Positions 1-25,821 of a DNA stretch of 25,821 nt are shown here, one piece after another. Under the pieces are notes generated by a model. That model was not told the DNA's origin and ran no database searches. It was given only the letters and a program-made list of their open reading frames with translations. A program made the translations under genes and the position numbers. The stretch is from a virus: the IMG/VR virus record IMGVR_UViG_3300050821_002251, positions 1-25,821 of that record; one strand, 5' to 3'. Each line of letters opens with the position of its first letter. Positions within the stretch are counted from its first letter, which is position 1.

Positions 1-1622
1 GTTGTGGCACCAGCAGCAAGGTTCTGAGTGGAATAGCCATTAACTACTGCTGTACCAGTAGCCCCGGTTGTTAAGATGCGTACAGTACAAGTATAAGTAC
101 CATTGTAAGCAGCGCTAGTACCAGTTGCCGTATCCAACATATTGCAAAGAGGAGTAGGGACAGATGCAGTATTCGTTCCATTTGCATCCCAAGCCACAAT
201 AATACGTGTTGAAGAGTCACCACCATCAGTATAAGTCCATTTACCAGAGATTCGAAATTCAGCACCAATGTAATTAAAACAATTGGCAGGGATGGTCCAA
301 CTGGCAATAGGATTGGGGACTGTAGTGGCAGAAGAACCATTAATACCGCCAGCAGCGTTCTGTTGAACTATATTTAGCGAAGAAGATCCACATGCACCTG
401 TACGTGAACCAGGAGCATAAGTGTAACTTACAGATGAATTGGTAAAGGTATGTTGACCAGTCAATGTATTTGCTGTGGTTGCAAGAACAGTGGCAAGTTC
501 AGCAGTATTTACTGGATAAGTGGTAATTTGAGCGCCACCAGTTGTAAATAAACCACCAGCACCATAAGTAGATCCAGATTGTCCATACGTTGTATTGGCA
601 ACAGCACAGGCAGGAGTAATTGTTTCTAGTTTCGTCATTGTGCAGACAGTAGAAGTAACTGGAATTTGATAGGCAAGAATGTAAGTGCCGCCAGATAGTG
701 ATAAGTAAGGGACAGCACCAACAGCACCAGTAGATGCAGCAGGAATACCAAGATCAATTGCCTTAGATGCTACAGATGTCCAAGATGTAGTTGCAGAGCA
801 TGGACCTTCATTACCAAAGATATCTACATATGCCCAGCAAGCATAAACAGTAGATCCCCATGATGCCGATCCAGCAACAGTAGCGTCGGAACACATTTGA
901 TGAGTGGCATCGCAAGCAGCTTGACCAGCAATATTAATTGCAGGAAGAGTAGGAGCAGCAAGAGCAGCGCCAGTGGGAGTTGGATTCCAGTTACGTGCAA
1001 CTCCTAGACGGGTATCTACAACAGATGTAAATGGCCATGGAACTGCTGTATTAATTAAAGTGCTAGTCCCTCCCATTTGTGCCCATGCGGTATCAACCAA
1101 AGCCTGACCGCCACCAAGAGTGTAAGCATAATTAAGGGCAGTTTGAAGTCCATAGGTTCCATCTACCACTACGGCAGATTGACCGTGAGTGTTAGTGAAT
1201 GTACCAGTGAAATAAACACAAGTTGTAACGCCACCAACGCCAAGATTACCAGCAGGACAAGTGGATACAGAGACAGATGTAGGAGTGACAGTCTCAGCAG
1301 CACCTTGACCCCAATCGAATATCATTGGAGTGAGGGTGTTGAATACAGTTTGTAGGGGAACAACGGTACCATCGGCAACGGTTACTCCTCCAGTGCCACC
1401 ACTTGTACCTGTAAATATTACAGTCTGCGATCCAGATGTGGAAGTATTGCCACTAATTACCCTGCCAGTCCAAAAGAAAGCAGGGGCATAGAACATTCCA
1501 CCAGGACGAGACAAAATGGATGGATTACCAGCGGCTCCAGGAAAATTCTGACCTTTAACTCCAAGGCTAATTGCTCCTACTGCAAGAATGACAGATAATG
1601 CGATTCCTAAGAACTTTTTCAT
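1..1622 (-). CDS. Exported Thr/Gly/Ala-rich protein, 3' end cut by window
   Basis: Reading the minus strand from the ATG at 1622, the frame stays open for 540 codons to the window edge, so the C-terminus is missing. The start has a GGAG ribosome site (ATGGAGACTATA before ATG). Residues 1-22 form a signal peptide: MKK, then a hydrophobic stretch rich in L, A, I and V, then an Ala/Gly region. The rest is rich in Thr, Ser, Gly, Ala and Val, with scattered Cys, typical of beta-structured surface, tail or adhesin proteins. A segment around residues 250-290 (Cys, Trp-Ala-Tyr-Val-Asp, then Gly-Asn-Glu-Gly-Pro) resembles a small beta-sandwich repeat. I do not recognise a named family. It is the last visible gene of the minus-strand packaging/virion block and is preceded by an AT-rich palindrome. 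A signal peptide is odd for a virion protein; it may instead act at the host envelope. The gene call is secure, the function is not. Confidence 0.85.
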   Translation of the reverse strand, partial: MKKFLGIALSVILAVGAISLGVKGQNFPGAAGNPSILSRPGGMFYAPAFFWTGRVISGNTSTSGSQTVIFTGTSGGTGGVTVADGTVVPLQTVFNTLTPMIFDWGQGAAETVTPTSVSVSTCPAGNLGVGGVTTCVYFTGTFTNTHGQSAVVVDGTYGLQTALNYAYTLGGGQALVDTAWAQMGGTSTLINTAVPWPFTSVVDTRLGVARNWNPTPTGAALAAPTLPAINIAGQAACDATHQMCSDATVAGSASWGSTVYACWAYVDIFGNEGPCSATTSWTSVASKAIDLGIPAASTGAVGAVPYLSLSGGTYILAYQIPVTSTVCTMTKLETITPACAVANTTYGQSGSTYGAGGLFTTGGAQITTYPVNTAELATVLATTANTLTGQHTFTNSSVSYTYAPGSRTGACGSSSLNIVQQNAAGGINGSSATTVPNPIASWTIPANCFNYIGAEFRISGKWTYTDGGDSSTRIIVAWDANGTNTASVPTPLCNMLDTATGTSAAYNGTYTCTVRILTTGATGTAVVNGYSTQNLAAGAT

Positions 1623-1658
1623 TATAGTCTCCATTAATTTAATTTAACTGAGCCTTTT

Positions 1659-1687
1659 ATTGTAATTATAATTGCAATTACAATTAA
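1659..1687 (-). repeat. AT-rich palindrome, copy 1
   Basis: Nine-base arms ATTGTAATT (1659-1667) and AATTACAAT (1676-1684) flank an 8-base centre, ATAATTGC. It lies between the stop of the His-rich gene and the start of the exported protein gene, about 36 bases before that start. Member of the dispersed family described under findings. Confidence 0.8.
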
Positions 1688-2007
1688 CCAAACTCTTCCT
1701 CTTCCATTGGCGGCATACCATTTTCACCTACAGGTTGACCACCATTACCAATGTTCTGATGGATATGTTGGGCAATTCCCTCGGCGTCACCGGGAGCATG
1801 TTCGTGCTGTTCATGTCTACCATCGTCATGCATGATGTGAACAGTATGGCCCCTGGAATGACTATGGACGTGAATATGGGGAGGACGATGCTGACCGGAC
1901 TTGTCGGCAACATCACCAGAACCATGAGGGGGATGACCAGCGGAATGTTCTCCACCTCCCATATGCGATTGCCTTTGTTTGTTCATTGAATAACCATCAA
2001 ATGCCAT
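1684..2007 (-). CDS. Histidine-rich small protein
   Basis: A 107-residue protein with many histidines in the middle (HIHVHSHSRGHTVHIMHDDG is typical) and an acidic, Met/Pro-containing tail ending in EEEEFG. AGGAGG (2012-2017) sits 4 bases before the ATG at 2007 and only 1 base before the adjacent ATG at 2010, so 2007 is the likelier start. The composition suggests binding of a divalent metal such as Zn, Ni or Cu, but no enzyme family is recognised. It follows the HiPIP-like gene in the packaging block. The plus strand across the same span is also open, but lacks a ribosome site and reads as low-quality sequence. Function unknown. Confidence 0.75.
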   Translation of the reverse strand: MAFDGYSMNKQRQSHMGGGEHSAGHPPHGSGDVADKSGQHRPPHIHVHSHSRGHTVHIMHDDGRHEQHEHAPGDAEGIAQHIHQNIGNGGQPVGENGMPPMEEEEFG

Positions 2008-2015
2008 CATTCCTC

Positions 2016-2231
2016 CTAATCACGTTCCCACCGTTTACACCAATCACCTGGACGTATCGGATTCATCACAGTCTCGCAACGAGGTATATGAGCGTTAATG
2101 AAATGAGCGCAATTACCACAATGATTGCGTCCTTTAGCTGGGTGCTCATAGTTAACCACTGAATGTTTACTTTTCTCATCGTCAGGCAATTCTTTTTGCC
2201 GTAATGCACGTTCAATAGCGGCCTTAGCCAT
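2016..2231 (-). CDS. HiPIP-like four-cysteine protein
   Basis: A 71-residue protein. The C-terminal half carries HCGNCAHFINAHIPRC and then RPGDWCKRW, giving Cys-x2-Cys, Cys and Cys in the order of high-potential iron-sulfur-like small proteins that occur in many tailed phages. The N-terminal 30 residues are basic and helical (MAKAAIERALRQKELPDDEK). By family knowledge four such Cys residues can bind an Fe-S cluster or zinc; the sequence alone does not tell which. The ribosome site is AGGA about 12 bases upstream, on the edge of the palindrome at 2243-2268. It sits between a coiled-coil gene and the His-rich gene. Role in the phage unknown. Confidence 0.75.
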   Translation of the reverse strand: MAKAAIERALRQKELPDDEKSKHSVVNYEHPAKGRNHCGNCAHFINAHIPRCETVMNPIRPGDWCKRWERD

Positions 2232-2242
2232 TACTATTTATT

Positions 2243-2268
2243 CCTAATTGTAATTATAATTGTAATTA
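2243..2268 (-). repeat. AT-rich palindrome, copy 2
   Basis: Begins CCTAATTGTAATTATAATTG and ends in GTAATTA; the block AATTGTAATT is nearly repeated twice. It lies 11 bases upstream of the HiPIP-like gene start, and its edge, read on the minus strand (TAGGAA), supplies the ribosome-site-like sequence. Confidence 0.75.
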
Positions 2269-2278
2269 AATTCATTTA

Positions 2279-2557
2279 TCATTTATTCCTAAGCCCATCA
2301 GTTTTCTCTAACACTGCCTGACGTTGATGCCAAGATAGTCCTGCCAATGGGTTCCTGGGACGGCGCAACACTTTTACATTAGATCGTTCTGTGACAGGAA
2401 CATCGGCTAAGGTTCTAGTCACTTTACCGGAATCGTCATATTCAATGGCAAACTGACGTTCTACATCACGTAATCTATCCTCTAGCAATTGTATTTGTTT
2501 CAATAGCTGTACAATTGCATCGTTATGTTCTTCACGAAGAATAAATGGTAATTTCAT
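2279..2557 (-). CDS. Small coiled-coil protein
   Basis: A 92-residue protein. Residues 8-40 form a charged amphipathic helix with heptad-like Leu/Ile spacing (IVQLLKQIQLLEDRLRDVER), consistent with a coiled coil. The rest is basic, ending GLRNK. The ATG at 2557 overlaps the stop of the preceding gene (ATGA), so the two are probably translationally coupled. It belongs to the minus-strand unit that starts at the terminase. No family recognised; a virion assembly or scaffolding accessory would fit the position, but that is inference. Confidence 0.7.
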   Translation of the reverse strand: MKLPFILREEHNDAIVQLLKQIQLLEDRLRDVERQFAIEYDDSGKVTRTLADVPVTERSNVKVLRRPRNPLAGLSWHQRQAVLEKTDGLRNK

Positions 2558-3036
2558 CCAAGCCTACTTATCTTCGCTGTCATACCCACGGCATTTGCAC
2601 CAACTGTCCTTTGTAGACGAACGAATCGTCCTCCAGTTGGCGACAAATCAGAACGGGAAAACTGGGCCGTTGCCGATGCAATTGTATAGGCAGAGTTAGT
2701 GGGAGTAATGTAGAATAAATCAGCATCGGTATCGGCTTCTTGGACAGCCACAGACTCACCAGATCCAGGAGCACCATTATAATGTAATTCAATTGAAATA
2801 GATGGTGCTGGGGATGCTTCGTTACCTGCCTGGATATTTACCGCCGTACTAGACAACACAGCATTGGCCACGACACTGGTGGTTTCAAAAGTTACATTGG
2901 TATCGTTAACAGGTTCCTGAGTAAAATTGGAGGCATGGGCACCAAATAGATATTCCATGTCACCTTTATTCAAATGTTTAGTCTTGTTATTGCTTACCCA
3001 AGTATATGAACCTTGAGGATTAGGATATAATGGCAT
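2554..3036 (-). CDS. Probable virion-associated beta-rich protein
   Basis: A 160-residue protein immediately after the large terminase: the terminase stop (TAA) and this ATG are adjacent, with GGAG of the upstream gene's last codons as ribosome site. It starts MPLYPNPQGSYTW. The body is rich in Ser, Thr, Ala and Val with alternating polar and hydrophobic residues, as in beta-sandwich head-decoration or tail proteins. It ends KISRLG. No Cys and no membrane segment. No named family recognised. Its position between the terminase and the other small structural-type genes supports a virion role. Confidence 0.7.
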   Translation of the reverse strand: MPLYPNPQGSYTWVSNNKTKHLNKGDMEYLFGAHASNFTQEPVNDTNVTFETTSVVANAVLSSTAVNIQAGNEASPAPSISIELHYNGAPGSGESVAVQEADTDADLFYITPTNSAYTIASATAQFSRSDLSPTGGRFVRLQRTVGANAVGMTAKISRLG

Positions 3037-4704
3037 TTACGCTCCTACTCTTTCAGATGGTCTGTGTATTCTGCCCAATCCCCCACGTCGCCTTCCCCTT
3101 AATATCCGTTCCTGTGCCGTGGCTCTACGGGACAAACAAGCAATAGTGTTGATGTCCATATCTTCCACTTTCTGACCGCGGTCCTTGGCATAGGCAATCA
3201 CTTTTTCATGGGCAGACTCAGCGATAGGCTTGACACCCTCACGTTGACGGGACTTATAACCATATCTAGCCGAATCCCAAGCATCATCACCATCAAATTT
3301 GACAATTTCCTCGGGATCATCCTCGTCTGTCGTAATCATAGGGATTGTTTCGATCAGACCTTTACAAGAGGGATCAATCTCCAATTCATTAGCTTTAAAT
3401 CCCTCATACATAGCCTGGGCACCATGTTTGCGATTGTTATCTGCTTCTGTTGGATATGGCATTCCATTCTCTTGGAATATCTCCCCCATTTGGGCAGCAA
3501 ATGAATCTTGTTCGGATCTACGTTGGAAGGCATCGGGAGACAGGTAAATAGCATCAATCAATTTACGTTCATCCCTGTCCATAGCATCGACAATTTCCTG
3601 GGCCTGGGCACGAGCAGAATGATGATTTGACATTCGCTCACGGTAAATTTTAGTGACGATACCAGCGCGGGCAAACCAATGGCAAGAACAAGGGTGTTGA
3701 AATCCCCAGTCAATTCCAAGCCAACGAGGATGCCAAGAGCGATCAGGTTGACATGGCTTTATATAGGGATGTAGTTGACCAGGGTTATAAGCCGGGAAAA
3801 TATCGTAGAATTGACCAGCAAATTCATCCCAATTGCCTAATAGCCATCCAGTTCTAAGGCGATGGGGAAGGTTATCGAGTTCATGGCCCCTCTGAGTGTT
3901 CTTAATGAAAAAATCAAATCGCTCCTGGTCAATCATGCCATTCTTAAACTTGACATGGCCATAAGTGCAATTTCCACCAAAATCAATTACTTTACGCCCA
4001 CGTTCATTAATACAGCCATAGTAATCGCAGGCATCAAGTCCTTTCTCTATAAGGGAAGTACGGCACCATTCAATGTTATCCCAAGCATACATCGGCATGA
4101 ACGCATAATCAGCAGCCCTTTCCCGGCCATAATAATCCTTCTTATACATCAGTCGTCTGATATAGGTATGGCCAGGACCACCAGGATTCATAGCCCATAA
4201 AGTCTTACATAATTTGTCGGGTATATCCTTGCCATTGACTTTGCCAGTCCAGCGTCTTGTTTCATTTAACTTGACTAGCTCCATTTCTGTCAATCGCGTG
4301 GCTTCATCGACAAAAACATCCATATATTCCTTGCCCTGAAAATCGTCAATGTCGCCAGGATGTTCAGCCACGGCAAACACAATACGTGACGGAGGCTTGG
4401 TTGGCAGATACAGCGTTTTCTCTGACGCTCGCCACCAGTCCCGCATAAATGGCCATGATTTAAAGTAGCCGCCCTCAAGGTGGGTATCGCGCAGTTGATT
4501 CCATTTGCGCCTAAATATCATTCCAGTCGTGCCAGGATATTTCAATCGCCGGATCAACATAGCGGATCGCATTAAGTGTGATTTGGTCGAACCTTTACTT
4601 CCGCCAATGCCAATAATTGACGGTCCAAATGCATCGTCTATCATTTCCAGCACAAGACGTTGTTTGGGCTGTAACTTGATGTTCAGGTCTATGTTGGAAG
4701 CCAT
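3037..4704 (-). CDS. terL: Terminase large subunit (ATPase and nuclease)
   Basis: 555 residues, usual length for the family. The N-terminal ATPase has a Walker-A-like loop GGSKGSTKS (about 34-42), Walker B MDVFVDEAT (128-136) with the catalytic Glu in DE, and the coupling motif AMNPGGPGH (171-179). The C-terminal RNase-H-like nuclease shows GIDWGF (Asp 332), IYLSPDAFQ (Asp 391) and an Asp cluster DGDDAWDSARYG (471-482), the three acidic positions expected for metal binding. It pumps DNA into proheads and cuts the concatemer. Its ATG overlaps the stop of the preceding Tat-signal gene by one base (TAATG). The Walker A loop is divergent, with Lys at the first variable positions and TKS at the end, as in several phage terminases. 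Confidence 0.95.
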   Translation of the reverse strand: MASNIDLNIKLQPKQRLVLEMIDDAFGPSIIGIGGSKGSTKSHLMRSAMLIRRLKYPGTTGMIFRRKWNQLRDTHLEGGYFKSWPFMRDWWRASEKTLYLPTKPPSRIVFAVAEHPGDIDDFQGKEYMDVFVDEATRLTEMELVKLNETRRWTGKVNGKDIPDKLCKTLWAMNPGGPGHTYIRRLMYKKDYYGRERAADYAFMPMYAWDNIEWCRTSLIEKGLDACDYYGCINERGRKVIDFGGNCTYGHVKFKNGMIDQERFDFFIKNTQRGHELDNLPHRLRTGWLLGNWDEFAGQFYDIFPAYNPGQLHPYIKPCQPDRSWHPRWLGIDWGFQHPCSCHWFARAGIVTKIYRERMSNHHSARAQAQEIVDAMDRDERKLIDAIYLSPDAFQRRSEQDSFAAQMGEIFQENGMPYPTEADNNRKHGAQAMYEGFKANELEIDPSCKGLIETIPMITTDEDDPEEIVKFDGDDAWDSARYGYKSRQREGVKPIAESAHEKVIAYAKDRGQKVEDMDINTIACLSRRATAQERILRGRRRGGLGRIHRPSERVGA

Positions 4705-5072
4705 TAAATTTTAATCCACTGGTTCTCAAATGCCCTTATTTCGGCATCGCTTGGAATAATCAATCTCTTTTGCTTCCCAGGCATCAATTTGGCATCTAAA
4801 TCAGCATTGAAAATTATTTTCCCCATTCGATGCTCTCTAAATCCAAATTCCTTCCAATATTTTGTCTCGTCAAATGATTGCGATTTTACAAGTGCCCCGC
4901 GCACATTTTTAAGAAATTTAATTTCCATTGATTCCAATTTTCTAATTGCATTGGCATCGAATAATTTAATTTTACTTGGAATTGAATATACTTTAAATGG
5001 AAATTCTTTTACCATCGCTGTGGCAGCGATTCCACTTATTAATGTTTGCAGGAATTGCCTTCTATTTACCAT
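4704..5072 (-). CDS. Tat-signal-bearing protein of unknown function
   Basis: A 122-residue protein beginning MVNRRQFLQTLISGIAATAM, an almost ideal twin-arginine signal (RRxFLQ) followed by a weakly hydrophobic Ala/Ile stretch. The mature part is basic and Lys-rich (LDAKLMPGKQKR near residues 92-103) with no recognised domain. It lies between the small and large terminase genes and is coupled to terL through a TAATG overlap. The start codon lies inside an AT-rich palindrome. By family knowledge such signals send folded proteins across the inner membrane, which is unexpected for a gene in the packaging operon. The motif could also be an N-terminal helix with another role. Confidence 0.8.
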   Translation of the reverse strand: MVNRRQFLQTLISGIAATAMVKEFPFKVYSIPSKIKLFDANAIRKLESMEIKFLKNVRGALVKSQSFDETKYWKEFGFREHRMGKIIFNADLDAKLMPGKQKRLIIPSDAEIRAFENQWIKI

Positions 5073-5142
5073 TGTAATTACTATTATAATTACAATTGCA
5101 ATTATTATTTATTTACCATTGTAATTGCAATTATAATTACAT
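5071..5142 (-). repeat. Tandem AT-rich palindromes, copies 3 and 4
   Basis: Copy 3 (5071-5096) has arms ATTGTAATT and AATTACAAT around ACTATTAT. Copy 4 (5118-5142) reads ATTGTAATTGCAATTATAAT and on to TACAT, essentially the reverse complement of copy 1's core. Each is preceded on the plus strand by TTTACC. In minus orientation both carry ATGGTAAAT, which is the start of the Tat-signal gene in copy 3 and a four-codon dead end in copy 4. Confidence 0.8.
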
Positions 5143-5333
5143 TGAATAATGATTACTTTTCCATGCAACACTTTTCAATCCCAATTTTATTCAATTTTAT
5201 GGTGAGGGTGAATGGGACCCACCGCCCCCGGCTCTTTCTATTAGCGCCTGCCATACCCCTACCCTTCCCGGTCGATTACTATAGACACATAATAACTAAT
5301 ATGTTTACATATATGATTACATTACACTTACAA
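5143..5333. other. Intergenic stretch between small terminase gene and Tat gene
   Basis: No open frame with a ribosome site on either strand. It contains a pyrimidine-rich block around 5225-5275 and an AT-rich block with TATG/CATA-type repeats around 5290-5320. No convincing terminator or -35/-10 pair is visible. Confidence 0.5.
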
Positions 5334-5867
5334 TCACTCATCCTTAGTATTGACCACATTTGATATGGTTACTGTCAGATGTCCCGCGCCATCGCCCGAA
5401 TCTGGCGTCAAGTGGCCGTGCAATCGGAGCGCTAGTTTGATCGCGTCCATTTGGATCGGATGATCGTCCACTTCCATCACATCAGTAAACTCACCATTCC
5501 ATGATGCCGCTATGATCTTCGAAGCCTTACGTTTAGAGTTTAATTGCGTTAGTAGATCTCGCGTTGACATCCCGATAGCATCCATGAGTTCCGGTAAACT
5601 CTCTCTCATTTTCTGCAGCGCTAGAGTTCCAGCACGTTCCGGGTGAGCGTACCCCGCAATTCTCGCTGATTCCGTAACTCCATTTCCGCTTATTAGAGAC
5701 GCTAGGAGGACTTTCCTACGAGGTTTAAGGGTAGATGCCATACCCTCAAGGGATCGTTCGCCTACGGCCTTCCTATCGCTTTCCATGGCCATTCTAGGAA
5801 TGATGTCTACTCTAACTTCACTGTTTTTGTCAACACCGATATTGGTACCAGTTCTATTCAACATCAT
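5334..5867 (-). CDS. terS: Probable terminase small subunit
   Basis: 177 residues, two genes upstream of terL on the same strand. Residues about 50-100 read KVLLASLISGNGVTESARIA, then GYAHPERAGTLALQKM, a helix-turn-helix like that of small terminases (a repeated 'step up, gap, new helix' with GY and Leu/Ala spacing). The rest is helical, with SKRKASKI and then DAIKLALRLHGHL, typical of the oligomerisation region. It would recognise the packaging site in phage DNA and load TerL. Start: AGGG lies 4 bases before the ATG at 5867 and 7 before the adjacent ATG at 5864; either could be used. The 40-residue N-terminal region before the HTH is variable, so a later start is possible. Confidence 0.75.
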   Translation of the reverse strand: MMLNRTGTNIGVDKNSEVRVDIIPRMAMESDRKAVGERSLEGMASTLKPRRKVLLASLISGNGVTESARIAGYAHPERAGTLALQKMRESLPELMDAIGMSTRDLLTQLNSKRKASKIIAASWNGEFTDVMEVDDHPIQMDAIKLALRLHGHLTPDSGDGAGHLTVTISNVVNTKDE

Positions 5868-5876
5868 GTTCCCTAG

Positions 5877-5918
5877 AAAAGTAAAAGCCCACCTAATTCA
5901 ATTGTAATTACAATTAGG
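5877..5918 (-). terminator. AT palindrome copy 5 with U-rich tail, terminator-like
   Basis: A perfect 16-base palindrome AATTGTAATTACAATT (5900-5915) lies inside longer arms CCTAATT/AATTAGG (5892-5918). On the minus strand it is followed by TGGGCTTTTACTTTT. It may act as a second terminator or as the regulatory element of the small terminase gene, whose start is 24 bases further on. Confidence 0.5.
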
Positions 5919-5923
5919 ATCAT

Positions 5924-5957
5924 AAAAGTAAAAGCCCGCCATGGACTTCGACGGGCC
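5924..5957 (-). terminator. Rho-independent terminator
   Basis: On the minus strand GCCCGTC pairs with GGCGGGC (one G-T wobble) around a 9-base loop, followed by TTTTACTTTT. It lies downstream of the 5992-8290 minus-strand operon and upstream of the small terminase gene, so it separates two transcription units. Confidence 0.8.
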
Positions 5958-5963
5958 TTCACT

Positions 5964-5989
5964 CCTAATTGAATTGTAATTGCAATTAC
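5964..5989 (-). repeat. AT-rich palindrome, copy 6
   Basis: CCTAATTGAATTGTAATTGC with a perfect 14-base core GTAATTGCAATTAC. It lies just after the stop of the gene at 5992-6183 and before the terminator. Confidence 0.75.
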
Positions 5990-5991
5990 GA

Positions 5992-6183
5992 CTATTCGAT
6001 TATCGTAAAATATCCCACATTATTACCATTGATATCAAACAACGAACGGTCCAGACCTATTAGAAACTCTCTTGGTTCGTTGTTAACTGAACCAGCTACA
6101 AACTGCAGTATCCTAGCTAATTCATGTCCGGGATTTAATTTAAACGCATCGCTTTTCATGTCAATATAAATCTTCATCATCAT
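5992..6183 (-). CDS. Small phage protein with NPGHELARIL segment
   Basis: 63 residues: MMMKIYIDMKSDAF, then NPGHELARILQFVAG and a C-terminal LFDINGNNVGYFTI. The pattern (short beta N-terminus, 'NPGxELARIL' helix, 'D-NGN-VG' end) occurs in many small early phage proteins of unknown function. GGAGG lies 9 bases before the ATG at 6183; three consecutive ATGs leave the exact start open by two codons. It directly follows the HELGH gene and ends the operon. Confidence 0.75.
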   Translation of the reverse strand: MMMKIYIDMKSDAFKLNPGHELARILQFVAGSVNNEPREFLIGLDRSLFDINGNNVGYFTIIE

Positions 6184-6184
6184 G

Positions 6185-6667
6185 TTAATTAACCTCCACT
6201 GGTGGATAGGCGAGCAATGAATCCAACATGATAGCCACCTTTAATTGACTATCAACGTCTGGATCGTTATATGTTTCTAATGCACGTGTTGCTTCTTGCT
6301 CATCAATTACTCCCATTTCTCTGGCGATATCCCATGCTTGCTTTTCCTCTGCCCGCACGGCATCCCCAGGTTTTTCGGTCCAGCGATTACCTTGTGATTT
6401 GCTACGGGGATCATTCATCGTTGTCTTTGTCCCTGCTAGGAATCCCACAATGTGCCCTAGTTCATGTGCCAAATTGGTCCTAATTGCCATTGGAATGTCA
6501 CTGCCAATTTGACCGTCTGACGTTTGGACAATTACCTGAAATTTATCCGCCGGAAATGATTCCTTCGTTTTCTCGTTAATTGCTGTACCACTGTCAGTAT
6601 GGCTACTGGACGAGGAACCGTGCTTGTCTGTGTCGATTATTACCTCGATTAACGCTACCCTTTTCAT
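6185..6667 (-). CDS. HELGH zinc-metallopeptidase-like protein
   Basis: 160 residues. Residues 64-75 read TNLAHELGHIVG, the HExxH zinc-binding and catalytic motif of zincin peptidases preceded by the usual hydrophobic helix. Acidic residues that could be the third ligand follow 35-40 residues later (RAEEKQAWDIA, about 105-115), a spacing compatible with gluzincin or ImmA/IrrE-like enzymes. There is no signal peptide, so it would act in the cytoplasm. The N-terminal third contains a Ser-rich stretch (SSSSSH). The start is set by the shared leader CACAGAGGAGA. Substrate unknown; a host regulator or a phage protein are both possible. Confidence 0.7.
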   Translation of the reverse strand: MKRVALIEVIIDTDKHGSSSSSHTDSGTAINEKTKESFPADKFQVIVQTSDGQIGSDIPMAIRTNLAHELGHIVGFLAGTKTTMNDPRSKSQGNRWTEKPGDAVRAEEKQAWDIAREMGVIDEQEATRALETYNDPDVDSQLKVAIMLDSLLAYPPVEVN

Positions 6668-6753
6668 TGTTTTGTCTCCTCTGTGATTTGAATTGACGGC
6701 CTTGTGATGAGCACGTCCACCTGCCCACTATTGCTAATGGACAGGGAGAATGT

Positions 6754-6960
6754 TCATAAATTGTCGGCAAATGTATCGGCCAATGCATACCCCATTGCTT
6801 CTGCGATGCGCTGAACCGCTAATGACCATGGCACTAGCTCTCCTGTCCATAATGCCACAGTGAACACTGCAGCTAATGCAATGGAAATGATGGTTGCTCG
6901 AATGGCGAATCCCTTCACTCGCCGCATACACCGTTTGGCACACCTAATTGCTCTGGACAT
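6754..6960 (-). CDS. Small membrane protein
   Basis: 68 residues starting [20 protein letters not shown]: a strongly basic N-terminus followed by one hydrophobic segment (ATIISIALAAVFTVALW, about 22-38) and an amphipathic tail. This gives an inner-membrane protein with its basic end in the cytoplasm. AGGAG lies 8 bases before the ATG at 6960. A longer reading from 7050 lacks a ribosome site and would run deep into the previous gene. The start overlaps the end of the previous gene by 17 bases. No family recognised. Confidence 0.65.
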   Translation of the reverse strand: MSRAIRCAKRCMRRVKGFAIRATIISIALAAVFTVALWTGELVPWSLAVQRIAEAMGYALADTFADNL

Positions 6961-7351
6961 GGGATTGCTCCTGTAATGGTTGTTCGTGGCGTTCTGATAG
7001 CCAAATAGCCTTGATCTTTGCGCCATTGGAACCGAGGATAGTGCATTCAACGCACATTACCTCAATTCCATCGGCCTTAATGATCCTGGCTAATTCATGG
7101 CACGCGGTGATTACTATGTGCTCACAACTAACGGCATCCCATTCGGGAGCCAGATGGCCGAAACGGGAATCGAAATAGGATTGGATTCGCTCATTGTTGA
7201 TGAGGTAGCCTTCTGGGGACAACCGATTGGCGTTCGCTTCGATTCGTACCCAGTAGGGATAGGTCCGCGTGTTCATTGCGGCGCATTTGTGTTGATTGGG
7301 TCGCATGGTAGTCGCGTGAATCTTGCCTTCCCTTGTTAGTTCAACGCGCAC
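6944..7351 (-). CDS. Unknown protein, faintly PTPS/QueD-like
   Basis: 135 residues with a GTG start at 7351 preceded by GGGGAG at good spacing and overlapping the previous gene by 11 bases. The order [20 protein letters not shown], then [20 protein letters not shown], then [13 protein letters not shown] recalls the 6-pyruvoyl-tetrahydropterin synthase fold (strand, 'G-x-V-x-D' turn, 'T-x-E-x-x-A' helix, final strand with Glu). The usual zinc His triad and catalytic Cys are not clearly placed, so any relation would be divergent. The ELARII helix also resembles the segment in the 5992-6183 gene. Function not assigned. Confidence 0.65.
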
Positions 7352-7541
7352 CGTGAATCTCCCCGATGTCGATTAGGTGTGCGGCCATTCGTCCGTAGCT
7401 GCCCTGCAGTTGCCATGCTAGGCCAGTGTCTACTAATTGCTGGAATAGCTCATTCGTTTCTTCCTGATTCAATTCCCCTTGCTCGTACGCTGATATCGCA
7501 TCTACAAGGTGGAATTGTCCTTTCCTGATCTTTGGCTTCAT
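7341..7541 (-). CDS. DUF7417-like small phage protein
   Basis: 66 residues. The core [20 protein letters not shown], then [19 protein letters not shown], matches the very conserved small phage protein in which a 'GEL-x-E-E-x-x-x-LFQ-x-L' helix is followed by 'G-x-AW-x-LQG-x-YGR'. Function of the family is unknown; it is usual in early regions. GAGGAGACAG upstream (shared leader) fixes the ATG at 7541; an upstream ATG at 7598 lies before the leader and is rejected. Confidence 0.8.
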
Positions 7542-7678
7542 AGTTACTGTCTCCTCTGTGATCGAATTGGGATTGTGAGTCCCGGAATTGGCCCTCACTG
7601 GGAGGACCGCATCCTAGAATCACAACGTGTAGAACCATTCGAATGCTCTGGCAATGACGAGGTAAATGTAATACAAGA

Positions 7679-7981
7679 TTACTCTCCTTCCGTTTGATCT
7701 GTGTCAATGTAATCCATGTCATCCTCAGGTCTAGCCTCTGGATCATAATCGTAATAATCATCCTGATATCCTGGCGCATTGGTGGGGATTTGTACTGGAC
7801 TCCACGGTTCCGGTACATTGTCGGTGACTCTTTCCAGTGTGTCTCTGGAATCGAATTCCATGTGCAAGCCATTATCCCAGGCTTCAAGGTAGGCTTTCGC
7901 AAAGAGAGCGCGAACGTAATCCTTGCCAGCTTGTGACAGTGGCTCGATTCCATCCGCCGTAAACATCAGATCGCTATTCAT
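7679..7981 (-). CDS. Acidic small protein
   Basis: 100 residues. The N-terminal half is helical (GKDYVRALFAKAYLEAWDNG) and the C-terminal half is strongly acidic and Tyr-rich (GYQDDYYDYDPEARPEDDMD), ending TEGE. The leader CATAGAGGAGAAAATCACA precedes the ATG at 7981. Strongly acidic tails are common in phage DNA-mimic or host-inhibitor proteins, but nothing specific is recognised. Part of the 5992-8290 operon. Confidence 0.7.
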   Translation of the reverse strand: MNSDLMFTADGIEPLSQAGKDYVRALFAKAYLEAWDNGLHMEFDSRDTLERVTDNVPEPWSPVQIPTNAPGYQDDYYDYDPEARPEDDMDYIDTDQTEGE

Positions 7982-8029
7982 TGTGATTTTCTCCTCTATG
8001 AATTGAATTGGAATGACTAAGCATTCCCC

Positions 8030-8050
8030 CTACCCCTCAATGAAGGGTAG
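8030..8050. other. Intergenic hairpin
   Basis: CTACCC pairs with GGGTAG around a 9-base loop, between the stop at 8060 and the start at 7981. There is no U-run, so it is not a typical terminator; it could be an mRNA processing or stability element. Confidence 0.35.
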
Positions 8051-8059
8051 AGGCAATCC

Positions 8060-8290
8060 TTACTCGCAAATAGTCGGGTCTTCGCAATCAAAGCCTTCCG
8101 CATCCCTTGATTCCACTTGGGTCAACGGAACATCCAATGTGCTGGGGGATTCCGGTAGCGTCACGGTGCCATCGGATTCGACACCAATGGGAAAGTGAGG
8201 AACCACCTTGACCTTACGTGGCGCCCTGAATCCGATTTTGCGAACCTTAACCTTGCGGGAACCATCGGCCATTCTCTTTGCTTTTGCCAT
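8060..8290 (-). CDS. Small basic-N-terminal protein, first gene of minus-strand operon
   Basis: 76 residues: MAKAKRMADGSRKVKVRKIG and a Lys/Arg-rich start, then an acidic tail with two Cys (DAEGFDCEDPTICE). The first gene after the divergent control region on the minus strand. GAGGAGAAAACGCA before the ATG at 8290 is the shared leader; a longer reading from 8344 has no ribosome site. The basic half suggests nucleic-acid binding, which is inference only. Confidence 0.7.
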   Translation of the reverse strand: MAKAKRMADGSRKVKVRKIGFRAPRKVKVVPHFPIGVESDGTVTLPESPSTLDVPLTQVESRDAEGFDCEDPTICE

Positions 8291-8334
8291 TGCGTTTTCT
8301 CCTCTGTGTGTCGGGATTCGTTCCCCAACACTTC

Positions 8335-8480
8335 TAGATATCATGCCAAGAAACGAGTGTCAAGAGAAAAGTGTCAAGTGTTAACTAATTCATAAATAGA
8401 AATTTTACTTGATACTTTTACTATATAAATTTTACTTGACACTTTTTGTCAGTTAGTATACCCTTGACTTGCAACACTCC
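8335..8480. promoter_or_regulatory. Divergent control region with repeated TTGACA boxes
   Basis: On the minus strand TTGACA (8358-8363) is followed after 17 bases by TATCTA (8335-8340), a weak -10, leading to the gene at 8290; a second TTGACA lies at 8372-8377. On the plus strand AATTTTACTTGATACTTTT (8401-8419) is repeated as AATTTTACTTGACACTTTT (8428-8446), then TATACC at 8457 with a short 15-base spacer and TTGACT at 8464. ACTTGACAC-type boxes thus occur at least four times in both orientations, as in an operator array. The plus-strand promoter is less certain than the minus one. Confidence 0.5.
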
Positions 8481-8561
8481 TCTGTGACTGGAACCGGGAA
8501 TGCGCCAGTGTGGGTATTCCCGGTATCCCAGCAATGTCAGAGTCCTAAGAAAGGAAATGAA

Positions 8562-8945
8562 ATGCCAATAACACGTAGTTCCAAGTACCTCCCGTCCGAT
8601 GGTTCCAAACCCGATAAAGCCAAATTCTTTTGCCAGACCTGTAAAATGTGGTTTGCTTCTCATTGCGGTAGGACAGGCCATTTAAAAAATAATCCCGATC
8701 ATGTCGTTGAATCATTTGCCACTCATCGCACATGGACGGGTAAACCACAGCGTAATAATAGTATCAGCGCATCTACCTCAACCGATAACGATATCAGCGC
8801 ATCTTTATTTGATTACATTGTAGATAAGGTACAAGCTAAAATTAATCAGGAAATAAGAACAATTTGTGAGTCGATCAAATTAAATAGAGTTCAATCTCAA
8901 TCGAAAGGAATGTCACGTAAAAGTAAGGTTTACGTGGCGAGATAA
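8562..8945 (+). CDS. Zinc-finger-like small protein
   Basis: 127 residues. Residues 20-50 contain FFCQTCKMWFASHCGRTGHL and then NNPDH: Cys-x2-Cys followed by His/Cys and a later His pair, like a C2H2-type zinc finger. The middle is Ser/Thr/Asn-rich (SISASTSTDNDISAS), the C-terminus helical then basic (SKGMSRKSKVYVAR). AGGAAATGAA precedes the ATG at 8562; open frame upstream of that lacks a ribosome site. It is the first plus-strand gene after the control region, so a regulatory DNA-binding role is plausible but not shown. Confidence 0.7.
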   Translation: MPITRSSKYLPSDGSKPDKAKFFCQTCKMWFASHCGRTGHLKNNPDHVVESFATHRTWTGKPQRNNSISASTSTDNDISASLFDYIVDKVQAKINQEIRTICESIKLNRVQSQSKGMSRKSKVYVAR

Positions 8946-8947
8946 TT

Positions 8948-9415
8948 ATGGCAAGTAAATTGAAACAATTTCCAATGGCATTAGCAATTGTAAGGAAATA
9001 CTTTACCAAAGTGGAGGAGGTGCGGGAAGCTACTGAACCAATTGAAATTGAAGTCACGGCACAAGACTCTAATTCCGCTGCTGTCCGTAATCACGAATCC
9101 TGTGCTATGGCTGTGGCCTGTAAACGTACTACAAAAGCAGATGGTGTGATTGTATCTATGCAAGTGGCTTACATTATTAAAGGTAAAGTAGCTACAAGGT
9201 ATCAATTACCTGAATCAGTATCAAGGGAAATAGTTAGCTTTGACAGGGAAGCTGGATTCGCTCCTGGTCATTACCGATTAATCGTTGCCCCACCAACTGA
9301 AAGGCTAGAGAATTTGAAGTACAAGAAAAGTGGGACTAATAAAACAACGGGTAAGCCAATACGACATTTTCATCGTACTACTGGCATCCGTACTGTGCTT
9401 GGAAGGGAGGAATAA
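8948..9415 (+). CDS. Phage protein of unknown function
   Basis: 155 residues. Contains ESCAMAVACKRTTKADGVIV and a region VATRYQLPESVSREIVSFDR followed by GFAPGHYRL; the end is basic (KYKKSGTNKTTGKPIRHFHR). It looks like a compact alpha/beta protein with a basic tail. The start lies 3 bases after the previous stop. The end overlaps the next gene by one base (TAATG, with GGAGG just before). No named family recognised. Confidence 0.7.
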   Translation: MASKLKQFPMALAIVRKYFTKVEEVREATEPIEIEVTAQDSNSAAVRNHESCAMAVACKRTTKADGVIVSMQVAYIIKGKVATRYQLPESVSREIVSFDREAGFAPGHYRLIVAPPTERLENLKYKKSGTNKTTGKPIRHFHRTTGIRTVLGREE

Positions 9416-9624
9416 TGGATATAGATGAAAGAATGCAGGTATGGGAAAGAATATGTAAAGAACCATTGTTTCAATTTCTAAAACATGATCCAGTTGGACG
9501 AACAATTATGTGTTTGTTTGCCAATGGACAAATTAGCCACGGTAAAGCAGCCGAAGCTATCACTGAAAAGTTCTGTCTTAACATTGAACCGTTATTGCCA
9601 GAATGGAAAGGATACAAGGAATAA
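9415..9624 (+). CDS. Small helical protein of unknown function
   Basis: 69 residues: MDIDERMQVWERICKEPLFQ, then GRTIMCLFANGQISHGKAAE and EKFCLNIEPLLPEWKG. Helical, possibly with an HTH-like turn around GQISHGKAAEAI, but too short to be sure. GGGAGG lies 5 bases before the ATG. Coupled to the preceding gene by a TAATG junction. Confidence 0.65.
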   Translation: MDIDERMQVWERICKEPLFQFLKHDPVGRTIMCLFANGQISHGKAAEAITEKFCLNIEPLLPEWKGYKE

Positions 9625-9626
9625 TT

Positions 9627-9881
9627 ATGTCTGTTAATGTCAAGATCCCCAAAACTCTACCCAAACCATTCCGTTCAAAGTTAATTGTCGGCACAACTGA
9701 ATGGAAATTAATATGCCAGCGCATTGACTCTGGTAGCAGTCCACTTGAATTTGAATTGCCATTGTCAATGCCTAACATTGAACATCCTTGTACTTCCTTT
9801 ACTGCGGCATTGCAAAGGAAATATAGGAAATCACATCATGTTTATGCTCGCAAGGGTATAATCTATGTGGTGAAATTGTGA
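9627..9881 (+). CDS. Small basic protein of unknown function
   Basis: 84 residues starting MSVNVKIPKTLPKPFRSKLI; basic, ending RKGIIYVVKL. AAGGA lies 9 bases before the ATG at 9627, two bases after the previous stop. A longer frame from 9603 would overlap the previous gene without a ribosome site. The end (KYRKSHHVYARKGIIYV) resembles a small DNA-binding beta hairpin, which is only an impression. Confidence 0.65.
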   Translation: MSVNVKIPKTLPKPFRSKLIVGTTEWKLICQRIDSGSSPLEFELPLSMPNIEHPCTSFTAALQRKYRKSHHVYARKGIIYVVKL

Positions 9882-9904
9882 GTCCATTGCAATTGCCAGC
9901 GCAT

Positions 9905-9936
9905 CTAATTCAATTGTAATTGTAATTATGATTAGG
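9905..9936 (+). repeat. AT-rich palindrome, copy 7
   Basis: CTAATTCAATTGTAATTGTA, then ATTATGATTAGG; outer arms CTAAT/ATTAG. Its right edge merges with the AGGAGGGG ribosome site of the gene starting at 9945. This is the first plus-strand copy, again just upstream of a start. Confidence 0.75.
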
Positions 9937-9944
9937 AGGGGATT

Positions 9945-10118
9945 ATGCATTATCATTATCACATTTGGTATAAAGTGCCAGCGGGATACAAAGTCCCTGA
10001 CTCTGTACCATTCACATCTAAGGAAGCGGCATTAACAATGATTAATGAATTGAATTGGTCTAAGGATGAAGAGCCGGAAGTTAGAAAAGTAAAAGCGCCG
10101 TGGTGTCTAGCACATTAA
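9945..10118 (+). CDS. Short protein with His/Tyr-rich N-terminus
   Basis: 57 residues: MHYHYHIWYKVPAGYKVPDS, then a helix with AALTMINEL and a basic end ending WCLAH. AGGAGGGG lies 4 bases before the ATG. The frame is clean from ATG to TAA between the palindrome and the next ribosome site. No family recognised. Confidence 0.6.
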   Translation: MHYHYHIWYKVPAGYKVPDSVPFTSKEAALTMINELNWSKDEEPEVRKVKAPWCLAH

Positions 10119-10134
10119 CAATCAAGAGGGAATT

Positions 10135-10344
10135 ATGTCGAAGAAACATTTCATTGCCTTGGCAGATGCAATAAGAGAGAATAATCGTATTGAAGGTCCC
10201 GGAACATTAAGGGGCATCTTCAATCAAGAGCAATTAGAAGTCCTGGCTAATTTCTGCCAATCGCAGAATCCTCACTTTAACCGTTCACGATGGTTAGGGT
10301 ATATTGCTGGTGAATGCGGATCAAATGGAGGTGTAGTCAAGTGA
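10135..10344 (+). CDS. Conserved small early phage protein
   Basis: 69 residues. KKHFIALADAIRENNR at the start and FCQSQNPHFNRSRWLGYIAG near the end match a widespread small phage protein seen in early and replication regions ('LADAIRxxN', 'FC-x-x-QNPxFNRxRWLGYIAGE'). Function unknown. AAGAGGG precedes the ATG; the stop overlaps the next start (GTGA). Confidence 0.75.
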   Translation: MSKKHFIALADAIRENNRIEGPGTLRGIFNQEQLEVLANFCQSQNPHFNRSRWLGYIAGECGSNGGVVK

Positions 10345-10502
10345 AAATTAATTTAAATGCCGAGGCAGAGAAATCCCGTCGTATTGACAAGCAATTGTCT
10401 AACCTGCAAGAGTACCGGGAAGGTCTATTTGATCTTGCCGTTACTCTTGCTAAGGTTAGACGTGGGGATCTAGATGTGGATATAAAAGTAAAGGAGGAGT
10501 GA
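10341..10502 (+). CDS. Small helical protein, GTG start
   Basis: 53 residues from GTG at 10341: VKINLNAEAEKSRRIDKQLS, then ending VDIKVKEE. One long charged helix, probably coiled coil. GGAGG lies about 9 bases upstream inside the previous gene, and the GTGA overlap favours this start over an ATG at 10314. Its stop overlaps the next ATG by one base (TGATG). Confidence 0.6.
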   Translation: MKINLNAEAEKSRRIDKQLSNLQEYREGLFDLAVTLAKVRRGDLDVDIKVKEE

Positions 10503-10672
10503 TGCCTGAATATTCACCTTGGTGTGGACGGTGCCAGTCATGGCATTATGGTAATTGCCAGGGCATAGAATTGCCATTCAAATGGATTGCAATTTGGTTT
10601 ATCATTGGGATGGCATTTGGAGCACTTTGGGATGGCTGGGCTAAGGTTCTATGGAAACTATTGACAAGCTAG
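10502..10672 (+). CDS. Small membrane protein with CxxC
   Basis: 56 residues: MPEYSPWCGRCQSWHYGNCQ, then a hydrophobic segment from about residue 27 to 43 (WIAIWFIIGMAFGALW) and a short basic end. AAGGAGG of the previous gene's last codons provides the ribosome site. The three Cys before the membrane segment could bind metal or be redox-active. Last gene before the candidate origin. Confidence 0.6.
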   Translation: MPEYSPWCGRCQSWHYGNCQGIELPFKWIAIWFIIGMAFGALWDGWAKVLWKLLTS

Positions 10673-10687
10673 TTCTATGGAACATTG

Positions 10688-10817
10688 AGGTGCATACAAG
10701 TACACCAAGACAGAGACTCCGCATACAAAACACTAAAATATATATATATATATATATATAGTATATAATTGATGGTAAAGGGGCTTACGTGTGGTATTGG
10801 TATATCTGTATGCACCT
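10688..10817. other. Candidate replication origin
   Basis: An 11-base inverted repeat AGGTGCATACA (10688-10698) and TGTATGCACCT (10807-10817) encloses an AT-dinucleotide tract, about 10 TA units near 10740-10760, plus TATATAATT. A third copy of the box GCATACAA lies at 10721. The region separates plus-strand early genes from the minus-strand replication ATPase, whose stop is at 10821. Repeated boxes next to an easily melted tract beside a replication ATPase gene is the usual anatomy of an origin; this is inference. Confidence 0.5.
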
Positions 10818-10820
10818 AAA

Positions 10821-11957
10821 TCAATCAAAATTGACTTCCGCCCAGAGTGCCGAAAAGTCCTTAGTGTAGGAAACCATCCGTTCCCCATCCATAGTTGAAC
10901 CTAAGGTAAGGACATTTAAAGCCTCCAATTCATCTGTATGCCAAGCGACAGCATTTCTATGTAATTCACTTATCTCTCTAAGTTCCCTAGAGGAGATAGT
11001 CATATCGCTTGGCATATTTTGAATGATGGCGAGACGGGCCGCTGGGATCGTGTCAAGAGCCGAGCGCATTGCTATTCTAATATCTTCATCGTTAACTCGT
11101 TCTCTTGAAAATATAGCGGCATGGTGACAGGCTAAGGTAGCCAATCCTTTAGCTAATCGTGTCGGTTCTTCTGCTTGAGGAACATCTATAATTGGACGGC
11201 CTGAGCCACTATCTCTAATTACATTGCGCCTTAAATTTGCTATCATTGTAGCAGCAGCATCAATTCTTGTCCCTTGCTCAAACGATAATTCACCAGGGTA
11301 TTGGCTGGCAGACTCAAACACATCAATTGTCATAGCTCGCATTAATGCTCCCACTTGCTTTTCATGTCCTAATTGCGCCCTAGCCATTCTAGCTGCCTCT
11401 GTAGGTCTTTTGGTATTATGCCAGCGTACTTGTCCAAACCGTTCCCCTAAATCCCTATGGATAGCCCACGAACGCTCAATAGCAGGAGTTACTGCTGCTA
11501 TTACTGTTGCCTTACCTTCCCACTTATTATTGGCTTCGGCTGTCCTATAGCTTATCTGTCCGTCATAAACTTCCCTTAATATGGCAACAATTTCTTTTTG
11601 GGCATCTTCACGCTTACTTATAATTGTCGTGAAATCCTTAAATGCCAATATAATTGACTTCTTATTTAATAATGTATACTCTGATTTTTGGGATTTACCT
11701 GCAATAAAACTACGGGGAGTTAAGTCAGAAGCAATTTGAACGTCTGGCAATCCACTAATACAATTTATGGCTATTGATGTTTTCCCAGATCCGGCTGGAC
11801 CATTTACAAACAACCATACTGGATCGCCTTCTGAGTAATGGGCATGGACGGCGGCAAATACAACCCTCAAGGCTTCGAGGTCAGGATGATAAAAATGCTT
11901 GATAATGTGCTCAGCAAGGACATTATATAAAACTTGACTAGCAACAGGATCAGACAC
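10821..11957 (-). CDS. P-loop replication ATPase (D5/AAA+-like helicase)
   Basis: 378 residues from the GTG at 11957. Walker A GPAGSGKTS (about 53-61), Walker B-like segment IILAFKDFTTI (102-112), a sensor strand TVIAAVTPAI (151-160), and LGERFGQVR (170-178) as the arginine-finger region. The motif 'KDFTTI-S' with 'LREVYDG' is characteristic of a phage P-loop family found near replication genes, often just called ATP-binding protein. The probable role is DNA unwinding or loading at the adjacent origin. Start choice: a longer GTG reading from 12077 exists, but that codon lies inside a strong promoter, upstream of the expected transcript start. The GTG at 11957 has GGGGAGG 4 bases before it. 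Confidence 0.8.
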   Translation of the reverse strand: MSDPVASQVLYNVLAEHIIKHFYHPDLEALRVVFAAVHAHYSEGDPVWLFVNGPAGSGKTSIAINCISGLPDVQIASDLTPRSFIAGKSQKSEYTLLNKKSIILAFKDFTTIISKREDAQKEIVAILREVYDGQISYRTAEANNKWEGKATVIAAVTPAIERSWAIHRDLGERFGQVRWHNTKRPTEAARMARAQLGHEKQVGALMRAMTIDVFESASQYPGELSFEQGTRIDAAATMIANLRRNVIRDSGSGRPIIDVPQAEEPTRLAKGLATLACHHAAIFSRERVNDEDIRIAMRSALDTIPAARLAIIQNMPSDMTISSRELREISELHRNAVAWHTDELEALNVLTLGSTMDGERMVSYTKDFSALWAEVNFD

Positions 11958-12068
11958 ACATCCTCCCCGAGTACGCAGGTAAGGGCACCCCGAGGAGAAT
12001 GCCCCTACCCAACGCCATGCCGAACCTTTTTGACGATTCTGGCAACTCCCCGGCCAGGGAGCTTGGGA

Positions 12069-12097
12069 TATATACACGATTTCCTGTACCTTGTCAA
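12069..12097 (-). promoter_or_regulatory. Strong sigma70-type promoter for the replication ATPase
   Basis: On the minus strand TTGACA (12092-12097), 17 bases, TATATA (12069-12074): 6/6 and 5/6 matches. Transcription would begin near 12062, giving a leader of about 100 bases before the GTG at 11957. Confidence 0.75.
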
Positions 12098-12351
12098 TGA
12101 AAAGTCATTAAATATCTATCATTTATGTACAATTTGTGTGCAATTGATTACTATGGAAAGAGGAAGTCAAGGGAGGCTATGGCTGGTGTGGTTTCCATGC
12201 CTCCCAAGGGGTCGTACCTATCCAGCCATCACCATTGCTCAGGAGGAACAGGAGGGTGATGGCGTCCGCGTAAGGGGTACGGACATGCCAGAAACATTAC
12301 CACAATTTTCCATTCCTGTCCAGAAAAATTAAAGTTCTATGGAAATAGTTC
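12098..12351. other. Non-coding spacer with several hairpins
   Basis: No frame with a ribosome site. The first 60 bases are AT-rich. From 12171 the sequence turns GC-rich and foldable: GGGAGGCTATGG (12171-12182) pairs with CCATGCCTCCC (12195-12205) with one bulge; CCATCACC (12226-12233) pairs exactly with GGTGATGG (12255-12262); and GTCGTACC (12211-12218) pairs with GGTACGGAC (12276-12284) with one bulge, enclosing the second hairpin. It could be a structured RNA, a protein-binding DNA site or a single-strand origin. Confidence 0.5.
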
Positions 12352-12380
12352 TTGACAACATAGGGGAGTTGATGTAGAGT
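12352..12380 (+). promoter_or_regulatory. Sigma70-type promoter for the plus-strand replication module
   Basis: TTGACA (12352-12357), 17 bases, TAGAGT (12375-12380): 6/6 and 4/6 matches. A start near 12387 leaves a short leader before the ATG at 12415 and rules out the GTG at 12379 as translation start. Confidence 0.65.
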
Positions 12381-12414
12381 GACGGGCGACTCAGGAGAAA
12401 CAAACAATAAGAGC

Positions 12415-12579
12415 ATGAAAGCAAGAAGCGATAGGGCCAAGGGCAATATGCGCCAATCCCGGAAGCGACTTCAATATGAAGCCAGCCTAGCCCGGAGGTG
12501 GATGCTACGGCATCACCCGGCAGATATGACTCGTATTCAGGAAGCTGCTAGGAAACGCTATCCCTTGGCCCTTCGTTAA
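12415..12579 (+). CDS. Small very basic protein
   Basis: 54 residues: MKARSDRAKGNMRQSRKRLQ and LARRWMLRHHPADMTRIQEA, ending PLALR. More than a quarter of residues are Arg or Lys. First gene of the plus-strand replication module. AAGAG lies close to the ATG at 12415; an upstream GTG is excluded by the promoter position. Probably binds nucleic acid, by charge only. Confidence 0.6.
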   Translation: MKARSDRAKGNMRQSRKRLQYEASLARRWMLRHHPADMTRIQEAARKRYPLALR

Positions 12580-12594
12580 ATTTAAGGGGGAATG

Positions 12595-12816
12595 ATGGCG
12601 AAAGGAAAGTTATTTGAATATGCTATTCTTTGGCATCCAAAGCAAACTGAAAGCCAGAGATTTTGCGGGGAAGTACCGAAGTCTGAAATTGTGATTGAAC
12701 CTAAATTAATAATCTCTACTGGACTGGATCAGGTTTCCATTTTAGCCAGCAGAGCAATTCCAGACCTACATTTGGATCACTTGGAAGAAATCGAAATAAT
12801 TGTCCGCCCTTTTTAG
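12595..12816 (+). CDS. Conserved small phage protein ending in VRPF
   Basis: 73 residues: MAKGKLFEYAILWHPK, then EVPKSEIVIEPKLII, ASRAIPDLHLDHLEEI and EIIVRPF. This order (basic start, 'KLxEYAxLxHPK', 'xxAxRxIP', 'VRPF' end) is seen in small phage proteins of unknown function encoded near replication and virion genes. AAGGGG lies 5 bases before the second ATG (12595), which is preferred over the first at 12592. Confidence 0.75.
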   Translation: MAKGKLFEYAILWHPKQTESQRFCGEVPKSEIVIEPKLIISTGLDQVSILASRAIPDLHLDHLEEIEIIVRPF

Positions 12817-12848
12817 CCCCTCTATCAAAGATAGGAAGAATAGATCAA

Positions 12849-12947
12849 ATGGATGGGGCTAATTTTGGAATGGTTAATGTGGGAAATGAATTGCAAAATG
12901 CTGGTCAAACCGTTAGTTACAATGCAGCAAAGGTACGGAAATATTAA
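12849..12947 (+). CDS. Possible 32-residue protein
   Basis: ATG to TAA frame encoding MDGANFGMVNVGNELQNAGQ, then TVSYNAAKVRKY. AGGAAG lies about 10 bases upstream. It fills the gap between two secure genes in the same direction. A longer frame starting at 12853 in another phase has no ribosome site. No family recognised. Confidence 0.4.
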   Translation: MDGANFGMVNVGNELQNAGQTVSYNAAKVRKY

Positions 12948-12963
12948 ATCAAAAGGAGAAACA

Positions 12964-13767
12964 ATGCCAGACAAGAATAAAGGGGCATCACTTAACCCGG
13001 AAGATCATGCTGGGGGAGGATCTGTCCCTGACGGCGACTACACAATCGCTGAGAGTTATGCGGGATCGTTTGACTATAATGGGCAAGTGCCGGAAGGCGT
13101 ACCCGCCATTATCGTCCTGTATAAGTCAGATGATGGGCAATCCTATGAACAGCCCTATAAAGCTGGGGATAATGAACATTTAGTTCCATCTGAGGATCAC
13201 GAAAGGTTTGTTCATCCTCGTGGGGAAGAGGCACGCATCTATAAAGGTGGGGCTGCTTCCCAATGGCTTGGATCACTGGCTAAAGTGGGATATAAATTCA
13301 CTGGAGATAGTGTTAAGCAATTTAAAGGGCTTCGTGTCCACTTAGTAAATACAGCCGCTCCGAAGGGTCGGGGCAATGATGTGAAGGAAGGCAAGACAAT
13401 TCCACTTGTTGACAAATTGCTCCCAAACCAAAAGGGGAAGGCAGCGGCAGCATCGGCACCAGGACAGTCAACTTCCGCTGTAAGCACCTCATCCCCCGCT
13501 CCCAGTGCATCACATGCCGGGGGAAGTGAAGTCAATTTAACGGAACAGGCAATTACCTTGGTTCAACAAGCGCTTGCTGATGCCCCTGACAACACAATCA
13601 CTCGAATGAGACTTGCAACTAAAGTGATGGTCCTAGCCGCTAAGAATCCCGGTTTGAAACAATTCATGCAGCAAATGAAGAAACTTACTGAGGATGCATC
13701 TTGGCTCGTTGAAAATCAAGAGACTGGGGCATGGACTACGGATGGAGAGGAAGTGAAATTGGGTTGA
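12964..13767 (+). CDS. Putative ssDNA-binding-like replication protein
   Basis: 267 residues. The N-terminal 150 residues are beta-rich (GDYTIAESYAGSFDYNGQVP, then VPAIIVLYKSDDG and QFKGLRVHLVNTAAPKGRGN) and could be an OB-like DNA-binding domain. A low-complexity Ala/Ser/Pro linker follows (about 165-195), then a helical C-terminal domain ending in an acidic stretch. Position before the AT-hook, nuclease and RecA-like genes supports a replication/recombination role. AAGGAG fixes the ATG at 12964; the open frame to 12853 is not used. The SSB assignment is inferred from context and layout, not from a clear motif. Confidence 0.65.
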   Translation: MPDKNKGASLNPEDHAGGGSVPDGDYTIAESYAGSFDYNGQVPEGVPAIIVLYKSDDGQSYEQPYKAGDNEHLVPSEDHERFVHPRGEEARIYKGGAASQWLGSLAKVGYKFTGDSVKQFKGLRVHLVNTAAPKGRGNDVKEGKTIPLVDKLLPNQKGKAAAASAPGQSTSAVSTSSPAPSASHAGGSEVNLTEQAITLVQQALADAPDNTITRMRLATKVMVLAAKNPGLKQFMQQMKKLTEDASWLVENQETGAWTTDGEEVKLG

Positions 13768-13768
13768 T

Positions 13769-13797
13769 TTGATTTAACTTGACATCAATGGTATAAT
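13769..13797 (+). promoter_or_regulatory. Extended -10 promoter
   Basis: TTGATT (13769-13774), 17 bases, TATAAT (13792-13797, perfect) preceded by TGG, giving an extended -10. A decoy TTGACA lies only 7 bases from the -10. It would drive the AT-hook gene at 13825 and the genes after it. Confidence 0.75.
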
Positions 13798-13824
13798 GAT
13801 TGTGGTGCTTAGGAGGCACCTTAA

Positions 13825-14130
13825 ATGGAAAACACTGAATTGATTTTGGAAGCACTTCAAGGTAAGTTGGCTTCCGATTTGAAAGCGGTAGAAGCATTGA
13901 AAGCGCTAATAAAGTCTCTGGGAGGTAAGGTTACCAGTGATGAGCCAAGTACAGTCCCGGCCAAGCGGGGTAGAAAGCCTGGATCTGGAAAGCGCACTCT
14001 CTCTCCTGAACATATCGCCAAGATGCAAGCTGGTAGGCGAACGAAGAAAGGTGGAAATGGAACGGAACCTCAAGAGCAAAATGAAGTGCAAACGGAAGGA
14101 GCATCACTGGCACAGGCGGCAGCGGAATAA
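13825..14130 (+). CDS. AT-hook protein with N-terminal coiled coil
   Basis: 101 residues. Residues 1-32 are an amphipathic helix (ELILEALQGKLASDLKAVEA) likely to oligomerise. Residues 46-53, AKRGRKPG, are a canonical AT-hook (R-G-R-K-P), continuing into a basic stretch to residue 76. The tail is acidic and Gln/Ala-rich. The layout, oligomerising helix then minor-groove hook, recalls H-NS/MvaT-type silencers and phage transcription factors. AGGAGG precedes the ATG, and a strong extended -10 promoter lies upstream, so it is probably made in quantity. AT-rich palindromes scattered in this genome are obvious candidate targets (inference). Confidence 0.75.
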   Translation: MENTELILEALQGKLASDLKAVEALKALIKSLGGKVTSDEPSTVPAKRGRKPGSGKRTLSPEHIAKMQAGRRTKKGGNGTEPQEQNEVQTEGASLAQAAAE

Positions 14131-14134
14131 TCAC

Positions 14135-14683
14135 ATGAGAATATCGGAACGGGCAGTGTCCATGAAAGGGTTAGTGCTTTCACCGGAACAGGCCGCTGCC
14201 CGTACTCCTGGTATTCATGTTTCAAGTGTAATTAGGCATATGTCCAAAGCCATTGGACGGCAAAAGGAAAACGATTTCACAGAAGATGACATGGATATGT
14301 TTGCAAGTGTTGGGAGGATGTTTGAAGTTCAATTAACCAAAGCTATGTGCCCACCACCACGATATGAACGTGTGGGTGAAATTGAATGTGACGGGATTAT
14401 TGGGAGTCCTGATGCAATTGACACGGTTGACTGGTCAATACAAGAATATAAGGCTAATTTTGCATCGGCAACCAAACCAATTGAAAGTAAGATTGAATAT
14501 TTCTGGCAAATGAAAGCCTATTGCCATATGTTAGGGATGTGTAGGGCCAGTTTATTTGTATTCTATGTGGGAGGGACATGGCGACCACCTACACCGATAT
14601 TGAAATGCTGGGATATCCTGTTCTCTCCAGGTGAATTACAGGATAATTGGAATATGATTCTAACCAATGCCAAGGAATTGTGA
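14135..14683 (+). CDS. PD-(D/E)XK nuclease (Cas4/RecB-like)
   Basis: 183 residues. Key motif: GIIGSPDAIDTVDWSIQEYK (about 87-106), giving the catalytic Asp in GSPD and Glu-x-Lys in QEYK, with an upstream Glu in VGRMFE (residue 63). YFWQMKAYCHMLGM follows (helix with Gln and Tyr), as in RecB-type nucleases. It probably acts as an exonuclease with the RecA-like protein at 15471. The ATG at 14135 lies 4 bases after the previous stop; it has no strong ribosome site, so coupling is likely. Its stop overlaps the next start (TGATG). Confidence 0.75.
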   Translation: MRISERAVSMKGLVLSPEQAAARTPGIHVSSVIRHMSKAIGRQKENDFTEDDMDMFASVGRMFEVQLTKAMCPPPRYERVGEIECDGIIGSPDAIDTVDWSIQEYKANFASATKPIESKIEYFWQMKAYCHMLGMCRASLFVFYVGGTWRPPTPILKCWDILFSPGELQDNWNMILTNAKEL

Positions 14684-14856
14684 TGTCTAAGGAAATGTCA
14701 TTTCAAATAACATTAAAACAATGGCAATCACTACCATTGTATCTTAGACAGGAATTATTATTGCATTTGCCGAGAGTGTGGTTAGTGTATATTCCGTATG
14801 TCAAATGGTTTCCTTGGATTGGTAGGTTTGTGCCACATAATTTTGATCTCAAGTAA
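14683..14856 (+). CDS. Small hydrophobic protein, unknown
   Basis: 57 residues: MSKEMSFQITLKQWQSLPLY, then LLLHLPRVWLVYIPYVKWFP and GRFVPHNFDLK. Trp, Leu and Pro-rich; the middle could associate with membrane but is broken by Pro. AAGGA lies just before the ATG, which overlaps the nuclease stop. No family recognised. Confidence 0.6.
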   Translation: MSKEMSFQITLKQWQSLPLYLRQELLLHLPRVWLVYIPYVKWFPWIGRFVPHNFDLK

Positions 14857-14871
14857 TACAAAGGAATTATA

Positions 14872-15117
14872 ATGAGTTTACCAGAAGGATTTAAACGAAA
14901 AGGATTTAAACGAAAAAGTTCTGTAATTGCGGATAATCCACCAGAAGTAGCAAATATAGTTGAAATTGGCTCTACAAAAGATGGTGACATTGCAATTAAT
15001 ATTGACGGTGGCCTTGTTAAATTATGTAAAGATGGCGATGAATATTCAATTAAATTGTTATATTCAATGCCAAAATTATTGTTCGATGCAATTCAACAAT
15101 ACCTTAAAGTACAATAA
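14872..15117 (+). CDS. Small protein with tandem GFKRK repeat
   Basis: 81 residues. Near the start GFKRKGFKRK comes from an exact 15-base tandem duplication (14887-14901 and 14902-14916). The rest is a small alpha/beta domain (TKDGDIAINIDGGLVKLCKD, then YSMPKLLFDAIQQYL). AAGGA lies about 8 bases before the ATG. No family recognised. The stop overlaps the next ATG (TAATG). Confidence 0.65.
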   Translation: MSLPEGFKRKGFKRKSSVIADNPPEVANIVEIGSTKDGDIAINIDGGLVKLCKDGDEYSIKLLYSMPKLLFDAIQQYLKVQ

Positions 15118-15395
15118 TGGGTACATTAGGTAAGCGATGGAAATGTGAAGTTAATGCAAAGACAGAGCAATGTTGGCATTATTGTCCTGACTGTCATAGT
15201 GATTGGAATCATAAAATTGTAATTGGTAGACGTAGATCAGGATTAGGACCACGGCACAGATGGCGTAAAAGGTGTGGGAGATGCCGTGGGAAGAGTTATA
15301 GGAATTCCAGGGGCAAGTCATCGGGCCTGGGCCTGACTGCCAACCTGGATACAGGGACGCTGCCTGCTAATAGGCGTTATGAACCTATTAGTTAG
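15117..15395 (+). CDS. Zinc-ribbon-like basic protein
   Basis: 92 residues. CWHYCPDCHSDWNH (about 19-32) and CGRC (about 53-56) provide Cys/His pairs for a zinc ribbon. RRRSGLGPRHRWRKRCGRC is highly basic. The tail is unlike the start and may be variable. Probably binds nucleic acid. An 8-base perfect stem (15367-15374 with 15384-15391) lies at its 3' end. Confidence 0.6.
   Translation: MGTLGKRWKCEVNAKTEQCWHYCPDCHSDWNHKIVIGRRRSGLGPRHRWRKRCGRCRGKSYRNSRGKSSGLGLTANLDTGTLPANRRYEPIS
15367..15391 (+). terminator. Possible terminator or processing hairpin
   Basis: CTAATAGG pairs perfectly with CCTATTAG around a 9-base loop at the end of the 15117-15395 gene. The following TTAGTGTTCATTTC is only moderately T-rich, so termination is uncertain. 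Confidence 0.35.
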
Positions 15396-15432
15396 TGTTC
15401 ATTTCAGAGATGAACTGGACAGCGTCCTTACC

Positions 15433-15450
15433 ATTATAATTGCAATTACA
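15433..15450 (+). repeat. AT-rich palindrome, copy 8 (shorter)
   Basis: ATTATAATTGCAATTACA, 20 bases before the start of the RecA-like gene and just before its AGGAGG ribosome site. Confidence 0.65.
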
Positions 15451-15470
15451 AGTCTCAGGAGGACTTCTAA

Positions 15471-16304
15471 ATGTCAGTTGTCAGTAGTATTAAACCACAA
15501 TCGTCAAAAGAATTACTAGACTCCGACTTGTACCCTAGCAGGGAATTTATTCTTCTAGGTGGCAAGGATGGTGTTGGTAAATCATCGGCCCTAGTATCCC
15601 TCGCATGGTGGGTAGAGCAAAACAAACCTAATGCCACTTTCAATGTAATTGACAGTGAAAACAAATTCAAATCGGCATTACGTTCATTCGGTGGTGACGC
15701 TCCTAAGAATATTCAATATTACAAAGTATCCAACATGAATGACGTTACCAATGTAATTGCAATGATAATGGCGACACATAAACCTGGGGATTGGCTTGCT
15801 ATTGAATCAATGGGGCCTATATGGGATATGGCCCAAGATCTTGCTTACCAATCTATTGCTGGGGTAAGTAAAGTTGAATTCCTTGAAAAGAAACAGAAGG
15901 GTAAGGGTCCTATTCCTCAACCTGATGATTTCTGGAAAATAGCGAAAGGTGCCTATGATGGCGCATTCCTTGACCCTATTCGTCAGTCAGAGGATCTTAA
16001 TGTAATCCTCACGTCAGTTGCCAAACCTATTAAAGCTGATGGATTCATTAAGGAAAATAAAGATAGAAAGGCATTTAGAGTGGAAGTAGGGATGGATGCC
16101 AATTTATCGGGATCTCCTACAATGCCATCATTAGTGGAAACTCTAGCAATATTAGAATTAAATCAAGGGAATGTGTCATGCCGTATACTTAGAGATAATT
16201 TATCGGCATTAGAAGCTGGTAGAATTGAATTTGCTGTTACTGGTAAAAGAGATTGGGCATTAGAATTCTGGTCACAATGCCGGGGAGGGGAGATTAAATT
16301 ATAA
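15471..16304 (+). CDS. RecA-fold ATPase, Sak4/AAA_24-like recombinase
   Basis: 277 residues. Walker A GGKDGVGKSS (30-39) after strand EFILLG, then a helix and VIDSENKFKSAL (about 59-70). GDWLAIESMGPIW (106-118) is the Walker B region, with Glu in place of the usual Asp at the strand end. LNVILTSVAKPIKADGF is the following strand and loop. This order fits the Sak4-type single-strand annealing recombinases and AAA_24 phage ATPases. With the PD-(D/E)XK nuclease and SSB-like protein it makes a recombination module. CAGGAGG precedes the ATG at 15471. The C-terminal 40 residues are less conserved in appearance. Confidence 0.75.
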   Translation: MSVVSSIKPQSSKELLDSDLYPSREFILLGGKDGVGKSSALVSLAWWVEQNKPNATFNVIDSENKFKSALRSFGGDAPKNIQYYKVSNMNDVTNVIAMIMATHKPGDWLAIESMGPIWDMAQDLAYQSIAGVSKVEFLEKKQKGKGPIPQPDDFWKIAKGAYDGAFLDPIRQSEDLNVILTSVAKPIKADGFIKENKDRKAFRVEVGMDANLSGSPTMPSLVETLAILELNQGNVSCRILRDNLSALEAGRIEFAVTGKRDWALEFWSQCRGGEIKL

Positions 16305-16315
16305 TCGGAATTAAT

Positions 16316-16441
16316 ATGAAATATTGTCGTGCCTGTGGCGGTCGTATAATTTACTGTCGAAAATGTAAGATTTGGCATTGTATCTATTCACGGGCCATTT
16401 GTAAATATAAAAAGGTGATAAACACAGGAAAAGAATTATGA
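16316..16441 (+). CDS. Tiny zinc-ribbon protein
   Basis: 41 residues: MKYCRACGGRIIYCRKCKIW, then HCIYSRAICKYKK. Two CxxC pairs (Cys 4/7 and 14/17) plus two further Cys make a compact zinc ribbon. CGGAAT lies before the ATG; the stop overlaps the next start (ATGA). The clean Cys pattern and coupling support a real gene. Confidence 0.6.
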   Translation: MKYCRACGGRIIYCRKCKIWHCIYSRAICKYKKVINTGKEL

Positions 16442-16863
16442 CTGAACGAACATACACGGAATCGGAACTCCTCTCCCGGATTGCTCTGGAGAGGGCGGCT
16501 GTGCTGGGACAGGCAGTTTACGTCATACTTGATGATGAGTGCCCTACTCCACAAGAGGAAAGAATAGCCGAAAGAGTTCTGCGATTCATCCCCTCTACTG
16601 ACCGTACAGCGCTCGACCAGCACGATGCTGAGCAGCAGAACAAATTGATGGAAGAGATAACAAATCAACGCCTAGAAATAATTGAGTTAAAGCACAAAAA
16701 TGCGGAGATCGTCGCGGAGTTTGCGCGCGTGGCGGATGAGTTGACACAGCATAGCAACGCTCATATTCATTCCGATTACTCAATAACCAAGCACTGTGCG
16801 GCAGTAGAGGGCGTTATTGGCGATAGACTCCGAGCCCTCGTCCAGAAGTGGAGTGGGAAATGA
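16438..16863 (+). CDS. Accessory coiled-coil protein
   Basis: 141 residues. It starts MTERTYTESELLSRIALERA, the 'YT-x-x-E-x-x-x-L' opening also found internally in the gene at 17965. Residues 60-105 form a charged coiled coil. First gene of a visibly GC-richer stretch that continues to about 19350. Ends VQKWSGK; the stop overlaps the next ATG, with GAGTGGG just before it. No function assigned. Confidence 0.65.
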   Translation: MTERTYTESELLSRIALERAAVLGQAVYVILDDECPTPQEERIAERVLRFIPSTDRTALDQHDAEQQNKLMEEITNQRLEIIELKHKNAEIVAEFARVADELTQHSNAHIHSDYSITKHCAAVEGVIGDRLRALVQKWSGK

Positions 16864-17090
16864 AGCCGCACGGTCCTGTGAATGCACTATTCATGCAGTC
16901 TCATTACGGTCCGAGCGGTTACGTGAAACCAATGGGACGGATGTCCCCCATAGTGGAATGCATCAAGTTCTATACCCAGCACAAGCCGGGATGTTCCGGC
17001 GCTGAGATTGCCTGTGGTTGTGGATTATCGCAACTAAAAACTAAGGCTCTTGCTGAATATAAAAAACTAGAGCGCGGATGCGGAAAATGA
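16860..17090 (+). CDS. Small Cys-containing accessory protein
   Basis: 76 residues: MKPHGPVNALFMQSHYGPSG, then IKFYTQHKPGCSGAEIACGC and GLSQLKTKALAEYKKLERGC. The C-terminal part (SGAEIACGCGLSQLKTKALAEY) resembles a winged-helix 'allocate, recognise' pattern, possibly DNA-binding. ATGA junctions on both sides. The first codons recur at 18744 (see findings). Confidence 0.65.
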   Translation: MKPHGPVNALFMQSHYGPSGYVKPMGRMSPIVECIKFYTQHKPGCSGAEIACGCGLSQLKTKALAEYKKLERGCGK

Positions 17091-17494
17091 AACGCATGCC
17101 GAGGCGGCAACTAATCATTGAAATTGCACGTGCGATGAAAGAAGCGGAATATCCCAACGTCGCGATGCACATGTGCGCTGGCTTCCTTTGGTCGCTGTAC
17201 CCAGATTGGTACACGGAATGGGAACGACTAAAGGAGACCGACATGCTGCTAATCGAAAGACTTACCGCCCTAAAACTGGCGGCTGCCAAGCGGGATGCCC
17301 TGAAATATGATGACACATCTAAATCTGACTTTATGGCCGCCGGAATTGAAAAAGCGGCGCGCTACGTGGCGGACGGTTTTAGCGGACTAAACGCCAAATT
17401 CGACCGCGAAACATTCATGGCTATCGCTTGTGGTGAAAAACCTGTGCGGAAAGCGAATCAAGCTTGCGAAAGAAGCGGGGTGGAAAATGAATGA
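17087..17494 (+). CDS. Accessory protein of unknown function
   Basis: 135 residues: MKRMPRRQLIIEIARAMKEA, then MHMCAGFLWSLYPDWYTEWE, a helical region, and a basic tail. ATGA overlap at the start favours 17087 over the in-frame ATG at 17078. The end overlaps the next gene by 8 bases. No family recognised. Confidence 0.65.
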   Translation: MKRMPRRQLIIEIARAMKEAEYPNVAMHMCAGFLWSLYPDWYTEWERLKETDMLLIERLTALKLAAAKRDALKYDDTSKSDFMAAGIEKAARYVADGFSGLNAKFDRETFMAIACGEKPVRKANQACERSGVENE

Positions 17495-17657
17495 TGATTT
17501 GTGTAAAAACTGCGGCGGCACAAAAGAACAGCACGACCCCTATGCACAAGCCGTTGGAGCGAAATCAATTTGGTCCTGGTCAAAAGGGATTGATTTGCCG
17601 GTCGTTGATTGCCGGAAATTCGAGCCGCGAGAGCGCGGGAAGGCGATAACGACATGA
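17487..17657 (+). CDS. Small zinc-binding-type accessory protein
   Basis: 56 residues: MNDDLCKNCGGTKEQHDPYA, then WSWSKGIDLPVVDCRKFEPR. The 'CKNCG..KxxH' knuckle with a later Cys and 'CxxF' end is common in small phage proteins where a Cys-x2-Cys...His...Cys set binds zinc. GGAAA lies just before the ATG at 17487. The stop overlaps the next ATG. Confidence 0.65.
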   Translation: MNDDLCKNCGGTKEQHDPYAQAVGAKSIWSWSKGIDLPVVDCRKFEPRERGKAITT

Positions 17658-17968
17658 GGCTGACACCTGTACAATGTAAGGGAATGCGTGTCGGAGTAGT
17701 CAGCAAGATTTGCACTCCTGAATTTCAGCATATCACTGATCTTCTCGATACCATCGACGCCCTCGAATCCGACCGTGACGCATGGCTCAGGGAGAAGCTG
17801 GGGCCGATTGAGGAGTTGATACGCGAGATTCAACCTACTATCTCATTCTATTTGAAACGGGAAATTGAATCGCCGTCGCTTCATCAGGAATTTGCACGCG
17901 AGGCACAAGAGAAGCTTGACAAATTCTACAAACTTCTCGCGGCGCTGGAAAGGATAAAGGCGAAATGA
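17654..17968 (+). CDS. Coiled-coil accessory protein
   Basis: 104 residues: MRLTPVQCKGMRVGVVSKIC at the start, then a long helical part (FQHITDLLDTIDALESDRDA, then LGPIEELIREIQ and EAQEKLDKFYKLLAALERIK). Predicted coiled coil from residue 25 to the end. The ATGA overlap at the start makes 17654 preferable to 17609. No catalytic motif. Confidence 0.65.
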   Translation: MRLTPVQCKGMRVGVVSKICTPEFQHITDLLDTIDALESDRDAWLREKLGPIEELIREIQPTISFYLKREIESPSLHQEFAREAQEKLDKFYKLLAALERIKAK

Positions 17969-18414
17969 GCTACCTGCAAGAACAGAATATTCGTTGCGAC
18001 TGCCACGATTGTACGATGGCTAGATTACCTCAATTTGAGAGGGCCATACTGCAATCTCAGGGGCGCACCTACACCCAATCCGAAGTAGATAAGCTCGTGG
18101 CTGAGGCTCGGCTGAAAGAGCATTTCTCTTGCTGTCCTAGATGTTCACCAGGACAAGCCGAATATGAAGAATTTGGGTGTTCCCGCAGAACAGAATTGAA
18201 AAGTGCCCTTCGCGCCGCCAGCGGGGATACGTTTACGAGAACTTATAATTTTCCGACGCTCACATTTGGGAACGGCGATTATTCCTGCGCCAGATGCGGA
18301 TCGGGGATGAACCGTCCCTGTGTCCATTGGGAAGCATTCCTCGATGATGAGTCACTGGACAACGAAGGACACGGAACGCGGCATAAGCCGGGAGTGGAAA
18401 GGGAAGCAAAATGA
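17965..18414 (+). CDS. Cys-rich accessory protein with several zinc-type knuckles
   Basis: 149 residues. RCDCHDCTMARLPQFERAIL at the start, GRTYTQSEVDKLVAEARLKE in the middle, CCPRCSPGQ, then CARCGSGMNRPCVHWEAFLD near the end. At least three CxxC pairs. The 'TYTQSEVDKLVAEAR' block resembles the opening of the gene at 16438, suggesting domain shuffling. ATGA overlaps at both ends. Confidence 0.65.
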   Translation: MSYLQEQNIRCDCHDCTMARLPQFERAILQSQGRTYTQSEVDKLVAEARLKEHFSCCPRCSPGQAEYEEFGCSRRTELKSALRAASGDTFTRTYNFPTLTFGNGDYSCARCGSGMNRPCVHWEAFLDDESLDNEGHGTRHKPGVEREAK

Positions 18415-18629
18415 CGCGATATCATTGCGACCGTTGTGGAAAAGAGATGCTTTACATTGCCAATACGGCCAGTTTTCAAGTATTTCACGAGAAGAATAAT
18501 CTATCGTTTTCGATCACAGTAGCGGTTTCAATTATAAATCACAATAGTGGTCAGACCCACATGTGCGAACCATGCGTGAAACGGTTGATTTGGTCAGCAG
18601 TTACAATGGACGGAGAGCCAAAAGAATAG
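18411..18629 (+). CDS. Small two-knuckle zinc protein
   Basis: 72 residues: MTRYHCDRCGKEMLYIANTA, then SFSITVAVSIINHNSGQTHM and CEPCVKRLIW. A CxxC near each end with beta strands between is the usual layout of small phage zinc-ribbon proteins (rubredoxin-like). GGGAAGCAAA precedes the ATG, overlapping the previous stop. Function unknown. Confidence 0.7.
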   Translation: MTRYHCDRCGKEMLYIANTASFQVFHEKNNLSFSITVAVSIINHNSGQTHMCEPCVKRLIWSAVTMDGEPKE

Positions 18630-18660
18630 TGGATAAGCCGGGAGCGGAGAGGAAAGAATA

Positions 18661-18747
18661 ATGCTGAGCGCATTTCTATTACTAGGAGTGGAATGCCTAA
18701 TTATCGGCGTGCTTGGAATCTTGGCTGCCAAATTGGGAAGTAAATGA
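18661..18747 (+). CDS. 28-residue membrane peptide
   Basis: MLSAFLLLGVECLIIGVLGI then LAAKLGSK: one hydrophobic helix with a short basic end. GGAGAGGAAAG gives a good ribosome site. Its stop overlaps another ATG at 18744. A single-span micropeptide is plausible. Confidence 0.5.
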   Translation: MLSAFLLLGVECLIIGVLGILAAKLGSK

Positions 18748-18971
18748 AGCCGCACTGTTCGGTGCGTCCCGGTCCATTTTAAGGAGCAGGCTGCAAAACC
18801 TGCGGCAACCGGGTAGCGCTTCGGTGAAGGATGGATAGTGCCGAAGTAAATTAAGGCGCGCGTTCGGTGCGGAGAGGAGGATTGAAATGTCATTGCGCCG
18901 TTGATGGTCGATTCAAGACGGGGATGCTCTATTAAGCCTACTGTCGGCGTAGGTCAAAGCGAAGGACGACG
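18744..18971. other. Stretch without a clear gene, possibly decayed
   Basis: From 18744 a frame reads MKPHCSVRPGPF and stops; its DNA start closely copies that of the 16860 gene. Several further ribosome-site plus ATG pairs (around 18831 and 18888) are followed by stops after a few codons. No tRNA-like fold is visible. Confidence 0.4.
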
Positions 18972-19082
18972 ATGCCGGATATGCCGAAACGCCGGAAGAC
19001 TAACATTCGTCGCCACCGCCTTGCTTGGTCGAGCATCCCAGCGCCTTGGATCGGTGAGGGAGGAAATAGGTGGATCAAATAA
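18972..19082 (+). CDS. Possible 36-residue basic protein
   Basis: ATG to TAA frame: MPDMPKRRKTNIRRHRLAWS, then SIPAPWIGEGGNRWIK. Very basic N-terminus. It overlaps the start of the DUF3310 gene by 13 bases, and its last codons contain that gene's GGGAGGAAA ribosome site, a typical coupled arrangement. The upstream ribosome site is weak (AAGGACGACG). Confidence 0.45.
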   Translation: MPDMPKRRKTNIRRHRLAWSSIPAPWIGEGGNRWIK

Positions 19083-19333
19083 ATCATCCTTCTCATTACG
19101 GAGGTGACACAACTTACGAAGCTATCAAAGTAATTGAGGCATGGGGGCTAGGATTCCACCTTGGCAACGCCGTGAAATATATATGTCGAGCAGGAAAGAA
19201 AGACATAGCTCTCGTTGACTTACGAAAGGCCCGCTGGTATCTGGATCGTTTAATCACTTTATTGGAGACCGAAGGGCGCGGAGGCCAATCGGTCTCCATA
19301 GGACAGCAATCCGGGGAACGAGCCGGGAGCTAG
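19070..19333 (+). CDS. DUF3310 family protein
   Basis: 87 residues from a GTG at 19070 with GGGAGGAAATAG before it. NHPSHYGGDTTYEAIKVIEA, GLGFHLGNAVKYICRAGKKD, then DLRKARWYLDRLITLL: the hallmark 'HPxHY', 'E-x-I', 'LGNxxKYxxRxGxK' and 'DLxKAxWYL' blocks of DUF3310 (SaV-like), a very common early phage protein often described as nucleotide-kinase-like; its function is not settled. Full length for the family; the last 20 residues are variable. Confidence 0.9.
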   Translation: MDQINHPSHYGGDTTYEAIKVIEAWGLGFHLGNAVKYICRAGKKDIALVDLRKARWYLDRLITLLETEGRGGQSVSIGQQSGERAGS

Positions 19334-19352
19334 TCCATGGAAAGGAAAGGCC

Positions 19353-19865
19353 ATGTCTCACTTCGCGCCCATATTGATAGAGTGGAAAATGAAAATATTG
19401 TTTTGTGTCATAACAATTATCATGTTATTTACATTTGGGATACCGATGTCGGCGCAATCCGTCCGCGTGCAGCTAACCGATGGCCACAATAAATGGTATG
19501 AACAATTACCTGTGAAGCATCGTACCGTAGATAACAAATGGCTTATATCAACAATTGGAATGGGAATATCAACTGTATTTGATGTCCAAGAATCATTGTA
19601 TATAATGCATAAATATCCTAATGGTTATGAAATTAATCCTATTTATGGTAAACATCCAAATGCAATTAGATACTATTCAATTCAAGCGCCTATGACTGTA
19701 TTTATAAGCTATTTGTCATGGAAATGGAAACGTGAGGATGAAGCATTGGAATGTTATGGCTATCATGGGCACAAGATAATGAAATGGCATTTATTGAATG
19801 ACATTGTTACTGGAATACATATTGTTGATATTGGTTTTATGACATCAGAAGGCGGGAGATTATAA
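19353..19865 (+). CDS. Exported/membrane protein of bacterial type
   Basis: 170 residues from ATG 19353 (AAAGGAAAGG upstream), or 158 from ATG 19389, where a signal peptide begins (MKILFCVITIIMLFTFGIPM, then SAQS, a likely cleavage site). The mature part has hydrophobic segments (WLISTIGMGISTVFDVQESL, YYSIQAPMTVFISYL) and 'GYEINPIYGKHP', like bacterial membrane proteins with a 'FDVxST...EANPI' pattern. It ends with two more hydrophobic helices. The DNA switches back from GC-richer to AT-rich here. The 12-residue N-terminal extension may be fused cassette remnant. Function unknown; an envelope role is likely. Confidence 0.65.
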   Translation: MSHFAPILIEWKMKILFCVITIIMLFTFGIPMSAQSVRVQLTDGHNKWYEQLPVKHRTVDNKWLISTIGMGISTVFDVQESLYIMHKYPNGYEINPIYGKHPNAIRYYSIQAPMTVFISYLSWKWKREDEALECYGYHGHKIMKWHLLNDIVTGIHIVDIGFMTSEGGRL

Positions 19866-20087
19866 TTGCCAGTACATACTATTAATAAAGATAAAGTAAC
19901 AGCAGAATTAAATAAACGTGGATGGAAACGTGGGCAATACGGAGAATGGATTGTACCGGGTAAGGCAGATATTGAAAAGGATTGGATGGATTCTATTATG
20001 GCATCAATTAACTGTGAACATGAAAATAGAATTAAAGATAATTTGAAGTTCCTTGAAGAGCATCCAACAGTAAAGAGGATGGGATGA
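19866..20087 (+). CDS. Small basic protein, TTG start
   Basis: 73 residues from TTG at 19866, directly after the previous stop, with GGGAGA upstream. NKDKVTAELNKRGWKRGQYG, then EWIVPGKADIEKDWMDSI, a charged helix and KRMG. No internal ATG fits better. The stop overlaps the next ATG. No family recognised. Confidence 0.6.
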   Translation: MPVHTINKDKVTAELNKRGWKRGQYGEWIVPGKADIEKDWMDSIMASINCEHENRIKDNLKFLEEHPTVKRMG

Positions 20088-20299
20088 CAACAAAAGAGAA
20101 ATTGATGTCAATGTTGCCAGCTAAAGGTGTGGAAACATATACCATATCTGAGATAATTGAATCATGCGACCTTGATATTGAGGAATTAAATAAAGTTTAT
20201 TGTGCCGCTTGTTTTGCACAGGAATATAATTTCGCTTTCATGTTGTCATTTGCAGTTGGAAGAATATACGAAAGTAAATTTCCACATGATCCTGATTGA
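20084..20299 (+). CDS. Small helical protein of unknown function
   Basis: 71 residues: MTTKEKLMSMLPAKGVETYT, then SEIIESCDLDIEELNKVYCA and ACFAQEYNFAFMLSFAVGRI. Helical, with a short Phe-rich stretch near the end. ATGA start overlap; the end overlaps the ERCC4-type gene by 14 bases. Confidence 0.65.
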   Translation: MTTKEKLMSMLPAKGVETYTISEIIESCDLDIEELNKVYCAACFAQEYNFAFMLSFAVGRIYESKFPHDPD

Positions 20300-21026
20300 T
20301 GATCGGATTGGTTCTAAGCATTATGTCAATCTCATTCCCAATTCAATTATTACTCGATTGGAATCAGGTGATATTGCATTTGAAGGGAATGGCGTAACAA
20401 TTGGGATTGAGATCAAGAAAATTATGGATGCTGTTGGGTGCATGTATACAGGAAGATTGACCGACCATCAAATTCCATTAATGAAGAAACAATATGATGT
20501 TTGTTACCTTGTAATTGAGGGAGGATTCCGTCCATGCCCAGAAAGCAAAGTGCTACAATATCTAAAACTATTCCCAAACGAAAGCGAAAAGGGAGTACAG
20601 TGCGGCAAATGGATAGACGCGAGCTACGGCAACCAAAGATTGATGTACTCTGCTTTCGAATCGTGGATGACTTCTATTGCCCTCCAAGCTGGGATATTGG
20701 TAAAAACTACATTGTCAGCAGAGATGACAGCAATGATGGTTGTAGCCGCTTACAATTGGTGGCAAAAGTCCCAGCATCAATCATTCAGGGTTATGGACGA
20801 GACAACGGAAGAGTCGGTACTGTCACGTCCAACGATGTTGAGGAGAATGGTCGCATTATTGCCAAGGGTGGGATGGAGTCGTAGCGCTATACTTGCAAAT
20901 AGATTTTCTTGCATGGCATCAGTATTACAAGCGCAACCAGAAGGATTTTTAATTGAAAATGAAATCGCTATGCCAACAGCAGTAAAGATATGGGAATCGT
21001 TACATGGGAGAAAATATGCAGGTTGA
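20286..21026 (+). CDS. ERCC4/XPF-type nuclease
   Basis: 246 residues. MILIDDRIGS at the start (Asp pair of the nuclease fold), VTIGIEIKKIMDAVG (38-51) in the position of the V-E-R-K-x3-D signature, GRLTDHQIPLMKKQYDVCYL (56-75) and VIEGGF. This is the order of Mus81/XPF-type structure-specific nucleases. MVALLPRVGWSRSAILANRF near residue 190-210 fits a helix-hairpin-helix DNA-binding motif. In the signature the Arg is replaced by Ile-Lys (EIKK), a change worth testing. The likely role is cutting branched DNA during replication or recombination. The start at 20286 has a weak ribosome site and is probably coupled; longer frames to 20202 are rejected. Confidence 0.75.
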   Translation: MILIDDRIGSKHYVNLIPNSIITRLESGDIAFEGNGVTIGIEIKKIMDAVGCMYTGRLTDHQIPLMKKQYDVCYLVIEGGFRPCPESKVLQYLKLFPNESEKGVQCGKWIDASYGNQRLMYSAFESWMTSIALQAGILVKTTLSAEMTAMMVVAAYNWWQKSQHQSFRVMDETTEESVLSRPTMLRRMVALLPRVGWSRSAILANRFSCMASVLQAQPEGFLIENEIAMPTAVKIWESLHGRKYAG

Positions 21027-21213
21027 TTGGACTGACGATACCATTGTAATGGTTATTGACAAGGCCGACCTGGACATGGTTGACCAGGAAATAGTAGACT
21101 ATGTGTTTTCCATTTGCTCCCAAGATCCCAAGCAAGGGGAGCATATCGGCAAGTTCCTGGTACTGGGCCTAGCTATACTGTTTAAGGGTGTTTTGCAGTT
21201 CACTTTAGACTAA
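21016..21213 (+). CDS. Small protein of unknown function
   Basis: 65 residues: MQVDWTDDTIVMVIDKADLD, then QEIVDYVFSICSQDPKQGEH and FLVLGLAILFKGVLQFTL, the last a hydrophobic helix. GGGAG lies 6 bases before the ATG at 21016, overlapping the nuclease gene. Possibly membrane-attached by its C-terminus. Confidence 0.6.
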   Translation: MQVDWTDDTIVMVIDKADLDMVDQEIVDYVFSICSQDPKQGEHIGKFLVLGLAILFKGVLQFTLD

Positions 21214-21285
21214 GATGCTATCCCTATCGAGATCGTGGCTGTACGGGGCTGCAAACGTCAGGAACGGCACTTTTAAGAGTCATCC

Positions 21286-21483
21286 ATGAAGGTCTACACT
21301 CCCCTCTACACTCCTGAGATGGGCCTGATGGGATTTCGATGCCTTCTCCATACTCATCTCCCTATCAGACCATGCAATTATTACACCGTTAGGGAACAGG
21401 ACATGAAGAGACATTTATGGATGAAGCATAGAATTAGGATTCAAATGGAGATTGACTTTGACTCGCCCAGTGCCAAGCCTTGA
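21286..21483 (+). CDS. Small zinc-finger-like protein
   Basis: 65 residues: MKVYTPLYTPEMGLMGFRCL, then HTHLPIRPCNYYTVREQDMK and RHLWMKHRI. Cys-x9-Cys followed by a helix with His-x4-His (RHLWMKH) suggests a C2H2-type finger, imperfect in the first half. No strong ribosome site. A 70-base gap lies upstream without features. Confidence 0.5.
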   Translation: MKVYTPLYTPEMGLMGFRCLLHTHLPIRPCNYYTVREQDMKRHLWMKHRIRIQMEIDFDSPSAKP

Positions 21484-21495
21484 CAGGGTTATACG

Positions 21496-21768
21496 ATGGC
21501 TTTAAGTGGTAATAAACATCCATTATGGAAAGGTGGAAAATGTAAGCACACAAAAGGATATATTCAATTTAGCGCTGGGGAATTAAGGAATCAACTTGAG
21601 CATATCGTAATTGCAAAAGAAGCATGGGGGAATAGAATACCTTGGAATCGTAATTTTGAAGTACATCATATTGATTGGAAAAGGGATCATAATTGCCGTT
21701 GCAATTTATTGATATTACACAAGGAAATACATCATGGAATATCTGGATGTAGAAAAAAGAAAAAATAG
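21496..21768 (+). CDS. HNH endonuclease
   Basis: 90 residues. GNKHPLWKGGKCKHTKGYIQ at the start, LEHIVIAKEAWG, then FEVHHIDWKRDHNCRCNLLI and HKEIHHGIS: His-His-x-Asp, Asn and His in HNH order, as in small phage-borne (often mobile) HNH nucleases. The catalytic His is in VHHID, with the Asn in NLL and the last His in HHG. Basic Lys-rich end. It may be a homing nuclease or aid packaging; it is far from the terminase in this window, so homing is likelier. The 3' end overlaps the next gene. Confidence 0.8.
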   Translation: MALSGNKHPLWKGGKCKHTKGYIQFSAGELRNQLEHIVIAKEAWGNRIPWNRNFEVHHIDWKRDHNCRCNLLILHKEIHHGISGCRKKKK

Positions 21769-22027
21769 TGTTCCCAGCCTTGACAGGATCTTATATAAAC
21801 AGAGAGTACCATTATTTATCCTGTGGAAAGAATACCTCCATCACTTATCGGAAAAGGAATATCGTTTTAAATGTCTACGTTGCGGTCCATGTAAATATCC
21901 ACCATACATCTGTATATATTGTGGAGAGCAATATTGTGGGGGATGTATGAGGAAACATGAGCAAGGGCATTGGAGAGAGGAAAAGAAACGGAAGGAAATT
22001 GAACGGCAAGGGGAAATTCCATTCTAG
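21734..22027 (+). CDS. B-box/zinc-finger-like protein
   Basis: 97 residues. CLRCGPCKYPPYICIYCGEQ, then YCGGCMRKHEQGH: eight Cys/His residues in pairs, as in B-box or cross-brace zinc fingers. The rest is highly charged (EEKKRKEIERQGEIPF). AAGGA lies about 9 bases before the ATG at 21734, inside the HNH gene. The alternative frame 21768-21950 lacks the Cys pattern and a ribosome site. Confidence 0.65.
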   Translation: MEYLDVEKRKNSVPSLDRILYKQRVPLFILWKEYLHHLSEKEYRFKCLRCGPCKYPPYICIYCGEQYCGGCMRKHEQGHWREEKKRKEIERQGEIPF

Positions 22028-22036
22028 GAGGATTAA

Positions 22037-22405
22037 ATGAAAAATCAAAGTGAGATTGAGGCAATGGAGGATCTTGGGGTTGTTCCTGATGCCCATGATG
22101 TTTTAAAGGGAAATAATTTGAGAGTGTTTTGTAGTAAGGCTCAGGAACGCATTGACATTGTAAATACAATTAAAGAGCTAGAGGAACAGAAAAAACAATT
22201 GGATGACGATATTATGGAATTGATGGTCAATCATAATACCTCTAAAGTGCTGTACCAGGGCAGGCCAGTTTCAATAGTTACCGGATCACGATCATCGTTG
22301 TCTAAAGAAAAGTTATTGGAAGCAGGAGTGCCAGCAAAGACAATAGTGGAATGCACTAGCTATAGTAATTATGATTATCTATTAATTGGGAAGGAAAAGA
22401 AATGA
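22037..22405 (+). CDS. Coiled-coil phage protein of recombination regions
   Basis: 122 residues. IKELEEQKKQLDDDIMELMV (about 45-65) is a coiled coil, followed by VLYQGRPVSIVTGSRSSLSK, EKLLEAGVPAKTIVECTSYS and NYDYLLIGKE. The ending ('SxxxLLExGVxxxxIxxxTxxxxYxxL') is a recurrent feature of small phage proteins encoded near recombination genes. Function unknown. AGGAGG before the ATG is strong. The stop overlaps the next start (ATGA). Confidence 0.7.
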   Translation: MKNQSEIEAMEDLGVVPDAHDVLKGNNLRVFCSKAQERIDIVNTIKELEEQKKQLDDDIMELMVNHNTSKVLYQGRPVSIVTGSRSSLSKEKLLEAGVPAKTIVECTSYSNYDYLLIGKEKK

Positions 22406-22542
22406 ATTCAATCCCATATAAAGATAGATGGTGGGCAGTATTTGTATTTGTGTTTCTTTTACCAATCTGGATATTAGTAGCAGCGGGCGAGGTATATAGG
22501 AAATTTTTAGAAGAATTATGGGAATTTAATTCTAAGAAATAA
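22402..22542 (+). CDS. Small single-span membrane protein
   Basis: 46 residues: MNSIPYKDRWWAVFVFVFLL, then PIWILVAAGEVYRKFLEELW and EFNSKK. A hydrophobic helix (about 10-28) followed by a charged helix. Coupled by ATGA to the gene before, with AAGGAAAAG as ribosome site. Its last 11 bases overlap the end of the convergent endolysin gene. Confidence 0.6.
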   Translation: MNSIPYKDRWWAVFVFVFLLPIWILVAAGEVYRKFLEELWEFNSKK

Positions 22543-22945
22543 CATCATTATTAGCCTTAATCCACTGTGCAATTGTATCTAATGGATTAACATTCAATTT
22601 CTCAGTGACTATCTTACACCATGGACCTGCATTATCATTACCAGTATATCGCTGTGATAATTCATTGAATGTCATGTCAAGTGAATAGTAAAATGATTTA
22701 CCTGATAAAATAGCAATACATTCCCTACGTGCCGCTGCCCATCCATCGGTATGATCGTCAAGGGAACTATTGGGATCAGCATTGGCATAGATGGTCTTAC
22801 CGTTGTCTACTCCCCATCCACGATCACCAAGTTCCAGGTCGCAAGGATTATGGCATCTAAACGGAAGGCTCCCACTTACGTAGAAGCCCTCCGCAATAGC
22901 AATTGCATTGGATAATTGATAAGCTAATGTTGTAATAATGTCCAT
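22532..22945 (-). CDS. Putative endolysin (lysozyme-like)
   Basis: 137 residues. Residues 12-20 SNAIAIAEG place a Glu (19) where phage lysozyme/transglycosylase-like domains carry the catalytic acid. SLPFRCHNPCDLELGDRGWG, then DHTDGWAAARRECIAILSGK, MTFNELSQRYTGND and NPLDTIAQWI follow the order of small phage muralytic proteins ('xNNPxxLxxGD', 'DGWAAL', 'YTGxD'). It would cut peptidoglycan. No signal peptide, so a holin or similar is needed. AAGGTGAT precedes the ATG at 22945. Encoded last in the minus-strand lysis cassette, after the lipoprotein and two membrane proteins. Confidence 0.7.
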   Translation of the reverse strand: MDIITTLAYQLSNAIAIAEGFYVSGSLPFRCHNPCDLELGDRGWGVDNGKTIYANADPNSSLDDHTDGWAAARRECIAILSGKSFYYSLDMTFNELSQRYTGNDNAGPWCKIVTEKLNVNPLDTIAQWIKANNDVIS

Positions 22946-22954
22946 ACGATCACC

Positions 22955-23557
22955 TTAAGGGATAATTGAATGGCCATACTTTTTCATTTCATTCTTCTTG
23001 ACCACATCAATAGCCGGGAATGCTGATGGTTCTCCTAACACCTTCCTCATATGGGCATTCCAATATCCAGCGCTATGTGGAGGTTTAGCTCCAGTTTTGG
23101 CTAAAGATCCATTTGCCATTGCCGCTGCTACTGTGGTTGTGGATGCTGCTGTTTGAGGTATGGAATTGGCTATCTCTGCTACCATAGCTTCCAAGGCAGA
23201 GGTAACCGCTGTTACTTGGGCTTGCTCTGCTGGATTTTTAATTTGTGCAGCATTTACCAGGGCAGTAGTGTTCTGTTGGAGTACAGCCACATCAGCGTCA
23301 ATCTGGCCAACAGTGGTGGTAGCAGCATTATTTTGGAGATCGCTTAGGAGTTTAGTTAAAGCAGCATCGGCAGCCTGTTCAATTCCCACAGCGGTATCAA
23401 CAGCCCCAGCAATTGCGGGATCAGCCACGGCAATTACAGCACCAAGAGTAGTTGCAACTGTATTGACTACCCCAAGAACATCAATCACATCTTTTTCCCA
23501 TGAACATCCCACCATTGCCAAGCAAACACAAAGTGACAATATCAGCCATTTCTTCAT
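22955..23557 (-). CDS. Ala/Thr-rich lipoprotein
   Basis: 200 residues from ATG 23557: MKKWLILSLCVCLAMVGC, a lipoprotein signal peptide with Cys 18 after MVG (Met at -3 is a loose fit), then SWEKDV. The mature part is Ala, Val and Thr-rich and mostly helical (TVATTLGAVIAVADPAIAGA), with a more compact end (GYWNAHMRKVLGEP). AGGAGG fixes the start; an in-frame ATG at 23584 is rejected. It overlaps the preceding gene (ATGA). A lipoprotein in a lysis cassette could act as an outer-membrane spanin part, but it is much longer than usual o-spanins. Confidence 0.7.
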   Translation of the reverse strand: MKKWLILSLCVCLAMVGCSWEKDVIDVLGVVNTVATTLGAVIAVADPAIAGAVDTAVGIEQAADAALTKLLSDLQNNAATTTVGQIDADVAVLQQNTTALVNAAQIKNPAEQAQVTAVTSALEAMVAEIANSIPQTAASTTTVAAAMANGSLAKTGAKPPHSAGYWNAHMRKVLGEPSAFPAIDVVKKNEMKKYGHSIIP

Positions 23558-23787
23558 TTTTCCTCCTGTGTTGTTTGTGACCATTTCAATATTTGTGGTA
23601 CATAAACTATTCCTTCTCTAATTACAATTGCAGGCACAACAACAAACTTGGCAATATTCCATAATCCTAGCGCTGTATTCCAATTGTATTGTGATGGATT
23701 ATGATATACCGGGCCAAGCGATAGTAAAGCAGCATTGACAGCATTTTTAGCTATATTAATTAATACTGTTTTTACTGTGGGATTCAT
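23554..23787 (-). CDS. Small membrane protein of lysis cassette (holin candidate 2)
   Basis: 77 residues from ATG 23787, preceded by GGAGATTGAA: MNPTVKTVLINIAKNAVNAA, then ALLSLGPVYHNPSQYNW and LWNIAKFVVVPAIVIREGIV. Two hydrophobic segments (about 8-26 and 40-58), basic/charged end (KWSQTTQEEK). Size and layout fit a holin, but no family signature is recognised. The ATG follows the previous stop by one base. Confidence 0.55.
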   Translation of the reverse strand: MNPTVKTVLINIAKNAVNAALLSLGPVYHNPSQYNWNTALGLWNIAKFVVVPAIVIREGIVYVPQILKWSQTTQEEK

Positions 23788-23788
23788 T

Positions 23789-24037
23789 TCAATCTCCATT
23801 TTTAATTCTATTAACCCACCAAGTGAACATAGGTTCCATCATGGAAGCAATCTTTGTTTCAATTGTTGTTAATCGTTTCTGATTTTCAAGATGCATTTGT
23901 AGATCTTGTTGCATTGTTTCCTCGTGCATACGCTGTGCCTCATGTCTAGTATCTAACCAGAAAATAATAAATGGAACAAGAACTACTCCCATGACTTCTA
24001 TATGTGTCCAACTGAATAGTGGATCGGATTGTTGCAT
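23789..24037 (-). CDS. Membrane-anchored coiled-coil protein (holin or spanin candidate)
   Basis: 82 residues from ATG 24037 (GGAG upstream): MQQSDPLFSWTHIEVMGVVL, VPFIIFWLDTR completing one membrane helix, then a charged coiled coil (RMHEETMQQDLQMHLENQKR) and MEPMFTWWVNRIKNGD. One N-terminal membrane span with a coiled coil after it resembles an inner-membrane spanin or a class III holin. The longer frame to 24133 has no ribosome site and runs into the gene before. Confidence 0.55.
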   Translation of the reverse strand: MQQSDPLFSWTHIEVMGVVLVPFIIFWLDTRHEAQRMHEETMQQDLQMHLENQKRLTTIETKIASMMEPMFTWWVNRIKNGD

Positions 24038-24050
24038 AATTATACTCCAA

Positions 24051-24362
24051 TTAGGAAGTCTGTGTAATTGTGAAGCTAGTGACTTGACCAGCAACAACAG
24101 GAACCTGTACAGATCCTTGAGCCACATTCCCATTAGGTAAAGTTGCCGATACAGTAAGAGTGATTGTTCCTGTCTCTAATCCAGTCAATTGCGTCGTGAG
24201 TCCAGTAGGATCAGGATTGGGATTCGCTACAGTTGCAATTAAAACATTACTGGATGTCCATTGCGGTACTACTCCTGCTGGTAAAATAGCTCCCACTGGA
24301 TTAGGAATGGCAAGGAAATTCCCTGGCGTCCCTACTGTAATTCCAATCGGTGTAACTGGCAT
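24051..24362 (-). CDS. Bacterial Ig-like domain protein
   Basis: 103 residues from ATG 24362, with AAGGGGGA upstream: MPVTPIGITVGTPGNFLAIP, then VVPQWTSSNVLIATVANPNP, LTGLETGTITLTVSATLPNG. The order 'WxSSN-x-x-x-ATV...G-x-x-TxL..G-x-x-T-T-x-T-V' is typical of bacterial Ig-like (Big_2) domains, which in phages decorate tails or capsids and help binding to surfaces. No signal peptide from this start; an upstream ATG at 24443 lacks a ribosome site. Confidence 0.7.
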   Translation of the reverse strand: MPVTPIGITVGTPGNFLAIPNPVGAILPAGVVPQWTSSNVLIATVANPNPDPTGLTTQLTGLETGTITLTVSATLPNGNVAQGSVQVPVVAGQVTSFTITQTS

Positions 24363-24478
24363 TAGAATCCCCCTTATTTGATAAATGTTAAATGACTTTA
24401 CTTTCCTTTTCCTTCTAAATATAAATCTCACATTAAACCTCATAATCAGCAGGGGTCGAATGGGACGTTAACTCCACT

Positions 24479-25096
24479 TCACATAGCCTGTTGTGACGCA
24501 AATGCTTCTGTAGCATCCTGTACCGAGAACGTCACTATCGTCCCTACCGGCACTGTCACTTGTTCTGCAAATGATCCGCTGGCAGGAGCAATATCACCTT
24601 GATTGACAAAATTAGTGCCATTGCTAAAAGAAAAGTGTTGACCGACATTATTGCTATTTGTCCATTGAGCAGTAACAGTTTCATTATTACCATTAATATT
24701 TATGGCTACTGATGTAATTGACAGGGTAGGTGGATTAGGATTACTAGGGGTAGTAAAGGTAACTTCATTTGAAAAGGCAGACTGTTGTGCCCCTCCAGTT
24801 GTATCCGCTGTCATTACACAAAATTGCGTTGTTCCTGCTGTAACTGATGTATCGACATAGGAAGTACCAGTAATTAAAGTTGATCCATTAACAGGATTGA
24901 CAGCAGTTTCCCCACCACTAGTAGGGGCACAATAAAGGTTATATCCCGCCACAGTAATCCCAGTTGGTTGAGATGCGGGTGTCCATGTGAAAGTGGTTGA
25001 ATGTGCCGTTCCTGTTGCCGACACAGCACCAGGATTGGGAGAGGCGTGGACCTGGATAGCAATAAACAATCCAAACAAAAGTATTAGTTTCTTCAT
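24479..25096 (-). CDS. Exported fibronectin type III protein
   Basis: 205 residues from ATG 25096, with AAGGAG 7 bases upstream: MKKLILLFGLFIAIQVHASP is a signal peptide with a clear AS-P cleavage site. Then FTWTPASQPTGITVAGYNLY, TSYVDTSVTAGTTQFCVMT and SAFSNEVTFTTP form a fibronectin III domain ('Y-x-x-Y', 'Y-x-D', 'S-N-E-V'). The second half is another beta-sandwich (VTAQWTNSNNVGQHFSFSNG). It would bind surfaces or sugars outside the cytoplasm. The start at 25123 overlaps the LuxR-type gene and lacks a ribosome site. Confidence 0.75.
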   Translation of the reverse strand: MKKLILLFGLFIAIQVHASPNPGAVSATGTAHSTTFTWTPASQPTGITVAGYNLYCAPTSGGETAVNPVNGSTLITGTSYVDTSVTAGTTQFCVMTADTTGGAQQSAFSNEVTFTTPSNPNPPTLSITSVAININGNNETVTAQWTNSNNVGQHFSFSNGTNFVNQGDIAPASGSFAEQVTVPVGTIVTFSVQDATEAFASQQAM

Positions 25097-25107
25097 GTTT
25101 AATCTCC

Positions 25108-25449
25108 TTATGACTTTAAACACCTATCAATCAATTCACGTCTATTCTTAGCACTGTAAGCCAATAATAATGCACTGACATGGAACTTAATAGTTCTTTC
25201 ACTAACATTTAAACTTGACGCTATTTCCTTATTGGTCCACGACACATTATCAATCATAATCTTTAATATTTGCCATTGACGTGGAGTGAGACGAACCTTA
25301 CCTCTTCTACGATTAATCTCATTTGATATTCTTTCAGCAAGATGTTCCTCTTGTGCAATTTTCTCAGTAATCCTATCTTTCAATAAATTAATTTCATTGT
25401 GTACTCGTTCCCATTGATCCCAAAGACTGCTTGATTTGCGTTTACTCAT
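25108..25449 (-). CDS. LuxR-type helix-turn-helix regulator
   Basis: 113 residues. Residues 12-48 are a charged coiled coil. Residues 54-110 are a LuxR/GerE HTH: LTPRQWQILKIMIDNVSWTN, KEIASSLNVSERTIKFHVSA, then NRRELI. All key positions (L-T-x-R, NKEIA, T-x-K-x-H-V, NR-x-E-L) are kept. There is no sensor domain; the coiled coil may dimerise it. The start at 25449 lies 7 bases from an AT-rich palindrome and has no clear ribosome site. It is probably a phage regulator; target unknown. Confidence 0.8.
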   Translation of the reverse strand: MSKRKSSSLWDQWERVHNEINLLKDRITEKIAQEEHLAERISNEINRRRGKVRLTPRQWQILKIMIDNVSWTNKEIASSLNVSERTIKFHVSALLLAYSAKNRRELIDRCLKS

Positions 25450-25456
25450 TATTGTC

Positions 25457-25482
25457 TGTAATTACAATTATAATTATTATTG
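25457..25482 (-). repeat. AT-rich palindrome, copy 9
   Basis: TGTAATTACAATTATAATTA then TTATTG, between the stop of the DUF4091-like gene and the start of the LuxR-type gene; it overlaps the last codons of the former. Confidence 0.7.
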
Positions 25483-25821
25483 CCCTGCAATCATCAATAC
25501 CCCTACTTTTGGTGGTGCTGGGGTTACTGCTGCCGATGGATAGCTAATAGTTTGCAATTGATTACCAAGTGCTATCCTGGCCGCTTGTAATCCACTTCCA
25601 GTAGTTTCAAATGTATATGAATTGGTGATCCAGCTAGTAATTTGTGTTTGCACTAATGAACCGTATCCTAATTGTGTCAATTGATTTAAATACTCATAAT
25701 CTTGTACGCCATCACGGATCAACTTTAATCGTAAACTAGGGAGGATAATAGGTACAGTTACTCCTGCTCCCATATAATTAGGATAGCCAGAGACAATCCC
25801 ACCGGGATAAACAAGAGTTCC
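25477..25821 (-). CDS. C-terminus of DUF4091/GH123-like protein, 5' part outside window
   Basis: Open from the right window edge, so only the last 114 residues are seen: GTLVYPGGIVSGYPNYMGAG, then LPSLRLKLIRDGVQDYEYLN. The sequence 'LVYPG...(S)LRLKLIRDGxxDYEYL' is the signature of DUF4091, the C-terminal part of glycoside hydrolase 123-like and related enzymes acting on host glycans. The remaining residues form helical repeats and end MIAGQ. The ATG at 25773 is internal. A depolymerase or tail-associated glycan enzyme is plausible, but the catalytic region lies outside the window. Confidence 0.7.
   Translation of the reverse strand, partial: GTLVYPGGIVSGYPNYMGAGVTVPIILPSLRLKLIRDGVQDYEYLNQLTQLGYGSLVQTQITSWITNSYTFETTGSGLQAARIALGNQLQTISYPSAAVTPAPPKVGVLMIAGQ

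Follow-up and report, generated by a model that had tools for sequence, protein, structure and literature searches.

A diverged GH123-type C-terminal region at the edge of a tailed-phage record and its relatives in three other phages

Known GH123 enzymes serve glycan degradation and utilisation in bacteria, and nine residues are described as invariant across the superfamily, namely D95 and W115 in the N-terminal domain, D327-E328, Y392, G427, W431, and Y466 and R478 in the DUF4091 region (PMC11087588). The same source assigns oligosaccharide-releasing activity to Group 1 of the superfamily and raises the possibility that these enzymes break down long exopolysaccharides made of repeat units, the actual substrates not being identified there; in the solved enzymes the DUF4091 region is enclosed by the other two domains, and substitution of its conserved Tyr or Arg causes the protein to precipitate (PMC11087588). 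Among the solved structures, PDB entry 8k2f is labelled as an oligosaccharide-releasing beta-N-acetylgalactosaminidase, which we infer to be NgaCa of Cohnella, and entry 8k2h as an oligosaccharide/monosaccharide-releasing beta-N-acetylhexosaminidase.

The window analysed here is an entire virus record of 25,821 bases, which is probably a fragment because reading frames are cut at both of its ends. The PHROG match of a terminase large subunit identifies the phage of the window as a tailed phage, and at the right edge lies the 3' part of a gene whose sequence leads to the GH123 superfamily:

3037-4704, minus strand: terminase large subunit (phrog_979, PHROG E 5e-16)
25477-25821, minus strand: C-terminal 114 aa of a GH123-superfamily protein, DUF4091 region, truncated at its 5' end where the window stops (sequence comparison)
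25687-25734, minus strand: DUF4091 signature LRLKLIRDGVQDYEYL (sequence)
25807-25821, minus strand: GTLVY, the last part of a (D)G-x-L-x-YPG motif (sequence, and alignments with PDB and Nostoc proteins)

This frame of 114 codons runs on the minus strand from 25821 to a stop at 25477, is open at the right edge and has no start codon among its first 16 codons. Any catalytic region of the gene would lie beyond the right edge of the record, and the window holds the C-terminal part alone; an exact 23-base probe made from the last bases of the window matched no other viral contig.

The initial annotation had read the edge frame as a DUF4091/GH123-type C-terminus, and this is borne out. The frame contains PSLRLKLIRDGVQDYEYL, a hallmark of the DUF4091 region in GH123-type proteins. 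We built a C-terminal HMM from the C-termini of a Nostoc protein and of a protein on the IMG/VR contig L027, both of which lie outside the window and outside the close phage clade; the edge frame scored 44.1 bits among 461 six-frame segments, whereas the top score among 92,200 shuffled segments was 10.0 bits. When the fragment was compared with the PDB by phmmer, 8k2f was matched at E 7.1e-5 and 8k2h at E 1.2, and the remaining three matches were unrelated proteins (E 0.26–1.5). A single BLASTP comparison with the Nostoc glycoside hydrolase gave 32 identities in 97 positions (E 1e-11). The fragment reached no family in Pfam, PHROG or NCBIfam, its lone Pfam match being an unrelated family at E 0.25.

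Relatives were sought by pattern scans of a viral collection of 2.9 million contigs, and three close ones were found in IMG/VR, on contigs L002 (44.7 kb, phage G001), L005 (53.7 kb, phage G003) and L003 (96.3 kb, phage G002). Over 94–95 positions the window copy is 68.4% identical to that of L002, 66.3% to that of L005 and 69.1% to that of L003; the phage copies are 55–69% identical to one another and 28–30% identical to the Nostoc protein. The DUF4091 signature with its conserved Tyr and Arg is present in the window and in all three relatives, the position of the Tyr being ambiguous and every candidate for it being present in the window. Codon-position differences between the window copy and that of L002 were 29/16/72, and third positions differed most in all six pairs of the four phage copies. 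Moreover, dN was 0.24–0.30, and dS was saturated and not computable in four of the six pairs and 1.8 and 2.2 in the other two. The excess of third-position differences, together with the dN and dS values, thus indicates that the edge frame is under purifying selection.

The scan for the DUF4091 motif gave five stretches, i.e. the three known relatives, L027 and L029; that for the Asp-Glu motif gave two, both already known; and that for the stretch from W-x-Y to G-x-L-Y-Y gave four, the three known relatives and L034, which was rejected as a chance match inside an unrelated frame. Degenerate DNA scans of this kind may miss the window's own record and copies with motif changes. L027 (2473-4308, minus strand), a contig of 178.9 kb in IMG/VR, encodes a Group-1-like GH123 protein of 612 aa that has an additional region at its N-terminus. 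The 8.3-kb contig L029 ends in an incomplete DUF4091-type protein of another kind (7517-8299, minus strand), which has a YDEAP motif, and portal- and capsid-looking frames were also seen by eye on this contig. Two pattern scans of a genome collection, with 50 stretches each, yielded no relative by tblastn; the patterns had been built from phage sequence and were narrow, and hence this result does not show that the gene is absent from bacteria. A collection of 50,697 cultured-phage records contained nothing that matched the L002 protein at E 0.01 or the Nostoc protein at E 0.1.

The relatives give a probable whole-protein architecture, which the window lacks. The L002 and L005 proteins, of 671 and 709 aa, consist of a signal-peptide-like start, a GH123-like N-terminal domain that is homologous to that of 8k2f by profile comparison, an Asp-Glu pair in the context FDYL(V/C)DEP (D375 E376 in L002) and a DUF4091 end. 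The L003 protein (7566-8348 of that contig) is only 261 aa long and has its own, signal-peptide-like start; it lacks the N-terminal half and the Asp-Glu pair, and what remains are apparent last barrel strands and DUF4091. When the whole L003 record was searched for the missing half, only query residues 455–663 were matched, and tblastn of L003 3001-7800 for N-terminal remains gave nothing better than E 0.55. The neighbour of the L003 gene encodes a large protein with a signal-peptide-like start, which by eye resembles a beta-helix and has no such Pfam match. The catalytic domain that had been expected upstream of the DUF4091 end appears to be present, with the Asp-Glu pair, in two of the three relatives, whereas the third, L003, has an upstream part of the kind that the initial annotation had named as refuting it. 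Because the window copy is almost equally similar to L002, L005 and L003, similarity does not tell whether it is full length or truncated; from the relatives, we consider it reasonably likely, well short of assured, that the window copy also has the catalytic part.

No phage copy reached the GH123 cut-offs of Pfam, and the window fragment had no GH123 match at all. The scores were 16.2 bits against a cut-off of 27 for L002 (PF22680), 16.1 against 27 for L005 (PF22680) and 16.6 against 23.1 for L003 (PF13320). The phage proteins thus appear to form a diverged branch of the GH123 superfamily, and their homology to it is claimed from profile comparison rather than from a Pfam assignment. In hhalign, the two full-length phage proteins aligned with the pair of Nostoc and L027 proteins at a probability of 99.7 (E 8.6e-26) over the protein length. 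Of the N-terminal beta-sandwich and (beta/alpha)8 barrel that mark the superfamily, the other sequence profiles cover the N-terminal domain. The family assignment made at the outset is supported by this comparison and by the PDB match of the fragment. As we read the hhalign columns, the phage Asp-Glu falls on the cellular Asp-Glu, and two of four MAFFT settings agree; the other two shift the phage pair by 28 columns from the cellular one, and a further protein alignment also misplaces it. AlphaFold models, with a mean pLDDT of 29.8 (A1, 4 sequences) and 32.7 (A6, 5 sequences), were unusable for the fold.

By our own mapping, eight of the nine invariant residues are conserved in L002 and L005. 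The exception is the substrate-contacting Trp431 of NgaLy, which is replaced by Tyr in these two, in L003 and also in L027; for D95, the phage proteins offer two candidate Asp residues. The window spans only the last two invariant residues, and both are present, the Tyr as any one of three. The first Arg of LRLKLIRDGVQDYEYL is the likely equivalent of the structural Arg478 of NgaLy, and the Tyr of GTLVY is one candidate for the structural Tyr466; the others are the Tyr of SGYP and the Tyr of NYMG (codon 25774-25776), between which the alignments disagree.

In the PDB, the structure 8k2f ranked first for the window fragment, for the L002 protein and the A1 profile, and for the Nostoc and L027 proteins, the last two of which match it at near full length (L027, E 2.1e-74; Nostoc, E 1.6e-176). 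Its lead amounted to many orders of magnitude for the A1 profile and for the L002 and L027 proteins, in what is a similarity ranking rather than a tree of all groups. With the A1 profile, antibody chains (E 0.0074 and higher) ranked second, above other GH123 structures (E 0.035–0.037), and were taken as chance matches. This ranking places the phage proteins nearer to Group 1 than to Groups 2–4 or classical GH123. In the full-length phage proteins, the N-terminal domain, the apparent Asp-Glu pair, W-x-Y, G-x-L-Y-(Y/W) and the DUF4091 signature occur in the same order as in 8k2f and Group 1. The phage proteins differ, however, in being phage-borne, in their length of 671–709 aa compared with 516 in 8k2f, with extra internal stretches, in having Tyr for an invariant Trp, in falling below the Pfam cut-offs and in having one natural form without the catalytic part.

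The Nostoc protein is WP_256875414, a glycoside hydrolase domain-containing protein of a plasmid of Nostoc sp. C052. When 72,556 plasmid records were searched with the L005 protein, it alone was matched (31.6% identity, 43% covered, E 4e-8). Unlike the phage relatives, it is cellular and has no signal peptide by our heuristic. Its gene (L013 3965-5455) lies between a glycosyltransferase gene and an NAD-dependent epimerase gene, in a neighbourhood of glycosyltransferases and this epimerase, and this position therefore suggests a link to polysaccharide metabolism.

We then compared frames of at least 100 codons from the window and from G001, G002 and G003 at E 1e-4. The GH123-like gene was the sole gene matched in every pair of the four phages, at 54.6–68.1% depending on pair and segment, and against G001, G002 and G003 alike it was the window's sole match above 40% identity. 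In addition, a terminase-sized stretch matched at 20% between the window and G001, and there were a few other matches in single pairs, at 38% or below. Similarly, when 47 window proteins were compared with the three relative records by tblastn, the GH123-like gene alone was matched at E 0.01 or better. Because it is highly similar in very different phages, the gene looks exchanged between phages, and its being the sole match above 40% to each of the three is what would be expected of a selected, exchanged gene.

Acidobacteriota are abundant soil bacteria, and their phages have been little studied. The Tunturi isolates of 2025 are, to the knowledge of the authors who reported them, the first reported phages of this phylum (PMC11924767). 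G002 clearly resembles one of them, the cultured phage Tunturi_3 of the acidobacterium Tunturiibacter, since 38 of its 111 frames matched at E 1e-3, with the portal at 64% and the terminase at 49%. G003 resembles Tunturi_1 weakly, with the terminase and the major head protein at 24% and the portal at 21%, the comparison covering positions 1-45,900 of the 63,169 of Tunturi_1. From this kinship, the hosts of G002 and, more weakly, of G003 are probably Acidobacteriota, a prediction that applies to these two phages and is not extended to the window phage or G001. In L005, a part of the capsid region (3228-3752) matches the major head protein of Tunturi_1, and the major capsid gene (3228-5012) appears by eye to be interrupted by an insertion in which one frame looks like an HNH gene; a sub-threshold Rfam match to a group I intron (21.9 bits, E 0.0068) lies at 4248-4453.

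Signal-peptide-like starts were called with a hand-made heuristic, slightly wider for the Tunturi phages, which likely includes false positives (e.g. the window frame 5337-5867). It called 5 of 38 frames in the window, 5 of 41 in G001, 7 of 57 in G003 and 12 of 111 in G002, some of them surely false. By this heuristic, the GH123-like protein has a signal-peptide-like start in all three relatives, and so does the product of the gene directly upstream in all three records; the GH123-like gene is thereby placed among other genes with such starts. In Tunturi_1, five of the six consecutive genes gp12–gp17 (L033 10371-23028) have signal-peptide-like starts, compared with none of the eight genes examined upstream (out of gp1–gp11), and in Tunturi_3 none of the 19 genes examined (of 147 in total) has one. 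G002 carries the truncated gene and two signal-peptide-bearing neighbours just beyond its homologue of Tunturi_3 gp10; at the corresponding place Tunturi_3 has gp7–gp9, of which gp7, the one examined, is without such a start. Such runs of large fibre- or spike-like genes with Sec-type-like starts thus occur in Tunturi_1, around the GH123-like gene of L002, L003 and L005, and in the window at 24479-25096 and 3-1634. The Tunturi_1 genes gp14 and gp17 (annotated as tail spike and virion structural proteins) are like the phage relatives in having signal-peptide-like N-termini within a run of such genes. They differ in that the phage collection that includes the Tunturi records gave no GH123 match, and in gp17 the domains found are chitobiase C-terminal and Fn3-associated ones, along with a sub-threshold match to a beta-helix. 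A precedent for a Sec-exported phage enzyme is the endolysin Lys44 of phage fOg44 (PMC6116005). The likeness is a phage enzyme sent out by the Sec system of the host, but Lys44 is a lysis enzyme that acts on the cell wall, whereas the enzyme proposed here would be a glycosidase of an outer polysaccharide.

The genes next to the edge frame, and the gene at the other end of the window, are as follows:

25108-25449, minus strand: LuxR/GerE-type helix-turn-helix protein of 113 aa, the next gene downstream (PF00196, GerE, E 1.7e-12)
24479-25096, minus strand: 205-aa protein with a signal-peptide-like start (heuristic), weakly FN-III-like (PDB 1x5k, E 0.01)
24051-24443, minus strand: 130-aa frame, weakly Ig-like (Big_2 E 0.052, below the cut-off)
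22532-24133, minus strand: genes of 114, 81, 209 and 137 aa, a presumed lysis region (by position only)
3-1634, minus strand: 544-aa protein, open at the left edge, with a signal-peptide-like start (heuristic)

It had been proposed that the edge gene works with the FN-III and Ig-like proteins, and beyond their nearness we found nothing in favour of this. The 205-aa protein has no FN-III match in Pfam, 1x5k is its one PDB match for FN-III, and its gene has no relative in the scan of viral contigs. We rejected a functional unit of these proteins with the GH123-like gene, since the LuxR-type gene intervenes before both, the domain matches are weak and the FN-III-like gene has no relative in that scan. 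The place of the LuxR/GerE-type gene, between the GH123-like and FN-III-like genes, is an unexpected one for a regulator. Genes of the presumed lysis region gave only weak matches, at E 0.018 or higher (the PHROG search covering the 209- and 137-aa genes), and the 544-aa protein had no family match in Pfam, PHROG or NCBIfam and no phage match. PADLOC found no defence genes among five selected window proteins, and the window has no tRNAs and no Rfam families.

We give roughly an even chance to the reading that the fragment is the C-terminal DUF4091 region of a phage-encoded, Sec-exported, Group-1-like glycosidase of the GH123 superfamily whose gene is mobile. The protein would be made in the infected cell and would cross the inner membrane by means of its signal peptide, and its Asp-Glu pair would support substrate-assisted hydrolysis of a beta-GalNAc linkage. 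The substrate may be a long envelope polysaccharide or exopolysaccharide of the (acido)bacterial host, probably one containing GalNAc, and thinning of this layer would help the phage in release, spread or entry. The role of a depolymerase, which the initial annotation had put forward, is plausible because the nearest solved enzyme, 8k2f, releases oligosaccharides and because degradation of exopolysaccharides has been suggested for such enzymes (PMC11087588); it is a fair hypothesis that the relatives place on a better footing. A bolder proposal, which we regard as rather doubtful, is that unrelated Acidobacteriota phages share an exchangeable cassette of fibre- or spike-like genes with Sec signals, including a GH123-type glycosidase, that would be secreted before lysis and would strip or remodel the host exopolysaccharide from within, one lineage having lost the catalytic half to leave a binding or structural protein.

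Two other readings, each of which we hold unlikely though deserving of weight, overlap with one another and are not exclusive. The window gene could be a truncated, non-catalytic form with a signal peptide, the last barrel strands and DUF4091, serving as a glycan-binding, adhesive or structural protein. The example of this in G002, with its own start and no N-terminal remains found, and the identity of the window copy to it, as high as to L002 and L005, agree with such a form; two of the three relatives are nevertheless full length, and because DUF4091 is buried and mutants of its Tyr and Arg precipitate, a free-standing piece is not obviously stable. Alternatively, the protein could be a virion-bound enzyme of a tail spike or fibre that cuts a path through the capsule at adsorption, its hydrophobic N-terminus not serving export. 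A cleavable Sec-type signal is unnecessary for virion assembly in the cytoplasm, yet all three relatives start in a signal-peptide-like way, and the lack of such starts in the genes examined upstream of the Tunturi_1 cluster argues in the same direction, as does the Pfam search, in which neither full-length protein showed a tail-attachment domain. The L005 gene does lie among structural genes, however, and the Tunturi_1 genes labelled as tail spike protein and virion structural protein also have signal-peptide-like starts; these labels are annotations, and the word 'spectrometry' is absent from the main text of the paper (PMC11924767).

Given that known GH123 enzymes act in bacterial glycan use (PMC11087588), the gene might instead be a host-type carbohydrate gene, i.e. 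an auxiliary metabolic gene that benefits the host or serves feeding during infection rather than breaching a barrier. We consider this improbable, as the phage copies are far closer to one another than to the Nostoc protein, and no sugar transport or catabolic gene was seen by eye next to the gene in the listed frames of the relatives, some of which were also compared with families. That the assembly fused a bacterial gene onto the terminus of a phage contig is very improbable: although the match sits at the very edge of the record, its closest matches lie inside three IMG/VR virus contigs from three datasets, two of which carry genes for the head and for packaging that resemble genes of cultured phages, and the two scans of the genome collection, with their narrow patterns, found no relative.

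We know of no GH123-type fold among phage depolymerases. In the open-access literature, no paper that links GH123 or DUF4091 with phages was found, and the available text of a paper on soil-virus CAZymes contains no GH123 (PMC10227523). A GH123-superfamily enzyme in phages would add a fold to the known phage depolymerases, and would give a lead to the natural substrate of the oligosaccharide-releasing group. Moreover, the signal peptides make it a testable claim that these depolymerases would be secreted rather than borne on the virion.
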